Below, piece by piece: positions 1 through 64,000 of a stretch of DNA of 64,000 nt (its first letter is position 1; the number at the start of each line of letters is the position of its first letter). Made by a program: the position numbers and the translations under genes. Where the stretch lies: contig NZ_CP040751.1 of the NCBI RefSeq assembly GCF_008001235.1, forward strand, positions 2,091,001 through 2,155,000. Reading direction: 5' to 3'. The notes below the pieces were generated by a model. That model had not been told where the DNA came from, ran no database searches, and saw nothing but the letters and a program-made list of their open reading frames with translations. The stretch is from Salidesulfovibrio onnuriiensis. GTDB taxonomy: Bacteria > Desulfobacterota > Desulfovibrionia > Desulfovibrionales > Desulfovibrionaceae.

Positions 1-1986
1 ATGGACGGCGGAGCCGGAAACGATACCATGTTTGGTGGCGCCGGAAACGATACTATGCTCGGCGGCGAAGATGACGATCAGTTGTTTGGTGAGGCCGGCG
101 ACGACAAGCTCTACGGCGGCAACGGCCAAGACGTCCTTTCCGGCGGTCAGGGTTCGGACACCCTTATCGGCGGCAACGGTAACGATATTTTGTTTGGAGG
201 ACATGGGACGGCCAGTAACGCAGGCAGCTCCGTGTTCGACGGCGACATGGCCGGTGCAGAGGCCGGTATCTCCTTCAGCCTGAACTCCGAATCCGCAGCC
301 AGCGGCGCTGACGGTGACAACTACCTGAACGGCGGGGCCGGCAACGACACGCTGATTGGCGCTGACGGCAATGATCGCCTTATCGGTGGAGATGATGACG
401 ACAAGCTGTATGGGCAGGCGGGTAACGACTACCTGAATGGCGGCGACGGCAACGACCTGTTGGAAGGCGGTCTTGGCGACGACAAGCTCTACGGCGGCAA
501 TGGCGATGATACGTTGATCGGCGGTCCGGGGAGCGATACCCTGAGCGGCGGCAACGGCAACGACCTGTTGATAGCAGGGCAGTCTTCCAGCAATGCGGGC
601 AGTGCCGTGTTTGACGGAGACATGGCCGGTGCCGTATCCGGTGTCTCCTTCAGCCTGAATTCCGAATCCGCAACCAGCGGCGCTGACGGTGACAACTACC
701 TGAACGGCGGGGCCGGCAACGACACGCTGATTGGCGCTGACGGCAATGATCGCCTTATCGGTGGAGATGATGACGACAAGCTGTATGGGCAGGCGGGTAA
801 CGACTACCTGAATGGCGGCGACGGCAACGACCTGTTGGAAGGCGGTCTTGGCGACGACAAGCTCTACGGCGGCAATGGCGATGATACGCTGATCGGCGGT
901 CCGGGGAGCGATACCCTGAGCGGCGGCAACGGCAACGACCTGTTGATAGCAGGGCAGTCTTCCAGCAATGCGGGCAGTGCCGTGTTCGACGGCGACATGG
1001 CCGGTGCCGTATCCGGTATCTCCTTCAGCTTGAACGCCGAATCCGCAGCCAGCGGCGCGGACGGCAACAGCTATTTGGCCGGCGGCAACGGCAATGACAC
1101 CTTGCTTGGCGCGAGCGGCAACGACACGCTCATGGGCAATAATGACGACGATGAGCTCTACGGCAAGGATGGAAACGACGTGCTGAACGCCGGGGACGGC
1201 AACGACCTGCTTGATGGCGGGCTTGGCGACGACAAGCTCTACGGCGGCAATGGCGCGGATACTCTGTCTGGAGGGCTTGGAGCAGATACTTTGAGCGGTG
1301 GCAGTGGTGATGATGTGCTTTATGCCAACAAGGAGGTCGTTGATCCTTGGTTCATGGAGTACGACTATGAAAACAACAGCCTGAACGGTGGTGATGGAAA
1401 CGACACCCTGCATGGCTCCATGGGCAACGATACGCTTCTCGGTGGTAACGATGATGACGTGCTTTACGGCCAGGAAGGCAACGACTACCTGAACGGCGGC
1501 AACGGCAACGATCTGCTGGAAGGTGGCCTTGGCGATGACAAGCTCTATGGCGGTAACGGTAATGATACCCTGATCGGCGGTGCAGGTAACGACACGCTTG
1601 TGGGTGGTGTCGGTAACGACGTCTACCGTTTTGGCATAGGCGATGACAGTGATACAATTGTGGATACCGAAGGCAGCGATTCGATTCTGTTCGGTGAAGG
1701 TGTTGGGGCGGATGACCTGTTGTTTGCTCGCGACGGCAACAGCCTTACCATAGGGATCATAGGTACGGACGACAGCCTGACAATCAAGGGATGGTATGCG
1801 AACGCCAATAATCAGGTGGAGGAATTCCATCTCAGCGACGGCAGCGTGCTCATGGCCGGACAGGTGCAGTCCCTTGTGGACGCCATGTCGGCCTACACGC
1901 CGAGCTCTGCCGGCGTCCTGACCGTGCCCAACGAGATACAGGACGATGTCCAGGCCATCATCACGGCCAACTGGCAGAAGTCCTAA
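1..1986 (+). CDS. RTX (haemolysin-type Ca2+-binding repeat) protein, 3' part
   Basis: The visible 661 residues are almost entirely glycine/aspartate nonapeptide repeats of the GGxGxDxLx type, which fold into calcium-loaded parallel beta-rolls in secreted RTX proteins. Repeat blocks are separated by spacers containing FDGDMAGA. After about residue 540 the repeats give way to a region resembling the haemolysin-type calcium-binding related module (VYRFGIGDDSDTI, then ITIKGWY-like strands), and the last 50 residues lack repeats, as expected of a C-terminal type I secretion signal. The reading frame is already in repeats at the window edge, so the true start lies upstream and the ATG at base 1 is probably internal. 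An exporter ABC/HlyD pair follows on the same strand, so secretion by it is a reasonable inference. Adhesin, hydrolase or toxin function cannot be told from this part. Confidence 0.9.
   Translation: MDGGAGNDTMFGGAGNDTMLGGEDDDQLFGEAGDDKLYGGNGQDVLSGGQGSDTLIGGNGNDILFGGHGTASNAGSSVFDGDMAGAEAGISFSLNSESAASGADGDNYLNGGAGNDTLIGADGNDRLIGGDDDDKLYGQAGNDYLNGGDGNDLLEGGLGDDKLYGGNGDDTLIGGPGSDTLSGGNGNDLLIAGQSSSNAGSAVFDGDMAGAVSGVSFSLNSESATSGADGDNYLNGGAGNDTLIGADGNDRLIGGDDDDKLYGQAGNDYLNGGDGNDLLEGGLGDDKLYGGNGDDTLIGGPGSDTLSGGNGNDLLIAGQSSSNAGSAVFDGDMAGAVSGISFSLNAESAASGADGNSYLAGGNGNDTLLGASGNDTLMGNNDDDELYGKDGNDVLNAGDGNDLLDGGLGDDKLYGGNGADTLSGGLGADTLSGGSGDDVLYANKEVVDPWFMEYDYENNSLNGGDGNDTLHGSMGNDTLLGGNDDDVLYGQEGNDYLNGGNGNDLLEGGLGDDKLYGGNGNDTLIGGAGNDTLVGGVGNDVYRFGIGDDSDTIVDTEGSDSILFGEGVGADDLLFARDGNSLTIGIIGTDDSLTIKGWYANANNQVEEFHLSDGSVLMAGQVQSLVDAMSAYTPSSAGVLTVPNEIQDDVQAIITANWQKS
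232..1065 (+). repeat. 375-bp tandem repeat inside the RTX gene
   Basis: Two consecutive 375-bp (125-residue) units begin at 232 and 607, and a third begins at 982 and diverges after roughly 85 bases. Units one and two are nearly identical; I saw only a handful of mostly third-position substitutions. The repeat is in frame, so each unit adds one spacer plus one block of calcium-binding repeats. Such near-identity points to recent duplication or gene conversion and to possible copy-number variation. Confidence 0.9.
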
Positions 1987-1999
1987 GACAGAACAGACA

Positions 2000-2034
2000 A
2001 AAAGGGGCCGTCTTCGGGCGGCCCCTTTGTTTTT
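2000..2034 (+). terminator. Rho-independent terminator after the RTX gene
   Basis: A perfect stem AAAGGGGCCG/CGGCCCCTTT with a UCUUCGGG-type loop, followed by a T-rich run, sits 14 bases after the stop codon. It ends the RTX transcript and implies separate expression of the exporter genes downstream. Confidence 0.85.
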
Positions 2035-2252
2035 GGGGATGGTACTCCGGCAGCCGTTGCGGCCGATGGTTCACAAAGCGATGAAATTCCCTTAAAACAA
2101 CCGTTATCGATTCCGGGTGGGGACCTGCGTATTTTTCTGTTCGGAAGAGGAGCCCCGATTCGAAAACAGATATTTTTGACGGACGCGATTCTGTATTTGT
2201 TTTGAAAGAGCTCTCCATTTTTTAGCCACAGCTAACAATTATAAAGATTTGA

Positions 2253-4430
2253 ATGACCAACGATAAGAATCAGACCAATGCGGGTGGGGCGGAAAAGGAA
2301 CAGCCGGTGGATACCGGCCTCGTATCCCTGATACTGCTGGCACGCTATCACGGGGTGGCCGCCGATCCCGAAGGCATTCGCCACAAGTTTTCTCCTCCGG
2401 GCGAGCCCATGCAGGATGTGGACATCATGCGCGCGGCCAGGGTCCTGGAGCTCAAGGCCAAGGTGCTGCAGCGCGACTGCGCCACCCTTGCCAAGGTGCC
2501 CTTTCCGGCCATGGCCCAGATGCAGGACGGGACCTGGCTCATTCTGGGCGGGGCAGGGGAAGAGGACGTGCTCACCCAGGTTCCGGGCGAGCGGGGCGTC
2601 CAGAAGATCCCATTGGCCGAATTCGAGGAACGCTGGTCCGGCAAGCTCATGCTCATCACCAAGCGCAGCGTGCTGCCCGACGCCCTGCGCCAGTTCAACA
2701 TCACCTGGTTCATCCCCGCGCTTCTCAAGTACAAGCGGCTGTTCGGCGAGGTGTTGCTGCTTTCCTTTTTCCTGCAGCTCTTCGGGCTGGTGACGCCGCT
2801 CTTCTTCCAGGTGGTCATCGACAAGGTGCTGGTGCACAAGGGGCTGACCACCCTGGACGTGCTGGCCATCGGCCTCATGGTCATCTTCGTATTCGAGGTG
2901 GTCATGGGCGGCCTGCGCACCTGGCTTTTTTCCCACACCACCTATCGGGTGGATGTGACGCTCGGGGCCAAGCTCTTTTCGCATCTTGTTTCCCTGCCGC
3001 TGGCCTATTTCAACGCCCGCCGCGTGGGCGATTCCGTGGCCCGCGTGCGCGAGCTGGAAAACATCCGGCGCTTCCTGACCGGTTCCACCCTGACCGTGGT
3101 GCTGGACCTGATCTTCACCTTCGTCTTTCTCGTGGTCATGTTTTTCTACAGCTGGCAGCTCTCCTTTCTGGTGCTGGGCATAATGCCCTTTTACATCGGG
3201 CTGTCCGTGTTCGTGACCCCGGTGCTGCGCCGCCGCCTGGACGAGAAGTTCCAGCGCGGGGCCGAGCAGCAGGCCTTTCTGGTGGAGACGGTCAACGGTG
3301 TGCAGACCCTGAAGTCCATGGCCGTGGAACCCCAGTTCCAGCGCCGTTGGGAAGATTTGCTGGCGGGCTATGTGAAGTCGGCCTTCCGCACCGACAACCT
3401 GGGCAACTTCGCGGTGCAGGCCACCACCTTCCTGAGCAAGCTCTCCACGCTGCTCATTCTCTGGATCGGTTCCCGAGCGGTCATCGACGGTGACCTCAGC
3501 GTGGGCCAGCTCATCGCCTTCAATATGATGGCCGGACGCATCAACGGGCCCATCCTGCGGCTTTCCAAGGTCTGGCAGGACTTCCAGCAGGCCGGGGTTT
3601 CGCTCCAGCGCCTGGGGGACATTCTCAACAACCCCACCGAACCCGGCTACAATCCCAACCGTTCCACACTTCCGGCCCTGGGCGGGGACATCAAGTTCGA
3701 GAACATCAGCTTCCGCTACCGTTCGGATACTCCCTTCGTGCTTACGGACGTGGGCCTGCACATCAGAAAAGGGGAGACCATCGGCATCGTGGGCCGGTCC
3801 GGGTCGGGCAAGAGCACGCTGACCAACCTGGTGCAGCGCCTGTTCGTGCCGGAAAAGGGCCGGGTGCTGGTGGACGACATCGACCTGACCCTGGTGGACA
3901 CGGCCTGGCTGCGGCGGCAGGTGGGCGTGGTGCTGCAGGAGAACATGCTTTTCAACCGCTCCGTGCGCGACAACATCGCCCTGGCCGACCCGGGCGCGAG
4001 CATGGACCGCGTGGTGCAGGCCGCCCAGTTGGCCGGGGCACACGATTTCATCCTGGAGCTGCCCGAGGGCTACGACACCATCGTGGGCGAGCACGGCACC
4101 GGGCTTTCCGGCGGCCAGCGGCAGCGCATCGCCATTGCCCGCGCGCTCATGACCAATCCGCGCATTCTCATCCTGGACGAGGCCACCAGCGCGCTGGACT
4201 ACGAATCCGAGCACATCATCCAGCAGAACATGGCCGCCATCTGTTCGGGCAGGACCGTGCTGGTCATTGCCCACCGCCTGTCCACGGTCAAGGATTGCGA
4301 CCGCATCGTGGTGGTGGAGAAAGGGCAGATCGTCGAGTCCGGCAGCCATGATCAGCTCGTGGATACCGGCGGCTACTATTCCAAGCTGTGGCAGTATCAG
4401 TCCAAGGGACGTGGGGAGGCCGTGCAATGA
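2253..4430 (+). CDS. Type I secretion ABC transporter (HlyB-like, degenerate C39 domain)
   Basis: This 725-residue inner-membrane exporter has the HlyB layout: an N-terminal C39-like domain (about 15-140), a six-helix transmembrane domain (about 160-440) and an ATPase domain (about 480-725). Walker A GRSGSGKST (K520), signature LSGGQRQR and Walker B ILILDEATSALD are intact. The position of the C39 catalytic cysteine holds threonine (DTGLVSLI, T21), so the domain is a non-proteolytic C39-like domain of the kind that binds RTX substrates. The gene follows an RTX gene and overlaps its HlyD-type partner by four bases (ATGA). No outer-membrane TolC gene is adjacent. The Shine-Dalgarno before the chosen ATG is weak. 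Confidence 0.93.
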   Translation: MTNDKNQTNAGGAEKEQPVDTGLVSLILLARYHGVAADPEGIRHKFSPPGEPMQDVDIMRAARVLELKAKVLQRDCATLAKVPFPAMAQMQDGTWLILGGAGEEDVLTQVPGERGVQKIPLAEFEERWSGKLMLITKRSVLPDALRQFNITWFIPALLKYKRLFGEVLLLSFFLQLFGLVTPLFFQVVIDKVLVHKGLTTLDVLAIGLMVIFVFEVVMGGLRTWLFSHTTYRVDVTLGAKLFSHLVSLPLAYFNARRVGDSVARVRELENIRRFLTGSTLTVVLDLIFTFVFLVVMFFYSWQLSFLVLGIMPFYIGLSVFVTPVLRRRLDEKFQRGAEQQAFLVETVNGVQTLKSMAVEPQFQRRWEDLLAGYVKSAFRTDNLGNFAVQATTFLSKLSTLLILWIGSRAVIDGDLSVGQLIAFNMMAGRINGPILRLSKVWQDFQQAGVSLQRLGDILNNPTEPGYNPNRSTLPALGGDIKFENISFRYRSDTPFVLTDVGLHIRKGETIGIVGRSGSGKSTLTNLVQRLFVPEKGRVLVDDIDLTLVDTAWLRRQVGVVLQENMLFNRSVRDNIALADPGASMDRVVQAAQLAGAHDFILELPEGYDTIVGEHGTGLSGGQRQRIAIARALMTNPRILILDEATSALDYESEHIIQQNMAAICSGRTVLVIAHRLSTVKDCDRIVVVEKGQIVESGSHDQLVDTGGYYSKLWQYQSKGRGEAVQ

Positions 4431-5830
4431 TCGGCAGAATGAAAGACAAGGTTGCCCGTATCTCCGAGGCCGCCAGGGGCAAGGCCCGCGAGTGTCGGTT
4501 TAGCCAGCCCACCACGGAAATGGAATTCCTGCCCGCAGCCCTGGAGGTGGTGGAAACCCCGCCTTCGCCCATTGGCCGGGCCACGGCCTGGTGCATCATG
4601 ATTCTGGTTGTGCTCATGGTCTTCTGGGCCGTTCTGGGCAAGACCGACGTGGTTGCCGTGGCCGAGGGAAAGATCATTCCCAGCGGCCGGGTCAAGACTA
4701 TCCAGCCCCTGGAGAGCGGGGTGATCACCAAGATCAACGTTCATGAGGGCCAGCTGGTCAAGGCGGGCGACCTGCTTATCGAACTGGATACCACCACCAG
4801 CGGCGCGGACGTGGAGCGGCTTCAGGGGCAGCTCAACGCATCCCTGCTGGAGGAGGCCCGGCTGGAAGCCTTGCTGAGCTGGGATCCTGAAAGCGGGGGG
4901 ATGCCAGAGCTTGTCGTTCCCGAAGGGGCCAAGCCTTCGGATGTCATGCAGGAGAAACGTTACCTGGGCCAGGACGCCAAGGCCCTGCTGGCCAAGCTCA
5001 ACGGGTACGACAACGAGGTCCGCAGGCTGACGGCCAAGAGACAGGCTGCCGCGCATACCGTGGAGAAGCTCAAGGAACAGTTGCCCATCATCACCAAGCG
5101 GGCCAACGCGCGAAAGAAGCTTTACGACCAGGATGTGGGGTCGGAAAACGACTGGCTACAGGTGGAGTCCGAGCGTATCGAGATCGTTCAGAACCTCAAG
5201 ACGGAAGAGCAGGAACTGGCCGAGGCCGAGGCCTCCATCGACGTGGCTCAGGAACAGCGGCTTCAGGCCCTGTCCGAATACAGCCGCGACCTGCTGGAGG
5301 ACAAGACCACGGTGTCCACGGAAGTGGATTCCCTGACCCAGGAGCTCAAGAAGGCAGCCCACAGCGATACGCTGCAGCGCATCACCGCACCCGTGGACGG
5401 CAAGGTCATGAAACTGGCCGTGCATACCATCGGGGGCGTGGTCACCCCCGCCCAGGAGCTCATGACCCTGGTGCCCCGGAATTACCAGTTGGAGATCGAG
5501 GCCAAGGTCAAGAACAAGGACATCGGATTCGTGCGTGAGGGACAGGAAGTGGGCATCAAGCTGGAGGCCTTCCCGTTCACCGAATACGGCACCCTGGACG
5601 GCACCGTGCAGTCGGTTTCCGGAGACGCCATTCAGACCGAGGAGGGCGACCTGTATTTCCTGGCGCGTGTGGGCATGAAGCAGAGCCACATCATGGTCAA
5701 CGGCAGGCGCGTCAACCTGACGCCCGGCATGCGCGCCACGGCCGAGGTCAAGATCCGACAGCGGCGTCTCATCGAGTTCTTTCTTTCTCCGCTGCTCAAG
5801 TACACCAGCGAGAGCATGAAGGAGCGGTAG
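4427..5830 (+). CDS. HlyD-family type I secretion membrane fusion protein
   Basis: This is the periplasmic adaptor that links the ABC exporter to an outer-membrane TolC channel. The 467-residue protein has a cytoplasmic N-terminus, one transmembrane helix (about 53-70), a lipoyl-like segment (VVAVAEGKIIPSGR, then SGVITKINVHEGQLV), a long coiled-coil region (about 140-320) and a C-terminal beta-domain. The start at 4427 was preferred to one 39 bases upstream because it gives the ATGA overlap typical of translationally coupled pairs and places the hydrophobic segment as in HlyD. The gene ends in a strong terminator, closing a two-gene operon. Confidence 0.93.
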   Translation: MIGRMKDKVARISEAARGKARECRFSQPTTEMEFLPAALEVVETPPSPIGRATAWCIMILVVLMVFWAVLGKTDVVAVAEGKIIPSGRVKTIQPLESGVITKINVHEGQLVKAGDLLIELDTTTSGADVERLQGQLNASLLEEARLEALLSWDPESGGMPELVVPEGAKPSDVMQEKRYLGQDAKALLAKLNGYDNEVRRLTAKRQAAAHTVEKLKEQLPIITKRANARKKLYDQDVGSENDWLQVESERIEIVQNLKTEEQELAEAEASIDVAQEQRLQALSEYSRDLLEDKTTVSTEVDSLTQELKKAAHSDTLQRITAPVDGKVMKLAVHTIGGVVTPAQELMTLVPRNYQLEIEAKVKNKDIGFVREGQEVGIKLEAFPFTEYGTLDGTVQSVSGDAIQTEEGDLYFLARVGMKQSHIMVNGRRVNLTPGMRATAEVKIRQRRLIEFFLSPLLKYTSESMKER

Positions 5831-5873
5831 ACGCCTAAACTTCAGTGAAGCTCTGTTTACAGATGCATGAGTG

Positions 5874-5905
5874 AAAAGGCCGAGGGGAAAACCTCGGCCT
5901 TTTTT
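5874..5905 (+). terminator. Terminator of the secretion operon
   Basis: AAAAGGCCGAGG pairs with CCTCGGCCTTTT around a short GGAAAA loop and is followed by a T run. Confidence 0.88.
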
Positions 5906-5923
5906 GTGCCTGCCATGGGGACA

Positions 5924-5956
5924 TAAAAAAAAGGGCTTCCGAAATATCGGAAGCCC
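5924..5956 (-). terminator. Terminator of nhaB
   Basis: Read on the minus strand, AGGGCTTCCGA/TCGGAAGCCCT forms a tight stem followed by eight T residues, 25 bases after the nhaB stop. It faces the terminator of the secretion operon. Confidence 0.88.
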
Positions 5957-5981
5957 TGGCGCCGGAGAGCCGTGGACACGA

Positions 5982-7604
5982 TTAGAGGAACATGTACACG
6001 GCCGCCAGCCCGGTCAGGGACATGGTAATGGTGTACGGAAGAGCCAGGAGAACCATGCGCCCGTACGACAGACGGATGACGGGCGCAAGAGCACTTGTCA
6101 GCAGGAAGAGGAAGGCCGCCTGGCCGTTGGGGGTCGCCACGGACGGGATGTTGGTGCCCGTATTGATGGCGACGGCCAGTTTGTCGAAGTGCTCCATGAT
6201 CTCCTTGACCTGTACGGCGGCGCCCTGCGGCAGGGTGGAAAGTACATCCGCCCGCGCCACATGGGCGTCCGTCAACCTGTCCATGAGTGCTTGGCCACTC
6301 ATGCCTATCCCGGGGATGGCGTCCAGCACGTGAACAAAGTGAAGTTTGGTTTCCGAAATATAGACGGTGGCCACGAAGACGTTGTCCGAAATGGAGGACA
6401 GCAGTCCGTTGGCAACATAGTAGGCTGCAAGCTGGCTGTGCCCTTGCAGGCCCAGCACATACCCGATGATCGGGGCGAACAGCTCCTGGGAATGGATCAC
6501 GGCCACCACGGAGAAGAAGACCACCAGCAGGGCCGTGAACGGCAGGGCCTCTTCAAAGGCGTGGCCGAGCTGATGCTCCTCGGTGATGCCCGTGAACGAG
6601 GTGAGCAGCACGATGACCGAGAGGCCGATGAGACCCACTGCCGCGAGGTGAAAGGCCAGGGCCGCGATGAGCCAGATGCCGGTGACGGCCTGGATGACCA
6701 GTTTGATCCTGCCGCGCTGGCCCTGCTTTTCCTCCATCTGTATGGCGGTTTCCAGCAGGAAGGACCGGATGTTGCCCGGCAGTTGCGCGCCGTAACCAAA
6801 GAGCCCGAATTGCTCCACGGCGAGGCAGGTCAGCATGCCCACCACGAGAACGGGCATGGTCACGGGCATGGCGTGCAGGAAGAACGGGATGAAGTGCCAG
6901 CCCATTTCGCCGCCCACCAGCAGGTTCTGCGGCTCGCCCACCAGGGTGCAGACCCCGCCGAGGGCCGTGCCCACCGCGCCGTGCATCATCAGGTTGCGCA
7001 GGAACTTGCGGAATTCGCGCAGCTCCTCGCGGTTCTTTTCCTTGATGCTGTCGTCCGAGCTCAGGTCGTGGGTGTCCCCGTAGCCCTTGCCGGAAACGAA
7101 CCGGTGATAGACATTGTAGAAGCCGTAGGCCACGGCCATGATTACCGCCGTCACGGTCAGTGCGTCGAGGAATGCGGAAAGGAACGCGCCCGCGAAGCAG
7201 AACAGCAGGGCGATGGCCTTTTTGGAGCGGATGCGCACCAGGATGCGGGTGAAAGTGAACTGCAGGAAGTCCTTCATGAAGTAGATGCCCGCCACCATGA
7301 AGATCAGCAGCAGGATGACCTCAAAGTTCTTGTGGGCCTCGTGGTAGACCGTTTCCGCAGTGGTCATGCCCAGGGCAACGGCTTCGAGCGCCAGCAGGCC
7401 GCCCGCGGGAAGCGGGTAGCATTTCAGGGCCATGGCCAGGGTGAAGATGAATTCCGCGATCAACGCCCAGCCCGCGATGAACGTCCCGGCGGTGTACATG
7501 AGCACCGGGTTGAGGATGAGAAAGGCCACAATGACCAGCTTGTACCAATCCGGCGCATCGCCGAGAAAGGTTTTCGCAAAGGTTTGCGTCAACGAAGGTT
7601 TCAT
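5982..7604 (-). CDS. nhaB: Na+/H+ antiporter NhaB
   Basis: This 540-residue polytopic protein exchanges cytoplasmic Na+ for external protons. It begins DAPDWYKL, has some twelve hydrophobic segments, and carries stretches characteristic of NhaB such as [31 protein letters not shown] and [13 protein letters not shown]. Length and overall pattern match NhaB rather than NhaA or NhaD. A good Shine-Dalgarno (AAGGAG) precedes the ATG, but a terminator-like hairpin sits directly upstream of that site. It lies downstream of a second ion transporter and a stress-like protein on the same strand, suggesting a salt or pH homeostasis group. Confidence 0.93.
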
Positions 7605-7624
7605 TCCGATCTCCTTGAATCACC

Positions 7625-7649
7625 AAAAACTGCCCCGAGGACGGGGCAG
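7625..7649 (-). terminator. Terminator-like hairpin directly upstream of nhaB (possible attenuator)
   Basis: On the minus strand CTGCCCCG/CGGGGCAG forms an eight-pair stem with a four-base loop, followed by five T residues, and then the nhaB Shine-Dalgarno within about ten bases. No promoter fits between hairpin and ribosome site, so transcription of nhaB must pass through it. It is either the terminator of the upstream transporter with read-through or an attenuator of nhaB. Confidence 0.65.
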
Positions 7650-7724
7650 GGCCCCAGTTTCGGCGGCAGTTGCATGATGAGCAGCGTGTATGTCGTCTGT
7701 TCCGGGCTTTCGAGGGTCCGGAAG

Positions 7725-7752
7725 GCCGGGCGCAGGACGTCCTGCGCCCGGC
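7725..7752. repeat. 28-bp perfect palindrome after the SLC13 gene
   Basis: GCCGGGCGCAGGAC is followed at once by its exact reverse complement, seven bases beyond the transporter's stop codon. On the minus strand no T run follows, so it is not a canonical intrinsic terminator. It could protect the mRNA 3' end, bind a protein or take part in a leader structure for nhaB. Confidence 0.7.
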
Positions 7753-7758
7753 TCAAGT

Positions 7759-9558
7759 CTAGTAGAAGAGCATCAGCGCGGTAATCATGACCACCATGTA
7801 GATGACGGTCATGCCTGCGCCGCTGCGCACATAGTCTATGGTCCGGTATCCGCCGGGCCGCATGATCAGGGCGTTGACCTGGTGGGTCGGCAGCACGAAG
7901 GTGTTGGACGCCGCCACGGCAACGGTCAGGGCCGCCACGCGCGGGTCCACCCCGGCGTTGATGGCCATGTTCATGGACAGCGGCACCAGCAGGACCGTTG
8001 CACCCACGTTGGATGCGACCAGCGTGAAGAACGAGGTCAGGATGCCGATGACCGTGAGAAGCACCACCGGCGTCGGCGTGCCCAGGGCGGCCATGATGCT
8101 GTCCGCGATGAACTTGGCGGCGCCGGTGTTCTCGAAGGCCATGCCCAGCGGAATCAGGCCGCCCAGCAGGAAGACCGTCATCCAGTCCACGGACTGGTAA
8201 GCCTCGTCAATGGTCAGGACCTTGGTGAGCACCATGCCCAGCGCGCCTGTCAGGAGCGCAATGGAAAGCTGGACGTGGAAGCCCAGGATCATGACCAGGG
8301 CAATGCCCAGCCAGAGCAGGGCCAGCTTCGCCTTTTCCGTGCGCAGCAGTTCGCCCTTGATGGTCTCGGTGAAAACGAGGTCCGGCAGCCCCTTGAGCAT
8401 GTGGAACATTTCCCAGCGCCCGTGCAGCAGCAGGGCGTCGCCCGGTTCGATGACGATATCGATGAGGCCGCTGACAAAGAGCTTGTCACCCCTGAAGATG
8501 GCCAGAGGGGAAACCTGGAAGCGTTCCCTGATCCGAAGGTCGGCCAGGGTCTTGCCCATGAATTCCGAGCGGGGCGTCACGATCCCTTCCATGATCCCCG
8601 CGTTGTTGGGAGAGAGTTCCTCCGCGAAAGACGTCAATTCAGGTTGGAGGGCCCAACCCATGTCTTCCGCCATGTGTTCGACGAATTCCCCGGGACCGAC
8701 CACAACAAGATGGTCGCCGGGCTGTATGGTTTCCTGCGCGTTGGGGGCGAACAGGTGGCTGTTGCCTCCGTTCCTGGCGATAGCCACCAGGGTGCAGAAG
8801 TATGTGGGCCGCAGCGCCAGTGCGCGGAGCGGCTCGTCCCGTTCCCAGGTGTCGGGAACGTGCAGTTCGAAGAGCGAGCCCACGTTGCTGTAGGTGCTGG
8901 CCAGCACGGACGACATGGGGCCGGAGTTTTCATCCTCGGCCCTGTTGGGCAGTATGAAACGGCCAAACAGGATGAAGTAGACCAGAGCCGCCGCAATGAG
9001 CAGCAGGCCCACCGGGGTGACGCTGAACAGGCCGAAGGCTTCGTAGCGCGTTCCGCCCACCACCATGAGGTCGTTGAGCAGGATGAGCGGGCTGGAGCCC
9101 ACCAGGGTGAGACAGCCGCCGATGATGGCGCAGAAGCCCATGGGCATGAGCAGACGTCCCACGGGAACGCCCGTCTGATTGCCGATGCGCTTGGCCGCCG
9201 GCAGGAACAGGGCGGCGGCGCCGATGTTTTGCATGAAGCCGGAAATGATAGCCACTGTTCCGGCGATGAGGGTCATGATCCGTGATTCGCTCTTGCCTGC
9301 GAAGCGGAGAATGATGCGGGCCATGGAGTTCATGACGCCGGTCTTGTCGAGTCCCGCGCCGATGATGATCACCGCGATGATGGAGACCACGGCGTTACTG
9401 CTCAGTCCGCTGATGGCCTGTTGCGGCGTGACCAGACCCAGCAGGGGCAGGAGCACCATCATGATGATGCCCACGACATCGACCCGGACCCATTCGAAGA
9501 TGAACAACAGGACAGCAAAAAAGAGCACGGCCATAACCGTAATGATTTCGGGGGTCAT
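7759..9558 (-). CDS. SLC13/DASS-like transporter with two central TrkA-C (RCK_C) domains
   Basis: The 599-residue membrane protein has an N-terminal helix bundle (about 1-190), a soluble middle (about 215-390) and a second bundle (about 400-599). The membrane parts match the SLC13/ArsB-type permease fold (GSSPLILLNDL, NVGATVLLVPLSMN). The middle contains two TrkA-C-like segments (ARNGGNSHLFAPN...IQPGDHLVVVG and SPLAIFRGDKLFVS...IEPGDALLLHG), which sense ligands in K+ and anion transporters. Substrate is uncertain; dicarboxylate, sulfate and other anions are possible. It follows the stress-like gene by 46 bases and precedes nhaB, so the three may be co-transcribed. Confidence 0.85.
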   Translation of the reverse strand: MTPEIITVMAVLFFAVLLFIFEWVRVDVVGIIMMVLLPLLGLVTPQQAISGLSSNAVVSIIAVIIIGAGLDKTGVMNSMARIILRFAGKSESRIMTLIAGTVAIISGFMQNIGAAALFLPAAKRIGNQTGVPVGRLLMPMGFCAIIGGCLTLVGSSPLILLNDLMVVGGTRYEAFGLFSVTPVGLLLIAAALVYFILFGRFILPNRAEDENSGPMSSVLASTYSNVGSLFELHVPDTWERDEPLRALALRPTYFCTLVAIARNGGNSHLFAPNAQETIQPGDHLVVVGPGEFVEHMAEDMGWALQPELTSFAEELSPNNAGIMEGIVTPRSEFMGKTLADLRIRERFQVSPLAIFRGDKLFVSGLIDIVIEPGDALLLHGRWEMFHMLKGLPDLVFTETIKGELLRTEKAKLALLWLGIALVMILGFHVQLSIALLTGALGMVLTKVLTIDEAYQSVDWMTVFLLGGLIPLGMAFENTGAAKFIADSIMAALGTPTPVVLLTVIGILTSFFTLVASNVGATVLLVPLSMNMAINAGVDPRVAALTVAVAASNTFVLPTHQVNALIMRPGGYRTIDYVRSGAGMTVIYMVVMITALMLFY

Positions 9559-9604
9559 GTTAAGTCCTTGCGATTACTGAAAGTGAAACGTTGCGGGTCC
9601 TGCC

Positions 9605-10207
9605 CTATTTGGCCCGCAACGTTGCACGGGTATAGACGGGAATGACCTTCCTGTTTTTGCAGGTCACGACGGTATCGTCCATGACGTAACGGAAACGGGC
9701 GTCTTCCTGGTGCATGGTTCCGATGACGGTTTCCTCGTCACCGTGACGCACTTCATGGGAAAAGAGCAGCCCTGCCGTGGTGGCCCGGTCCGAGAACCTG
9801 TCGATGTTTTCCTTGGCCCTGGCCTGGAATCCGTCGAAGTCCCTTCCGGTGGTATCGAGGTTGAGGGCGACCAGGTCGCTCCGTGTCTTGGCGGCCATGT
9901 CTATGGCATAATCCATGACGCCGTCGGAAAAAGCGTATCCCTTACAGACGACAAGGATTTTGCAGCGGGTGCGTTCGCTCCGCACGGCCTGGGTTTCGTT
10001 TGATTGCTGTACGCTCTCGGCAGTTGCTCCGCGGGTGCCGACGAGCCGTTTGATGAGTGCCATCATAGAACATCCTCCTGATGTTTCCGTGAAGTGCTGT
10101 TCGCGGCCGATGACCCACGCTCCCACATGACAGGTGTTGCAGTTTGTCTCGGCCATTGCCTCGTAATGCCTGTTCACCATGTTTTTTACAGCGCTGAAGA
10201 GAGCCAT
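9605..10207 (-). CDS. Universal-stress-like protein with uncertain start
   Basis: The C-terminal about 130 residues resemble an alpha/beta universal-stress-like fold: a first strand KILVVCKGYAFSD, then an alternating pattern ending in VIPVYTR. Two starts are plausible. The longest frame (200 residues, start 10207) has GAGGAG eight bases upstream. An internal Met-Met at 10066 has AGGAGG seven bases upstream and would give 153 residues, a normal length for this fold. The extra 47 residues include CNTCH, a CxxCH haem-type motif, but no export signal. Position upstream of two ion transporters suggests a salt or energy-stress role. No ATP-binding GxxGxxxxGS loop is visible, so the family call is tentative. 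Confidence 0.6.
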   Translation of the reverse strand: MALFSAVKNMVNRHYEAMAETNCNTCHVGAWVIGREQHFTETSGGCSMMALIKRLVGTRGATAESVQQSNETQAVRSERTRCKILVVCKGYAFSDGVMDYAIDMAAKTRSDLVALNLDTTGRDFDGFQARAKENIDRFSDRATTAGLLFSHEVRHGDEETVIGTMHQEDARFRYVMDDTVVTCKNRKVIPVYTRATLRAK

Positions 10208-10774
10208 GCCTTACTCCTCTTTTTTGGGGTTTGGAGATAATGTCTCTGCCTCTCGAAGCTCTTATGATCAAAACGCATGCCAAGACTTTTTTTACTGTTA
10301 ACATATTGAAATTACATGATTGAGTTTTTGTTTTGCGAGTGATGTGCCTTTGAGGTGATGCGTATTGCAACGGCGTATGGGGCAAGCGCCGGCCTGGAGC
10401 GGGAACTCGGCGGAAAAATGAAAAGCAGGCTGTTTCAGAATGCAACGGTGGAAAAGGGTACTGATATATATAGTAGAACCGTGGGGTGGAAAACAGATGT
10501 GTTCGGCATGATTAAATTGAATTGTTCATTTTTTCTCAAAATATATCATTTTATATTTCAATATATTGGCATTGGTGTTTTTCGTCGGAGAGCCCCGGCT
10601 GCTCCTGTTCGGGAGCTCGGTTGGGGGAACGGGCGGCAGGCGTTGCAATGTGCAACCTTAACAGGCTGACGGCGGCGTGATATATAAGAATGATTAGCAA
10701 AAGCCGTGGCGGGCGCTCGGATCAGCCGGTCACGTTTCTTTGGATACCGACAGCATGCCGGGAGGCGAAAGAGA
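10208..10774. other. AT-rich divergent intergenic region (567 bp)
   Basis: This region separates the minus-strand stress/transport genes from the plus-strand receiver-Lon gene. Its middle (about 10440-10570) is very AT-rich with runs such as GATATATATAG. It holds one TGATCA site (10265) and a candidate promoter close to the receiver-Lon gene. The short open frames in it have no ribosome site or protein-like composition. Confidence 0.7.
10658..10686 (+). promoter_or_regulatory. Candidate sigma70 promoter for the receiver-Lon gene
   Basis: TTAACA and TATATA are separated by exactly 17 bases, followed by AAG. Transcription would begin near 10693, leaving a leader of about 80 bases. No heat-shock-type (CTTGAAA) element was seen. 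Confidence 0.45.
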
Positions 10775-12850
10775 ATGGGCTGGTTCAATATCAGAAAAGG
10801 GACTGCTTCGGACAATGCGCCTCGGGAAGGGGAAGACCTGGAACAGCGGCAGAAACAGGCGCCGCCTCCTGCCGAGCATGAGCTGCTGCGCCACAGGCTG
10901 GAGGATGCGGGGCTGCCGGACGAAATCCACGAGGCCGCGCTCGCCGAGTGCGAGAGGATGGCCGGGACCGATCCCTCGTCTCCGGAATACGCCATCGGGT
11001 TCAACTATCTCGAATTTCTTCTTTCCCTGCCTTGGAACACCACGACCAAGGATGATCTGGACATCATCCGGGCGGAAAACGTGCTCAATGCGCGACACCA
11101 TGGCCTGCAGCGGGTCAAGGACCGGATTCTCGAATTCCTGGCGGTGAAGAATCTGCGCGGGAAACACACCCCCACGATCCTGCTGGTGGACGACGAGGCC
11201 ATTGCCCGCGAGAACCTGACCATTGTTTTCGAGAACGACGGGTATGAGGTCACCGCCGTGGCCAACGGGCTGGAAGCCGTGAAGGCCATGGAGAAAAAGC
11301 CCTCGGACGTGGTCGTCTCGGACCTCAAGATGGACGGCATGGACGGGCTGGAACTGCTCAAGGTCTTGCGCAAGCGCTGGCCGGACACCAAGGTCATCAT
11401 GCTGACCGGGTATGCAACGGTCAAGACGGCCGTGGACGCCATGCGTCAGGGGGCCGACCAGTATCTGGGCAAACCCGTCAACCTGACCAAGCTGCGGGCC
11501 CTTGTGCAGGAGATGCTGGAGCAGAGCCTGCGCGCGCAGCAGTTGCACGGTCCGGTGCTTTGTTTCACCGGCCCTCCCGGCACCGGGAAGACCTCCATCG
11601 GAAAGGCCATTGCCGAAGCTTTGGGAAGGAAATTCTTTCGACTGTCCCTAGCCGGGCTGCGTGACGAGGCCGAGCTGCGGGGTCACCGGCGGACCTATGT
11701 GGGCGCAATGCCCGGGCGGATCCTGCAGGGCATCCAGAAGGCGGGAGCGAGGAACCCCGTCATCATGCTGGATGAAATGGACAAGGCGGTGCAGGATTTC
11801 CACGGGGACGCCACGGCCGTGCTGCTCGAACTGCTCGACCCCGAGCAGAACGCCGCTTTTGTCGACCACTACATGGGCTTGCCCTTTGATCTTTCGGGTG
11901 CGCTGTTCATCTGCACGGCCAACGCGGTGGAGCGGCTCCCGGCGCCGCTGCGCGACCGTATGGAAGTGATCGAGTTCTCCAGCTACACCCGGCCGGAGAA
12001 ATTCGAGATCGCCACCCGCTATCTCATACCCGAACAGCTTCGGCAGCACGGGCTTGACGACCGGCTGGTGAGCGTGGAGCCGGACGCGGTGACGGCCATC
12101 ATCATGCATTATACCCGCGAGGCAGGGCTGCGGGGACTGCGCAAGCAGCTGGCCTCATTGTGCAGGAAGCTGGCCCGGCAGGTGCTTTCGGAAGGAGGCA
12201 AGAGCCTGGCGGTGGATGCGGCCATGGCCGAAAGGCTGCTGGGGCCGCCGCCGTACTCTTCGACCTCGGCCCAGACAGAAGCCAAGGTCGGCCTGGCCAC
12301 CAGCCTGGTCTGGACCGAAAACGGCGGGGAGATCATTTTTGTGGAGACCGCCAGGATGCAGGGCAGCAAACAGCTCATTCTGACGGGGTCCCTGGGCGAG
12401 GTGCTTCGGGAATCGGCCCAGACCGCCCTTAGCTTCATCCGCAGCCACGCGGAACATTTCGGCATTGCCCCGGACTTTTTCGAATCCTCGGATATTCACG
12501 TGCATATCCCGGCCGGAGCCGTCACCAAGGAAGGCCCGTCCGCCGGGGTGGCCATCACCCTGGCGCTTCTTTCCCTGCTGACCGACAGGCCGGTTCGTCG
12601 CGATGTGGCCCTGACCGGGGAGCTTTCCCTGCTGGGGGAAGTCCTGCCCGTGGGCGGCATCCGGGAAAAGCTCATGGCCGCGCAGCTGGCGGGAATCTCC
12701 ACCGTGATTCTGCCCAAGGGATGCGCTGCGTCCGTGGCTTCCATGGAGGACGAGGTGGTGCAGGACCTTGAGGTGCACCTGGTTTCCACCATGGAGGAGG
12801 CTGCGGACATCGCGCTGGAAAACGAAGTTATTCCAGATCGTAACGCTTGA
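10775..12850 (+). CDS. Lon-family ATP-dependent protease with inserted response-regulator receiver domain
   Basis: This 691-residue protein combines the Lon helical neck (GFNYLEFLLSLPWN, then QRVKDRILEFLAVK), a complete CheY-like receiver (about 132-250), the Lon AAA+ module and the Lon serine-lysine protease domain. Receiver residues are D139-D140, phospho-acceptor D183, T211 and K233. AAA+ motifs are GPPGTGKTS (K272) and VIMLDEMDK (D333-E334). The catalytic dyad is S589 in KEGPSAG and K632 in GIREKL, 43 residues apart as in E. coli Lon. The large N-terminal substrate-binding domain of LonA is absent. The start at 10775 is set by GGGAGG; a start 69 bases upstream lacks one. Phosphorylation of the receiver could control proteolysis (inference). 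The 3' end overlaps the convergent regulator gene by 23 bases. Confidence 0.93.
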   Translation: MGWFNIRKGTASDNAPREGEDLEQRQKQAPPPAEHELLRHRLEDAGLPDEIHEAALAECERMAGTDPSSPEYAIGFNYLEFLLSLPWNTTTKDDLDIIRAENVLNARHHGLQRVKDRILEFLAVKNLRGKHTPTILLVDDEAIARENLTIVFENDGYEVTAVANGLEAVKAMEKKPSDVVVSDLKMDGMDGLELLKVLRKRWPDTKVIMLTGYATVKTAVDAMRQGADQYLGKPVNLTKLRALVQEMLEQSLRAQQLHGPVLCFTGPPGTGKTSIGKAIAEALGRKFFRLSLAGLRDEAELRGHRRTYVGAMPGRILQGIQKAGARNPVIMLDEMDKAVQDFHGDATAVLLELLDPEQNAAFVDHYMGLPFDLSGALFICTANAVERLPAPLRDRMEVIEFSSYTRPEKFEIATRYLIPEQLRQHGLDDRLVSVEPDAVTAIIMHYTREAGLRGLRKQLASLCRKLARQVLSEGGKSLAVDAAMAERLLGPPPYSSTSAQTEAKVGLATSLVWTENGGEIIFVETARMQGSKQLILTGSLGEVLRESAQTALSFIRSHAEHFGIAPDFFESSDIHVHIPAGAVTKEGPSAGVAITLALLSLLTDRPVRRDVALTGELSLLGEVLPVGGIREKLMAAQLAGISTVILPKGCAASVASMEDEVVQDLEVHLVSTMEEAADIALENEVIPDRNA

Positions 12851-14159
12851 TCTTTCGCCAGAGGGAGACCCGGTCTATCCCGAGAATGCGCGCGGCCTGG
12901 GTCTTGTTTTCCCCGGATGCGGCCAGCACCTTGCGGATATGGGCCTTTTCCACGTCCTCCAGGGTGGCCAGCGGCGCGTCGGTCTGGGCGTCGCAGACAT
13001 CCCTGGGCAGCAGGTCCGGCGTGAATGTGGAGCCCTGGCCCAGCGCCAGGGCGCGCTGCACGATGTTTTCCAGCTCACGCACATTGCCCGGGAACGGGTA
13101 GCGCATGAGGATGTCCAGGGTGTCCTGTGCGATTGAGGTGATGGTCTGGCTGGGCTGCCTGTGTTTTTCCAGGAAATGGCCGATGAGGATGGGAACGTCC
13201 TCCCGGTGCTCCCGCAGCGGGGGAGCCTGGAGGGTGACCACGTTGAGGCGGTAGTAGAGGTCCTGGCGGAAGTCACCCTGTTCCACCAGTTCGCGCAGGT
13301 CGCGGTTGGTGGCGGCCACCACCCGGATGTCCACGGGGATTTCCTTTGTCCCGCCCACGCGCAGGAAGGTTCGTTCCTGGAGCACTCGCAGCAGTTTGAC
13401 CTGCATGTTCAGGGGCAGCTCGCCGATTTCGTCGAAAAAGACCGTGCCGCCGTCCGCGACCTCGAGAATTCCTTTCTGCCCCCGGTTGGCCCCGGTGAAG
13501 GCCTCTTTCTCATGGCCGAACAATTCCTTGTCCATGAGTTCGGCCGTGAAGGTCCCACAGTTGATGGCCATGAACCGTTCCTCGGAGCGCTGGCTCAACT
13601 GGTGGATGCCCTGGGCCACGAGTTCCTTGCCCGTCCCGGTCTCTCCCTGGATGAGCACGTTGCAGTTCATTTGGGCCAGCTGCCGTACGGTTTTCTTGAG
13701 CCGGACAAAGGAGTCGCTCTGGCCCACGAAGGGAAAATCGTTCTTGCCCTGGGCCACGATCTCCCGGAGCCGCAGAACCTCCCTGGAAAGGGCCTGCCGC
13801 TCCAGGGCCTTGGTCACCTGGAGGCGCAGCTCTTCGAGGTTGATGGGTTTCTCTATGTAAGAGTGCGCCCCTTTCTGCATGGCCTGCACCGCGTTCTGGA
13901 CCGAGGCGTGGCCCGTCACCACGATGACCTCGGTGGAAGGGTGCTGGGCCCGGGTGCGCTCCAGCAGGGCGATGCCGTTGACTCCGGGCAGCATCAGGTC
14001 GGTGATGACCAGCTCGTAATCCCGTTTCTCGAGTTCCTGCAGTCCTTCTTCGGCGGAGATGACGGCCGTGACGGTGTGGCCCTCGTTGCCCAGTACATGG
14101 GTCAGGTTTTCCCGCGCAATGTGCTCGTCTTCCACCACGAGTATGGATGCGGCGCTCAT
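12828..14159 (-). CDS. Sigma54-dependent response regulator (NtrC family)
   Basis: The 443-residue protein has a receiver (E10-D11, phospho-acceptor D54, K104), a sigma54-activating AAA+ domain (about 143-370) and a Fis-type helix-turn-helix (KTQAARILGIDRVSLWRKI). Walker A is GETGTGKE (172-179) and Walker B FFDEIGEL (241-248). The sigma54-contacting loop reads EAFTGA (219-224) rather than the usual GAFTGA. It overlaps the sensor-kinase stop by four bases (ATGA), so the two form a translationally coupled two-component pair. Its receiver resembles that of the neighbouring Lon fusion. Targets are unknown. Confidence 0.95.
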   Translation of the reverse strand: MSAASILVVEDEHIARENLTHVLGNEGHTVTAVISAEEGLQELEKRDYELVITDLMLPGVNGIALLERTRAQHPSTEVIVVTGHASVQNAVQAMQKGAHSYIEKPINLEELRLQVTKALERQALSREVLRLREIVAQGKNDFPFVGQSDSFVRLKKTVRQLAQMNCNVLIQGETGTGKELVAQGIHQLSQRSEERFMAINCGTFTAELMDKELFGHEKEAFTGANRGQKGILEVADGGTVFFDEIGELPLNMQVKLLRVLQERTFLRVGGTKEIPVDIRVVAATNRDLRELVEQGDFRQDLYYRLNVVTLQAPPLREHREDVPILIGHFLEKHRQPSQTITSIAQDTLDILMRYPFPGNVRELENIVQRALALGQGSTFTPDLLPRDVCDAQTDAPLATLEDVEKAHIRKVLAASGENKTQAARILGIDRVSLWRKIKRYDLE

Positions 14160-15574
14160 GCCAGGCCCTCCTTCATGAGCGGGATTCGGATGTAGAAGGT
14201 CGTTCCCTGTCCCGGCGAGCTCTCGACCCTTATGGTTCCCTGGTGCTTCTCGATGATGCCGTAGACGATGTAAAGCCCGAGGCCCGTTCCCTGGCCCACT
14301 TCCTTGGTGGAGAAGAAGGGGTCGAAGATGCGTTGCAGGGTTTCCGGGGACATGCCGTCGCCGGAGTCCGAAACAGAGATGAGCGCGTACCCCTCTTCGG
14401 GCGCGGCCTGGATTCGTATGGAGCCCTTCCTTTCCCCGATCGCCTGGATGGCGTTGATGATCAGGTTGATGAAGGCTTCCTGGAGCCGTTGCCTGTCCAC
14501 GGACAGGGTCAGGGCATCCGGAACGTTCACGTCCAGGGAGATGCGCGGTCCCAGCTGGCTCGAAACCAGGCGGGCCGCTCCCTGGATCACTGCCTGGAGC
14601 TTGTTCGGCGTGGGGGCGAAATCCTGGTGCCGGGAAAATTCGAGCAGTCCCTTGACGATGTCCCGGGCACGGATGGTTTCCTGGATGATGTTGTCCATCA
14701 TCTTGTCCGAGAACTCGTCCTTGCCCGCAGTGGCCTCCTCCAGGATCTGCGCGGACGTGGAAATGTTGTTCAGGGGGTTGTTCAACTGGTGGGCTATGCC
14801 GGAGGCCAGGGTGCCTATGGAGGAGAGCTTCTGGGCCTGCACGAGCTGGGTCTGGCGTTTCTTCAGCTCATCGACCATGGAGTTCAGGGCCACGAATACC
14901 TGCTGGATCTCGTCGTGGGCGTTGCGGATGGGCAGGGGCACGAAGGTCCCCTGGGCGATCTGGCGTGTGGCTTCCTGTACCTGCCGCAGGGGGCCGAGGA
15001 TGCTTTTGGAAACAAAGATGACCAGGGCGAAAACCACCAGGGCGATGACGCCCATGGAGACGATCAGGGTCATGCGGAGCTTCTGGTTGATGCCCAGGAT
15101 ACTTTCCCGCTCGAACTCGGCGATGGCGCGGGAGTGCTCCACCAGCCTTTGGCCTGTTTCACGCAGTTCTCGGGCGGCGGCATGGTCTTCGGCTATTTTC
15201 CCCTGCCGGAACACTTCGTCTATCTGCGTCAGCAGCGCGCCGTAATGGCTGAGTCCCTGTTGCAGCTTGAGGCCGTGTTCCCTGCCGAGCGGTTGCCCCA
15301 GTTCTCCGGAAAGCGCGTCCAGAGCGGTCAGGGCCTTTTCCAGGTCGGCCCTGCCCTGGGAAAAAAACGCGGTGTCCTTGTACAGGAAAAAGTTTTTCTC
15401 TTCCCGCCGTATCTCCAGGATCAGGTTGCGCAGGTCGTCCGCGTGCTCCACAAGCACCACTTCCTGCTGCAACCGGTTGATGTTGGAAAGGGAGAGCAGG
15501 GCGATGCCGCCAAAGGCGAGCGTGAAGATGACTATTCCGAGAATGATGGTTTGTCTGAGATTCGGTCTGACCAT
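14156..15574 (-). CDS. Membrane sensor histidine kinase
   Basis: The 472-residue kinase has a first transmembrane helix (about 10-30), a helical periplasmic domain of about 140 residues, a second helix (168-188), HAMP (about 190-240), a dimerisation domain with H-box GIAHQLNNPL (phospho-acceptor H262) and a C-terminal ATPase domain with N, G1 (SDSGDGMSPE) and G2 (GTGLGLYIVYG) boxes. The sensory part looks like a four-helix bundle as in chemoreceptors; the signal is unknown. It is the first gene of the pair with the sigma54 regulator, and is likely also to serve the receiver on the adjacent Lon fusion (inference). Confidence 0.94.
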   Translation of the reverse strand: MVRPNLRQTIILGIVIFTLAFGGIALLSLSNINRLQQEVVLVEHADDLRNLILEIRREEKNFFLYKDTAFFSQGRADLEKALTALDALSGELGQPLGREHGLKLQQGLSHYGALLTQIDEVFRQGKIAEDHAAARELRETGQRLVEHSRAIAEFERESILGINQKLRMTLIVSMGVIALVVFALVIFVSKSILGPLRQVQEATRQIAQGTFVPLPIRNAHDEIQQVFVALNSMVDELKKRQTQLVQAQKLSSIGTLASGIAHQLNNPLNNISTSAQILEEATAGKDEFSDKMMDNIIQETIRARDIVKGLLEFSRHQDFAPTPNKLQAVIQGAARLVSSQLGPRISLDVNVPDALTLSVDRQRLQEAFINLIINAIQAIGERKGSIRIQAAPEEGYALISVSDSGDGMSPETLQRIFDPFFSTKEVGQGTGLGLYIVYGIIEKHQGTIRVESSPGQGTTFYIRIPLMKEGLA

Positions 15575-15727
15575 GCCGGGTTCCTTGTCGCAGTTTATTC
15601 AAGGCATTCAAGCCTATGCCCCGGGCCGGGAAAACGCAAGGCCTGGGCCGGGATGCCCGGGGAGCGCTTCGGGAAGGCGGATGGAACGGATTGGGCGGCA
15701 GGGACGTCCACTGATCGAAGGGCAAAA

Positions 15728-15759
15728 GAAAAGGCTGAGGTGAAAACCTCAGCCTTTTT
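15728..15759 (-). terminator. Terminator following tRNA-Leu
   Basis: AAAAGGCTGAGG/CCTCAGCCTTTT with a TGAAAA loop lies just beyond the 3' end of tRNA-Leu. A and T runs flank both sides, so it could work in either direction. Confidence 0.8.
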
Positions 15760-15766
15760 ACTTTCA

Positions 15767-15853
15767 TGGTGCCGAAGAGAAGACTCGAACTTCCACGGGG
15801 GAACCCCCACTAGACCCTGAACCTAGCGTGTCTACCAATTCCACCACTTCGGC
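15767..15853 (-). tRNA. tRNA-Leu(CAG)
   Basis: On the minus strand the acceptor stem GCCGAAG/CTTCGGC is perfect, CCA is encoded, the anticodon stem-loop CTAGG-TTCAGGG-TCTAG gives anticodon CAG, and a long variable arm (GGGGGTTCCCCC) marks it as a class II tRNA. The 87-base length fits leucine tRNA. Confidence 0.97.
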
Positions 15854-15910
15854 ATTCAGGAGAGGGCTTTATATATTTCACCCTCGCGCTTTGCAAGTTT
15901 TTTTTTCAGG

Positions 15911-17242
15911 TTAACACCCACAATCGCCATCTTTTTTTCGTTCGTCCATGGGAATATACGGACGGCGGCGTTCGCCCAGGTAGATCTGGCGCGGGCGGTG
16001 GATCTTTTCAACGCCGCTGCGCCAGGCCTCGTACCAGTGGGCGATCCAGCCGGGCATGCGGCCGATGGCGAACATGACCGGGAACATGGCCACCGGGATG
16101 TTCAAGGCGCGCAGGATGATGCCCGAGTAGAAGTCCACGTTGGGGTAGAGCTTGCGCGAGGTGAAGTATTCGTCGGCCATGGCGGTTTCCGCAAGTTCCA
16201 GTGCGATCTCCAGCAGTTCGTCCTGGGTTCCCTTGGTTTCCAGCAGGTCGTAGGCAGCCTTGCGCAGCAGCTTGGCGCGCGGGTCGAAGCTTTTGTAGAC
16301 CCTGTGGCCGAAGCCCATGAGCCGGATTTCCTTGCGCTTGGCGCGTTCTATGTAGCTTTTCACGTCGCCGCCGCCCGAGCGGATGTCTTCCAGCATGTTG
16401 AGCACCGCCGAGTTGGCCCCGCCGTGCAGGCGGCCCCACAGGGCGCAGATGCCCGCCGAAACTGAAGCGAACAGGTTGGCCTGGGTGGATTGGACCATGC
16501 GTACCGTGGAGCAGGAGCAGTTTTGCTCGTGGTCGGCGTGGAGCATGAAGAACAGGCTGAGGGCCCGGGTTTCCTCCGGCGTCGGCACATACTCGCGGTA
16601 GGGCTCCGAGAACATCATGTGCAGGAAGTTCTGGCAGTAGGTCAGTTCCGGGTTGGGGTACATGAACGGCAGGCCCTGCGACTTGCGGTAGGCCCAGGCC
16701 GCGATTGTGCGCACCTTGCTGATGACCTTGGCCGCGGCGCGGTAGAATTCGTCCTCTGTTTCGATCTCCAGCAGGTCCGGGTGGTAGCAGCCCATGGCGT
16801 TGACCACTGCGGAGAGAATGGCCATGGGGTGCCCGTTGGAGGGGAAGCCCTCGAAGTGGTGGCGCAGGTCCTCGTGCAGCAGTTCGTTGTCCGTGAGCTG
16901 CTGGCGGAATTCCTGGCGTTCCTCGCGGGTGGGCAGCTTGCCGAAGATGAGCAGCCAGGCCGTTTCGATGAAGGAGCCGTTGTGCTCGGCAATGTCTTCT
17001 ATGGGATAGCCCCGGTAGTGGAGCGCGCCTTCCTCGCCGTTGACAAAGGTGATGGCGCTGGCGCAGGAGCCGGTGTTGGCGTAGCCCGGGTCGTAGGTGA
17101 TATGGCCGGTTTCCCTTCGCAGGTTGGTGATGTCGATGGCGTGTTCGTCTTCGGAACCGACGATGACCGGCAATTCAAAGGTGGTGCCGTCCAGGATCAG
17201 GTAGGCGCTTTTGGTGGTCACTTCTTTGTGTTCCTTGAGCAT
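15911..17242 (-). CDS. gltA: Citrate synthase (Si type, GltA)
   Basis: Condenses oxaloacetate and acetyl-CoA to citrate at entry to the TCA pathway. The 443-residue protein is of normal length for the hexameric bacterial type. Catalytic signatures are present: HADHEQN, the LHGGANSAVL segment, GFGHRVYKSFDPRA and the aspartate in NVDFYSG. GAGGAG lies six bases before the ATG. The last residues, KDGDCGC, form a short cysteine tail after the normal fold. Some desulfovibrios use an unrelated Re-citrate synthase; this is the common Si family. It stands alone between a tRNA and a long AT-rich gap. Confidence 0.97.
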   Translation of the reverse strand: MLKEHKEVTTKSAYLILDGTTFELPVIVGSEDEHAIDITNLRRETGHITYDPGYANTGSCASAITFVNGEEGALHYRGYPIEDIAEHNGSFIETAWLLIFGKLPTREERQEFRQQLTDNELLHEDLRHHFEGFPSNGHPMAILSAVVNAMGCYHPDLLEIETEDEFYRAAAKVISKVRTIAAWAYRKSQGLPFMYPNPELTYCQNFLHMMFSEPYREYVPTPEETRALSLFFMLHADHEQNCSCSTVRMVQSTQANLFASVSAGICALWGRLHGGANSAVLNMLEDIRSGGGDVKSYIERAKRKEIRLMGFGHRVYKSFDPRAKLLRKAAYDLLETKGTQDELLEIALELAETAMADEYFTSRKLYPNVDFYSGIILRALNIPVAMFPVMFAIGRMPGWIAHWYEAWRSGVEKIHRPRQIYLGERRRPYIPMDERKKDGDCGC

Positions 17243-17688
17243 GGTTTCTCCTCACGATGGCAATACGGTTGCGGACAAGTGTCCGGCGGGCACACTATAC
17301 GAATAGGTGGTTATGCTGGCCCTTCGAGTTGGGGTGAACCGCAAGTTAATAAATCAACGCCCGGAATCGGGCCTCTCTGCAATGAAGAAAGAGTGTCTGG
17401 GTGTGATGCTGCAGACAGATATAGCAGATGTTCGAAAAAAGTCCAGAGTGAATTATGAATAATGACGATATTGTAAAAATAGTCATTTTGTGGTCTGGAA
17501 TTATTCCGCAGGTGTGATTGTATGTTGCGAAAATGCCATTTGGGAGAGCTGGCAGTGCAATAAATGGTATGAAAAAGGTCTTTAGTGTATATTTTGCAGA
17601 TGGCAAAGCGCAAAAAAGTTGGGTGGTGGTTGCGTTTTTGGGTCGGTTGGTCGTATGAGGGGGGCATGCCGGGGAATACGGAAACATC
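17243..17688. other. AT-rich intergenic region between gltA and an AraC-type regulator
   Basis: The region separates two divergently transcribed genes and must hold both promoters. It is AT-rich from about 17400, with a short inverted repeat (GCCCGGAATCGGGC, near 17355). I found no convincing -35/-10 pair, riboswitch or small gene. Confidence 0.6.
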
Positions 17689-18507
17689 ATGCGTGAGAAT
17701 GTAGTAAAATATAATAAATCAAGTTTTATCGATGGGTTGGAGTTGCTTTCGTGCTCTGATCTCACGTTCTCCATGCCTGCCCATACCCACGATTGCTACG
17801 TGTTTTGGGTCAATGGCGCTGGTGGCGAAAATGTGAATATTGGCGGAAACAGTGCTGTCTTGCAGCCGGACAGCTTCGGCTCTGTGGCTCCGGGGGATGT
17901 TCATTCGAATCATGGTCTCGGTGAACGCCGCCGGTTGCTCAGCTTCTACGTTCCCGAGGAGATTCTTCAGGATGTGGCCCGGCAGATGGGTTGCCGCGGC
18001 GAGTCCCCATCGGCCTTTTGCAGCACGCTGCATACGGACGGGGGCGCGTACCAAACCCTGCAGATTCTGCATGGGGTTCTCTCGCGGGACGCGGAATGTT
18101 CGTACGAATTGTTTCTGCGCGTCTTTTCCATGCTGTTACGGCGGCATGGCGTGTTGCGCCGGGGCGAGGCAAGGAGAGCCCCGGCCCCGGAAAAGGTCCG
18201 CAGGGCCATGGGGCTGATGCGGGAGGATCTTTCCGCACCGCTGGCGCTCGATTCCCTGGCCGGGGAGTGCGGCTGCACCCCCTATCACCTGATCCGGCTC
18301 TTTCGCCGCGAGATAGGCTTCACGCCGCATGCCTGGCTCATGGACGCCCGAGTTTCCCTCGCGCAGCGGCTGCTCCGGGCGGGTGTTGCCCCCTGCGAGG
18401 TCGCTCTTTCCTCCGGTTTCGCGGACCAAAGCCATCTCAATCGCCGGTTCAAGGCCCGCTTCGGAATCACGCCGGGCATGTACCGGCGGCAGGTTTGCGC
18501 CCGCTGA
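17689..18507 (+). CDS. AraC-family transcriptional regulator
   Basis: The 272-residue protein has an AraC-type cupin sensing domain ([15 protein letters not shown], then [12 protein letters not shown]) and a C-terminal pair of helix-turn-helix motifs ([19 protein letters not shown] and the [25 protein letters not shown] region, about 170-270). Such proteins bind a small ligand and usually activate a neighbouring gene. The closest candidates are the downstream csaA or the divergent gltA. Its AT-rich 5' end and weak ribosome site contrast with nearby housekeeping genes. Ligand unknown. Confidence 0.93.
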
Positions 18508-18577
18508 AGGTCAATTCCATCCAAGACCGCGTTTGCCTTTCCGGGTAGAGATACGGGACAACAAACAGGAGGATTGG

Positions 18578-18913
18578 ATGAAAACCATTTCATGGCACGA
18601 TTTCGAAGGCGTGGAATTGCGGGTCGGGACGGTCGTCAGGGTGGAGGCGTTCCCTGAGGCCCGCAATCCGGCCTACAAGATATGGATCGATTTTGGCGCG
18701 AAAATCGGCGAGCGCAGGTCCAGCGCACAGGTGACTCATCTATATGATATGGACGGACTGGTGGGCAGACAGGTGGTGGCCGTGGTCAACTTTCCGCCCA
18801 AGCAGATCGGGCCGTTCATGTCCGAGTGTCTTGTCACCGGCTTTCACGGCGACGGCGGGGTGGTGCTGGCCGTGCCCGAGCGTCCTGTGCCCAACGGTGC
18901 AAAGCTCTGCTAG
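18578..18913 (+). CDS. csaA: CsaA-type tRNA-binding-domain protein
   Basis: The 111-residue protein is a stand-alone EMAP/tRNA-binding OB-fold of the CsaA family, described as a homodimeric chaperone or tRNA-binding protein. The family signatures are visible: [45 protein letters not shown] and the C-terminal [18 protein letters not shown]. The start at 18578 follows CAGGAGG at ideal spacing and is preferred to a frame starting 249 bases earlier inside the regulator gene. It follows the AraC regulator by 70 bases on the same strand. Confidence 0.93.
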
Positions 18914-18986
18914 GAGATGCCTCCGGCAGTCAAAGGGGGGGGGCTTTGGAATCCCGGTCTGCCTTTGGCGTGTTGTGCAGAATTTA

Positions 18987-19016
18987 AAAGCGGCTCCAGG
19001 TGGAGCCGCTTTTGTT
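18987..19016. terminator. Bidirectional terminator between csaA and the MoeA fusion
   Basis: AAAAGCGGCTCC/GGAGCCGCTTTT with an AGGT loop lies between two convergent genes. Both flanks are A/T-rich, so it can end both transcripts. Confidence 0.85.
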
Positions 19017-20972
19017 TTATCCCAATCCCAGGCCAGGTTCCATTATCTGGCCGGTAAGGTCTGTTTCGTAGCCGCCCAGGGCGTCTATTTTCTCCTTGAT
19101 TCCGTAGCTGGTGATCAGCTCCAGCAGGGTCTGGATGCGCGGGTCGTCCATGTATTCCGAAGGAATGATCAGGTCGTAGCGCTCATGGGCCAGGGGGACG
19201 AAATCCAGGTCCAGGGCCTTGGCCGCCGCATGGATGCCCAGGCCGCAGGAGGCCGCGCCGGTAAGCACGTTTACGGCCACGGCCATGTGCGTGAATTCCT
19301 CCTGGTCGTATCCCTGCACCTCGCGCGGATTGATGCCCGCCGCCTTGAGGTGGTGGTCCAGCAGGATGCGCGTGCCCGCGCCGCGCTGGCGGTTGATGAA
19401 GCGCACGTCCTTGCGGGCCAGGTCTTCCACGCCCTTGATGTTCAGGGGGTTGCCCTTGGCCACCATGAGCCCCTGGTGGCGGATGGCCAGGTTTATGACC
19501 GTCACGTCCAGGCCGCGCAGATATTTCCGGATGAACGGGAAGTTGAAGTCCCCGGTTTCCGGGTCGAACAGGTGGCAGCCCGCAAACAGCGCGGAGCCGG
19601 CCTTGAGCGCATTGAGTCCGCCCATGCTGCCCACATGGCTGGAGACCAGCCGCAGCGGGTTTTCCAGGCCCATGAGTTCGTTGGCCAGCATGTCGATGGT
19701 GTTGTCGTGGCTGCCCACGTGCACCAGCACGCTGTCGAGCTGTTCCTCGGGCACCAGCAGTTCGGCCCGGATGGTTTCGTTCTGCTCGATGCCTTCGCGA
19801 ACCGCAGGAATGGTGCTCACGGCCTGCGCCTTGGTCATGGTGGTCAGCAGGCCCGCGCCGCGCCCCAGGGGGGTGGCCACGATGCGCTGGCCCACGCGCC
19901 CCATGGCCAGGCGCAACACTTCGGCCATGCCCGGACGGGACGGGGTTTTCTTGGTCAGCACCGCGTCCACCACGGTGCGTTTGGCCGGGGGCTTGCGCTC
20001 CATCCAGGAGGCGAGAGGGGCCAGCAGCTCGTCAAAGCAGACCACGGCGCTCACCGGATATCCCGGCGCGCCCACCAGCAGGCGGCCCGGATGCCCCGAG
20101 CGCTCGTCGGTCACGGCCAGGAGCGACGGCTTGCCGGGCATGACCGCGATGCCGTGCACCAGCACCGTGCCGAGCTCCTCGAAGACGGCCTTGGTGAAAT
20201 CCTTGCTCCCGGCGGAGGACCCCGCGCCGATGACCACCATGTGCTGGTCGTTGTCCAGGGCGTTCCTGACGGCCTGGGCGAGCGCTTCCTTGCGGTCGGG
20301 GACCGTGGGCAGGGTGGTCACGTCGATGCCCCATCCCTCGGCCATGCATTTGAAAACCTGGGAGTTGGACTCGATGACCTGTCCGGGTTTCGGAGTGGGG
20401 CGGTCCGTGAAATCCAGCACTTCGTCGCCCGTGGGGATGAATGTCGCCCGGACCTGTCCCCAGACCTTCAGTTCATAAATGCCCGCCGAGAGCAACGCGC
20501 CGATGTCGTAGGCCGACAGGGGCGTGTTCTGGGGAATGAGCAGCTCCGTGGCCACGATGTCCTCGCCGATGCGGCGCACGTGCTGCCAGGGAGCTGCCGG
20601 CGCCTCGACGGACACGGTGTCGTCGTCCTGGCGCACCACGTTTTCTATCATGATCACGGCGTTGCGGTCCTCGGGCAGCGGGTTGCCGGTGTTCACGTCC
20701 TCGAAGTCCGCGCCGCGCCTGAGCGAGAGCGGCCGGTCCTCCCGGGCCGTGAACGTGCTTTCCGCCTTCACTGCAATGCCGTCCATGGCCGCCGAGTGGT
20801 AGGTGGGCGAGGAACAGCGGGCAAAGACCGGCTCCGCCGTGACCCGGCCGCAGGCCTGGTGCGCGGCAATGGTTTCGGCCTGGAGCAGGCTGTCCCGGTC
20901 CAGGGCCGTCATGGCGGCGGCCACTGCCTCCCGGGGCGGGACCATGTTCAGGTAGATGTTGCGTTTGGACAT
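19017..20972 (-). CDS. MoeA-like molybdopterin protein fused to a substrate-binding-like domain
   Basis: The 651-residue protein begins with a MoeA region (about 1-400; VTAEPVFA, MDGIAVKA, PTGDEVLDF, GAGSSAGSKDF, GAPGYPVSAVV), the enzyme inserting molybdenum or tungsten into molybdopterin. The C-terminal about 220 residues form a periplasmic-binding-protein-like domain (GSHDNTIDMLA, RLVSSHVGSMGG, NRQRGAGTRIL) without an export signal, so it is cytoplasmic and may sense molybdate, tungstate or a cofactor precursor (inference). The MoeA glycine motif normally TGGVSxGxxD reads IGAGSSAGSKD. It starts 13 bases after the aminopeptidase stop, probably one operon. Confidence 0.9.
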   Translation of the reverse strand: MSKRNIYLNMVPPREAVAAAMTALDRDSLLQAETIAAHQACGRVTAEPVFARCSSPTYHSAAMDGIAVKAESTFTAREDRPLSLRRGADFEDVNTGNPLPEDRNAVIMIENVVRQDDDTVSVEAPAAPWQHVRRIGEDIVATELLIPQNTPLSAYDIGALLSAGIYELKVWGQVRATFIPTGDEVLDFTDRPTPKPGQVIESNSQVFKCMAEGWGIDVTTLPTVPDRKEALAQAVRNALDNDQHMVVIGAGSSAGSKDFTKAVFEELGTVLVHGIAVMPGKPSLLAVTDERSGHPGRLLVGAPGYPVSAVVCFDELLAPLASWMERKPPAKRTVVDAVLTKKTPSRPGMAEVLRLAMGRVGQRIVATPLGRGAGLLTTMTKAQAVSTIPAVREGIEQNETIRAELLVPEEQLDSVLVHVGSHDNTIDMLANELMGLENPLRLVSSHVGSMGGLNALKAGSALFAGCHLFDPETGDFNFPFIRKYLRGLDVTVINLAIRHQGLMVAKGNPLNIKGVEDLARKDVRFINRQRGAGTRILLDHHLKAAGINPREVQGYDQEEFTHMAVAVNVLTGAASCGLGIHAAAKALDLDFVPLAHERYDLIIPSEYMDDPRIQTLLELITSYGIKEKIDALGGYETDLTGQIMEPGLGLG

Positions 20973-20985
20973 GATCGGTCCCCGG

Positions 20986-22185
20986 CTAGATTTGGAATTC
21001 GCCGTCCCTGTAGATGACGAGGTCGGTTCCGTCCTTGAGGCGAGCGGTTACGGTCTTGGGCTCGGTGTTGACCAGGTCCCAGTGCAGGGCCGAATCGTTG
21101 AAGCCCAGCGTTTCCTTCTTGTCCTTGTCCAGGGAAGTCTGGTCGCCCGCATAGGTGTCGGCATAGGAAGCTCCCACGGCCACGTGGCAGTTGCCGTGTT
21201 CGCCGCCGAAGTTCTCGTCGAACAGGGTGTTGGCCATGAACTTGTCGATGCGCGAGAATCGGCGGTCCGTGAGCGAGAATTCGCCCAGGCGTGCGGCTCC
21301 CTCGTCCATTGCCAGCTGCTTGGCGACGAATTCCCCGCCTTCCCTGGCCTCGGACTTGACCGCGACCCCGTTTTTGAATTCCAGGCGCACGCCTTCCACG
21401 TAGTTTCCGGAGCGGAACGAGGGCTGGTCCGCATAGTAGACGCCCTCGGTGCCCCGCCAGTCCGGTGAAAGGAAGATCTCGAAACTGGGGATGTTGTGGC
21501 CGGAAACGCCGAGCCAGCGGCGGTCCTTGCCGGGATCGACCTTGAGGTCCGTGTGCTCGCTGGTCAGGTGCAGGTACTCGATGTCCAGCCCGTTGAGCCA
21601 GGTTTTGACCTTCTCGGCCTCGTTGAAAATGCTTTTCCAGTGCTCGTAGGGCTGGTCCTCGTCCAGGAAGCAGGCCTTGACCAGCTGGTCCCTGAATTCA
21701 TCCATGGTCAGGTTGGCGGCGTCCGCATAGGCCTTGGTGGGGTAGACGCACAGGGTCCAGCCGAACTCTCCCGCGATCTCGCGTTTTTCCATGATGTCGC
21801 GCAGGGGCTTGCGGGCCACGGCGGTCTTGCCGATCTTCGCCGGGTCGATGTCCTTGAGATGGGTCAGGGAAGAGGGCGCAATGAGCCGGATGAGCCCGTT
21901 GAGATTTTCCGTGAGCTCTTTTTCGCCCGGGGCCAGCGCGGTGATCTGGGCGTCGTTGCCCTTGCCGTAGAAGTCCACTTCCATACTCGTGGTCTGGGCA
22001 AGGCGCATGACCGGGTTGAGCCCCTTTTCCATGAGCAGGGCAAAGATGGATTCGGCCAGGGGCAGGGCTTCCAGGTCGTAGCTGACCAGAACCCAGTCGC
22101 CCGCCGCGAACGGCTTGGTACGCGCGGTTTCCAGGCCCCACCACATGGTCTGGGCGTATTTATCCAGTTCCTGTTTGCTGAACAT
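20986..22185 (-). CDS. M29-family metalloaminopeptidase
   Basis: The 399-residue protein fits the M29 thermophilic-aminopeptidase family, cytoplasmic di-metal exopeptidases releasing N-terminal amino acids. Likely metal-binding signatures appear in order: TEGVYYADQPS, the glutamate in LGEFSL, the histidine in HGNCHVAVG, the tyrosine in SYADTY, and HWDLV. The start at 22185 has AGGAT at good spacing; a frame beginning 129 bases earlier encodes a cysteine- and arginine-rich stretch unlike the family. Co-transcription with the MoeA fusion is likely, but the functional link is unclear. Confidence 0.9.
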   Translation of the reverse strand: MFSKQELDKYAQTMWWGLETARTKPFAAGDWVLVSYDLEALPLAESIFALLMEKGLNPVMRLAQTTSMEVDFYGKGNDAQITALAPGEKELTENLNGLIRLIAPSSLTHLKDIDPAKIGKTAVARKPLRDIMEKREIAGEFGWTLCVYPTKAYADAANLTMDEFRDQLVKACFLDEDQPYEHWKSIFNEAEKVKTWLNGLDIEYLHLTSEHTDLKVDPGKDRRWLGVSGHNIPSFEIFLSPDWRGTEGVYYADQPSFRSGNYVEGVRLEFKNGVAVKSEAREGGEFVAKQLAMDEGAARLGEFSLTDRRFSRIDKFMANTLFDENFGGEHGNCHVAVGASYADTYAGDQTSLDKDKKETLGFNDSALHWDLVNTEPKTVTARLKDGTDLVIYRDGEFQI

Positions 22186-22317
22186 AGTGTATATCCTGTC
22201 TTTTTTCTGGTTGAAGACTGCGTGAAAAAAGTAATGTAGTCGACTCGGGGCGCAAGTACAACCGCATTGCACCCGGCGAGAATATGGCTCCTTTCGGTTG
22301 AACTTGAAACTCACGCC

Positions 22318-22344
22318 TTGACACGTTGTTTACCTGGATATATT
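22318..22344 (+). promoter_or_regulatory. Possible sigma70 promoter for the ferredoxin
   Basis: TTGACA is followed after 15 bases by TATATT, and a shifted -10 (TATTGG) would give 17. It lies about 140 bases upstream of the ferredoxin start. The short spacer makes this tentative. Confidence 0.3.
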
Positions 22345-22481
22345 GGCAATCGGAGCCCGGCGGAGAAGCTTGGGCGAGGAACTGTTTGTAGTTGCGCTGC
22401 ACGGTCCAGAGTGCTAAATGATGGCCGAGCAGTTGACCGGCTCTGACGGGCCGGTGGAAATAATCAAATCTGGAGGAAACA

Positions 22482-22670
22482 ATGGGCTACAGAATTAACC
22501 TGGATGTCGACAAGTGCACCGGCGACGGCGAATGTGTGGACGTTTGTCCGGTCGAAGTTTACGAACTGCAGGACGGTAAGGCCGTTGTCGTGAACGAGGA
22601 AGAATGTCTCGGTTGCGAATCCTGCGTTGAAGTTTGTGAGCAGGACGCCATCACGATCGAAGAAGATTAA
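22482..22670 (+). CDS. Seven-cysteine ferredoxin (D. africanus ferredoxin III type)
   Basis: This 62-residue two-cluster ferredoxin carries low-potential electrons in the cytoplasm. Cluster motif one is C12-x-x-D15-x-x-C18-x3-C22-P, with aspartate in place of the second cysteine. Motif two is C42-x2-C45-x2-C48-x3-C52. Only seven cysteines are present. This pattern is that of D. africanus ferredoxin III, where the aspartate lets a [3Fe-4S] cluster take up a metal to become [4Fe-4S]. A strong GGAGG precedes the ATG, and two terminators follow, so it is expressed as a single gene. Confidence 0.96.
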   Translation: MGYRINLDVDKCTGDGECVDVCPVEVYELQDGKAVVVNEEECLGCESCVEVCEQDAITIEED

Positions 22671-22684
22671 TTCGATTCTGCATG

Positions 22685-22723
22685 CGTGTACGGGAGCGGG
22701 CAATCGCTTCCGTGCACGTTTTT
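22685..22723 (+). terminator. Ferredoxin terminator (first)
   Basis: An imperfect stem CGTGTACGGGAGCG/CGCTTCCGTGCACG is followed by five T residues, 14 bases after the stop codon. Confidence 0.75.
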
Positions 22724-22764
22724 CATCTCCCCATCGACCGTGCGTGCGGCACAGGCCGTCTTGT

Positions 22765-22788
22765 CCGCCCCCTTGGGCGGTTTTTTTT
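22765..22788 (+). terminator. Ferredoxin terminator (second)
   Basis: CCGCCC/GGGCGG with a CCTT loop is followed by eight T residues. Together with the preceding hairpin it forms a tandem terminator, common after very highly expressed genes. Confidence 0.85.
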
Positions 22789-22922
22789 AGTTTAAGTGTT
22801 CCTCTCTTTGATCATGAATGGCTTTTTCATGGTTGACGCAGGGGCAGGAAGACTTAACTAGAGTGTCACCAGACAGGCCCGCCCACGGCAGCCAGGCGGA
22901 GGCGGAGGCAAGGAGTTAAGGA

Positions 22923-23753
22923 ATGGCATTGGATTTCAGCAAGTATTTCGATCGATATGAAGAGCTGGTCGCCGAGGTGGATAATTTGTTTGTCCGGTTC
23001 GAAAAGGATTTTCCCGACCAGGTAAAATGTGAAAAGGGCTGTTGCGACTGTTGTTATGCGCTCTTCGACCTTTCTCTGGTGGAAGCGCTGTATATCAATC
23101 ATCATTTTCGCGAACAGTTCAGCGGCAGGGACAAGAACGCCGTCATGGAGGCCGCCGACCAGGCCGACCGGCAGATATTCAAGCTCAAGCGCAAGCTGTT
23201 TAAGGCCAGCAAGGAAGGCAAGGGCGCCCATGAGATCATGAGCGAAGTGGCCCGCGCCCGGGTGCGTTGTCCCATGCTGGGCGAGGGAGACTTGTGCCGC
23301 ATGTACGACAGGCGTCCGCTCACCTGCCGTCTCTACGGCGTGCCCACGGCCATTGCCGGAAAGGGGCACACCTGCGCCAAGTCCGGGTTCGTGGCCGGGG
23401 AAAAGTATCCCACCGTGAGCATGGATGCGCTGCATGACCGTTTGCTGGCCATCAGCCAGGAACTGGCCGACGACATCCAGTCCCGGTACAAGCAGCTTGG
23501 CGATGTGCTCATGCCGCTGTCCACCGCCGTGCTCAATATCTTCAACGATGAATATCTGGGTATCCGTGACGCCGAGCCCAAGGAACAAGCCGCGAAACCG
23601 GCCGCACCCAAGCCCGTGGAACCCAAGGCTCCGGAGGCCGCTCCCGTGTCCGAGGCCTGCGCTTCCTGTACCGAGGACAAGTCCAAGTGCCAGACCTGCG
23701 CGGAAAAATCCTTTTCCATCGTGCTGGGCGGACCGGACAAAGACGGAGAATAG
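22923..23753 (+). CDS. YkgJ-family cysteine-cluster protein (putative Zn/Fe chelation)
   Basis: The 276-residue protein carries the YkgJ-type cysteine cluster: CEKGCCDCC near residue 40, CPML...CRMYDRRPLTCRLYG around 120-140, and a later cysteine (HTCAKSGF). The family is predicted to bind zinc or an iron-sulfur cluster; its reaction is not established. A proline/alanine linker (about 220-245) leads to a second small cysteine cluster (CASCTEDKSKCQTC) that may bind another metal. It begins a run of four closely spaced plus-strand genes. Confidence 0.85.
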   Translation: MALDFSKYFDRYEELVAEVDNLFVRFEKDFPDQVKCEKGCCDCCYALFDLSLVEALYINHHFREQFSGRDKNAVMEAADQADRQIFKLKRKLFKASKEGKGAHEIMSEVARARVRCPMLGEGDLCRMYDRRPLTCRLYGVPTAIAGKGHTCAKSGFVAGEKYPTVSMDALHDRLLAISQELADDIQSRYKQLGDVLMPLSTAVLNIFNDEYLGIRDAEPKEQAAKPAAPKPVEPKAPEAAPVSEACASCTEDKSKCQTCAEKSFSIVLGGPDKDGE

Positions 23754-23756
23754 CCC

Positions 23757-24110
23757 ATGGATAGTAAAAATCCTTCCCAGGAAGACTTCGAGGCCCAAAA
23801 GAAAGTCATCTATGAAAAGATGTCCGCCCGCAGACGCAAGTTTGTGGACCGCATGGGCTACGAGAATTGGGACCCGTTCGCCAAGCCGTTCGATCCCATC
23901 GATATCCGCACCGACGCCACCGGGCATACCGCGCATCAGCTGACGCACCTGTTCATGGCATCCATGGAAAAGCAGCCCAATCAGGAATATCTGGACGCCA
24001 TCAACGAGTTCAACGTCATGCTGGTCATGAACTTTGAAAAGGTGCGCCCCCTGTACGACTATTGCCTTTGGTACGAAAAATACTGCAAGTCCAAAGGAAT
24101 AACCCCTTAG
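23757..24110 (+). CDS. Conserved-looking protein of unknown function
   Basis: The 117-residue soluble protein is not recognised. It is charged, has no signal peptide, membrane segment or cysteine cluster in its first 90 residues, and has aromatic-rich stretches (MGYENWDPFAKPFDP, YDYCLWYEKYC). The start is three bases after the YkgJ-type stop and a ribosome site lies within the end of that gene, so the two are probably translated together. Its conserved appearance and tight packing argue for a real gene. Confidence 0.7.
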   Translation: MDSKNPSQEDFEAQKKVIYEKMSARRRKFVDRMGYENWDPFAKPFDPIDIRTDATGHTAHQLTHLFMASMEKQPNQEYLDAINEFNVMLVMNFEKVRPLYDYCLWYEKYCKSKGITP

Positions 24111-24120
24111 AGGATACATC

Positions 24121-24744
24121 ATGGAACAGAAATTCGACAATCTCGACGACTACATTGCCGACCTGAAGTCCAAGCTGGACGCCAACCCCGGCTGCGCAAA
24201 CACCATGTACAACCTGGGTGTGGCGTATCTTTCCAAGCGGGAGTTCATGGAGGCGGAGCGCTATTTCCTGGCCGCCGTGTCCGAGTCCCCGAAGATGGCC
24301 GAAGCCTACGTGCAGCTGGGCGGCATCGCCCTGCAGCGTGATGACCTCACCGGGTGTCTGAATTACAATATCCAGGCCTCCAAGGAACGCCCGTTCTTTG
24401 CCGTTCCCTGGGGCAACATCGGTTTTGCGCAGCTTCAGCTGGGCGAAACGGAAAAGGCCATGCAGTCCCTGAAGCGGGCCCTCAAGTACGACCCCAATTT
24501 CGTTCAGGCGCTTTCCACCCTGGGCAGCTGCTACATTGCAGTGGGCGATTACGAGGAAGCGGAAAAGGCCTTGCTGAAGGTGGTTGACCTGCAGCCGCAT
24601 TTTGGCCCGGCCTGGAATAACCTGGCCATTGTCGCCGCCCACGGAAACGAGTGGAGCAAGGCCGACGAATACGCCAAGAAGGCGCAGGAAAGCCGTTTCG
24701 ACGTTCCCGAGGATCTGCTCAAGGAGATTCGGGAAAACCTGTAG
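24121..24744 (+). CDS. Tetratricopeptide-repeat protein
   Basis: The 207-residue protein is built of about five TPR units (for example TMYNLGVAYLSKREFMEAER and LSTLGSCYIAVGDYEEAEKA), the helical-pair fold used for protein-protein contacts. There is no signal peptide, so it is probably a cytoplasmic adaptor. It follows the unknown 117-residue gene by ten bases and precedes a HEAT-like gene, so all four may serve one complex. Confidence 0.88.
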   Translation: MEQKFDNLDDYIADLKSKLDANPGCANTMYNLGVAYLSKREFMEAERYFLAAVSESPKMAEAYVQLGGIALQRDDLTGCLNYNIQASKERPFFAVPWGNIGFAQLQLGETEKAMQSLKRALKYDPNFVQALSTLGSCYIAVGDYEEAEKALLKVVDLQPHFGPAWNNLAIVAAHGNEWSKADEYAKKAQESRFDVPEDLLKEIRENL

Positions 24745-24771
24745 CGCCGCCAGGCGGTGGAAGGAGTCGCC

Positions 24772-25473
24772 ATGTCGCGTTTCCGCCGTGTGAAGCAGGA
24801 GGTCCGCGAGATTCTCGCGGACCCGGACTGGAAGGCTCGTTTGCCCGAGCTGGAGCAATGGGACCCGGGGAAGCTGGTTGCTCCGCTTTTTTCCCTGCGC
24901 CTGGACCGGGACGAGAACGTGCGCTGGCGCACGGTGGTCGCCTTCGGGCTTACCGGGCGGCGGCTGGCGGACGCGGGCATGGAGAAGGCCCGCGTGCTCA
25001 TGCGCACCTTCATGTGGCACATGAACGAGGAGTCCGGGAACCTCGGCTGGGGCATCCCTGAAGCCATGGCCGAAGTCATGGTCCATCAGGAAACCCTGGC
25101 CAGGGAGTTCAGCTCCATCCTCGCCTCCTATATCTATTGTGATGAGGCCTGCGACGGGAATTATCTCGACCATCCCGACCTGCGGCGCGGGGTGTTCTGG
25201 GGGCTGGGCAGGCTGGCCCAGGTCCGCCCGGAACTGGTTTCCCATGCCGAGCGATTCCTGGTTGCGGCCCTGGATGACGGGGACGCCTGCAACCGGGGGC
25301 TTTCCGCCTGGGTGCTGGGCATCCTGGGGGCCGGAACCGCAGTAAGCCGCTTGAAGAGAATGGTGGACGATACGGCCGTGTTCACGGTTTTCCGCAACGA
25401 TCGTCTGGAGGAATCCACCGTGGGCGACATGGCCCGCGAGGCGCTCCAGGCCATGGGGAATGCGGAAAAATGA
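24772..25473 (+). CDS. HEAT-repeat-like protein of unknown function
   Basis: The 233-residue protein looks all-helical with HEAT-like repeats (VRWRTVVAFGLTGRRLADAG, GVFWGLGRLAQVRPELV, GLSAWVLGILGAGTAVSRL). It has no catalytic motif or export signal. A histidine/glutamate-rich stretch in the middle (MWHMNEESGNLGWGIPEA) and YIYCDEAC could bind metal but this is speculative. The start at 24772 follows GGAAGGAG; the ATG 15 bases earlier overlaps that site. It ends the four-gene run. Confidence 0.72.
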   Translation: MSRFRRVKQEVREILADPDWKARLPELEQWDPGKLVAPLFSLRLDRDENVRWRTVVAFGLTGRRLADAGMEKARVLMRTFMWHMNEESGNLGWGIPEAMAEVMVHQETLAREFSSILASYIYCDEACDGNYLDHPDLRRGVFWGLGRLAQVRPELVSHAERFLVAALDDGDACNRGLSAWVLGILGAGTAVSRLKRMVDDTAVFTVFRNDRLEESTVGDMAREALQAMGNAEK

Positions 25474-25501
25474 AAAATATAAAAAAGTGTTGGATTGTTG
25501 C

Positions 25502-25530
25502 TTGACAATGAGGCGGGGTTCACATAGAAA
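25502..25530 (+). promoter_or_regulatory. Sigma70-type promoter of tRNA-Val (and possibly thrS)
   Basis: A consensus TTGACA is separated by 17 bases from TAGAAA, about 30 bases before the mature tRNA 5' end. Confidence 0.65.
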
Positions 25531-25560
25531 TTCTCCTCGCCGCAACGAAGCGGCCCATAC

Positions 25561-25635
25561 AGGCGCGTAGCTCAGGGGGAGAGCACTTGCTTGACACGCA
25601 AGGGGTCAGCAGTTCAAATCTGCTCGTGCCTACCA
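25561..25635 (+). tRNA. tRNA-Val(GAC)
   Basis: The acceptor AGGCGCG/CGTGCCT pairs with one G-T, CCA is encoded, the anticodon stem-loop CTTGC-TTGACAC-GCAAG gives GAC, and the T arm AGCAG-TTCAAAT-CTGCT is standard. Length is 75 bases. Confidence 0.97.
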
Positions 25636-25645
25636 GAAAATCCCC

Positions 25646-25678
25646 GAAGGGAGGCCTAGCGCCTCCCTTCTTTCGTTT
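25646..25678 (+). terminator. Terminator-like hairpin between tRNA-Val and thrS
   Basis: GAAGGGAGGC/GCCTCCCTTC encloses CTAGC and is followed by TTTCGTTT. It ends the tRNA transcript; whether thrS relies on read-through or its own promoter is unclear. Confidence 0.7.
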
Positions 25679-25711
25679 AGAACGTTTAACGCCTCGCTAG
25701 GAGTAAGTGCC

Positions 25712-27652
25712 ATGCAGATTGAAGTGGCTGGTAAGCAGGTTGAAGTCGCGGAAGGCGCGTCCTGCGCCGAAGCGCTCAAGGAAGGGCTGTCCAAGAAGCA
25801 GTTCAAGAAAGTCGTCGTCGCCAAGTGCGGCGGAACCACCCTCGACCTGAACACTACCATTCCCGCCACCTGCACCACTCTGGAGCCGGTTTTCGACGAT
25901 TCCCCCGAGGGGCTCGACGTGATCCGGCACTCCACCGCGCACCTCATGGCCGAGGCGGTCAAGAAGCTTTTTCCCTCCGCCAAGGTGACCATCGGCCCGT
26001 CCGTGGAAAACGGTTTTTACTATGACTTCGACTTCGAGCGTCCGTTTACGCCCGAGGACCTGGAAGCCATTGAAAAGGAAATGCAGCGTTCCGTGGGCGC
26101 GGACCAGGAGTTCTCCTGCCGCAAGGTGAGCGCCGACGAAGCCCGGAAGTTCTTTGCCGACATGGGCGAGGACTACAAGCTGGAGCTCATCGACGACCTG
26201 GGTGAAGAGGAATACAGCATTTATCGGCACGGTGACTTCGCGGACCTGTGTCGCGGCCCGCACGTGGCCCGCACCGGCATGCTCAAGGCCTTCAAGCTGC
26301 TGAACGTTGCCGGCGCGTACTGGCGCGGCGACGAGAAGAACAAGCAGCTTCAGCGCATCTACGGGACCGCCTGGCAGGACCCCAAGGCGCTCAAGAAGCA
26401 CCTGGATTACCTTGAGGAAGCCAAGAAGCGCGACCACCGCAAGCTGGGCACCCAGCTCGACCTGTTCAGCTTCCAGGAACAGGGCGGGGCGGGCATGGCC
26501 TATTGGCACCCCAAGGGGGCGCTGGTGCGCACCATCCTCGAGGACTTCGTCACCAAGGAACAGCTCAAGCGCGGGTACCAGCTCGTTCGCGGCCCGCAGA
26601 TCCTCAAGCGCGACCTCTGGGAAACCTCCGGTCACTACGACAACTACCGTGAAAACATGTATTTCACGGAGATCGACGAGCAGGCGTACGGCGTCAAGCC
26701 CATGAACTGCCTGGCTCATATGCTTATCTACAACCGCAAGCTCATGAGCTACCGTGAACTGCCTCAGCGCTATTTCGAGCTGGGCATGGTACACCGCCAT
26801 GAGAAGTCGGGCGTGCTGCACGGCCTGCTGCGCGTGCGCTGCTTCACCCAGGACGATGCCCACATCATCTGCCGCCCGGACCAGCTCCAGGACGAGATCA
26901 AGGGCGTGGTCAAATGGGTGCAGGACCTCATGGGCCTTTTCGACTTCACCTATTCCATGGAACTGTCCACCCGCCCGGAAAAGTCCATTGGATCGGACGA
27001 GGACTGGGAACGCGCCACCAAGGCGCTGTCCGAGGCCATGGACGACCTGGGCCTGCCCTACGAGATCAACGAGGGCGACGGCGCCTTCTATGGTCCCAAG
27101 ATCGACGTCAAGGTGCGCGACTGCCTGGGACGCGAGTGGCAATGTTCAACGATTCAGGTCGATTTCACCTTGCCCGACAGGTTTGATTTGAGTTACATCG
27201 GCGAGGACGGCGAACGCCACCGCCCGGTCATGGTGCACCGCGCCATCATGGGGTCGGTGGAGCGTTTCCTCGGAATTTTGATTGAGCATTACGCAGGCGC
27301 CTTCCCGGTCTGGTTCGCTCCGGTTCAGGCCAGAATCCTGACCGTTACCGACTCCCAGCGGGATTTTGCAGAAAAAGTCTTGCAATTTTTCCAAGAAAAG
27401 GGCATCCGCGTCGAAGCAGATCTTCGAAATGAGAAACTGGGCTACAAGGTCCGGGAGGCTCAGGTCGAGAAGATCCCGTATATGCTTGTAATCGGAGACA
27501 AGGAAGTGGAGTCAGAAAGCGTCAACGTCCGCGTGAGGGGCGGGGACGACGCTGGCTTGCTGTCGCTGGAGGAGGCCGCCGAGCTTATCTTGGCAGCCGC
27601 GAAGGAACCTTTCAAACGCGGAGGAATGAGCTATAGCTTTTCGACGACATGA
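25712..27652 (+). CDS. thrS: Threonyl-tRNA synthetase
   Basis: Charges tRNA-Thr with threonine. The 646-residue protein has the standard order: TGS domain (1-62), editing domain with [11 protein letters not shown] (about 76) and SAD motif, class II catalytic core with zinc ligands in [16 protein letters not shown] and the later [10 protein letters not shown] segment, and the C-terminal anticodon-binding domain. Its stop codon lies 20 bases inside infC, so infC is translationally coupled to it. It heads the thrS-infC-rpmI-rplT-pheS-pheT group common in bacteria. Confidence 0.98.
27620..27635 (+). promoter_or_regulatory. Ribosome site and AUA start codon of infC
   Basis: GGAGGA (27620-27625) lies seven bases before ATA at 27633. 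The frame is open from there through a typical IF3 N-terminus; the nearest upstream in-frame codon two triplets earlier is a stop (TGA, 27627), and no ATG, GTG or TTG intervenes until GTG at 27714 inside the conserved domain. Rare AUU/AUC/AUA starts are the known basis of IF3 autoregulation. Confidence 0.85.
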
Positions 27653-28229
27653 CCGTAACCGCGGCCGGCGCGATGACGGCGTCCGACGCAACGAGCGGAT
27701 CAGAGTTCCCAAGGTGAGGGTGGTTGACGAGAACGGGGAGCAGCTGGGTGTCTTGGATACCCGCAGGGCCCTGGAACTTGCAATGGAGAAAGGTCTCGAC
27801 CTTGTTGAGGTGGCCGCAAACGCGGATCCGCCCGTATGCAAGATCATGGATTTCGGGAAATTCAAGTATCAGCAGAAAAAGAAGCTCCAGGAAGCCAAGA
27901 AGAAGCAGACCGTCATCCAGATCAAGGAAGTCAAGTTCCGCCCCAAGACGGACGACCACGATTACCAGACTAAGCTCAAGCACATCTGCCGCTTCCTTGA
28001 GGGAGGCGACCGCTGCAAGGTGACTGTTTTCTTCCGGGGACGTGAAATCGTCCACAAGGATCGCGGGCTCATGGTTCTGGAAAGGGTTGTGGAAGACACC
28101 AAGGACATTGCCAAGATGGAAAGCCGTCCGGCGTCCGAAGGTCGCACCATGACCATGATGCTTGCCCCGGTGAAGAAGGCCCAGGCCCCCAAAGCGAAGC
28201 CCGCAGAGCAGGCCGAGACTGAAGAGTAA
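27633..28229 (+). CDS. infC: Translation initiation factor IF-3, AUA start
   Basis: IF3 binds the 30S subunit, prevents subunit joining and rejects wrong start codons. From the AUA at 27633 the protein is 198 residues: a basic leader ([14 protein letters not shown]), the N-domain ([20 protein letters not shown]), linker helix and C-domain ([18 protein letters not shown]). Starting at the GTG at 27714 would delete 27 residues including the RRNERIR segment conserved in IF3 and has no ribosome site. The gene begins within thrS. A short acidic tail (EQAETEE) ends the protein. Synthesis should fall when IF3 is plentiful, as established in E. coli. Confidence 0.95.
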
Positions 28230-28270
28230 TATTTCGTCCGGGTTTTCCGGATAGAACTTGAGGAGGATAT

Positions 28271-28468
28271 ATGCCCAAGATCAAGACCAGAAGGTGCGCC
28301 GCCAAGCGTTTCGTGGCCACCGGTAGCGGCAAGTTCAAGCGCCGCAGGAAAAACCTCAGGCACATTCTGACCAAGAAGAATGCCAAAAGGAAACGTCGTC
28401 TGGGCCAGTCCACTACCGTGGACAAGACCAACGAAAAGGCCGTGCGCCGCATGCTGCCGTACGCCTAG
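28271..28468 (+). CDS. rpmI: Ribosomal protein bL35
   Basis: The 65-residue basic protein MPKIKTRRCAAKRF...GSGKFKRRR...HILTKKNAKRKRRLG is typical bL35 of the large subunit. A strong Shine-Dalgarno (GAGGA) precedes it. It lies between infC and rplT as in most bacteria and is probably controlled with them. Confidence 0.97.
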   Translation: MPKIKTRRCAAKRFVATGSGKFKRRRKNLRHILTKKNAKRKRRLGQSTTVDKTNEKAVRRMLPYA

Positions 28469-28563
28469 GTTGAAGACGACACTGATTTAACCCTTTAACA
28501 ATCCACTCCGCCCTGCCGGGAGTTCACGCTCATCCGGAGGGTACTAAGTGATGGAGGTCTGAC

Positions 28564-28917
28564 ATGAGAGTCAAACGTGGTGTGCCTGCCCGTAGAAGGC
28601 ACAAGAAATATCTCAAGCTTGCCAAAGGCTATCGCGGAGCAGGCAGCCGACTTTACCGCACCGCTCGCGAGCGTGTGGAAAAGGCCCTGTGCAACGCCTA
28701 CCGTGACCGCAAACGCAAGAAGCGCGAGTTCAGGAAGCTTTGGATCATGCGTATCAACGCCGCCGCGCGTCTGCATGGCCTTTCCTACAGCCGTTTCATG
28801 AACGGCCTTTCCAAGGCTGGTATCGAACTGAACCGCAAAGTCCTGGCCGACATGGCTGTCCGCGACAAAGAAGTGTTCGCTAAGATTGCCGAGGCCGCCA
28901 AAGCACAGGTTGGATAA
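28564..28917 (+). CDS. rplT: Ribosomal protein bL20
   Basis: The 117-residue basic protein binds 23S rRNA early in large-subunit assembly ([20 protein letters not shown], then [20 protein letters not shown]). In many bacteria L20 also represses its own operon by binding a leader; the 95 bases upstream contain short inverted repeats but I cannot assign an L20 leader. A good site GGAGG precedes the ATG. pheS begins two bases after the stop. Confidence 0.97.
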
Positions 28918-28919
28918 CC

Positions 28920-29975
28920 GTGAGTGACGAACTCAAGACCTTCTTGGAAGGTCTCGACAGCCTGGCCCGTGAGTGCGAAGCATGCAAGGGCCAGGCTGCT
29001 TCATTAAAAGAACTTGAGGAAATCCGGGTCGAATATCTGGGCCGGAAGGGCAAGCTCGCCCAAGGCATGCAGACCCTGGCCAAGCTCCCCAACGAGCTCA
29101 AGCCCGAAGCCGGGCGCAAGGCCAACGAGGTCAAGCAGGCCATCACCGCCATGATTGACGGCTGGCAGGACGAACTGAACCGTGCCGCCGTTGAAGCGAG
29201 CCTTAGCCGATTCGATCCCTCCATGCCGGGCCGCAAGCCCTGGGCAGGCTCCCTGCATCCCGTGACCCTGGTCATGGACGAGATCAGCGAGATCCTGGTC
29301 GGGCTCGGTTTCGAGCACGCCACCGGTCCCGAGGTGGAAAACGACTGGCACAACTTCGAAGCGCTGAACATCCCCCAGGAACACCCTGCGCGGGACATGC
29401 AGGACACCCTGTACGTTTCGGAGAACATCGTGCTCAGGACCCACACCTCGCCGGTCCAGATCCGGAGCATGTTGAACAAGAAGCCGCCCCTGGCAGTCAT
29501 TGCCCCGGGCAAGGTCTACCGCCGCGACTCGGACCTGACCCACACCCCCATGTTTCACCAGATCGAAGGTCTGCTCGTGGATCATGAGGTTTCCATGGGC
29601 GACCTGCGCGGCACCCTGACCGCATTCGTGCGCCAGCTCTTCGGCCGCAAGACCGAAGTGCGCTTCCGCCCGAGCTTCTTCCCCTTTACCGAGCCCAGCG
29701 CGGAAGTGGACATTTCCTGCGTCATGTGCGGCGGCGAGGGCAAGGACAAGGACGGCGGCACCTGCCGCGTCTGCAAGGGCACCGGCTGGGTCGAGATTCT
29801 CGGCTGCGGCATGGTGGATCCCAACGTGTTCAAGTGCGTGGGCTATGATCCCGAGCTGTACACCGGTTTCGCCTTCGGCCTCGGCGTCGAACGCGTCGCC
29901 ATGCTCAAGTACGGCATCGGCGACCTGCGCATGTTCTTCGAGAACGACGTTCGTTTCCTCGAACAGTTTGCTTAA
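28920..29975 (+). CDS. pheS: Phenylalanyl-tRNA synthetase alpha subunit
   Basis: The catalytic alpha subunit of the (alpha-beta)2 enzyme that charges tRNA-Phe, 351 residues, GTG start two bases after rplT. It has an N-terminal coiled-coil and class II motifs ([47 protein letters not shown]). Between motifs 2 and 3 an insert carries two CxxC pairs (C267/C270 and C282/C285) in CVMCGGEG...CRVCKGTGW, a probable zinc knuckle; similar inserts occur in other bacterial PheS. A 151-base gap separates it from pheT. Confidence 0.97.
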
Positions 29976-30126
29976 GATTTCGTGACACGGGGGCTGCGGG
30001 AGCACAGTCCCGCAGTCCCTTGTCGCGTCTTGGCGGACCTGGAAACGTTTTGCATATAGCTATTTTTTCCTAAGAACCCCGAAACCTGTTGCCCGATACC
30101 GGGACAGGGGGGCGGAGGCATCATCA

Positions 30127-32529
30127 ATGCTTGTCAGTTTCAATTGGTTGCGTGAATTTGTCCCGTTCGAAGGCGAAGCCCAGGAGCTGGGCGATCGTCT
30201 GACCATGCTCGGTCTGGAGCTCGATTCCATCGAGAATCCCTTCGAGGCGATCGAGGACATCGTTGTCGGTCATGTGGTGGAGTGCGAAAAGCACCCCGAG
30301 GCCGAAAAACTGTCCGTGTGCAAGGTGGACGTGGGCAGCGAGGTGCTGGAGATCGTCTGCGGCGCTCCCAACGTGGGCAAGGACCAGAAGGTCCCGGTTG
30401 CCAAGGTCGGTTCCACCATGCCCGACGGCATGCAGATCAAGAAGGCCAAGCTGCGGGGCGTCAAGTCCTTCGGCATGATCTGTTCCGAGCGCGAACTGGG
30501 CCTTTCCGAGGACCATGACGGCATCTGGGTGCTGCCCGAAAATCTCACCGTGGGTGAAAAACTGGTGGACGCCCTGAACCTGGAACGCACGGTTCTGGAC
30601 TTCGACATCACCCCCAACAGGGCCGACGCCCTGTCCATTCTCGGCTTTGCCCGCGAGACCGCGCTGGCCTTCGACCTGCCCCTGACCATGCCCGGGCTGA
30701 ATCTCGTGGAGGCGGGCGGCAACGCAGCCGATGAAATGAATATCGTCATCGACGACACCGAGCTGTGCCCGCTCTATCAGGCCCGCATTCTGCGCGATGT
30801 CCAGACCCGGAAGGCTCCGGACTGGATGCGCTTCAAGCTGCTCGCCCTGGGCCAGCGTCCCATCAGCAACATCGTGGACGTGACCAACTACATCATGTTC
30901 GAACTGGGCCAGCCCCTGCACGCCTTTGACCTCGATCTCATCGAAGGCGGCATGATCCGCGTGGCCCCGGCCCAGGACGGCATGAAGTTCACCACCCTGG
31001 ACGATATGGAGCGCAAGCTCACCGCCAACGATCTGCTCATCTGGGACGGCAGCAAACCCGTGGCCCTGGCCGGTGTCATGGGCGGCGCCAACTCCGAGAT
31101 GCACGCGGGCAGCCGCAACGTGCTTCTGGAGGCCGCCGTGTTCCGCCCGGGAACCATCCGCAAGACCGCCCGCAGGCTGGCGCTGCCGAGCGACGCCTCC
31201 TACCGTTTTGAGCGCGGCGTGGACCAGATCATGAATACTTTTGCACTCAACCGCGCAGCCCAGCTCATGGCCGAAACCTCGGGTGGTTCCGTTGTTTCCG
31301 GCATTGCCAAGGCCGAGCCCAAACCGTGGCAGGACCGCACCCATCGCTACCGCCACGAGCGCTGCATGAAGTTGCTGGGCCTGGATCTCGAGCCCGCATT
31401 CGCCAAGAAGGTCTTCGAGCTGGAAGGCTGCACGGTGGACGATTCCGATTCCCATGATTGGAAGGTGGCAACACCGTCCCACAAGCTGGATCTGGAGCGC
31501 GAGGTGGACCTCTACGAAGAGGTGGGCCGCGTCTACGGCATGGACCGCATTCCGGCAGTGCTGCCGCGCGTGTCCAAGTCCCTGGAGGGCGGCACGGTCA
31601 CTGCGGAAACCGAGTACGGTTTTGTCCGTTCCCTCAAGCGGTGGGGCATGGGCGCCGGTCTCAACGAGGCCATCAACTACAGCTTTGTGGGCGACGACGA
31701 CCTGGATCGTCTCAACCTGCCGCGCGAAGGCCGCGTGAACATCGCCAACCCGCTTTCCGAGGACCAGAACGTCATGCGTCTGGAACTGGCGGCGGGCCTG
31801 CTGAACACCCTCAAACACAACATTGCCCAGGGCAACAACCATGTGCGCGTGTTCGAGGTGGCCAAGAAGTTCGTGCAGGATAGTGAATCCGACACCGAGA
31901 CCCGCGAGCAGCTCCGCCTGGGCATGCTGCTTTACGGCCCTCGCCACGCAGCCGAATGGCCGTGGCCGCAGGGAGATGCCGACTATCTCGATATCAAGGG
32001 ACACGTGGAGCATCTGCTGGAAGATCATTTCAAGCTGGGCGCGCCCGAGTGCGTGCTGGTCAAGGATCATCCCTACCTGTCTCCCTGCGTGGAGGTGAAG
32101 GTTGGCGAGGAGTGCGTGGGCGTCATGGGCCAGGTCAAGGCCGACGTTGCCGACTACTACCACGCCCGCAAGGATGTCTGGCTGGCCGATGTGGACGCGG
32201 AAAAGCTGTGGGATATGACCAGGCGGAACAAGATCGCCTTCCGCGAACTGCCCAAGTTCCCGCCAAGCCGCCGCGATATCACGGTCATCGGTCCGGTGAC
32301 GCTGCCCGCACAGCAGGTGCGCGACGCCATCGCCGAGATCAAGAGTCCGCTGCTGGAATCTATTTCCCTGGTGGCCGAATACGTGCCCGAGGGAGTGGAG
32401 GAAGAGCGCAACCTGTCCTTCCGCCTGACCTACCGTCACGCATCCAAGACCCTGAAGGACAAGGAAGTGGACAAGCAGCACAAGCGGGTTGTCGACGAGC
32501 TTTTGAAGAAGCTCCCTGTGCGTATCTAG
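30127..32529 (+). CDS. pheT: Phenylalanyl-tRNA synthetase beta subunit
   Basis: The 800-residue beta subunit has the standard architecture: N-terminal tRNA-binding OB domain (VVGHVVECEKHPEAEKLSVC, about 40-150), B3/B4 editing domain (about 210-380), B5 domains, the catalytic-like module and the C-terminal ferredoxin-fold anticodon-binding domain (KFPPSRRDITVI to the end). It edits Tyr-tRNA-Phe and binds tRNA. It ends the translation cluster, followed by a strong terminator. The usual neighbour ihfA is absent here. Confidence 0.97.
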   Translation: MLVSFNWLREFVPFEGEAQELGDRLTMLGLELDSIENPFEAIEDIVVGHVVECEKHPEAEKLSVCKVDVGSEVLEIVCGAPNVGKDQKVPVAKVGSTMPDGMQIKKAKLRGVKSFGMICSERELGLSEDHDGIWVLPENLTVGEKLVDALNLERTVLDFDITPNRADALSILGFARETALAFDLPLTMPGLNLVEAGGNAADEMNIVIDDTELCPLYQARILRDVQTRKAPDWMRFKLLALGQRPISNIVDVTNYIMFELGQPLHAFDLDLIEGGMIRVAPAQDGMKFTTLDDMERKLTANDLLIWDGSKPVALAGVMGGANSEMHAGSRNVLLEAAVFRPGTIRKTARRLALPSDASYRFERGVDQIMNTFALNRAAQLMAETSGGSVVSGIAKAEPKPWQDRTHRYRHERCMKLLGLDLEPAFAKKVFELEGCTVDDSDSHDWKVATPSHKLDLEREVDLYEEVGRVYGMDRIPAVLPRVSKSLEGGTVTAETEYGFVRSLKRWGMGAGLNEAINYSFVGDDDLDRLNLPREGRVNIANPLSEDQNVMRLELAAGLLNTLKHNIAQGNNHVRVFEVAKKFVQDSESDTETREQLRLGMLLYGPRHAAEWPWPQGDADYLDIKGHVEHLLEDHFKLGAPECVLVKDHPYLSPCVEVKVGEECVGVMGQVKADVADYYHARKDVWLADVDAEKLWDMTRRNKIAFRELPKFPPSRRDITVIGPVTLPAQQVRDAIAEIKSPLLESISLVAEYVPEGVEEERNLSFRLTYRHASKTLKDKEVDKQHKRVVDELLKKLPVRI

Positions 32530-32554
32530 CGGCTGTAGCTATACAACAAAAGAG

Positions 32555-32587
32555 AAGGGCTACCCGAGATGGGTAGCCCTTTTTTTA
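32555..32587 (+). terminator. Terminator after pheT
   Basis: AAGGGCTACCC/GGGTAGCCCTT with a GAGAT loop, then a seven-T run. It also faces the proX end and could stop transcripts from both sides. Confidence 0.88.
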
Positions 32588-32609
32588 TCCAATGCCGGTC
32601 AGCAGGCTT

Positions 32610-33614
32610 CTATTTGGCAGCCTTGCGGGCCGCTTCCAGCCATTTGTCCCACTGGACCTTGTTCTTGGCGATCCATTCGTCCACATGCCTCGCGATGTCC
32701 TTGTCGGACTTTTCGCCTTCGTTCATGCGGGTGTTCTGGGCGCTTACGTCAGCCAGGGGCAGGGTGAAGTTTTCCAGGAAGGTGGCCGCGGCCGGGTTCT
32801 TGGCCAGGAATTCCTTGTTGGCCACAACCGTGATGTCATAGACCATGAAGCCGGGGCGCAGGGGGTCGGAAACAGCGCCTTCGACGCCGGAGACTTCGCC
32901 TTCGGTGTCTCCCTCGGCGGGCACGTTGATCCACATGACGTCCTTGCCGGGCTTGAGTTTGTATACGGTCCAGTTGGGAGTCCAGGTATAGAAGAAGACG
33001 GGATTGCCGGACTTGTACGCGCCCAGGGCGGAGGCCATGCCCGCTTCATAGGCGGCCTTGCTGGGCTTGATGTACTTTTTCAGGTCGTAGATCTTCATGT
33101 GCTTGGAGATGACCTTTTCGCAGCCCCAACCCGGAGGGCAGGCCACCAAGTCGGCCTTGCCGTCGCCATTCTGGTCAAAGGCCTCGATCACTTCGGGGCG
33201 CTTGAAGTCGTCAAGGGACTTAATGTTGAACTTTTCCACTTCCTTCTTGGAAACCAGGTAGCCCTGCATGCCGCCCGCCTTGATGATCGGGGAGAGGATG
33301 GAGGCCTTCTGGTCGAAGTTCTTGGGCAGCTGGGGCGTGTGCAGCGGGAAGTTGCCGTTGCACCAGTAGTCGATGTCGCCCAGGGCGATGGACTTGTAGG
33401 CAATGGGGTTGGTCAGATCCTTGGGCTTTTTGACATCATAGCCCAGTTCCTCCAGGCCACGGCGGGCAAGGGCTTCCTGGAAGAAACCGGTGTTCCAGGT
33501 CGCGCGGGCCGGTTTCAGGGTCACGCCCTTGCCCGGTTTCATTTCCAGGGCAAAGGCCTGGCTGGCGAAAAGTGCCAGGCAGAGCAGTGTCAGTGTCAGT
33601 TTTCTAAAGAACAT
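32610..33614 (-). CDS. proX: Glycine betaine/proline ABC transporter, substrate-binding protein
   Basis: The 334-residue periplasmic protein has a signal peptide (1-22, cleavage after SQAFA) and the OpuAC fold of ProX. Tryptophans of the quaternary-ammonium box are visible (RATWNTGF, IDYWCNGNF, PPGWGC, FYTWTPNWTVY). Two cysteines in ACPPGWGC fit ProX. The role is uptake of compatible solutes in high salt. It is the third gene of proVWX, 49 bases after proW. Confidence 0.95.
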   Translation of the reverse strand: MFFRKLTLTLLCLALFASQAFALEMKPGKGVTLKPARATWNTGFFQEALARRGLEELGYDVKKPKDLTNPIAYKSIALGDIDYWCNGNFPLHTPQLPKNFDQKASILSPIIKAGGMQGYLVSKKEVEKFNIKSLDDFKRPEVIEAFDQNGDGKADLVACPPGWGCEKVISKHMKIYDLKKYIKPSKAAYEAGMASALGAYKSGNPVFFYTWTPNWTVYKLKPGKDVMWINVPAEGDTEGEVSGVEGAVSDPLRPGFMVYDITVVANKEFLAKNPAAATFLENFTLPLADVSAQNTRMNEGEKSDKDIARHVDEWIAKNKVQWDKWLEAARKAAK

Positions 33615-33663
33615 GGTGCCTCCTGTTGGGGATATTGAAAGACCGTTGCACGGTCCCGGATAC

Positions 33664-34491
33664 TTATTTCCTGGCCATGGACTGGGTGATGCGGTCGAGC
33701 ACGATGGCCATGAGCACGATGCCCAGGCCGCCCACCACGGCGCGTCCGATGTCCAGGGTGTTCAGGCCCAGGATGACCGGCGATCCGAGACCGCCTGCGC
33801 CGATGAGGGCCGCGATGACCACCATGGAAAGGGCCATCATGATGGTCTGGTTCAGCCCTGCCAGGATGGTGGGCAGGGCCAGCGGAACCTGGACCTTCAT
33901 CAGCACCTGCCAGTGAGTTGCGCCGAAGGCCTGGGCCGCCTCCACCAGTTCCGGGTGCACGCCGCGGATGCCCAGGCTGGTGAGCCGGATGAGGGGCGGC
34001 AGGGCGAAGATGATGGTGGCCAGGACGCCCGCCACGTTGCCCACGGAAAAGAGCATGACGATGGGCACCAGGTAGACGAAGGCCGGGGTGGTCTGCATGG
34101 CGTCCAGCACGGGCCGCAGGCAGGCCTCGAAACGGTCGCTGCGCCCGGACATGATGCCCAGGGGGATGCCCGCTATGGCGCAGAAGAGCACGGATGAGAG
34201 CACCATGGCCACGGTGATCATGGCGTCCTCCCACAGGCCCAGCAGGCCGATGAGCACCATGGACGCGGCCGAGAAGAGGGCCAGGCGCTTGCCGGAAAAA
34301 TACCATGCGGCGGCGGCCACGGCCACGATGACCACGGCGGGATGCAGGGAGTTGAGTCCCTGCTCGAAGCCGTTCAGGGTTGTTTCCACGGGCCATTTCA
34401 GGGCCTGGAAGATGTCCCGGTAGTTGTTCACCAGCCAGTCGACGAACTGGGATACCCAGGCGTCCAATGGGATAACGGATTCTTCAAACAT
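33664..34491 (-). CDS. proW: Glycine betaine/proline ABC transporter, permease
   Basis: The 275-residue inner-membrane permease has about six transmembrane helices and the EAA coupling loop (GVHPELVEAAQAFGATHWQVLMKVQ). Its start overlaps the proV stop by one base (TAATG), so the pair is translationally coupled. Confidence 0.95.
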   Translation of the reverse strand: MFEESVIPLDAWVSQFVDWLVNNYRDIFQALKWPVETTLNGFEQGLNSLHPAVVIVAVAAAAWYFSGKRLALFSAASMVLIGLLGLWEDAMITVAMVLSSVLFCAIAGIPLGIMSGRSDRFEACLRPVLDAMQTTPAFVYLVPIVMLFSVGNVAGVLATIIFALPPLIRLTSLGIRGVHPELVEAAQAFGATHWQVLMKVQVPLALPTILAGLNQTIMMALSMVVIAALIGAGGLGSPVILGLNTLDIGRAVVGGLGIVLMAIVLDRITQSMARK

Positions 34492-35711
34492 TATAATACT
34501 CCGTCGCTTTCACCGTTTTCACCACTCCGGTGCAGCGTGTAGAGGAAGCGTGTCTTGGAGACCACTCCCCGGTATCTGTTGTCGTCGTCCACCGCCGGAA
34601 CCGGGCAGGTGCTGGAAGCCACCTCCGGCAGGATGTCCTGCATGGAGTCGTTGATGTTCACGGCCTTGACGCCTTCAAGAAATGCCTGGCTCAGCGGGGT
34701 GTCTGGCTTCTTGGTCCGCATCGCCTCCTGCAGGCTGTCCGAGGAGACGATTCCCAGGAACTGGTGCTTTGCGTTGAGTACGTAGCCGTGGTTGCGTTCG
34801 CTGCCGCTCAGTATCTCGTGGGCCGTGCGGATGCTTCCGGCCTTGGTCAGCACGATGGTGGGGTGCGTGTCGCGGGCGATATCCCCGGCGCTGATGACTC
34901 CAGTGGGGTCCACGCCTCGGAAGAAGGCGCGCACGTAGTCATTGGCCGGGTTTTGCAGGATCTCTTCGGGAGTGCCCACCTGCACCACGTTGCCCCCTTC
35001 CATGATGGCGATGCGGTCGCCGATGCGCAGGGCCTCGTCCAGGTCGTGGGAGATGAACACGATGGTCCGCCGGTCCTCTTCCTGGAGCTTGAGCAGCTCG
35101 TCCTGCATTTCCGTGCGGATCAGCGGGTCCAGGGCGGAGAATGCCTCATCCATGAGCAGGATTTCCGGATCCACGGCCAGCCCCCGGGCCAGGCCCACGC
35201 GCTGCTGCATGCCGCCGCTGAGCTGGTCGGGATAGGCTTCCTCCCAGCCTTCCAGGCCCACCTGGGCCAGCGCCTCCCTGGCGCGTTCATGGCGTTTGTC
35301 CCTGTCCACTCCGGCCAGTTCCAGGCCGAAGGCCGCGTTGTCCAGCACGGTCTGGTGGGGCATTAGCGCAAAGGACTGGAAAACCATGCTCATGTTATGC
35401 AGGCGAAATTTGACCAGTTCCTCCTGGGACATTCGGATCACGTCCTTGCCGTCCACGATGACGCTTCCGGCCGTGGGCTCGATGAGGCGGTTGAGCATGC
35501 GCACGATGGTGGACTTTCCCGAACCGGAAAGCCCCATGATGACGAAGATTTCGCCTTCCTCGATGGAGAAATTCGCATTGTTGACGCCTACGGTCATGCC
35601 GGTCTTGTCGAGGATGGAGGCCTTGTCCTCCCCCTGTTTCAGCATTGCCAGCGCCTTCTTCGGGGCGGGGCCGAAGATTTTTGAAAGGTTTTTGACGACG
35701 ATTTTACTCAT
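34491..35711 (-). CDS. proV: Glycine betaine/proline ABC transporter, ATPase with tandem CBS domains
   Basis: The 406-residue ATPase of the proVWX transporter has Walker A GLSGSGKST, Q-loop, signature QLSGGMQQRV and Walker B ILLMDEAFSALDP (about 35-250). Two CBS domains (about 285-395) follow; in OpuA-type transporters they sense ionic strength and gate transport, which fits an osmotic role. The ATG at 35711 is preferred to a TTG twelve bases upstream; both have weak ribosome sites. It is the first gene of its operon with a long AT-rich region upstream. Confidence 0.95.
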   Translation of the reverse strand: MSKIVVKNLSKIFGPAPKKALAMLKQGEDKASILDKTGMTVGVNNANFSIEEGEIFVIMGLSGSGKSTIVRMLNRLIEPTAGSVIVDGKDVIRMSQEELVKFRLHNMSMVFQSFALMPHQTVLDNAAFGLELAGVDRDKRHERAREALAQVGLEGWEEAYPDQLSGGMQQRVGLARGLAVDPEILLMDEAFSALDPLIRTEMQDELLKLQEEDRRTIVFISHDLDEALRIGDRIAIMEGGNVVQVGTPEEILQNPANDYVRAFFRGVDPTGVISAGDIARDTHPTIVLTKAGSIRTAHEILSGSERNHGYVLNAKHQFLGIVSSDSLQEAMRTKKPDTPLSQAFLEGVKAVNINDSMQDILPEVASSTCPVPAVDDDNRYRGVVSKTRFLYTLHRSGENGESDGVL

Positions 35712-36107
35712 GAAAATGTCCAAAGTTATGGTTGTGACAAAAGAGGACAGCCGGAATCGTTCCGGATGTCGAATACAGCTATGGAATGGCGCCGATTAGC
35801 AGGGAGGATGACGATCCCTACGGCCGCGAGGGATCGTGGTGGAGGCTGGGGCGAGGTGATGGGAAATGCGGTGGATACTCGTGATGCAGTATCGTGTATG
35901 TGGCTTTATGATTTCAAGCACAACGTAGTTTGTGTGTGTAAAATTTATTTACTACAGTTAAATGAACTGTTGTTTTGATTTATTGACGGTGATGTATTTC
36001 AGTTTTTAGCGATAAAATGCAGTATGTGTCGGTGATGATCATATTTGTCTGTAACATGATTGTTTCCAAAATTAGTTCGGAATTAAAATCTGTCTCCAGA
36101 CTTTGTT

Positions 36108-36136
36108 AGGCTATATAAAATAATAACCATTGTCAA
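36108..36136 (-). promoter_or_regulatory. Candidate sigma70 promoter for proVWX
   Basis: On the minus strand TTGACA is followed after 17 AT-rich bases by TAGCCT, overlapping TATATAG. It would leave a leader of nearly 400 bases before proV. Confidence 0.35.
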
Positions 36137-36303
36137 ATTGCATTAAAATTCTAGATTTTTGCTGAATTGAGGTGATTATCTACGGTTATATCCGGTTATG
36201 AAGTTTATACTCGATTTTTTGTCATGTGGTCCTGGTAGGGCCGCTCCTTGGGCCTTATTCATGCGCCGAGGCCTTGATTTGCGATTGTACGGAGGGAAAG
36301 AAT

Positions 36304-36332
36304 AAAAAAAAGCCCTGCATGGCAGGGCTTTT
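36304..36332 (-). terminator. Terminator after the iron alcohol dehydrogenase gene
   Basis: AAAAGCCCTGCC/ATGCAGGGCTTTT on the minus strand is followed by a long T run, about 20 bases after the stop. Confidence 0.87.
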
Positions 36333-36352
36333 GGCGTTCGAAACAGGGTGGG

Positions 36353-37480
36353 TCAATAAGTGAAAAGCTCGCGAATAAGGCTGCGCGCGTCGCTTGTGGT
36401 CACCTCTCTGGGGTTGTGCGCAGTGGAGCCGGAAGCGAGCACTTCCTTGATCATGCCGTCCAGGTCGTAGAACCCTCTACCCTTGAACGGATTGTCGATG
36501 TCCAGGTCGGCCAGCAGTCCGGCCACGGCGGCCAGCAGGTCCGTGCCCGCCGCGCGGCTCAGGTCCTCATAGTCCTCGCCCATGGCCTCCCGGTTGTAGG
36601 TGAGCACATAGGGTAGGCAGGCCGCGCAGACCAGGCCGTGGGGCAGCTTGTAGCGCGCACCCAGCGGATGTGCCAAGCCATGGACCACGCCCAGCCGCGA
36701 AGAGGACAGGGCGACCCCTGCCAGGTAGCTTCCCGTCAGGATGGCTTCGGCGGCTTCCAGATCTTCCCCTTCGCTTTCGTAGGCGGAAACAAGATTCTGG
36801 AACAGCAGTTGCGCCCCGCGCAGGGCCAGTTGCCGGGTGAACCAGGTGGCTCCGGTGCTGGTGTAGGACTCGATGGCCTGCGTCAGCGCGTCCATGCCCG
36901 CATGGGCGATGACGTGCCTGGGGCTGCCCTTGAGCAATCCCGGGTCAAGAACGATGAGTCGGGCCATCATGTGCGGGGACCGGAAGGATTTTTTGATGCC
37001 GGTTTCCTCGTTGGTCAGCACCGAAACCTTGGTGGCTTCCGATCCTGTTCCCGCAGTGCTGGGGGCAGCGACGAACGGCAGGCCCATGGTGGTGATGGGG
37101 GCACCGTCGTGATAGGCCGTGACGTTGCCGTGTTCCGCGTAAAGTCCGGCGCAGCCCTTGGCCAGGTCCATGACGCTTCCGCCGCCCACTGCGGCTATCC
37201 AGTCTGGCCGGAATTCCCGGGCCGTTTTCAGCAGTTTTTCCAGTTGCCGCAAGGTGGGTTCGCCGCCCGGGTGTTCCCAGGTTGCGATCTCCATGGCGGC
37301 CGGGGCGGTGGCGGCGATCTTGCTGATCTTGCCCCGTTTGCTCAGGGAGCGTCCGTGCACTAGCAGGCCACGGGGGCCGAACCTCGCGCATTCGGCAGGA
37401 AGGTTTTCGGAGCTGCCCGCAGCGCAGACCGTGGTGCCGGGCAGGTCCATGCGCTGGGGTAGGAGATGATGTGAATTCAT
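36353..37480 (-). CDS. Iron-containing alcohol dehydrogenase
   Basis: The 375-residue protein is a group III alcohol dehydrogenase using NAD(P)H and Fe2+ or Zn2+. It has the nucleotide motif GGGSVMDLAKG, the cofactor loop PSTAGTGSEAT and a metal site from the aspartate in GMDALTQAIESY and histidines in HGLAHPLGARY...LPHG; a further catalytic histidine is in STAHNPRE. Adjacent glycerol-phosphate genes suggest glycerol or C3-alcohol metabolism (inference). The ATG at 37480 was preferred over one 12 bases upstream because GGAG lies six bases before it. It is divergent from glpA. Confidence 0.9.
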   Translation of the reverse strand: MNSHHLLPQRMDLPGTTVCAAGSSENLPAECARFGPRGLLVHGRSLSKRGKISKIAATAPAAMEIATWEHPGGEPTLRQLEKLLKTAREFRPDWIAAVGGGSVMDLAKGCAGLYAEHGNVTAYHDGAPITTMGLPFVAAPSTAGTGSEATKVSVLTNEETGIKKSFRSPHMMARLIVLDPGLLKGSPRHVIAHAGMDALTQAIESYTSTGATWFTRQLALRGAQLLFQNLVSAYESEGEDLEAAEAILTGSYLAGVALSSSRLGVVHGLAHPLGARYKLPHGLVCAACLPYVLTYNREAMGEDYEDLSRAAGTDLLAAVAGLLADLDIDNPFKGRGFYDLDGMIKEVLASGSTAHNPREVTTSDARSLIRELFTY

Positions 37481-37523
37481 GTCTGGCTCCATGATTGTTT
37501 TTACAGGGACGTTCTCCCCGGTG

Positions 37524-37686
37524 TGATCAGAGTATATCCTTGTCTTTGATCATGACGGAAAAAAGGCGGTTCTGTGAAGTGAAATGTTGTCAAAGATTTT
37601 TCATCCGTTTCATTTTATTTTCGAATATGAACATTTTGGGTCTTTTTGTGATCAAAAATGAACGATTTTCGTTGACTTCTTGATCA
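37524..37686. promoter_or_regulatory. Cluster of four TGATCA palindromes between adh and glpA
   Basis: TGATCA occurs at 37524, 37547, 37649 and 37681, each within a similar context (TGTGATCAG, TTTGATCATG, TGTGATCAAA, CTTGATCAGG). Chance expectation in 163 bases is about 0.04. The sites lie between two divergent metabolic promoters and look like operators for a regulator of the adh and glp genes. The protein is not identified. Confidence 0.55.
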
Positions 37687-37699
37687 GGTGTGATACTGA
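37672..37699 (+). promoter_or_regulatory. Candidate sigma70 promoter for glpAB
   Basis: TTGACT and TACTGA are 16 bases apart, 46 bases before the GTG start. One TGATCA site lies inside the spacer, where a bound repressor would block it. Confidence 0.45.
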
Positions 37700-37744
37700 T
37701 TTGAAAAAAAGATCGGGTGTATAAATAGTAAAGAGGACAGTAGA

Positions 37745-39289
37745 GTGCGAACCCAAGTTTTAATCATTGGCGGCGGTGCCACCGGCACCGGCTTGGTACG
37801 CGATCTGGCCCTGCGCGGTGTGGACTGTATTCTGGTCGATACGAGAGACCTGAATGCGGGCGCGTCGGGAGCCAATCACGGACTGCTGCACAGCGGGGGG
37901 CGCTATGCCAAGAGCGATCCCCATTCAGCGCAGGAATGTAAGGAAGAAGGCGATATCCTCAAGAAACTCGCCCCGCACGTCATTGAAGACACGGGCGGTT
38001 TTTTTCTTGCCGTGGAAGGGGATGACGAAAAATACATAGCCGATTTCGAGGGGCTCTGTAGAAACGCGACCATTGATGTCGCAAAAGTCGATCCCAAGGA
38101 CGCCATGGAAATGGAACCTGCCATTTCCAGAAAGACCATAGCCTGCTACTCGGTTCCGGACGCCAATATCGATCCGTTCCGTCTCGGGCTGGACAATGTT
38201 TCCCAGGCGGTGAGCCTCGGCTCCCGCTTCATGCGCCGGACCAGGCTGGCCGGCTTTGACATGGAAAATGGCACCATCACCGCCGCCCGCATGGTCAACA
38301 TGCGCACCGGCGAGGAGTTCAAGATCGTGGCCGACCAGTACGTTAACGCCGGGGGGGCGTGGGCGGGAGAGGTCGCAGCCATGGCCGGAGCCGAGATCGG
38401 CATGCTTTACGCCAAGGGCACTCTGCTGATCACCCATGACCGCCTGACCAAGCGCGTCATCAACCGCCTGCGTCCTCCGGGAGACGGCGACATTCTGGTG
38501 CCCGGCGGCACGGTTTCCATTCTGGGAACCACCTCGGTGCGCGTGGATTCCCTGGACAATATCCAACCCACCATCGCGGAAGTGGACGTCAACGTGGAAC
38601 AGGGCATGCCCATGGTTCCCGAACTGGCGACCACCCGCTACATCCGCGCCTATGCCGGGGTCCGGCCCCTGCTGACCGGTACTGCGGACAGCGACCGCAA
38701 CGCCAGCCGCGGCGTGGCCCTCATGGGTCATGAACGCGAAGGGCTCAAGAATTTCATCAGCATCACCGGCGGCAAGCTGACCACCTATCGCCTCATGGCG
38801 GAGATGGCCGGTGATCTCGTCTGCGAGCGTCTGGGAGTCTCCGCTTCCTGTCTGACGCGGACCGAGCCGCTTCCCGCAGCCGACCCGTGGATGTGGAGCG
38901 ACCCCGGTCATGCCGCCAGGGGATGGCTTGAAAAGCATGACCAGGGCGACGTGCTGCTGTGCGAATGCGAAATGGTTCCCAAGAGCGGTGTGGACAGGAT
39001 GCTCGGCACCTTCGACATGTCCAAGGACAAGCCCGGCCTCAAGGCGCTGGGCCGTCGCAGCCGCGTGGGCAAGGGATCCTGCCAGGGAACGTTCTGCAGC
39101 CTGCGTCTGACTTCCTACCTTTACGACAAGGATTACCTGCATGGTGACGAAGGCGTTCGCAATCTGAGGGAGTTCCTCGAGGAGCGCTGGAAGGGGCAGC
39201 GGACCATCCTGTGGGGCATGGCCGAATCCCAGGCCGAGCTGCAGGAAGCATTTTACTGTGGCCTCATGGGCATAGAGCTGGGTCGATAG
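37745..39289 (+). CDS. glpA: Anaerobic glycerol-3-phosphate dehydrogenase subunit A
   Basis: GlpA is the FAD subunit oxidising glycerol-3-phosphate to dihydroxyacetone phosphate. The 514-residue protein starts with a FAD-binding Rossmann motif (VLIIGGGATGTGL), has the GlpA/GlpD catalytic domain (NHGLLHSGGRYA, ITGGKLTTYRLMAE) and ends in a BFD-like [2Fe-2S] domain with CECEMV and GSCQGTFC. The start is GTG with GAGG eight bases upstream. It is followed by glpB after seven bases. GlpC, the usual iron-sulfur membrane anchor, is not in the window. Confidence 0.95.
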   Translation: MRTQVLIIGGGATGTGLVRDLALRGVDCILVDTRDLNAGASGANHGLLHSGGRYAKSDPHSAQECKEEGDILKKLAPHVIEDTGGFFLAVEGDDEKYIADFEGLCRNATIDVAKVDPKDAMEMEPAISRKTIACYSVPDANIDPFRLGLDNVSQAVSLGSRFMRRTRLAGFDMENGTITAARMVNMRTGEEFKIVADQYVNAGGAWAGEVAAMAGAEIGMLYAKGTLLITHDRLTKRVINRLRPPGDGDILVPGGTVSILGTTSVRVDSLDNIQPTIAEVDVNVEQGMPMVPELATTRYIRAYAGVRPLLTGTADSDRNASRGVALMGHEREGLKNFISITGGKLTTYRLMAEMAGDLVCERLGVSASCLTRTEPLPAADPWMWSDPGHAARGWLEKHDQGDVLLCECEMVPKSGVDRMLGTFDMSKDKPGLKALGRRSRVGKGSCQGTFCSLRLTSYLYDKDYLHGDEGVRNLREFLEERWKGQRTILWGMAESQAELQEAFYCGLMGIELGR

Positions 39290-39296
39290 GTGGGGG

Positions 39297-40571
39297 ATGA
39301 CTAAAATGAAACGTATTGATTGTGACCTTATGGTCGTCGGAACGGGTATTGCCGGCATTGCGGCTTCCGCCTTTGCCTCGGCTCGCGGCTATTCCGTGGT
39401 GCAGACCGGCATGGCGACGTCCCTCATGTTTGCGGCCGGCTGTTTCGACCTTCTGGGCGTGCATCCCGTCGAAGACGGCACCGTGGTCGAAGATCCCTTT
39501 GCCGCCCTGGCCGAGCTGCGCAAGGATCAGCCCAGGCATCCTTACGCCAAGCTCGACGATGACGAAATTCGTTCGGCTTTTGGCGAATTCCTCGACTTTT
39601 GCGGGGAATCCGGCCTGGAATACCATGTGCGCGAAGGCAGGAACATGCAGTTCCCCACGCCGCTGGGAACCCTCAAGACCACCTATTGCGTGCCCCGGAC
39701 CATGATCGCCGGAGTTCGCGCCGTGGAAGAGAAGCTTCCCTGCGCCCTGATAGACATGCAGGGCCTCAAGGGGCACAGCGCCCAGCAGATCGCCTCGATT
39801 CTCGGCGACAAGCTCAACGTTGTGGCCTCGGGCAGCATTGTTTTCCCGGAAATGGAGGACAATGCCGAGGTATATCCCGTCCAGATGGGCATGGCCCTGG
39901 AAAACCCCCGAGTGCGCGGCATCTTTGCCGAGCGGATTCGGGCGGTTATGGGCGACGCCAAGGTGGTGGGTGTTCCCGCCATGCTCGGCCAGTACCTGAC
40001 CAAGGACGTGATGGACGATCTCGATCGTCGGCTGGGCGTGGAGTTCTTCGAGGTCCCGACCATGCCTCCGGGCATCCCCGGCCAGCGGCTTAAGGAGGCT
40101 TTTGTCGGTGCCCTGCGGCTGCGCGGCGTGAACCACATGCTCCAGAAAAGGGTTCTTTGCGTCGAAAGGACGGCTGAGGGGTTCCGTTTCGAAGTGGGCG
40201 CCGACTGGCCGCAGTTCGAGGTCTTTGCCAAGGGCGCTGTCCTGGCTTCGGGGCGTTTCCTGGGCAAGGGCCTGCAGGCCGATCGCACCGGCGTCAGGGA
40301 AGCCGTTTTCGATCTTCCCGTGACCCAACCGGAAAAACGCAACGACTGGCATGAAAAGAGTTTTCTGGACGCCCGGGGCCATGCAATGAATTCCATGGGC
40401 GTGGAGACTGACGAAAGCTTTCGTCCTCTCGGGGCCGATGGCGCAGTCGTTTCCGAAAACCTTTTTGCCGTGGGGTCCATTCTGGCCCACCAGGATTGGA
40501 TGCGCCAGAAGTGCGGCAGCGGCCTGGGCATAAGCACAGCGTATAAGGCTGTAAAAGCCTTGAAAATATGA
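39297..40571 (+). CDS. glpB: Anaerobic glycerol-3-phosphate dehydrogenase subunit B
   Basis: The 424-residue FAD/FMN-binding subunit of the GlpABC enzyme has the nucleotide-binding motif VVGTGIAGIAAS and the terminal motif ENLFAVGSILAHQDW...GSGLGISTAYKA of the family. An ATG at 39306 is an alternative start; the poly-G stretch upstream fits either. It ends the operon with a strong terminator; glpC does not follow, so electrons must leave through a subunit encoded elsewhere or a substitute. Confidence 0.95.
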   Translation: MTKMKRIDCDLMVVGTGIAGIAASAFASARGYSVVQTGMATSLMFAAGCFDLLGVHPVEDGTVVEDPFAALAELRKDQPRHPYAKLDDDEIRSAFGEFLDFCGESGLEYHVREGRNMQFPTPLGTLKTTYCVPRTMIAGVRAVEEKLPCALIDMQGLKGHSAQQIASILGDKLNVVASGSIVFPEMEDNAEVYPVQMGMALENPRVRGIFAERIRAVMGDAKVVGVPAMLGQYLTKDVMDDLDRRLGVEFFEVPTMPPGIPGQRLKEAFVGALRLRGVNHMLQKRVLCVERTAEGFRFEVGADWPQFEVFAKGAVLASGRFLGKGLQADRTGVREAVFDLPVTQPEKRNDWHEKSFLDARGHAMNSMGVETDESFRPLGADGAVVSENLFAVGSILAHQDWMRQKCGSGLGISTAYKAVKALKI

Positions 40572-40595
40572 TCGGACACACCTCCTAAGTGTGTG

Positions 40596-40624
40596 GGGCC
40601 ACCGCTTGCGGTGGCCCTTTTTTG
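40596..40624 (+). terminator. Terminator after glpB
   Basis: GGGCCACCGC/GCGGTGGCCC with a TT loop followed by a six-T run. Confidence 0.9.
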
Positions 40625-40739
40625 TTTTCATGCCTTTATAATCTCATTGATTTGTTGCTCCGCTATGGATAACAAGATAACGAGTCGTTTTTTCAGCCAA
40701 ATGCGTTTGATTTTCATTTCAACTGTGCAAGGAAAAGCT

Positions 40740-41918
40740 ATGATGTCCCGTCCCATGATTGCCGTCTGTCTTTGTGCCTGTTTTTTTGTTTTCGCCGCCT
40801 GCGGTTCCGACTCCGGCCAGAAATCGGCCACGGAGAGCGCCGCGCTTCCGGTCATTGTGGCCAAGGCGGAAAAGAAGAACGTCGATCTCTCCAATGAGTG
40901 GGTGGGGCAGACCTCTGCCCAGAACAGCGTGGAGATCCGGGCCCGCGTCAAGGGATACCTCAAGGAGATCGCCTTCAAGGAAGGTTCCCAGGTGGAAGAA
41001 GGGCAGCTTCTTTTTGTCATCGACCCCAAGGACCTGACCCAGTCCGTGCGGGAGGCCGAGGCCGTGCTGGAAAAGAACCAGGCCGCCCTGGTGCTGGCCC
41101 AGAAGGACGAAAAGCGTTTTCGCGCCCTGCTGGATCAGGATGCCGTGAGCCAGGATGAATACGACTCCAAGCTGGCGGACATGAAGCAGCTCAAGGCGGC
41201 GGTGGACCAGAGCAAGGCCACGCTGGCCGACCAGAAGCTGCAGCTTGGCTATACCCAGATTTCCTCTCCCCTGGCCGGGCGTATCGGCAAGGCCCAGGTC
41301 AAGGTGGGCAGCCTGGTGGGGGACGGGGAGAATACCTTGCTGGCCACGGTGGCCTCGATCGATCCCATGTACGTGAATTTTTCCATCAGCGAGGCGGATT
41401 ATGTCCGCTACACGCGTCGAAACGAGCAGCGCAAGGATGAAGACAAGCCTGAGATCCAGTTGGTTCTGGTGGATGGTGAAGTCTACGAACACCCCGGCGC
41501 CTTTGACATGGCCTCCCCCGAGATCGATTCCCAGACCGGTACGCTGGGGCTGCGGGTCGCCTTCCCCAACCCCAAGGGACTGCTGCTCCCCGGCCAGTTT
41601 GCAAAGATCCGCGTGAATTCCCACTCTTCCGAGCCCATGCTGGTGGTGCCCCAGGAAGCCATCATGACCGTGCAGGGCACCAAGTCCGTGTATGTGGTCA
41701 ACGCCGACAACGTGGTGGAACAGAAGGCCGTTGAAATCGGGACGCGCACCAGCTCCGTGGCCCAGATCACGAAGGGCCTGGAGGAAGGGCAGACCGTGGT
41801 GGTGCAGGGACAGCAGAAGATCCGTCCCGGAGCCAAGGTCACGCCGCTCACCGCCGAACAATACAAGCAGCTTCAGCAGAAGCAGGCTGGCGGCCAGGAA
41901 CAGCAGGACAAGCAGTAG
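40740..41918 (+). CDS. RND efflux periplasmic adaptor (AcrA-like lipoprotein)
   Basis: The 392-residue membrane-fusion protein has a lipoprotein signal (lipobox VFAAC, modified Cys21), then the HlyD-type layout: lipoyl half (EIRARVKGYLKEIAFKEGSQV), coiled-coil hairpin (about 95-165), lipoyl half (YTQISSPLAGRIGKAQVKVG) and beta-barrel and membrane-proximal domains. The start at 40740 follows AAGGA and gives a correct signal; longer frames add a non-signal extension. It precedes the pump gene by 27 bases. No TolC-type channel gene follows. Confidence 0.94.
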   Translation: MMSRPMIAVCLCACFFVFAACGSDSGQKSATESAALPVIVAKAEKKNVDLSNEWVGQTSAQNSVEIRARVKGYLKEIAFKEGSQVEEGQLLFVIDPKDLTQSVREAEAVLEKNQAALVLAQKDEKRFRALLDQDAVSQDEYDSKLADMKQLKAAVDQSKATLADQKLQLGYTQISSPLAGRIGKAQVKVGSLVGDGENTLLATVASIDPMYVNFSISEADYVRYTRRNEQRKDEDKPEIQLVLVDGEVYEHPGAFDMASPEIDSQTGTLGLRVAFPNPKGLLLPGQFAKIRVNSHSSEPMLVVPQEAIMTVQGTKSVYVVNADNVVEQKAVEIGTRTSSVAQITKGLEEGQTVVVQGQQKIRPGAKVTPLTAEQYKQLQQKQAGGQEQQDKQ

Positions 41919-41945
41919 CCATCACGACCATACCGGGAGCGCCCC

Positions 41946-44900
41946 ATGTACAAGTTCTTCATCGACAGGCCCATCTTCGCGACAGTCATTGCCATCATTA
42001 CCTGCCTGGCAGGGGGGCTGAGCCTTCTTTCTCTGCCGGTGGCGCAGTATCCCGAAATATCGCCGCCCTCGGTTTCGGTCTCCGCAACCTATACGGGCGC
42101 GGACGCCAACGTCATCAACGACTCCGTGGCCTCGGTCATCGAGGAGCAGATCAACGGGGCCGAGGACATGACCTACATGTCCTCCTTCAGCTCCAACGAC
42201 GGCTCCTATTCCCTGAGCGTGACCTTTGACCTGGGCCGCGACCTGGACCTGGCCACGGTGGACGTGCAGAACCGTCTGGGGCAGGCCGAGCCCAAGCTGC
42301 CCGAGGACGTCAAGCGCATGGGCGTCACCGTGAACAAGCAGACCCCGGACATCGTCATGGTGGTCAACCTGGTTTCGCCCAATGAAACCTACGACGACCT
42401 GTTCCTGACCAACTACGCCAACATCAACCTGGCGGACGCCCTGGCCCGCGTGCCCGGCGTGGGCAAGGTCACGGTCTTCGGCGCGGGCGAATATTCCATG
42501 CGCGTGTGGCTGGACCCGGCCCGCATGGCCCAGCTCGGGGTCACGGTCACGGATATTTCCAACGCCATCAATGAGCAGAACACCCAGGCCCCGGCAGGGC
42601 AGGTGGGCATGGAGCCCACTCCCAAGGGCACCCAGTTCCAGTACACCATGCAGGTGCAGGGCCGGCTGACCTCGCCGGAGCAGTTCGGCGACATCATTGT
42701 CCTGGCCAAGCCGGACGGTTCCTTCATTCGCCTCAAGGACGTGGCCCGGGTGGACCTGGGCAGCGAATCCTACGGCACCTTCAGCCGCATGCAGGGCCTG
42801 CCCGCATCCTCGCTGCTCGTCTACCAGCTTCCCGGGGCGAACTCCCTGGATGTCGCCCGCCAGGTTCGGGCCCAACTGGCCACCCTTTCCACGGCATTCC
42901 CCAACGACGTGGAATACCGCATTCTGCATGACACCACGGAATACGTTTCCGAGTCCATAGACGAGGTGGAAACCACCCTGTACGAGGCCATTGCCCTGGT
43001 CTTCCTGGTGGTGTTTCTTTTCCTGCAGAACTGGCGCGCCACCATTATTCCCATGGTTGCGGTGCCGGTTTCCCTGGTGGGGACGTTTATCGCCTTCCCG
43101 CTGCTCGGTTTTTCCATCAACACCCTGACCCTGTTCGGCCTGGTGCTGGCCATCGGCATCGTGGTGGACGACGCCATCGTGGTGGTGGAATCGGTGCAGC
43201 GCTATATTGACGAGGAAGGTATGTCGCCGCGGGATGCGACCTTCAAGGCCATGGGCGACGTGGCCGGGCCCGTTGTGGCCAACTCGGTGGTGCTCATCGC
43301 CGTGTTCATCCCCGTGGCCTTCATGGGCGGTATCGCTGGGCAGCTCTACAAGCAGTTCGCCCTGACCCTGTCGGTCTCCGTGGCCATCTCCACCTTCAAC
43401 GCCCTGACCCTTTCCCCGGCCCTGTCCGCGCTCATCCTGCGACCGGTCAAGGAAATGCGCGGGCCGTTGGGCTGGTTTTTCGACAAGTTCAACAAGTATT
43501 TCGGCAAACTCACCAACGGGTATACCGCAACCGTGCGCCAGGGTATCCGGCGCTGGGCCCTGTTCCTCTGCCTGCTGGGCGGGGTGTTCGCCCTCACGGG
43601 CGGCATTTTGACCAAGCTGCCCTCCGGGTTCGTGCCCGACGAGGACCAGGGATACTTCATCGTGGCAACCCAGCTTCCACCCGCTGCCTCCATGCAGCGC
43701 ACCGACGCGGTCATGCGCCAGGCCGAGGCCTATCTCAAGCAGGCTCCCGGCGTCAGGGGCGTGGTCACGCTCGGCGGTTTCAACATCATTACCGGCGCGG
43801 CCAGTTCCTATGCAGGTACCATGTTCGTGGTGCTGGACAACTGGGGTGAGCGTCTCGATAAGGGGCTGACTCTGTCCAAGGTGGTGGCGGACGCCCAGAA
43901 GCAGTTCTATGCCATCCAGGACGGGCTGGTCATGTGCTTCGTGCCTCCGTCCATTCCGGGCATGAGCGCCACGGGCGGACTGCAGTTCGAGCTGCAGGAC
44001 CGTGCGGGCCATGGCATTTCCGCGCTGGCCGAGGCCGCCGAGGCCTATACCGCCGCCCTCAACAAGCGCCCCGAGATCGCCCGCGCCTTCACCTCGTTCT
44101 CGGACGACGTCCCCCGCATCCAGGTGGATGTGGACCGGGCCAAGGCCAAGACCCTCGGCGTTCCCCTGAGCGACGTGTTCCTGGCCTTGCAGGCCTTCCT
44201 GGGCGGTTATTACGTCAACGACTTCAACGAGTTCGGACGCACCTACCGGGTTATGCTCCAGGCGGAGCCCATGTACCGGGCCGCGCCCGACTCCATCAAC
44301 CAGCTGTATGTGCGCAGTTCCGAGGGGCAGATGGTGCCGCTTTCGACCCTGACCGCCTCCAAGGAGATTTCCGGGCCGGAATTCATCCAGCGCTTCAACG
44401 TGTATCCCACCGTGGAGTTGAACGCCGTGCCCGCGGCCGGGTACAGCTCGGGTCAGGCCATCGCGGCCATGGAAGAGGTGGCCGCCACCCTGCCGCAGGG
44501 CTTCGGCTACGAATGGAGCGGCATGGCCATGCAGGAAAAGGAAGCGGGCGGCCAGGCCGGTCCCATCTTCATGCTGGCCCTGACCATGGTTTTCCTGTGC
44601 CTGTGCGCCCTGTACGAATCCTGGGCCATTCCCTTCTCGGTGCTCATTGGTCTGCCTCTGGGCGTGTTCGGTGCTTTTGCCGGGCAGTACCTGCGTAGCT
44701 TCGATCTCAACGTCTATGCGCAGATCGGCCTGATCATGCTCATCGGTTTGGCGGCCAAGAACGCGGTGCTCATCGTGGAATACGCCAAGGAGGCTCACGA
44801 GGAAAAAGGGCTGGGCGTGCTGGAAGCGGCCATGGAGGCAGCGCGTTTGCGCTTCCGGCCCATTCTCATGACCTCTATAGCCTTCATCCTTGGCGTGGTG

Positions 44901-45083
44901 CCCCTGGTCGTCGCCAGCGGCGCGGGTGCCGCCGCCCGCCAGACCCTCGGCACTTCGGTGTTCTTCGGCATGATTGCCGCCACCTGCCTGGGCGTGCTGG
45001 TGGTGCCGTTCCTGTTCTGGGCCGTGGTCCATGGGCTGCAACGCCTCAAGGCCCGTTTTGTCCGTACGGGGGCTGATGCCTGA
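41946..45083 (+). CDS. RND multidrug efflux pump, inner-membrane subunit (HAE1, AcrB-like)
   Basis: The 1045-residue proton-driven exporter has the twelve-helix RND plan: helix 1 (FFIDRPIFATVIAIITCLAG), two large periplasmic loops and helix 4 with the proton-relay aspartates (GIVVDDAIVVVESV). Helix 10 and 11 signatures (LIGLAAKNAVLIVEYAKE, MTSIAFILGVVPLVVA) place it in the drug-exporting HAE1 group rather than metal exporters. Partners are the preceding adaptor and a TolC-type channel encoded elsewhere. Substrates cannot be told. Confidence 0.95.
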   Translation: MYKFFIDRPIFATVIAIITCLAGGLSLLSLPVAQYPEISPPSVSVSATYTGADANVINDSVASVIEEQINGAEDMTYMSSFSSNDGSYSLSVTFDLGRDLDLATVDVQNRLGQAEPKLPEDVKRMGVTVNKQTPDIVMVVNLVSPNETYDDLFLTNYANINLADALARVPGVGKVTVFGAGEYSMRVWLDPARMAQLGVTVTDISNAINEQNTQAPAGQVGMEPTPKGTQFQYTMQVQGRLTSPEQFGDIIVLAKPDGSFIRLKDVARVDLGSESYGTFSRMQGLPASSLLVYQLPGANSLDVARQVRAQLATLSTAFPNDVEYRILHDTTEYVSESIDEVETTLYEAIALVFLVVFLFLQNWRATIIPMVAVPVSLVGTFIAFPLLGFSINTLTLFGLVLAIGIVVDDAIVVVESVQRYIDEEGMSPRDATFKAMGDVAGPVVANSVVLIAVFIPVAFMGGIAGQLYKQFALTLSVSVAISTFNALTLSPALSALILRPVKEMRGPLGWFFDKFNKYFGKLTNGYTATVRQGIRRWALFLCLLGGVFALTGGILTKLPSGFVPDEDQGYFIVATQLPPAASMQRTDAVMRQAEAYLKQAPGVRGVVTLGGFNIITGAASSYAGTMFVVLDNWGERLDKGLTLSKVVADAQKQFYAIQDGLVMCFVPPSIPGMSATGGLQFELQDRAGHGISALAEAAEAYTAALNKRPEIARAFTSFSDDVPRIQVDVDRAKAKTLGVPLSDVFLALQAFLGGYYVNDFNEFGRTYRVMLQAEPMYRAAPDSINQLYVRSSEGQMVPLSTLTASKEISGPEFIQRFNVYPTVELNAVPAAGYSSGQAIAAMEEVAATLPQGFGYEWSGMAMQEKEAGGQAGPIFMLALTMVFLCLCALYESWAIPFSVLIGLPLGVFGAFAGQYLRSFDLNVYAQIGLIMLIGLAAKNAVLIVEYAKEAHEEKGLGVLEAAMEAARLRFRPILMTSIAFILGVVPLVVASGAGAAARQTLGTSVFFGMIAATCLGVLVVPFLFWAVVHGLQRLKARFVRTGADA

Positions 45084-45134
45084 AACCGGTAAGGATCACT
45101 TGGTTTTGCGGGCAAGCTTTGATAGAGAGAGCCC

Positions 45135-45443
45135 ATGAGCGAGCTGTCGGAATACAAACGGTACAAGATCGGCCAGGCTGCCAAGCTGCTTGACCTGAAA
45201 CCGTATGTGCTGCGGTTCTGGGAGAGCGAGTTCCCGGAGCTGGAGCCGATCCGTACCGAAACCGGGCAGCGGCTTTACACCGAAGACAATATCGAGCTTG
45301 TGCGTGAAATCAAGCGGTTGCTCTACGACGAAGGCATGACCATCGAAGGGGCGAGAAAACGGCTTGAAGATCGTGAAAAGCATGATATCCTGCGAGAAGT
45401 TCATTCCGAACTTCTGGAGATTAAGAAACTCCTGGATCTGTAA
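45135..45443 (+). CDS. MerR-family transcriptional regulator (short form)
   Basis: The 102-residue protein is a MerR-type winged helix-turn-helix (YKIGQAAKLLDLKPYVLRFWE, then GQRLYTEDNIELVREIKRLL) with a short dimerisation helix and no ligand-binding domain. It sits 51 bases after the RND pump and 27 before the AsmA-like gene. Such short MerR proteins are often near pheT/ihfA in proteobacteria; here it is not. It may be translated with its neighbours; its target is unknown. Confidence 0.9.
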   Translation: MSELSEYKRYKIGQAAKLLDLKPYVLRFWESEFPELEPIRTETGQRLYTEDNIELVREIKRLLYDEGMTIEGARKRLEDREKHDILREVHSELLEIKKLLDL

Positions 45444-45470
45444 TTCAAGATATTAAAGAGGAGAGGCGCT

Positions 45471-47627
45471 ATGGGCTCCTTTGCGAAATGGGCGATGATC
45501 ATCGGCGGTGTTCTCGTTGCCCTGGTTATTGCCGTTGTCGTCGTGGCCATGGTCATGCTGCGGCCGGAAAACTATGAAGGCTTTTTATCCGAACAGGTGC
45601 GCAACGCCACGGGAAGGGAATTCCGGGGCGGCGCGGACGTCTCGATTCATTTCTTCCCCCTGGGCCTGGAGGGGCGCGATTTCGTGTTCGGCAACGCCAA
45701 GGGCTTTGGCGAGGACCCCATGGTCAGCGTCAAGTCCATCGAGTTTCGTATCCAGTTGACGCCCTTATTCAATGGCGAGATCGTGGTGGACGAAGTGCAT
45801 ATGGACGGCGTGAACGTGCTGTTGCAGCGCAACAGGAAAGGTGTATCCAACTGGGACGATCTGGCCGCGAAGGGCGTTTCCGGGAAATCCGGAAAGGGAG
45901 ATGCGAAATCGTCCTCTCCGGCATCCGACAAGCCGGTGTCCTTTGCCGTGAGAGAGTTTTCCCTGAACGACCTGAACCTGGTCTATGACGACGGGGCTTC
46001 GGGCGCGCGGTATGAGCTGAGCGGTGCGGACCTGGATCTGGACGATTTTGAGTTGGGCAAACCCTTCAAGTTTTCCATCAAAAGCAAGGTGAACAGCAAG
46101 GAACCCGAACTGGCAGGAACCGTGAATTTTTCCGGAACGGCCCGTGCGGATACCGGCCGCAACCTGTACTCCGTGTCCGGCCTCAAGGGGCATGTGGACG
46201 TCTCCGGCACCATGCTTCCGGGCGGGGAACTGGGCGCCGACCTTGCCGCCAAAGGGTGCGTTCTCGACCTTAAGGCCGAATTGCTCAAGGCCGAAGGTGT
46301 GGAAGTGAAGGCGTATGACGCCGTTGTCGAGGCGGGCCTGACCGTGAACAAGCTCATGAGCGCCCCGGTGGTGCAGGCCAAGCTGGATTCCCAGCCGTTC
46401 GACCTGCGCGCTGTACTCGAAAAGCTTGAAATGGCCGCGCCCGACATGGCGGACGAAAGCGCCCTGCGTTCGGTGGGCGGGAATTTCGATGTGCTGTATT
46501 CCAAGGACAAGCTTCTGCTCACGGACGTAAACCTGAAGGTGGATGGTTCGGCCATTACCGGTGGGGCGGCAATCAGCCGTTTTGACAATCCGCAATACAA
46601 GGCGCTGCTCAAGGTGGATGAATTGAACGTGGACCGGTATCTGCCGCCCGAAGGCGCGGCCCGGACCGAAACAGCAAATCCGGAGCAGGGAGAATCGAAC
46701 ACGACAACGCCTGAATCGGAATCTTCGGCCACGACAAATGGGGAAATATTCCCCGTGGAATTGATCCGAAGCTTGAACCTGGATCTGGAGGCGGCTGTGG
46801 GAAGGCTCACGGTCAAGAAACTTTCCTTTGCTGACGTCAGCGTTCAGGTGGTGGCCAGGGACGGCCGGGTGGAGGTGAAGCCCTTTGCCCTCAGCGGGTA
46901 TGGCGGGTTCGCGGATTCGGCCCTCTCCCTGGATGTGGCCGGGGAAACGCCGCAGACGCACGTGATCGCCGAAATAAAGGACCTGCACATGGGCCCCCTG
47001 CTCAAGGATCTGACCGGAAAGGAATCCCTGCAGGGCAAAACGCGTCTTTCCCTGAACCTGACCGGCAGCGGGAATACCGCCGAGGCCATGAAGAAGACCT
47101 TGGACGGCACTCTCGATTTCGCCTTGCAGGACGGAGTGTTTCCCGGGGTGGATGTCTCCGAGCTGGTGGAGGCCGCCAAGGCTGCGAAAAAGGATTCCAG
47201 CAAGATCCAGGCAGACACCGACGACAAGACCAAGTTTGGTTCCATAACCGCTTCGGCCAAGGCCAAGAACGGCATTCTGACCACGGGGGATCTGGAGGTG
47301 CGCGCACCCAATCTCCGGGCCATCGGCGAAGGGGATGTGGATCTTGTGCAGCAGAAGCTCAGTTTCCTGGTCAAGGCCAAGCTCGTTCCTTCGGGCAAGG
47401 GCCAGGGCGGCGATTCCTACGAGGACACCATAGGCGTTCCCGTTCCCATCCATGTGAGCGGCACGCTCCAGAAGCCGTCCTACTTCGTGAATCCCCTGGA
47501 ATACATCCGCATGCTCGGCACCGGCGTTGTCGATACCGTGGGCGGCGTGGTCAAGGGGGTCGGCGGTATATTCCAGGGGCTGATCCCCGGAAAGAAAAAG
47601 CAGGAACCGGCCAAGCCGCAGCAGTAA
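45471..47627 (+). CDS. AsmA-family protein
   Basis: The 718-residue protein has one N-terminal membrane anchor (about 8-28) and a long periplasmic beta-rich region of AsmA type (N-terminal RPENYEGFLSEQVRNATGREF, C-terminal DLEVRAPNLRAIGEGDVDL). AsmA-like proteins are repeating-beta-groove bridges implicated in lipid transport to the outer membrane. A low-complexity Ser/Thr/Glu stretch (about 400-425) interrupts the fold. GAGGAGAGG precedes the start. It ends with a terminator. Confidence 0.88.
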   Translation: MGSFAKWAMIIGGVLVALVIAVVVVAMVMLRPENYEGFLSEQVRNATGREFRGGADVSIHFFPLGLEGRDFVFGNAKGFGEDPMVSVKSIEFRIQLTPLFNGEIVVDEVHMDGVNVLLQRNRKGVSNWDDLAAKGVSGKSGKGDAKSSSPASDKPVSFAVREFSLNDLNLVYDDGASGARYELSGADLDLDDFELGKPFKFSIKSKVNSKEPELAGTVNFSGTARADTGRNLYSVSGLKGHVDVSGTMLPGGELGADLAAKGCVLDLKAELLKAEGVEVKAYDAVVEAGLTVNKLMSAPVVQAKLDSQPFDLRAVLEKLEMAAPDMADESALRSVGGNFDVLYSKDKLLLTDVNLKVDGSAITGGAAISRFDNPQYKALLKVDELNVDRYLPPEGAARTETANPEQGESNTTTPESESSATTNGEIFPVELIRSLNLDLEAAVGRLTVKKLSFADVSVQVVARDGRVEVKPFALSGYGGFADSALSLDVAGETPQTHVIAEIKDLHMGPLLKDLTGKESLQGKTRLSLNLTGSGNTAEAMKKTLDGTLDFALQDGVFPGVDVSELVEAAKAAKKDSSKIQADTDDKTKFGSITASAKAKNGILTTGDLEVRAPNLRAIGEGDVDLVQQKLSFLVKAKLVPSGKGQGGDSYEDTIGVPVPIHVSGTLQKPSYFVNPLEYIRMLGTGVVDTVGGVVKGVGGIFQGLIPGKKKQEPAKPQQ

Positions 47628-47648
47628 ATGTCACACAAATGAAACAGG

Positions 47649-47672
47649 GCCCCCTTTCAAGGGGGCTTTTTT
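47649..47672 (+). terminator. Terminator after the AsmA-like gene
   Basis: GCCCCCTT/AAGGGGGC with a TC loop followed by six T residues. Confidence 0.85.
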
Positions 47673-47704
47673 CTGCTATGAAGCGGACTCAAGGAGTCTG
47701 AAAT

Positions 47705-48124
47705 ATGAAGATACTGTATCTGTGCACGGGCAATTCTTGCCGCAGCCAGATGGCCGAGGGGTGGACCCGGGCGCTGAAGCCCGAATACGAAGTGTTTTCC
47801 GCGGGTGTGGAAAGGCACGGCATGAACCCATACGCCATGAAGGTCATGGCCGAGGCCGGGGTGGATATTTCGGCCCAGTATTCCAAGACCATCGAGGAAC
47901 TGCCGGATACGCGGTTCGACTATGTGGTGACCCTGTGCGGCCATGCCGCCGAGAACTGTCCTTTCTTTCCCGGCCCGGCCCGGCGCATCCATCGCGGTTT
48001 CGACGATCCGCCGCAGCTGGCCAGACAGGCCGGGACCGAAGAAGAAATTCTCGATGCCTACAGAAAGGTGCGGGATCAGATACGGGCGTTTGTGCAGGGG
48101 CTTCCGGAAAGCCTGGAAGACTAG
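47705..48124 (+). CDS. arsC: Thioredoxin-coupled arsenate reductase / low-molecular-weight phosphatase family
   Basis: The 139-residue protein has the phosphatase-loop CTGNSCRSQMAEGW (C7, C12, R13) and the redox cysteines C78 and C85 in TLCGHAAENC. This three-cysteine relay (C10/C82/C89 in B. subtilis) marks the thioredoxin-dependent arsenate reductase, turning arsenate to arsenite. A good AAGGAG precedes the ATG. No arsR, arsB or acr3 is adjacent, so it works with partners elsewhere or acts as a phosphatase. It ends on a CTAG shared with fliI. Confidence 0.9.
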   Translation: MKILYLCTGNSCRSQMAEGWTRALKPEYEVFSAGVERHGMNPYAMKVMAEAGVDISAQYSKTIEELPDTRFDYVVTLCGHAAENCPFFPGPARRIHRGFDDPPQLARQAGTEEEILDAYRKVRDQIRAFVQGLPESLED

Positions 48125-49452
48125 CCCGTTTTCTGCTGGTCGCTGCCCACCAGTATGCTCAGTTTCTGGAAGGAATCCTCCAGGGTGCTCGTTTCCGAGA
48201 CCTGTTGCTGGAGGTATTGATTGATGGGCGTCACCATGGAGATGGCCTTGTCCACCTCCGGGTTGGCGCCTTTCTGGTAGGCCCCGATATTGACCATGTC
48301 CTCCACGCGCTTGAAGGTGGCCATGTGCCGCAGCATGACCCGGCTGTCGGCCTGTGCCTGCTTGGAGGTGATGTCGCTGCGCAGACGGGAAACGCTCTTG
48401 AGTACGTCGATGGACGGGTAGTGGCCCATGTCGGCCAGTTCGCGGGTGAGCACGATATGCCCGTCCAGGATGGAGCGCACCGCGTCGGCAATGGGCTCGT
48501 TGAAGTCGTCGCCGTCCACCAGAACCGTGTAAATGCCGGTAATGGAACCGTCCTTGCTCTTGCCCGCCCGTTCCAGGAGCTGCGGCAGCTGGGCAAAGAC
48601 GCTGGGAGTGTAGCCGCCTCGGGTGGGCGGTTCGCCCGCGGCCAGGCCCACTTCGCGGCCCGCCATGGCAAAGCGGGTCACCGAGTCCATCATCAGCAGT
48701 ACGTCCTTGCCCTGGTCGCGGAAGTATTCCGCCACGGCCGTGGCCGTGTATGCGGCGCGCATGCGGATCAGCGGGCTCTTGTCCGAGGTCTCGACAATGA
48801 GAACCGAGCGGGCAAGACCTTCCGGTCCCAAAGATTTTTCCATGAATTCGACCACTTCTCGGCCGCGTTCTCCCACCAGGGCGATGACGTTGATGTCCGC
48901 CTTGGTGGAGCGGGCCATCATGCCCATGACCGTGGATTTGCCCACGCCGGAACCGGCCATGATGCCCACGCGCTGGCCCTTGCCCAGGGTCAGGACGCCG
49001 TTGATGGCCCGTACGCCTACGTCCAGCGGTTCGGTGATGCGCGGGCGCGAGAGCGGGTTGGGCGGTTCGCGGTGCAGGGGCACGTACTTGTCGTGGGGAA
49101 TGGAGCCCTTGGCGTCCAGGGGACGGCCGAAGGCGTCGATGGCCCGGCCCAGCAGGGCGGGGCCCACCGGAATTTGGGGCGGGGTGCTGGTGTTGCGGAT
49201 CAGGCTGCCGGGACCGATGCCGCGCATGTCCGAATAGGGCATGAACAGGCAAGCGCCGTCCTTGAATCCGACCACCTCGGCGGGGATGGGATCGCCGCCT
49301 TCCTCGGGAAGCAGGTGACAGACCGAGCCGAGCGGAGCCTTGATACCGTGGCCTTCGGCGATGAGACCCACGACCTTGGTGACCTTGCCGTAGGTGCGGC
49401 AGGGGTCCAGCTCGTCCAGCAGGGAAATGCAGTCGTTGCAGTCCAGTGCCAT
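48121..49452 (-). CDS. fliI: Flagellar type III export ATPase FliI
   Basis: The 443-residue F1-beta-like ATPase energises export of flagellar proteins. Walker A is AGSGVGKST, Walker B LLMMDSVTRFAMA, and VGERGREVVEF is the catalytic segment. It starts two bases after fliH, its regulator, and is last in the visible operon. Its stop shares four bases with the convergent arsC stop. Confidence 0.97.
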   Translation of the reverse strand: MALDCNDCISLLDELDPCRTYGKVTKVVGLIAEGHGIKAPLGSVCHLLPEEGGDPIPAEVVGFKDGACLFMPYSDMRGIGPGSLIRNTSTPPQIPVGPALLGRAIDAFGRPLDAKGSIPHDKYVPLHREPPNPLSRPRITEPLDVGVRAINGVLTLGKGQRVGIMAGSGVGKSTVMGMMARSTKADINVIALVGERGREVVEFMEKSLGPEGLARSVLIVETSDKSPLIRMRAAYTATAVAEYFRDQGKDVLLMMDSVTRFAMAGREVGLAAGEPPTRGGYTPSVFAQLPQLLERAGKSKDGSITGIYTVLVDGDDFNEPIADAVRSILDGHIVLTRELADMGHYPSIDVLKSVSRLRSDITSKQAQADSRVMLRHMATFKRVEDMVNIGAYQKGANPEVDKAISMVTPINQYLQQQVSETSTLEDSFQKLSILVGSDQQKTG

Positions 49453-49454
49453 GA

Positions 49455-50384
49455 CTAGTCGCCGTCGGTTTTGGGTTCAGCGGGCTGTTGCGGCTTGGGG
49501 CCGCCTTCTTCCGGGGAAAGGATGGTCAGTTCGTTGAGGATGGTCTCCACCCCGGCCCAGCGGGCCTCCAGGGTGTTGTCCACCTTGCCTTCCCGGGTTT
49601 CCACGATGGCTCCGCCCTGTTGGATGGAGGTATCGACCTTGAGCTTCCAGTGCTTGACCGCTGGGTTGCGTTCCTGGATGGCGGGCAGGAGGGCGCTCAT
49701 GAGCTCCTCGTCCTGCGGGGAAATTCGAAGGGTTATGGTGCGCTCGGTCTCAATGCGCTCCACGGCCTGATCCAGAAGGCTGGCAAGAATTTCCTGCCGC
49801 CTTTCCTCCATTTCCACATGAAGAATTTTCTTGGTGACCATGCGGATGAGGGTGACAATATCCTGACGCCGGGCATCCCAGACATCAACGCCTTGGGCCG
49901 AGACTTGGGCGAGAACGCCTTCCATGGACTGGGAGAGCTGGGTGACGTGCTGGTCCAGCTCGGCTTGCGCCTGGGCGATTCCTTCGTCGTATCCCTGCTG
50001 GCGGGCCTGTTCCTTGGTGGTTTCGGCCTCTCGCATGGCCTCGGCCAGGATATCCTTGGCCATAGCCTGGGCCTTGGTGCGGACCCGGGACATGTATTCG
50101 TCATCCACGCTGTCGTCCCAGACGAGCTTGCGCTTACCCTCGATGTCCTGGACGCTCATCTCATCCGGGCCGGGAGTGTCCATGCCCATGATGACGCGGC
50201 CTGTGATCTTGCCTTTCAGCGACATGCTGTCTTCGGGCTCGTCAACCCGGGGAGAAGGCTCCTGCGGCTGTTCTTCCGGCTGCCGGTCGTCGGCCGCGTC
50301 CTGGGCCTGGGGGCTCGGCGCTCCGTTTTCGAGGACTCCGTTGTCCTGTTCCGGTGCTGCGGCTTCGCCGTTAGATAAAGACAT
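49455..50384 (-). CDS. fliH: Flagellar export regulator FliH
   Basis: The 309-residue protein is the elongated regulator of FliI: a Pro/Glu-rich N-terminal region (about 1-55), a coiled-coil (about 95-170) and the C-terminal ATPase-binding domain (about 180-290). It is longer than E. coli FliH because of the N-terminal region. The ATG at 50384 has GAGG eight bases upstream and was preferred to a GTG nine bases earlier. It starts 14 bases inside fliG. Confidence 0.9.
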   Translation of the reverse strand: MSLSNGEAAAPEQDNGVLENGAPSPQAQDAADDRQPEEQPQEPSPRVDEPEDSMSLKGKITGRVIMGMDTPGPDEMSVQDIEGKRKLVWDDSVDDEYMSRVRTKAQAMAKDILAEAMREAETTKEQARQQGYDEGIAQAQAELDQHVTQLSQSMEGVLAQVSAQGVDVWDARRQDIVTLIRMVTKKILHVEMEERRQEILASLLDQAVERIETERTITLRISPQDEELMSALLPAIQERNPAVKHWKLKVDTSIQQGGAIVETREGKVDNTLEARWAGVETILNELTILSPEEGGPKPQQPAEPKTDGD

Positions 50385-51369
50385 CTCCGCCACCTCTGCT
50401 TACGACAATCTTGCCTTCGTCTTCCAGTCGGCGCACGGTCTTGACGATGTTCTGCTGTGCGGATTCCACCTCGGAAAGCTTCTTGGGCGGCATGATTTCC
50501 AGGTCTTCCCGGATCATGGTGCTGGCGCGTTCCGAGAGGTTCTTGAAGAATTTTTCCTTGAGCTCGTCCGAAGCGCCCTTGAGGGCCACGGTGAGGTCCT
50601 CGTTGGAAACTTCCTTGAGCAGTTCGCGGATGCCCACGTCGTCCAGCTGTTTGATGTCCTCGAACACGAACATGAGGTTTCGGATGTCTTCGGCCATCTG
50701 GGTGGATTCTTCCTCGATCTCGGAGAGCACCTCTTCCTCGGTGTTGCGGTCCACCGCGTTGAGGATTTCCGCGACCGAAGCCACGCCGCCGACCTTCTTG
50801 CCTTCCTTGCCGCCCATGGCGATGAGCTGGCTCTGGAGCACCTTGTCCACTTCCATGAGCATGTCCTCGGCCACTGCCTCGAGCTTTGCCAACCGCATGA
50901 GCACTTCCGCGCGCACGCCCGCAGGCAGGTTCTGGATGAGTTCCGCCGCCTGGTCCGAGTGCAGGTGCCCCAGGATGAGCGCCAGGGTCTGCGGATGTTC
51001 GTTCCGGAGAATCTGGGCCAGGATGCGGGGGCTGACGTTTTCCAGTTCCTGGAAGGGCGTCGGTCCGGTGTCCAGGTCCAGGCTGTCCATGATGTACTTG
51101 GCGGTCTCCGCATCCAGGGATTTGGTCAGGAGACGCTTGACCTGTTCCGGTCCGCCCACGAGCAGTTCTGCGCCGTATGCCAGAGCCTCGTTGTACTCCT
51201 TGAGCACTTCGAGCACCTGCTCCTTGGGCACGGAATCGGTTTCGAGCATTGCCTTGGAAACCGCGGCAATCTCTGCCCGTTCCATGCGTTTGAATATATC
51301 CGCGGTGAACTTCTCGCCCAGTGCGAGCAGCACGATGGCGGTCTTTTGCGGTCCGGTGAAGTCGCTCAC
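50371..51369 (-). CDS. fliG: Flagellar motor switch protein FliG
   Basis: The 332-residue rotor protein links the MS ring to the C ring and carries torque residues. N-terminal (QKTAIVLLALGEKFTADIFK), middle EHPQTLALIL (EHPQ motif) and C-terminal charged ridge (LMFVFEDIKQLDDVGIRELL) match FliG of normal length. It lies three bases after fliF and overlaps fliH. Confidence 0.97.
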   Translation of the reverse strand: MSDFTGPQKTAIVLLALGEKFTADIFKRMERAEIAAVSKAMLETDSVPKEQVLEVLKEYNEALAYGAELLVGGPEQVKRLLTKSLDAETAKYIMDSLDLDTGPTPFQELENVSPRILAQILRNEHPQTLALILGHLHSDQAAELIQNLPAGVRAEVLMRLAKLEAVAEDMLMEVDKVLQSQLIAMGGKEGKKVGGVASVAEILNAVDRNTEEEVLSEIEEESTQMAEDIRNLMFVFEDIKQLDDVGIRELLKEVSNEDLTVALKGASDELKEKFFKNLSERASTMIREDLEIMPPKKLSEVESAQQNIVKTVRRLEDEGKIVVSRGGGDVFI

Positions 51370-51372
51370 AGC

Positions 51373-52965
51373 TTACGCCTCCTGATGCAGCCAGTTCTTG
51401 AGCAGACGGGCAGCCTGATCGATGTTCTCGTCGGAGAGCTGGATGGCGTGGGCCTTGGCGTTTTCCAGGCGCCTGGAGGTGTCGAGGAGTTCTTCGTCGA
51501 TCTCTTCCTCTTCCAGGGCCAGGCGTTCCGCGCCGGGCAGGCCCGCGACTTCCTCCACTTCCTGTTCGGCCACTCTCGGCTTGATGAGGGCCATGATCAC
51601 CGGGCGTACGACCAGGATCAGGAAGAGGAAGATCAGCACACCGTTGAGGAACGGCTTCCCGAGGCGCTGTGCGTATTCGAGCATGGTGCGCATCAGGGTC
51701 TGTCCGTCGATGTCTTCGGGTGCGCCGAAGGAGATGTTGGAGACTTCCAGTGCATCGCCGCGCATTTCGTCCATGCCGACGGCCTTGGTCACCAGGGATC
51801 GGATGCGATCCATCTCTTCGGCGGTACGGGGAACGTATTCCATTTTACCGGTTTCTTCGTTCTTCACGTACGTTCCATCGACGATAACCGCAACGCTCAG
51901 CCGTTGCAACTCGCCAACAGGGGCGATGATGTTTTCTTCCTGCTTGTTGATCTCGAAGTTGGTGGTGCGGGATTCCCTGTTGGAATCCTGGGTGGTGCGC
52001 GAACCGGTGTAGCCGTCGCCACGGAAGTTGGCGTCGGGTTCGCCGCCCGCCAGAGATGCCGCGCCCCTGGTGGATTCCTCGTTGCGGGTTTCGGAACGGA
52101 CCACGGCAACGTCGGGATCGTAGCTTTCCTTGCGGATGGTCTTCTGGCTGAAGTCCAGATCCGTGGTGACGCGGGCGATGACCTTGCCCGGTCCCACCAC
52201 CGGGGTCAGCAGTTCCTGGAGGCGCATTTCCATCTGGCGCTGCAGGTTCTGCTTGTATTCAAGCTGGGTGTTGGACAGGGAAACGCCGGTGTCCTCTTCG
52301 GGAATGTACAGGGGGCGTCCCTGCATGTCCGTGATGGTGATGCGTTTGGGGTCAAGCCCTTCCACGGCCATGGCGATGAGGTTGACGATGCCGTTGACTT
52401 CCTTGGGCTTGAGTTTTCCGTCGTCCTTGAGCTTCAGGATGACCGAGGCGGACGGCGGCACCTGTTCCTCGATGAACAGGCTCTTCTGGGGAATGACCAG
52501 GTGAACCCTGGCCTTTTCCACCATGGGAAATTCGGAAATGGTGCGGGAGAGTTCACCCTGCAGGGCGCGCTGATAGTTGATGTGCTGCACGAAGTCGGTC
52601 TGGCCGATCTTCACTTCGTCGAAGATCTCGAAGCCGATGCCCTGGCCGTGCAGGTTGCCTTCCCCGGCGATCTTCAGGCGCAGTTCATAGACGCGGTCGG
52701 CAGGCACGGAGATGGTCTGTCCGTTGTCGGAAAGCTTGTAGGGCTCCTTGGCGGCCTGGAGCATGCTCACGACCTTGTTGGCGTCTTCCGGATACAGCTT
52801 GGTGTAGAGGACCTTCCAGTTCGGGCGGTTCATCCAGTAGATCATGAGGACGAACGCCAGAATGACGGAAGCGGCCAGCCCGGCGATGAGCATGCGCTGG
52901 GAAAAGGTTCTGTCGGTCCAGAATCCCGTTACCTTATCCATTACTTCCTTAAGTGCCGGAGCCAT
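51373..52965 (-). CDS. fliF: Flagellar MS-ring protein FliF
   Basis: The 530-residue ring protein has transmembrane helices at about 25-45 and 435-455 with periplasmic ring-building motifs between, and a C-terminal cytoplasmic tail that binds FliG. Signatures include YTKLYPEDANKVVSMLQ, HLVIPQKSLF and RVHLVIP. GGGAG precedes the ATG. Confidence 0.97.
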   Translation of the reverse strand: MAPALKEVMDKVTGFWTDRTFSQRMLIAGLAASVILAFVLMIYWMNRPNWKVLYTKLYPEDANKVVSMLQAAKEPYKLSDNGQTISVPADRVYELRLKIAGEGNLHGQGIGFEIFDEVKIGQTDFVQHINYQRALQGELSRTISEFPMVEKARVHLVIPQKSLFIEEQVPPSASVILKLKDDGKLKPKEVNGIVNLIAMAVEGLDPKRITITDMQGRPLYIPEEDTGVSLSNTQLEYKQNLQRQMEMRLQELLTPVVGPGKVIARVTTDLDFSQKTIRKESYDPDVAVVRSETRNEESTRGAASLAGGEPDANFRGDGYTGSRTTQDSNRESRTTNFEINKQEENIIAPVGELQRLSVAVIVDGTYVKNEETGKMEYVPRTAEEMDRIRSLVTKAVGMDEMRGDALEVSNISFGAPEDIDGQTLMRTMLEYAQRLGKPFLNGVLIFLFLILVVRPVIMALIKPRVAEQEVEEVAGLPGAERLALEEEEIDEELLDTSRRLENAKAHAIQLSDENIDQAARLLKNWLHQEA

Positions 52966-53025
52966 GTCTCTTCTCCCGAATTTGTATGCTGTTCAGTTGC
53001 GTTTCAGTGGGAATAGCGTTTTCGC

Positions 53026-53370
53026 CTAGAACGAAAGCCTCATGATTTCCTGGTAGGCGGAAATGATCTTGCCGCGCACCGCGCTGGTCATGTTCATGGC
53101 CAGCCCCGCCTTCTGCATGGTGATCATGAGTTCGTGGACGTTGGTCTTTTCACCGGCTGCAAAGGATTCGATCATGGATTTCTTCTCGCTCTGCATCTCG
53201 TTGACCTTGTCCAGCGATTCCTTGATGGTGTCGCCGAAGGACGTGCGGGGCTCCTGGGGCTTGGCCAGCTTGGTGGCCACGTTGTCCTCGATGGAGCTCT
53301 GCATCTTCTGGCGCTTCATCAGCCCCATGTTCTGCTGGTAAGCCTGTATGCCCATTGTCTTGTTGATCAT
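53026..53370 (-). CDS. fliE: Flagellar hook-basal body protein FliE
   Basis: The 114-residue protein is the MS ring-rod adaptor. The conserved C-terminal half (DKVNEMQSEKKSMIESFAAG, DVHELMITMQKAGLAM-like) and terminal YQEIMRLSF fit FliE. Located between flgC and fliF as in most flagellar operons. Confidence 0.95.
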   Translation of the reverse strand: MINKTMGIQAYQQNMGLMKRQKMQSSIEDNVATKLAKPQEPRTSFGDTIKESLDKVNEMQSEKKSMIESFAAGEKTNVHELMITMQKAGLAMNMTSAVRGKIISAYQEIMRLSF

Positions 53371-53387
53371 GGTTTCCGCTCCTTACG

Positions 53388-53825
53388 CTACTGGCCTATG
53401 GTCAGGGCCTTGTTGAACATGCTCTTGGCCGACTGGATGGTCTGCACGTTGGCTTCGTAGCCGCGCATGGCCGTGATCATGTTGGTCATTTCCTCGACCA
53501 CGTTGATGTCCGGGTAGTAGACGAATCCCTGGTCGTTGGCGTCGGGATGCCCCGGGTCGTAAATTTCCTTGAAGGGCCGCTGGTCCACGGTGACGCCGTT
53601 GACCCGCACGCCGTGCAGCTCGCGGTTCATCTGGTCGTTCATTGCCTGGTCGAACGGGGAGTAGACCGGGCTGGACTCGAAGGACACGCTCTTGCGCTGG
53701 TAGGGACCACCGGCGATGGTCCGGGTGGTCCGTGCGTTGGCCAGGTTCATGGAAATGACGTTCAGATGCGAACGCTGCGCCTTGAGGCCCGATGCCCCGA
53801 TATCGAGTGCTGTCATGAAATCCAT
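53388..53825 (-). CDS. flgC: Flagellar proximal-rod protein FlgC
   Basis: The 145-residue rod protein has the N-terminal flagellar rod motif (ALDIGASGLKAQRSHLNVIS, NLANARTTRT) and the C-terminal motif NVVEEMTNMITAMRGYEANV. It begins immediately after the flgB stop. Confidence 0.97.
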   Translation of the reverse strand: MDFMTALDIGASGLKAQRSHLNVISMNLANARTTRTIAGGPYQRKSVSFESSPVYSPFDQAMNDQMNRELHGVRVNGVTVDQRPFKEIYDPGHPDANDQGFVYYPDINVVEEMTNMITAMRGYEANVQTIQSAKSMFNKALTIGQ

Positions 53826-54236
53826 TTACTTGGCTCCTTCCTGAATGGCGTGCTGGATGCCGGTAAAGTTCTTTTTGATGACGCTGGTCAGGGCGTTGTA
53901 CATCATGGTGTTCTTGGCCATGGTGGTCACTTCCTTTTCCAGATCCACGGAATCTTCACCGTAAACATAGCGCGGCCTGAATTCCTTGAGGCCGTTGCCC
54001 TTGAAACCGTTGGGGTCGAATTCGGCAGGCATGTGCATATCATTGGTCTTGGTCAACTTGCCCTTCATGTTCAGGGCCAGCGCTGTCTGGAGCTTGTCTT
54101 CGAACTCCAGTTTTCTCGGTTTGTATTCCGGGGTGTTGGCGTTGGCGATGTTGCCCATGACGAGATTTTGACGTTCCAGGCGCATGTCGAGCACTTTGGC
54201 TGTTACATTGATGTGGCTCCCGAAAAGTCCTTTCAT
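53826..54236 (-). CDS. flgB: Flagellar proximal-rod protein FlgB
   Basis: The 136-residue rod protein has the rod-family start (VTAKVLDMRLERQNLVMGNI, ANANTPEYKPRKLEFE) and C-terminal helix (VTTMAKNTMMYNALTSVIKK). The ATG at 54236 follows AGGAGG; the longer frame adds 16 unlikely residues. It is the first gene of the seven-gene minus-strand operon. Confidence 0.96.
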   Translation of the reverse strand: MKGLFGSHINVTAKVLDMRLERQNLVMGNIANANTPEYKPRKLEFEDKLQTALALNMKGKLTKTNDMHMPAEFDPNGFKGNGLKEFRPRYVYGEDSVDLEKEVTTMAKNTMMYNALTSVIKKNFTGIQHAIQEGAK

Positions 54237-54272
54237 TCCCGAATCCTCCTGCCTTGTTCCTTGTTTGATGCT

Positions 54273-54298
54273 GCCGGTGGGCAATTATTTCCACCGGC
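54273..54298 (-). promoter_or_regulatory. Inverted repeat in the flgB leader
   Basis: GCCGGTGG and CCACCGGC are separated by ten bases (AT-rich). With the predicted start near 54302 it would form a hairpin at the very 5' end of the flgB mRNA, which could stabilise it; an operator role is the alternative. Confidence 0.5.
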
Positions 54299-54313
54299 GT
54301 TCGCGTGTGATTT

Positions 54314-54329
54314 AGCAACTAGTGTTCCA
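54314..54329 (-). promoter_or_regulatory. Sigma54-type promoter for the flgB operon
   Basis: On the minus strand TGGAAC-ACTAG-TTGCT gives the -24 GG and -12 GC exactly ten bases apart and matches the consensus TGGCAC-N5-TTGCW at all but one core position. It lies about 80 bases before the flgB start. Sigma54 control of early flagellar genes is common. Confidence 0.65.
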
Positions 54330-54682
54330 TTTGTGTTAAGTCGTTGAAAATTAAAGAATAAAATTGAAAACGGTAGTGACGGAGCAGAGCGGGGAAGGGA
54401 GGGACGTCAAAGATGCGCCATTGTTTGGGAATCCTGCGTATGTGGACAAAAATGCCCAGTGGGGTGTGGGGAAAGGGGAATGTAGTGTTGATTTGAATAA
54501 ATAGTAATTAATTTAAATAATTATCAACATGTGGCTCGTTCGTGGTGTGGTGCGTAAACAAGAGGAAGTTGTGGGTGTTAGTGTGTTTGGCATGAGCGTT
54601 GCATTGCCGTTGTGCAGGCTAAAATTGCCTGAACGATTTTGCCACCCTTACTTTGGGTAAAGGAGTAACGGAGGGGATTATA

Positions 54683-55246
54683 ATGAGTGGTCATCTGGAT
54701 TACGAAATCAACAAAGAACTCGGTGAATGCTACCTCTTCATGGGTGAGCTGGATAAGGCCGAAGAGTACTACAAGAAGGCCATCGGCTCCAACGGTGTCC
54801 ATCCTGATCCGTACATTGGCCTGGCTACCGTCGCCGTCCAGCGCGGCGCCCTTGAAGAGGCTCTGGCCCTTTACAGAAAGGCCCACAAGATCGAAGCCAC
54901 TGACAAGAGTTTTGCCGGGATCGGCCTGATCGAAATGGAAAACGGCAACAAGGATGAAGCCTATTCCATGTTTATACAGGCTCTCGACGCCAATCCGGAA
55001 AATATGGTTGCCCTGTTCAGCCTGATCCGGCTCGGCCATGAGATGGAACGCCTGGTGGAGATCATGCCGTATCTCGAAAATTACCTGGAAATCGATCCGG
55101 AAAAATCAGAAGTGCGGTACGCCCTGGCCGGATGCCTCGCCTGCCTGGAAAGGAAGGACGAAGCAAGGGCCCAGTTGGAGCGTGTCCTTGAAGCCGACCC
55201 GGACAACGAGGCGGCCAAGGAACTTCTGGATCAGATCCAGGCCTAA
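54683..55246 (+). CDS. Tetratricopeptide-repeat protein
   Basis: The 187-residue protein is made of about five TPR units (ECYLFMGELDKAEEYYKKAI, IGLIEMENGNKDEAYSMFIQ, LAGCLACLERKDEARAQLER). No signal peptide. The ATG at 54683 follows GGAGGGG at correct spacing, whereas a start 30 bases earlier does not. It lies divergent to the flagellar operon, but nothing links it to motility directly. Probable scaffold of unknown partner. Confidence 0.87.
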   Translation: MSGHLDYEINKELGECYLFMGELDKAEEYYKKAIGSNGVHPDPYIGLATVAVQRGALEEALALYRKAHKIEATDKSFAGIGLIEMENGNKDEAYSMFIQALDANPENMVALFSLIRLGHEMERLVEIMPYLENYLEIDPEKSEVRYALAGCLACLERKDEARAQLERVLEADPDNEAAKELLDQIQA

Positions 55247-55414
55247 AAAAGTCTCCCCTCCCCGTTGGTTTCCTGTCCCGCTCGTTTCGGCGGGTGGGAC
55301 GGGAAACCAGCCTCTAAGACGGAGATTGGCGGATACTAAGGGGCCTAAGCCCGTCAAAAAACTTGCCTTTGAACGGCAAATCTGGCACAGCCTCCAAAAC
55401 CACGGAGGGGTGTC
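55247..55414 (+). other. Structured leader before the IMP cyclohydrolase gene
   Basis: GGTTTCCTGTCCCGC pairs with a GCGGGTGGGACGGGAAACC segment to form a long hairpin (about 55266-55308), followed by a shorter TTGCC/GGCAA hairpin. No T run follows the first hairpin. It does not match a purine, ZTP or THF riboswitch consensus that I know, but could be regulatory. Confidence 0.4.
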
Positions 55415-56011
55415 ATGAACGCGTTGCCTATCAAACGAGCTATCTTGAGTGTTACCGACAAATCCGGCCTGGCCGAATTTGCCGCTTTTCTTTCCGAACA
55501 GGGTGTCGAGCTGGTTTCCACCGGCGGAACTAAGAAGATGCTGCAGGAATCCGGACTTCAGGTCACTTCCGTCAGCGACGTCACGGATTTCCCCGAAATT
55601 CTGGGCGGCCGGGTCAAGACCCTGCATCCGAACATCCATGCGGGCATCCTGGCCGACAAGGACGATCCCGGCCATCTGGAAGTGCTGCGCGAGTTCAGCA
55701 TTGCACCCTTCGACATGATCTGCGTGAACCTCTACAATTTTGCCGATGCCGCCAAGAAGGGCCTTTCCCTGCGCGACGCCATCGAGCAGATCGATATCGG
55801 CGGTCCGTGCATGCTGCGCGCTTCGGCCAAGAACTTCCACAGCGTCTGCGTTGTTCCCGGCCCGCAGCACTATGATACGATCCGCAAGGAGCTGGAGGAA
55901 AACGGAAGCGTTTCCCTTGAGCTGCGCAAGGATCTGGCGGCCGAGACTTTTCGCCTTACCAGCGAATACGACGCCATGATCACAAAATACATTTCCGAAA
56001 ACGAAGCTTAA
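55415..56011 (+). CDS. IMP cyclohydrolase (PurH N-terminal domain, stand-alone)
   Basis: Closes FAICAR to IMP, the last step of purine synthesis. The 198-residue protein is the MGS-fold half of bifunctional PurH: KRAILSVTDKSGLAEFA, STGGTKKML, GGRVKTLHPNIHAGIL and EQIDIGGPCMLRASAKN are present. The AICAR transformylase half is missing; after SENEA the frame ends normally rather than breaking, so this is a dedicated gene, not a truncation. The partner domain is a separate gene at 61808-63082 on the other strand. A strong GGAGGGG precedes the start. Confidence 0.95.
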   Translation: MNALPIKRAILSVTDKSGLAEFAAFLSEQGVELVSTGGTKKMLQESGLQVTSVSDVTDFPEILGGRVKTLHPNIHAGILADKDDPGHLEVLREFSIAPFDMICVNLYNFADAAKKGLSLRDAIEQIDIGGPCMLRASAKNFHSVCVVPGPQHYDTIRKELEENGSVSLELRKDLAAETFRLTSEYDAMITKYISENEA

Positions 56012-56136
56012 CGGCTATTGAAAGGCGCGTGATTGCGACGTTGTTTCAAAAAGATCAAAACCTCACGTATACTTGGTGTACGCAGCGGTCTTGAACTTTA
56101 TTCGCGTCTGACATGCGCACACTTTTGAATAGTCTT

Positions 56137-56150
56137 GGAGAAGAGTCATA
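56137..56150 (+). promoter_or_regulatory. Ribosome site and apparent AUA start codon of hflX
   Basis: GGAG (56137-56140) is followed after seven bases by ATA (56148), in frame with HflX. The upstream in-frame stop is TAG at 56130, and no ATG, GTG or TTG occurs in frame until 56340, well inside conserved sequence. The spacing is the same as at infC. Confidence 0.65.
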
Positions 56151-57800
56151 GCACAGAAAGCACGGGGCAATACCCAAGGGCTTAAGCCCAGCCAGCTGAA
56201 ACGGCTCAACCGCCTGTATTTTCGTCGGTACCCGGTCAAGGAAGGGTACACCACGGAACAGGCCCGGGAACTTGCTGAAATCAGCCATGAGATCGGTCGC
56301 CAGATAGGCCTGCTTATCGACAGGCAGGGGCGGCCGTCCATGGTTCTGGTGGGTGATCCCGGGTCCATCTACATCCCGGAATTGCCCCGCGCCCGCCAGA
56401 GTTCCGGCCGTTTGCGCGGCCTGCGCCTGTTGCACACCCACCTGGCCGAGGACAGCCTTTCCCAGGAAGACCTCATGGATATGGTTTTCCTGCGGTTGGA
56501 CAGCGTCACGGTCCTTTCCCTGGACCATGATCAGCCTGTTGCCGTGCAGACCGCCTATATCCTGCCGCCCAACCCCGAGGGCAAGAGCTACGAAGTGCTG
56601 GATCCCTGCCGCTGGGACCGGTCCGACGTGGATCTGGAAGCCACGGTGGAGGCCCTGGAGGACGAGTTTGCCCGTCAGGAGGATGGGGTCTCCGTGGACG
56701 ATTCCGGGGAGCGGGCTTTGCTGGTCAGTGTGGACGTCGTTTCCAAGGATGTTCAGGATGTCTCCCTGGATGAACTTTCCGAATTGGCCAAGACGGCCGG
56801 GCTGGTGCCTGCCGGGCGTATGACCCAGCGGGTGCGCAAGCTCAATCCTAAGTTCATTCTCGGCAGGGGCAAGCTGGCCGACCTGGAAGTCCTGGCCCTG
56901 CAGACCAACGCATCCATCATTATTTTCGACCAGGACCTGGCCCCCACCCAGCTGCGCAACCTCGCCGACGTCACGGAACGCAGGATTCTCGACCGCACCC
57001 AGCTCATCCTGGATATTTTCGCCCAGCACGCCACCAGCCGCGCTGGCAAGCTGCAGGTGGAGATGGCCCAGCTCAAGTACATGCTGCCCCGTCTGGTGGG
57101 CCGCAACAGGGCCATGTCCCGGCTCATGGGCGGCATCGGCGGACGCGGCCCCGGGGAAACCAAGCTGGAAGTGGACCGCCGCCGCGCCCGCGACAAGCTG
57201 ACCAAGCTCAAGAAGGATCTGGACAAGGTGCGCAAGCAGCGTGGCCAGACCCGCGAGCGCCGCGACAAGGCCGGGCTGCCCATCGTTTCCCTGGTGGGCT
57301 ATACCAACGCGGGCAAGTCGACTTTGCTTAACACCCTGACCAGCAGCACGGTGCTGGCCGAGAACAAGCTTTTCGCCACACTGGATCCCACCAGCCGACG
57401 CATCCGTTTCCCCAAGGAACGGGAGGTTGTGCTGACGGATACGGTCGGGTTTATTCGCCGTTTGCCGCCGGACCTGCAGGAAGCCTTCCGGGCGACCCTG
57501 GAGGAATTGGAGTCCGCCGACCTGCTGGTGCAGGTGGCCGATGCCTCGCACCCCGAGGTGGAGGAACAGGTGGAAGCGGTGCGCAAGATTCTCGAGGAAA
57601 TGGGGCTGAATGAGATCCCGACCCTGCTGGTGCTCAACAAGTGGGACAGCCTGGATGACGAGGGGCGCGAAACCATGCGCAACATCTATCCGCAGGGCAT
57701 TCCCGCCGTGGCCCTTGAACGGCCCTCGCTGGAACCGCTGGTGGAGGCCATCCTCGACTCCCTGCCCTGGGAAAAACAGCCGGAAGAACCCGACTACTGA
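56148..57800 (+). CDS. hflX: Ribosome-associated GTPase HflX, apparent AUA start
   Basis: HflX rescues or splits stalled ribosomes under stress. From AUA at 56148 the protein is 550 residues. An N-terminal extension (GNTQGLKPSQLKRLNRLYFR, YTTEQARELAEISHEIGRQI) typical of the long HflX form in this group precedes the HflX domain (about 240-375, GIGGRGPGETKLE) and the G domain with G1 GYTNAGKST (384-392), G3 DTVG and G4 NKWD. Starting at the first ATG (56340) would delete 64 conserved residues and has no ribosome site. Its 3' end overlaps the convergent transporter gene by seven bases. Confidence 0.9.
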   Translation: MAQKARGNTQGLKPSQLKRLNRLYFRRYPVKEGYTTEQARELAEISHEIGRQIGLLIDRQGRPSMVLVGDPGSIYIPELPRARQSSGRLRGLRLLHTHLAEDSLSQEDLMDMVFLRLDSVTVLSLDHDQPVAVQTAYILPPNPEGKSYEVLDPCRWDRSDVDLEATVEALEDEFARQEDGVSVDDSGERALLVSVDVVSKDVQDVSLDELSELAKTAGLVPAGRMTQRVRKLNPKFILGRGKLADLEVLALQTNASIIIFDQDLAPTQLRNLADVTERRILDRTQLILDIFAQHATSRAGKLQVEMAQLKYMLPRLVGRNRAMSRLMGGIGGRGPGETKLEVDRRRARDKLTKLKKDLDKVRKQRGQTRERRDKAGLPIVSLVGYTNAGKSTLLNTLTSSTVLAENKLFATLDPTSRRIRFPKEREVVLTDTVGFIRRLPPDLQEAFRATLEELESADLLVQVADASHPEVEEQVEAVRKILEEMGLNEIPTLLVLNKWDSLDDEGRETMRNIYPQGIPAVALERPSLEPLVEAILDSLPWEKQPEEPDY

Positions 57801-58750
57801 TCCGGATCCCGGGAATCGTCAGGATGGTTGAGGGCGTTCTTGCACAGGCCGCCCACCTTTTTCCCGTCCCAGGATTTTCTGTCTTCGCGCGGTTCCACGT
57901 GAATGGTGATCTGGGCGCCGTCGAGAACCTTCTGAATTTCTTCTTCAATGATCACGCACAGGTCGTGGGATTCCTTGACCGTGGTGTTGCCGTCCACCAG
58001 CAGGTGGAAGTCGATGAATCGTCTGGGACCGGCCTTGCGTGTGCGCAGCCCGTGGAACGATGTTCCCTTGTCCGTGTGCTTGAGGATTGCGTCGTTGATG
58101 CGCAGCAGCTCCTCGTGGGGCAGGGCGTCGTCCATGAGCCCCTGCACCGAGCGTTTGATGAGGTCCACCCCGGTTCGGATGATGTTCAGGGCCATGACGC
58201 CGGCGATGATCGGGTCGAGGATCTGCCAGTCCGGGAAGATCAGCAGGATGCCCAACCCGGCCACCAGGCCGATGGATGTCCAGACGTCCGTGAGCAGGTG
58301 CTTGGCGTCCGCCTCCAGGGTGATGGAATCAAACTGTCTGGCGGCCCGGAGCATGATCTTGGCCGTGATGTAGTTGATCGCGGAAGAGGCCAGGGCCAGC
58401 CCGAGGCCGAGCCCGAGGCAGGAAAGCGGCTGCGGGGCTAGGAAACGGTTTACGGCGGTCCAGGCAATGCCCACCGCGGCCACCATGATTAGGATGCCTT
58501 CCGCGCCCGAGGCGAAATATTCGGCCTTGCCGTGGCCGTAGGCGTGCTCCTTGTCCGCCGGGCGCAGGGCGATGCTGATGGCGGTGAGGGCTATGAGCCC
58601 AGCCGTGAGGTTGACCACGGTTTCCGCCGCATCCGAAAGCAGTCCCACCGAACCGGTCATTCCCCAGGCCCCGAATTTGAGCGCCAGCGTAATGATGGAC
58701 GCGGCAATGGAGTAGTAGACGAATTGTTTCGGGGATTGGGCGGTTGTCAT
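57794..58750 (-). CDS. Cation diffusion facilitator (CDF) family transporter
   Basis: The 318-residue protein exports divalent metals (Zn, Fe, Co, Cd or Mn) by proton exchange. It has six membrane helices and a C-terminal cytoplasmic domain (about 205-290). Motifs are GLLSDAAETVVN in helix 2, HAYGHGKAEYFASG after helix 3 and DAKHLLTDVWTS in helix 5. The helix-2 site has D-x2-E instead of D-x3-D of FieF, seen in a CDF subgroup. Specific metal unknown. The 3' end overlaps hflX by seven bases. Confidence 0.92.
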   Translation of the reverse strand: MTTAQSPKQFVYYSIAASIITLALKFGAWGMTGSVGLLSDAAETVVNLTAGLIALTAISIALRPADKEHAYGHGKAEYFASGAEGILIMVAAVGIAWTAVNRFLAPQPLSCLGLGLGLALASSAINYITAKIMLRAARQFDSITLEADAKHLLTDVWTSIGLVAGLGILLIFPDWQILDPIIAGVMALNIIRTGVDLIKRSVQGLMDDALPHEELLRINDAILKHTDKGTSFHGLRTRKAGPRRFIDFHLLVDGNTTVKESHDLCVIIEEEIQKVLDGAQITIHVEPREDRKSWDGKKVGGLCKNALNHPDDSRDPDQ

Positions 58751-58884
58751 GATAATGCCTTTTGAATTGAATATTTTTCGTATCCATTCAGCGTAGGTAG
58801 CTTGGCGGCCTGCGTCAACCTTTGCAAGTGCGAATCAGCCTTGGCGAACAAGGGAGGCAGGTTCACTTGTATTTCCTGAGAGTA

Positions 58885-58928
58885 AGCACACAAAAAAGGG
58901 CAGAAATTTCTGCCCTTTTTTGTGTGCT
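58885..58928. terminator. 44-bp perfect palindrome, bidirectional terminator after plsY
   Basis: AGCACACAAAAAAGGGCAGAAA is followed directly by its exact reverse complement. Runs of six A and six T on each side of the GC core make it a terminator in both orientations; it lies 24 bases after the plsY stop. Confidence 0.85.
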
Positions 58929-58951
58929 GTTCTGGGGTGCGCCCCATTTTT

Positions 58952-59548
58952 TTATTTTGCGTCGTGCTTGGACTTGCGCCAGGGCTTTTCCTCGCCCTTG
59001 GCAAGCCGCTGGATGTTCTCGCGGTGCCGCCAGAACATGAGGGCCATGAGCACGACGGCAATGGGGATGAGATGCACGTTGCCGGTAAGCAGCGAGAACA
59101 CGGGCAGACAGACCGCAAAGGTCAGGGAGCCCATGCTCACGAATCCGGAAAGGAAGATGACCGCCAGACAGGCGACGGCCGAGAACAGGGTGGGCAGGAA
59201 CGCCGCGGCCATGAACGCCCCCAGGGTGGTGGCGACGGCCTTGCCGCCCTTCCAGTTCAGGAACGGGGAATAGACGTGCCCGAGAACCGCGGCGAGCATG
59301 ACCAGGGAAGTGAGTATCCAGCCGTCGTTCCAGATGGAGGCCATCCAGACCGGGACCGCACCCTTGAGGATATCCAGCGCAAGTACGACCACGCCGTACT
59401 TGAAGCCGCACAGGCGGGCCACGTTGGTGGCGCCGGTGTTGCGGCTACCGTCATCGCGCGGGTCGATGTTCTTGAATGTCTTGGCGATATACAGGCCGAA
59501 AGGCACGGAACCAAGGAAAAAAGCAAACAGGATCAGAACGATGGGCAT
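58952..59548 (-). CDS. plsY: Glycerol-3-phosphate acyltransferase PlsY
   Basis: Transfers the acyl chain from acyl-phosphate to glycerol-3-phosphate, the first step of phospholipid synthesis. The 198-residue membrane protein has five or more helices and the PlsY motifs: GSVPFG, DDGSRNTGATNVAR, GHVYSPFLNWKGGKAVAT. A strong GAGGAG precedes the ATG. Its own transcript ends at the palindrome downstream. Confidence 0.96.
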   Translation of the reverse strand: MPIVLILFAFFLGSVPFGLYIAKTFKNIDPRDDGSRNTGATNVARLCGFKYGVVVLALDILKGAVPVWMASIWNDGWILTSLVMLAAVLGHVYSPFLNWKGGKAVATTLGAFMAAAFLPTLFSAVACLAVIFLSGFVSMGSLTFAVCLPVFSLLTGNVHLIPIAVVLMALMFWRHRENIQRLAKGEEKPWRKSKHDAK

Positions 59549-59619
59549 GGGGTTCTCCTCTTCAGTTCAATATGCCGTTTGTTTTACAGGGTTTGGCGGC
59601 TCTTGAAAAGTGTTTGGGA

Positions 59620-61665
59620 TCAATCTTCATAGGCTTCCGCGATCTTGATTTCGTTGGTCAGGGGATCGATCCTGCCGAAATTGATCTGGAAACGCTGGCC
59701 CGGATAGAGTTTGTCGCCCAGAATCTTGCGCGGGGCGCGCACGTTGATCTGCAGCTCGGGCAGGGCCAGGCAGGGCAGGGGACCGTTTTCCTCCACCACG
59801 ATGGCTTCACGCAGTTTCTTGCGCTGCTGGCTGAGGTAGAAAAGTTTCCAGTACCGGGGCCGGAAACGCTGGATCTGCCCCACGGCCTGTGCGCGCGCAT
59901 TGAGGTTGGGCAGTCCGGATTCCAGTTCGTCGGCGCTTAGTCTCGGGGTGCCGGTTTCCAGGAACGAGCAGACCTGGGCCATGTTGATGAAGTCCAGGTA
60001 GCGTCGCAGGGGCGAGGTGAGGGAGGTATAGGCCGGAACTCCCAGGGCCGCATGACGCTTGGGCTGCACCTCGGTGGTGGCGGGCATGAGCAGGCGCACC
60101 CGCTGCAGGATTTCCGTGGGGTCGCTGAAGATGCCCGCCGCGTCGGCTGGAAGTGCGATATCCTGGCAGCGGTGGAGCAGGGGAACTTCGTTGTCCCTGC
60201 CCCACAGGGCCAGGGCGCAGTTGGCCAGGATCATGAATTCGCTGACCACCAGTTCGGATTCCGGGCAGGGCTCCTTGAGGGTGATGCTCACTTCAGGGCG
60301 CGGACCGTCGCCTTCCACGGTGACCACCGGCTCGGGCTTGCGGATGATGCAGGCCCCGTTGTCGATGCGCTTTTGGATGAGCGCCTCGGCCAGTTCGTGG
60401 GCCGTGATCATTTGTTCGTCGTCGCCTTCCGCAATGGATTTTTCCACGGCTTCATACGTGGTGTTGGCCTTGAGTCGTACCCAGGCCAGGCGCGGCGCAA
60501 CCGAAAGGATTTCCCCGGCCTTGTCCAGCTCGATTTCGGCCACGCAGGCCGGACGCGGCTCGCCCGCGTGCAGGCTGTAAAGTCCGGTGCCCAGTGCTTC
60601 GGGCATCATGTGCGTGGAACCTTCGGGCAGGTAGACGCTGGAAACGCGGTCGGCCACGACCCGGTCCAGGGGGGAACCGAAATCCCATGTCAGCATGGGG
60701 CGGGCCAGGGCCAGCTGGAGCCTGTAGCCCTGCTCGGTTCGCTCGATGAAAAATGCGTCGTCGATGTCTTTGGTGGTGGCCGCGTCAATACTCACGAACG
60801 GGATGTCTTCGGGCTCCTGTTTGAGCTTCTCGAAACGTTTGAACTGTTCGTCGATCTCGTCGGCATGTTCCTTGGACCATTCATCGCCCCAGGCATAGTG
60901 CGCCTCGTTGAGAAGATGATTGTGGTGCGGCGGCAGAATGCCCCATTTCTGCGCCAGCATGAGGGCGATGTGCGGCAGGTCGGGCAGTCCCTTGCGTACA
61001 GCGGTCCAGATCTTCTCGGACCGTTCGTCGGCGCTCTTGCCGATCTGGTCCAGCAGCACCTGCTGGAGCCTTGTCTCAACCTCGGGGTCGATCTTGGGCA
61101 GTTTGGCGTCGTAGCCTCCGGATTTCGAGTCCCAGAGCAGGCGCATGATGTCCTGTCCGGCCGTGACCACGGCCTCGCGCTCCTTTTCCTCGGCCTGGAT
61201 GCGCAGGCGTTCCTCGACCTTTTCGGCCGGGTAGATTTCGAAATAGGGGGGGCGGAACTTGAAATGTGTCTTGGCCGCGAGCATTGCGCGCCCCAGGGCG
61301 GCGATGCGGTCCGCGTCCGGGTCTTCCCAGAGCAGGTCCGCAAACCATTCCAGCCTGGCTTTTTCCATCTCTCCCTGGGACAGCTCCCAGAGTTCCATGA
61401 CATCGAGACCCGCATGGATCTGTCCGCGTTTTTCCTGGTGGGCGTTGAGTTTGTCCTGGATCTCCTGCTTGGAGACATTGGGGTCGTAGCCGGGCCCGTA
61501 CCAGGGCAGCACTCGCGCGGAGGGGAGTTTCATCTCCCGTTTGTTGATGGTCCAGATCCTGAGTTTGCCCGACTGTTCCTCCAGCACCCAGGCAAGCTGG
61601 GGCTGGTCTCCGTGCATGAATTCGACCACGGCGCCGGGGCGGATGTATGTCAGCGTATTGTTCAT
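59620..61665 (-). CDS. RNase II/R-family exoribonuclease (RNB domain)
   Basis: The 681-residue protein is a 3'-5' exoribonuclease candidate. The RNB domain (about 290-610) has the metal-binding motif DAATTKDIDDA with all four aspartates in the RNase II spacing, and SLTSPLRRYLDFIN at the other end. The C-terminus ends in an S1-like OB domain (about 615-680). The first 280 residues do not show cold-shock OB domains clearly and include an unusual helical region, as in RNB proteins of several deltaproteobacteria and cyanobacteria/chloroplasts. Substrate preference is unknown. Confidence 0.9.
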   Translation of the reverse strand: MNNTLTYIRPGAVVEFMHGDQPQLAWVLEEQSGKLRIWTINKREMKLPSARVLPWYGPGYDPNVSKQEIQDKLNAHQEKRGQIHAGLDVMELWELSQGEMEKARLEWFADLLWEDPDADRIAALGRAMLAAKTHFKFRPPYFEIYPAEKVEERLRIQAEEKEREAVVTAGQDIMRLLWDSKSGGYDAKLPKIDPEVETRLQQVLLDQIGKSADERSEKIWTAVRKGLPDLPHIALMLAQKWGILPPHHNHLLNEAHYAWGDEWSKEHADEIDEQFKRFEKLKQEPEDIPFVSIDAATTKDIDDAFFIERTEQGYRLQLALARPMLTWDFGSPLDRVVADRVSSVYLPEGSTHMMPEALGTGLYSLHAGEPRPACVAEIELDKAGEILSVAPRLAWVRLKANTTYEAVEKSIAEGDDEQMITAHELAEALIQKRIDNGACIIRKPEPVVTVEGDGPRPEVSITLKEPCPESELVVSEFMILANCALALWGRDNEVPLLHRCQDIALPADAAGIFSDPTEILQRVRLLMPATTEVQPKRHAALGVPAYTSLTSPLRRYLDFINMAQVCSFLETGTPRLSADELESGLPNLNARAQAVGQIQRFRPRYWKLFYLSQQRKKLREAIVVEENGPLPCLALPELQINVRAPRKILGDKLYPGQRFQINFGRIDPLTNEIKIAEAYED

Positions 61666-61700
61666 GAAGTCCCTTCAGTAATATATCCGTGCCCCAAATG

Positions 61701-61740
61701 AAAAGGCTTCGCGGGCTGCATAGGGCAAACCCGCGAAGCC
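61701..61740 (-). terminator. Terminator after the AICAR transformylase gene
   Basis: GGCTTCGCGGG/CCCGCGAAGCC with a twelve-base loop, followed on the minus strand by TTTTCATTT. Confidence 0.78.
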
Positions 61741-61807
61741 GATCTTCTATACTATTTGGACCGGGAACTCTAGCCCCGAACATGACGCCCCGTACAGGGG
61801 CCGTCTG

Positions 61808-63082
61808 CTAGTGCTTGAAGGAACGCTGGCCCGTGAACACCATGGCAACCTGCGGGGTGGCTTCGTTCACGGCCTGGATGACCTCGTGGTCGCGGATGGA
61901 GCCGCCCGGCTGGGCAATGGCGCTCACGCCCTCATCGAGGCACAGGTCCACGCCGTCGCGGAACGGGAAGAAGCCGTCGGAGACAACCACGGATCCGGGC
62001 AGGCCGCCTCGGTCTTCCTTGGTCCTCGCTTCGATTTTCTCCAGCTTCTCGGCCATTTCCGCATCGTTCCTGGCGGCCAGCTTCAACTCGAACAGGGATT
62101 TGCCCAGTTCATTGAAGGCCAGCAGGTCCGCGTACTTGGTGTAGGCCTTGCTGATGGCCAGCTGCACGCAGCCCACGCGGTCCTGCTCGCCGGTGCCGAT
62201 GGCGGTGGTCACGCCGTTCTTCACGAACAGCACGGAGTTGGAGGTCACGCCCGCTTCCACCGCCCAGGCGAAGAGCAGGTCGTCCGCCTCGGCCGTCGAG
62301 GGCTGGCGGGCGGTAAAGGCGTTGCCGTCCTTTTCGGCCATGGCCGGGATGAAATCTCCTGCCGTGCGGATGGCGTTGCGGAAGGAGAACTGGAGCACCA
62401 TGCCGCCGTCGGTGAGGGACTTGATGTCCAGAAACGGCTGACGGCTGTACTGTTCCAAGTCGTTGATGCCGGGAATCTGCAGGATGCGCAGGTTCTTGCG
62501 CTTCTTGATTTCCTCCAGGGCCTCGGGCTCGAAGGCCGGTGCGGCAACCACCTCGAAATAGGCGCTGTTGATGACCTCTGCGGTGGCCATGTCCAGGGGG
62601 CGGTTGACCACCACTGCGCCGCCGAATGCGGCGATGCGGTCCGCGTCAAAGGCGCGTTTCATGGCCACGGCCAGGCCTTCGTCGGTCCAGGCCGCGCCGC
62701 AGGGGTTGTTGTGCTTCAGGATCAGGGCCGCGGGCTTGGCCGAAAGGTACTGAAGAATGTTCAGGGCGTTGTCCACATCGGTCAGGTTGGTCTTGCCCGG
62801 ATGCTTGCCCGCCTGGAGCATGTTTTCCTCGGTGAGGGCGGATACCAGCTGCATCCCGGGGCCGCGGAACTTGACGCCGCCCACTTCCAGTTCGGATTCC
62901 TTGAGCTCGAACAGGGCTGCGGGCTGATCCGGGTTTTCGCCGTAGCGCAATCCCTTGGTTTCACCGTCGATTTCCCAGGTTCTTTTTTTGAAAACCATTT
63001 CCTGCTCGCCCAGCCTGAGGGTCATCTCCTCGGGGAATGGGTCCTGCTGCAGGGTTTTGTACATGTTCTTGAGATCACTCAT
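61808..63082 (-). CDS. AICAR transformylase (PurH C-terminal domain, stand-alone)
   Basis: Formylates AICAR to FAICAR with 10-formyl-THF. The 424-residue protein has the transformylase motifs GLRYGENPDQPA, ILKHNNPCGAAW (catalytic Lys-His), AFDADRIAAFGGAV, ISKAYTKYADLLAF and SDGFFPFRDGVDL. The cyclohydrolase half of PurH is absent; it is the separate gene at 55415-56011. The start at 63082 follows GGAG at eight bases; the longer frame adds 22 basic residues lacking similarity to PurH. Lengthier than the bare PurH C-domain because of N-terminal residues (about 1-70). Confidence 0.94.
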   Translation of the reverse strand: MSDLKNMYKTLQQDPFPEEMTLRLGEQEMVFKKRTWEIDGETKGLRYGENPDQPAALFELKESELEVGGVKFRGPGMQLVSALTEENMLQAGKHPGKTNLTDVDNALNILQYLSAKPAALILKHNNPCGAAWTDEGLAVAMKRAFDADRIAAFGGAVVVNRPLDMATAEVINSAYFEVVAAPAFEPEALEEIKKRKNLRILQIPGINDLEQYSRQPFLDIKSLTDGGMVLQFSFRNAIRTAGDFIPAMAEKDGNAFTARQPSTAEADDLLFAWAVEAGVTSNSVLFVKNGVTTAIGTGEQDRVGCVQLAISKAYTKYADLLAFNELGKSLFELKLAARNDAEMAEKLEKIEARTKEDRGGLPGSVVVSDGFFPFRDGVDLCLDEGVSAIAQPGGSIRDHEVIQAVNEATPQVAMVFTGQRSFKH

Positions 63083-63366
63083 TGCTTGGACTCCATACTG
63101 TTGTTTCCGTGGATGCGGGCTCTTAACACAGGTTCTCGGGGGCGGCAATCGGACCCTTAGTTTGCTAAGGAAATCCCTGTTCCGGACGCCCGCCTCCCCC
63201 TGGTTTGTGGCCTATATCCGGGATGAAATACGCTATGCCTTGTCCTTTTGTGGATGGGTACATGAAAAAGCCATAATTATCATTAGTCTGTATTCGGTTT
63301 TATGCTATGGGTGAAGAGAGTGGAGAAGTTCGGGTCGGATCGAATTTGCATGAAAAGGAGGAGGTC

Positions 63367-64000
63367 ATGAAGATCAAGGTGTTTCGGGATTGGGGGATGG
63401 CGCCCAAGATCCTGACGATTTTTGCGGGCACGGCCGTGTTGGTGCTGGCGGGTATGTTGTTCTACTACCTTCCCACCACCGGGGCGGCGCTCATGGAGGA
63501 AAAGCGTGTTGCTGTCATGAGCACCGTGGACGTGGCCTACACGCTTGTCGAGTTCTACGGCAAGGAGGCAAGCTCCGGGGCCCTGTCCAAGGAAGATGCC
63601 CAGAAGAAGGCCGCAGCTGCGGTAAAGGCCCTTCGCTACAAGGGCAGCGAGTATTTTTGGATCAACGACATGAACCATGTGATAGTCATGCATGCGGTTA
63701 AGCCCTCTCTGGATGGAAAGAACGTGGCGGATATGAAGGACAGGGACGGTGTGTATTTCTTCCGCGAATTTGTGAAGGTCTGCCGCGAAAAGGGGCAGGG
63801 ATTCGTGGACTACTACTGGCCCAAGCCCGGGGCCGAGGAAGCGGTTCCCAAGGTTTCCTTTGTCAAGCTCTACAAGCCCTGGGGGTGGGTGCTGGGCAGC
63901 GGCATCTACGTGGACGACGTGGAAGCGCAGATGAATTCCATGCGTCTGCGAGTGCTTGTGCCCACAGTGATTCTTTTGCTGATCATATTCGGCGTAGTCA
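63367..64000 (+). CDS. Cache-domain sensor, probably methyl-accepting chemotaxis protein (5' part)
   Basis: The frame is open to the window edge, so only the first 211 residues are seen. A membrane helix (about 13-35) is followed by a periplasmic sCache_2-type sensory domain: YFWINDMNHVIVMHAVKP, LDGKNVADMKDRDG, YYWPKPG and KPWGWVLGSGIYVDDVE. A second helix starts near residue 200 (LVPTVILLLIIFGVV). In this family the part beyond normally holds HAMP and a methyl-accepting signalling domain, or a kinase or cyclase. GGAGGAGG precedes the ATG. Confidence 0.88.
   Translation, partial: MKIKVFRDWGMAPKILTIFAGTAVLVLAGMLFYYLPTTGAALMEEKRVAVMSTVDVAYTLVEFYGKEASSGALSKEDAQKKAAAAVKALRYKGSEYFWINDMNHVIVMHAVKPSLDGKNVADMKDRDGVYFFREFVKVCREKGQGFVDYYWPKPGAEEAVPKVSFVKLYKPWGWVLGSGIYVDDVEAQMNSMRLRVLVPTVILLLIIFGVV

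Follow-up and report, generated by a model that had tools for sequence, protein, structure and literature searches.

From the window, a 64,000-nucleotide stretch of Salidesulfovibrio onnuriiensis DNA, we favor, with a probability of roughly 0.6, a three-component module of the type described as DVU3303-3305 in Desulfovibrio vulgaris, in which one membrane kinase would both drive transcription and gate a Lon protease through a receiver spliced into its motor. Sequence comparison establishes the architecture, the constant company of the genes, the regulatory DNA and the common kinase-contact helix; we infer phosphotransfer to both receivers and the direction and nature of the control over Lon. 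The trio itself is not new, having already been described for D. vulgaris. To our knowledge, phosphorylation control of AAA+ proteases is known mainly via separate adaptors. A Lon that carries a receiver in its motor could reveal, with one purified protein, whether a two-component signal drives proteolysis directly, and the phylum-wide map supplies a likely regulon, its DNA sites and a candidate class of signal (anions).

In the proposed module, a membrane histidine kinase (HK) with a periplasmic, probably helical sensor would phosphorylate the receiver of a sigma54 activator (EBP) as well as the receiver spliced into Lon. The phosphorylated EBP would bind two phased palindromes and, with sigma54, switch on a divergent stress/transport operon (here a Usp-like protein, an anion transporter and NhaB), while the phosphorylated receiver-Lon would be altered in activity or substrate choice. 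We expect phosphorylation to alter Lon because the receiver is flanked on both sides by ATPase sequence right before Walker A and would take the place of the N-terminal substrate domain that this Lon lacks.

A receiver inside the AAA+ module of Lon

The lon gene (10775..12850, + strand; an open ORF recognized by Pfam and NCBIfam, with GGGAGG preceding its ATG) encodes a receiver-Lon protease of 691 aa. Pfam places Response_reg at residues 135-244 (3.3e-30), AAA at 262-401, Lon_lid at 424-474 and Lon_C, the protease domain, at 480-682 (12212..12820, +; 1.2e-71), and the protein scores 677.9 against NCBIfam TIGR00763 (endopeptidase La), whose cut-off is 608. It resembles the LonA proteins E. coli Lon and B. 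subtilis LonA in its neck, its AAA+ module with Walker A and B motifs, its lid and its S16 protease domain with a Ser-Lys dyad. It differs from them in carrying a receiver in the AAA+ module and, as the sequence-only reading had claimed, in lacking the large N-terminal LON substrate domain, which neither the Pfam search nor the alignment to E. coli Lon detected; the AlphaFold model has merely ~30 low-confidence residues upstream of the neck. Because that domain is missing, the protein is a LonA-derived variant and not a full LonA.

The same reading had put the receiver exactly between the neck and Walker A. That placement holds but can be refined, for the receiver interrupts the AAA+ module itself, between helix HHGLQRVKDRILEFLAV and strand beta1. 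Alignment to B. subtilis Lon (3m6a) and E. coli Lon delimits the neck and first AAA+ helix (residues 34-127; 10874..11155, +), and Pfam together with the AlphaFold elements E134-138 to H237-257 delimits the receiver (residues ~134-250; 11174..11524, +). In a splice comparison that also took in two of the genome's own and four other ordinary Lons, E. coli Lon 246-342 corresponds to residues 30-126 and E. coli Lon 343-774 to residues 253-684, placing the splice exactly at the equivalent of 342/343; both E. coli segments are covered and they abut, and therefore no Lon sequence was lost. In the AlphaFold model (mean pLDDT 82.6), AAA helix 112-129 leads through a four-residue link into receiver beta1 from 134, and receiver alpha5 (237-257) leads through a three-residue link into AAA beta1 from 261. 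LonB and LonC proteases likewise carry inserts in AAA+, but theirs consist of membrane or helical segments and are located elsewhere, whereas the insert here is a receiver before Walker A.

The phosphorylation residues of the receiver and the catalytic residues of ATPase and protease are intact, and the numbering given earlier for D183, S589 and K632 is correct. Phosphoacceptor D183 (11321-11323, +) is retained in 67 of the 68 receiver-Lons, window included, as is K632 (12668-12670, +), the one absence of each being an alignment gap; the other member of the protease dyad, S589 (12539-12541, +), is retained in 68/68. So are G266, K272 and T273 of the Walker A motif GPPGTGKT (residues 266-273; 11570..11593, +), and the receiver pocket (D139/D140/D183/T211/K233) is retained in 65-67 of 68.

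Constant company and known relatives

A search for this architecture across genomes, as had been proposed, turned up the same fusion in 51 genomes among the 395 that were sampled from the phylum, and it is thus not a product of chance. Our tree places 66 receiver-Lons in one clade separate from 20 ordinary Lons (support 0.998), ruling out independent fusions. Both the single clade and the constant HK-EBP company described below are new here.

A membrane kinase and an NtrC-type regulator do adjoin lon, on the opposite strand and convergent to it. The NtrC/AtoC-type EBP (12828..14159, -), whose ORF overlaps that of lon by 23 bp, has by Pfam a receiver, a sigma54 AAA+ domain and a Fis-type HTH; the HK (14156..15574, -) has two hydrophobic segments, a sensor, HAMP, HisKA and HATPase_c (Pfam, sequence). 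An rpoN gene is found in the genome as one Sigma54_DBD match (6.9e-62). The HK sensor is conserved, periplasmic and probably helical: that of the window has no Pfam match, 4HB_MCP_1 is matched in 4/6 members (best E 3.4e-4) and HBM in 1/6 (0.0092), and the best match among solved chains is a histidine kinase (7.5e-4).

By script, an HK-EBP pair lies within 8 kb of the receiver-Lon at 51/68 loci, or 53/68 once L046 and L050, where overlapping ORFs had misled the script, are corrected by eye. Where the receiver-Lon has 5 kb or more of flanking sequence on each side, the pair is found at 46/56 loci by script and at 48/56 after correction by eye; it is undetected at the other 8, a point against the favored module. 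It is found at 0/20 ordinary-Lon loci, which rules out chance co-location. One ordinary-Lon locus, L264, has a lone kinase. An EBP scoring at least 429 bits, a cut picked afterwards, occurs in 20/21 family genomes with a receiver-Lon versus 1/38 without (Fisher 1.5e-13).

Similar trios have been described in Desulfovibrio, as the sequence-only reading had indicated, and to call such fusions little described was an overstatement: a 2011 paper presents DVU3303-3305 of D. vulgaris Hildenborough as a "three-component system" (PMC3333781), comprising an HK together with two response regulators, one of the sigma54 type and one "containing a lon protease" (PMC3333781, PMC10102598). The same paper maps DVU3305 to its own operon and to DVU3302-3298 (PMC3333781), the latter with UspA-type and membrane/transporter genes, and orthologues of the regulator are given for some other sulfate reducers, Thermodesulfovibrio, Thioalkalivibrio and Dechloromonas, most with a lon-protease response regulator (PMC3333781, PMC10102598). 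We assign the window's trio to this type from the published description, on which the orthology rests. It is alike in bringing together a receiver-Lon, an HK and a sigma54 response regulator beside an operon with Usp-type and transporter genes and candidate activator sites. It differs in that the D. vulgaris genes form an operon, whereas lon here is convergent to EBP-HK, and in the sigma54-contact loop of the EBP, GAFSGA there and EAFTGA, a variant of GAFTGA, in the window.

Two related receivers and one probable kinase

The sequence-only reading had supposed that one kinase signal could control both sigma54 transcription and protein degradation, the receiver serving as a switch or as a substrate gate. 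One kinase probably does serve both receivers, since alpha1, the kinase-contact helix, is common to them and the genes co-occur. Among 93 other receivers matched in the genome, that of the partner EBP scores highest against the Lon receiver (102 bits; next 84). In alpha1 the two are 67% identical, whereas none of 31 close others exceeds 40%. Segments other than alpha1 are mostly not outstanding. This common helix is likewise new here. Across loci, cognate Lon/EBP pairs reach 0.536 in alpha1 versus 0.510 for shuffled same-family pairs (40/5000 shuffles reach 0.536); because the cognate pairs barely exceed the shuffled ones, alpha1 looks like a family signature and not strain-level matching. In these comparisons, and in those of the loop, the partner is the best-scoring EBP per locus and not always the nearest: at L044, alpha1 is more similar in the nearest EBP (0.53) than in the best-scoring one (0.40), and the EBPs of L240/L241 are unrelated.

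The receiver could instead be mainly a surface for substrates or adaptors that replaces the N domain, in which case phosphorylation would alter which proteins bind and leave the motor unaffected; receiver-receiver contact could hold the partner EBP there. The absent N domain would suit such a platform, and so would several likenesses to the partner EBP: alpha5 reaches 0.43 versus at most 0.36 in 26 others, the resemblance of the whole alpha4-beta5-alpha5 face is reached by 1/31 others, and across loci cognate pairs score 0.518 on that face versus 0.498 (1/5000 shuffles). RssB and CpdR show the principle, being phosphorylatable receivers that steer ClpXP in trans as adaptors. Here, however, the receiver is carried in cis, attached at both ends within the AAA+ fold, an odd site for a mere platform, and we consider this alternative unlikely.

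The divergent operon and its candidate control sites

The divergent operon carries candidate EBP sites. It begins with a Usp-like small protein (9605..10207, -), identified by a profile match and a predicted alpha/beta structure and lacking any Pfam match, followed by a CitMHS/TrkA_C anion transporter (SLC13-like; 7759..9558, -; Pfam) and an NhaB Na+/H+ antiporter as third gene of the set (5982..7604, -; Pfam). Toward it points a sigma54-like promoter, TGGCATGCGTTTTGAT (10267..10282, -), with GA and not GC at -12. The palindromes GATGC-N5-GCAAC (10357..10371, +) and GTTTC-N5-GCAAC (10432..10446, +) are candidate upstream activating sites 1 and 2. A third, GTTGC-N5-GCAAC (10642..10656, +), immediately precedes a candidate sigma70-like lon promoter, TTAACA-N17-TATATA (10658..10686, +), judged by eye in an alignment in which four close relatives have a similar element at the equivalent position; the palindrome abuts that promoter in the window and in all four.

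That last arrangement would fit a negative feedback in which receiver-Lon ends the response by proteolysis of EBP, HK or the Usp-like protein. The steady company of the EBP, HK and Usp-like genes would fit it as well, as would the Caulobacter FixLJ pathway, where Lon degrades and thereby controls the receiver protein FixT (PMC7078487); there too Lon and a receiver belong to one two-component pathway, although here they form a single chain. Yet mutants of DVU3303, DVU3304 and DVU3305 share one fitness pattern (cofitness >0.9) in a 2023 study (PMC10102598). Such equal signs count against feedback, under which the lon and EBP mutants should differ in sign, barring polar lon insertions. Polarity may indeed explain the cofitness of Lon, since DVU3303-3305 are given as an operon; the window's convergent gene order sidesteps the operon polarity that may affect the D. 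vulgaris genetic data. On chlorate, the three mutants gain fitness and a mutant of the regulated transporter loses it (PMC10102598), opposite signs that are unlike what a simple activator predicts and that weigh against the favored module. Also against that module, our literature searches found neither phosphotransfer nor ATPase or proteolysis measurements on any of its members. We judge feedback improbable. A receiver serving as a phosphate sink or relic on a constitutive Lon is scarcely credible: we found no functional test of a receiver-Lon in the literature, but the pocket is retained across the phylum and the HK-EBP pair is its constant company.

For the favored three-component module, the regulatory DNA recurs at other loci. 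In 43 divergent regions, picked via a mixed neighbor cluster so that some begin at another gene, we counted 79 palindromes versus 0.35 expected, and a sigma54-like promoter, mostly without the -12 C, toward Usp in 40/43 and toward Lon in 1/43; lon has none in the other 42, which tells against the module, and L052 yielded no promoter. A GG-N10-GC scan did not pick up the window's promoter; it came to light when five relatives were aligned, after which the pattern was loosened at -12, so the window and L036-L039 give no independent evidence for either the pattern or the palindrome. The combination of two phased palindromes and a -12-C-poor sigma54-like promoter, as read from the DNA, with an EAFTGA loop in the EBP is new here. 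A -12 C occurs at 2/7 GAFTGA loci versus 2/28 other loci with a called loop, a weak correlation. The NorR GAFTGA data (PMC2941729) concern the second glycine, so we do not take them as precedent for EAFTGA.

Tentatively, and at somewhat less than even odds, receiver-Lons may form a class of AAA+ proteases in which phosphorylation of a domain spliced in right before Walker A gates the ATPase motor directly. A single membrane kinase, which might sense periplasmic anions, would then switch both transcription and protein destruction, and the acidic loop (EAFTGA/DAFTGA) would have changed together with the promoters lacking a -12 C.

Genome-wide, GTTGC-N5-GCAAC has 3 exact sites and 132 with at most one mismatch, versus 56 for the reversed pattern, and among the matches listed (to ~2.86 of 3.89 Mb) the window's is the sole cluster of three palindromes. 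We rejected a dispersed regulon drawn from the palindrome alone and claim none beyond the local operon. A first neighbor cluster (cluster 3, 52 loci) combined the Usp-like domain with a membrane protein of two helices and several spurious ORFs, and profile counts were used in its place: the Usp-like profile matches at 58/68 receiver-Lon loci and 0/20 control loci, and the two-helix profile at 38/68. The CitMHS/TrkA_C cluster is found at 18/68 loci and a TauE/SafE transporter at 28 others, and NhaB is matched in L036-L038, L051, L086 and L087 and weakly in L039.

Insertion of a receiver into a Lon protease

The sequence-only reading had placed a receiver within a Lon protease devoid of the N-terminal domain, and the domain search, the alignments, and the AlphaFold model all bear this out. 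The open reading frame at 10775-12850 (forward strand) encodes a 691-residue protein in which a Pfam search recognized Response_reg (135-244), AAA (262-401), Lon_lid, and Lon_C domains and found no N-terminal LON domain; it scores 677.9 bits on the NCBIfam endopeptidase La model, above the cutoff of 608. Residues 30-126 align with 246-342 of Escherichia coli Lon and residues 253-684 with 343-774. The break against Bacillus subtilis Lon is almost equally clean, with one residue between, and it recurs against four ordinary Lons of relatives and the two of the host genome. Because the ordinary-Lon alignments abut at the splice, roughly 245 N-terminal residues are gone, and about 125 residues were inserted, with nothing lost, between the first AAA+ helix (HHGLQRVKDRILEFLAV) on one side and strand beta1 and Walker A on the other. 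The host genome, a single 3.89-Mb contig, additionally encodes those two ordinary Lons, both strong matches in reading frames 826 and 852 residues long, and two further, weaker Lon_C matches.

In the AlphaFold model (20 sequences, mean pLDDT 82.6, pTM 0.69), for which LonA structures (6u5z) are the top Foldseek matches, four residues separate helix 112-129 from receiver beta1 at 134, and three lie between receiver alpha5 (237-257) and AAA beta1 at 261. Such short joins tie both receiver ends to the ATPase core and make mechanical coupling between them plausible. D183, S589, and K632, previously described as intact, are conserved in 67, 68, and 67 of 68 receiver-Lons, respectively; K233 is kept in 67 and T211 in 65, with Ser in two.

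Full or near-full receiver-Lons occur in 21 of 59 sampled family genomes, counting the host, and a 22nd (G022) carries a contig fragment covering neck and receiver; within this sample, none was found in two other members of the host's genus. Across the phylum, 51 of 395 genomes and 38 of 246 genera gave a neck-receiver-P-loop match (E of 1e-40 or better, best six candidates per genome scored, one match each), of which 48 extend through to the P-loop and 3 end before it. The 66 of 68 receiver-Lons that could be trimmed and entered form a single clade, separate from 20 ordinary Lons (support, 0.998). In a scan that retained 80 loci, five had a receiver-Lon, all from named carriers: two uncultured Desulfovibrio metagenome-assembled genomes (MAGs), Desulfopila sp. 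IMCC35008, and one MAG each of Pseudodesulfovibrio and a marine proteobacterium. The remaining 75 showed none. At one locus (L242, in the fragmented genome G063), the protein is divided between two ORFs, and at another (L040), a stand-alone receiver-like ORF (9672-10211) whose best score is to receiver-Lon (93 bits) immediately precedes it.

The kinase-activator pair and its receivers

Convergent on the 3' side of receiver-Lon, and sharing 23 bp with its ORF, lies an NtrC-type sigma54 activator (EBP; 12828-14159, reverse strand), followed by a histidine kinase whose domains are HAMP, HisKA, and HATPase_c (14156-15574, reverse strand). The proposed search for this architecture and its neighbors across genomes yielded one clade with recurrent company. 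Among 68 loci including the window (70 collected, two truncated loci dropped), a script placed the pair within 8 kb at 51, a count that rises to 53 once two overlapping-ORF artifacts (L046 and L050) are reclassified by eye; where at least 5 kb flanks both sides, the counts are 46 and 48 of 56. It was found within 8 kb at none of 20 ordinary-Lon loci. Gene order ranges from convergent to operon. An EBP scoring 429 bits or more, a cut set after the list was seen with the best 29 or fewer candidates per genome scored, occurs in 20 of 21 receiver-Lon genomes versus 1 of 38 others (Fisher P = 1.5e-13, with fragment-bearing G022 entered as Lon lacking); the exceptions are G037 (429.3 bits, no receiver-Lon) and G005, a receiver-Lon genome below the cut.

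The Lon receiver alone, searched against its own genome, gave 93 other matches, with the partner EBP on top (102 bits; next, 84). In alpha1, the main kinase-contact helix of receivers, the two (AIARENLTIVFENDG and HIARENLTHVLGNEG) are 67% identical, versus at most 40% for 31 of the closest others; in alpha5 the figures are 43% and at most 36% for 26 of these. Compared segment by segment with the closest others, the partner EBP was not outstanding in most of the remaining receiver. The alpha1 match points to one kinase as the probable phosphodonor of both receivers. Over 54 loci, some with unrelated EBPs (L240 and L241), cognate pairs scored 0.536 versus 0.510 for shuffled pairs in alpha1 (40 of 5,000 shuffles reached the cognate value) and 0.518 versus 0.498 in alpha4-beta5-alpha5 (1 of 5,000). 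Since cognate pairs exceed shuffled pairs only slightly, the likeness reads from these sequences as more a family-wide signature than a strain-level one.

The divergent operon and its promoters

A profile made from 15 of these proteins finds a Usp-like gene (9605-10207, reverse strand, in the window) at 58 of 68 receiver-Lon loci, upstream and divergent in 53, and at none of 20 ordinary-Lon control loci; tandem Usp is frequent. A CNTC.VG motif lies close to the N terminus of the window protein and those of close relatives. The accompanying transporter is TauE/SafE in 28 loci, CitMHS/TrkA_C in 18, both in none, and neither in 22; the window and certain relatives also carry NhaB. A profile detected a small membrane protein of two helices in 38 of 68 loci, 26 of which have TauE and none CitMHS; it is fused to the Usp-like protein or near it (L198:6636-7622, L220:6901-7704, L045:10604-10915, and others; fused in L198, L220, and L229, among others).

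The 567-bp divergent gap holds three GTTGC-N5-GCAAC palindromes with at most one mismatch (10357, 10432, and 10642), out of 132 such sites genome-wide. In 43 divergent regions, defined by a gene, within 1.2 kb, of the neighbor cluster that includes the Usp-like proteins, we counted 79 sites, spread over 36 regions, versus 0.35 expected from base shuffling. Of these regions, 40 have a sigma54-like promoter (at least 10 of 11 positions) facing the Usp side, versus 0.68 expected, and 1 has one facing lon. By hand count at up to two mismatches, 34 of the 43 regions have a palindrome whose center is 82 to 88 bp upstream of the -24 element, and 32 have another one 157 to 176 bp upstream. The third, on the lon side, adjoins a sigma70-like TTAACA-N17-TATATA in the window and four close relatives; repression or autoregulation of lon would be a guess.

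Among 41 good promoters of the 43 regions, the -12 C is kept in 4 and replaced by A in 21, G in 8, and T in 8; the window's promoter (10267-10282, reverse strand) has A. In the host genome, candidate TGGCAYN5TTGCW sites are enriched (20 versus 1 in a backward control) and TGGCAYN5TTGDW sites are not (18 versus 15). The window EBP carries EAFTGA as its sigma54-contact loop, the sole acidic loop among 21 readable in 28 strong host EBP matches (18 GAFTGA, 2 GSFTGA). The best EBPs of 55 loci comprise 26 with acidic loops (EAFTGA, 20; EAFSGA, 1; DAFTGA, 5), along with GAFSGA (6), GSFTGA (2), AAFTGA (1), GAFTGA (15), and 5 unread. A link between the acidic loop and loss of the -12 C is attractive because a 2007 paper reportedly addressed GAFTGA and promoter conformation; loop variant and -12 base showed no clear covariation within the family. 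Among the loops tabulated in a 2015 source, that of DVU3305 of Desulfovibrio vulgaris is GAFSGA (PMC4641369).

The published trio and the candidate signal

That one kinase controls both regulator and protease, as the sequence-only reading proposed, is credible; its novelty was overstated, in that a 2011 paper terms DVU3303-DVU3304-DVU3305 of D. vulgaris Hildenborough a possible three-component system (PMC3333781). The targets mapped there for DVU3305 are the operon that encodes it and DVU3302-3298; the paper also notes stress induction and proposes that DVU3303, the Lon-type regulator, may require phosphorylation for protease activity (PMC3333781). The window trio is a well-conserved member of this known, little studied system, and what it offers is a precisely located splice, a regulon traced across the phylum, and a testable question of phospho-gating. 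Among the openly licensed papers listed by our literature searches, no title or abstract reported biochemistry of a Lon-receiver protein.

Fitness results of a 2023 study give DVU3303-3305 cofitness above 0.9 and a benefit to all three mutants in chlorate, where DVU3299 is needed (PMC10102598). Were the EBP to activate DVU3299, loss of either should act alike in chlorate, but the published effects are opposite (PMC10102598). This would mean either harm from another regulon gene in chlorate or repression by the EBP under that condition. The lon phenotype may reflect polarity, DVU3303-3305 being an operon, whereas the convergent order in the window is free of that problem.

The periplasmic sensor part of this kinase family (14990-15574 in the window) gave only weak 4HB_MCP_1/HBM matches. 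That of the window holds a near-invariant LExRRxEKNxxLY, also present in 46 related kinases; across the 47, its marked residues, Y111, R138, and G141 are kept in 44 to 47. Taken together, the conserved basic residues, the anion-transporter regulon, and the chlorate phenotype suggest an anion as the signal.
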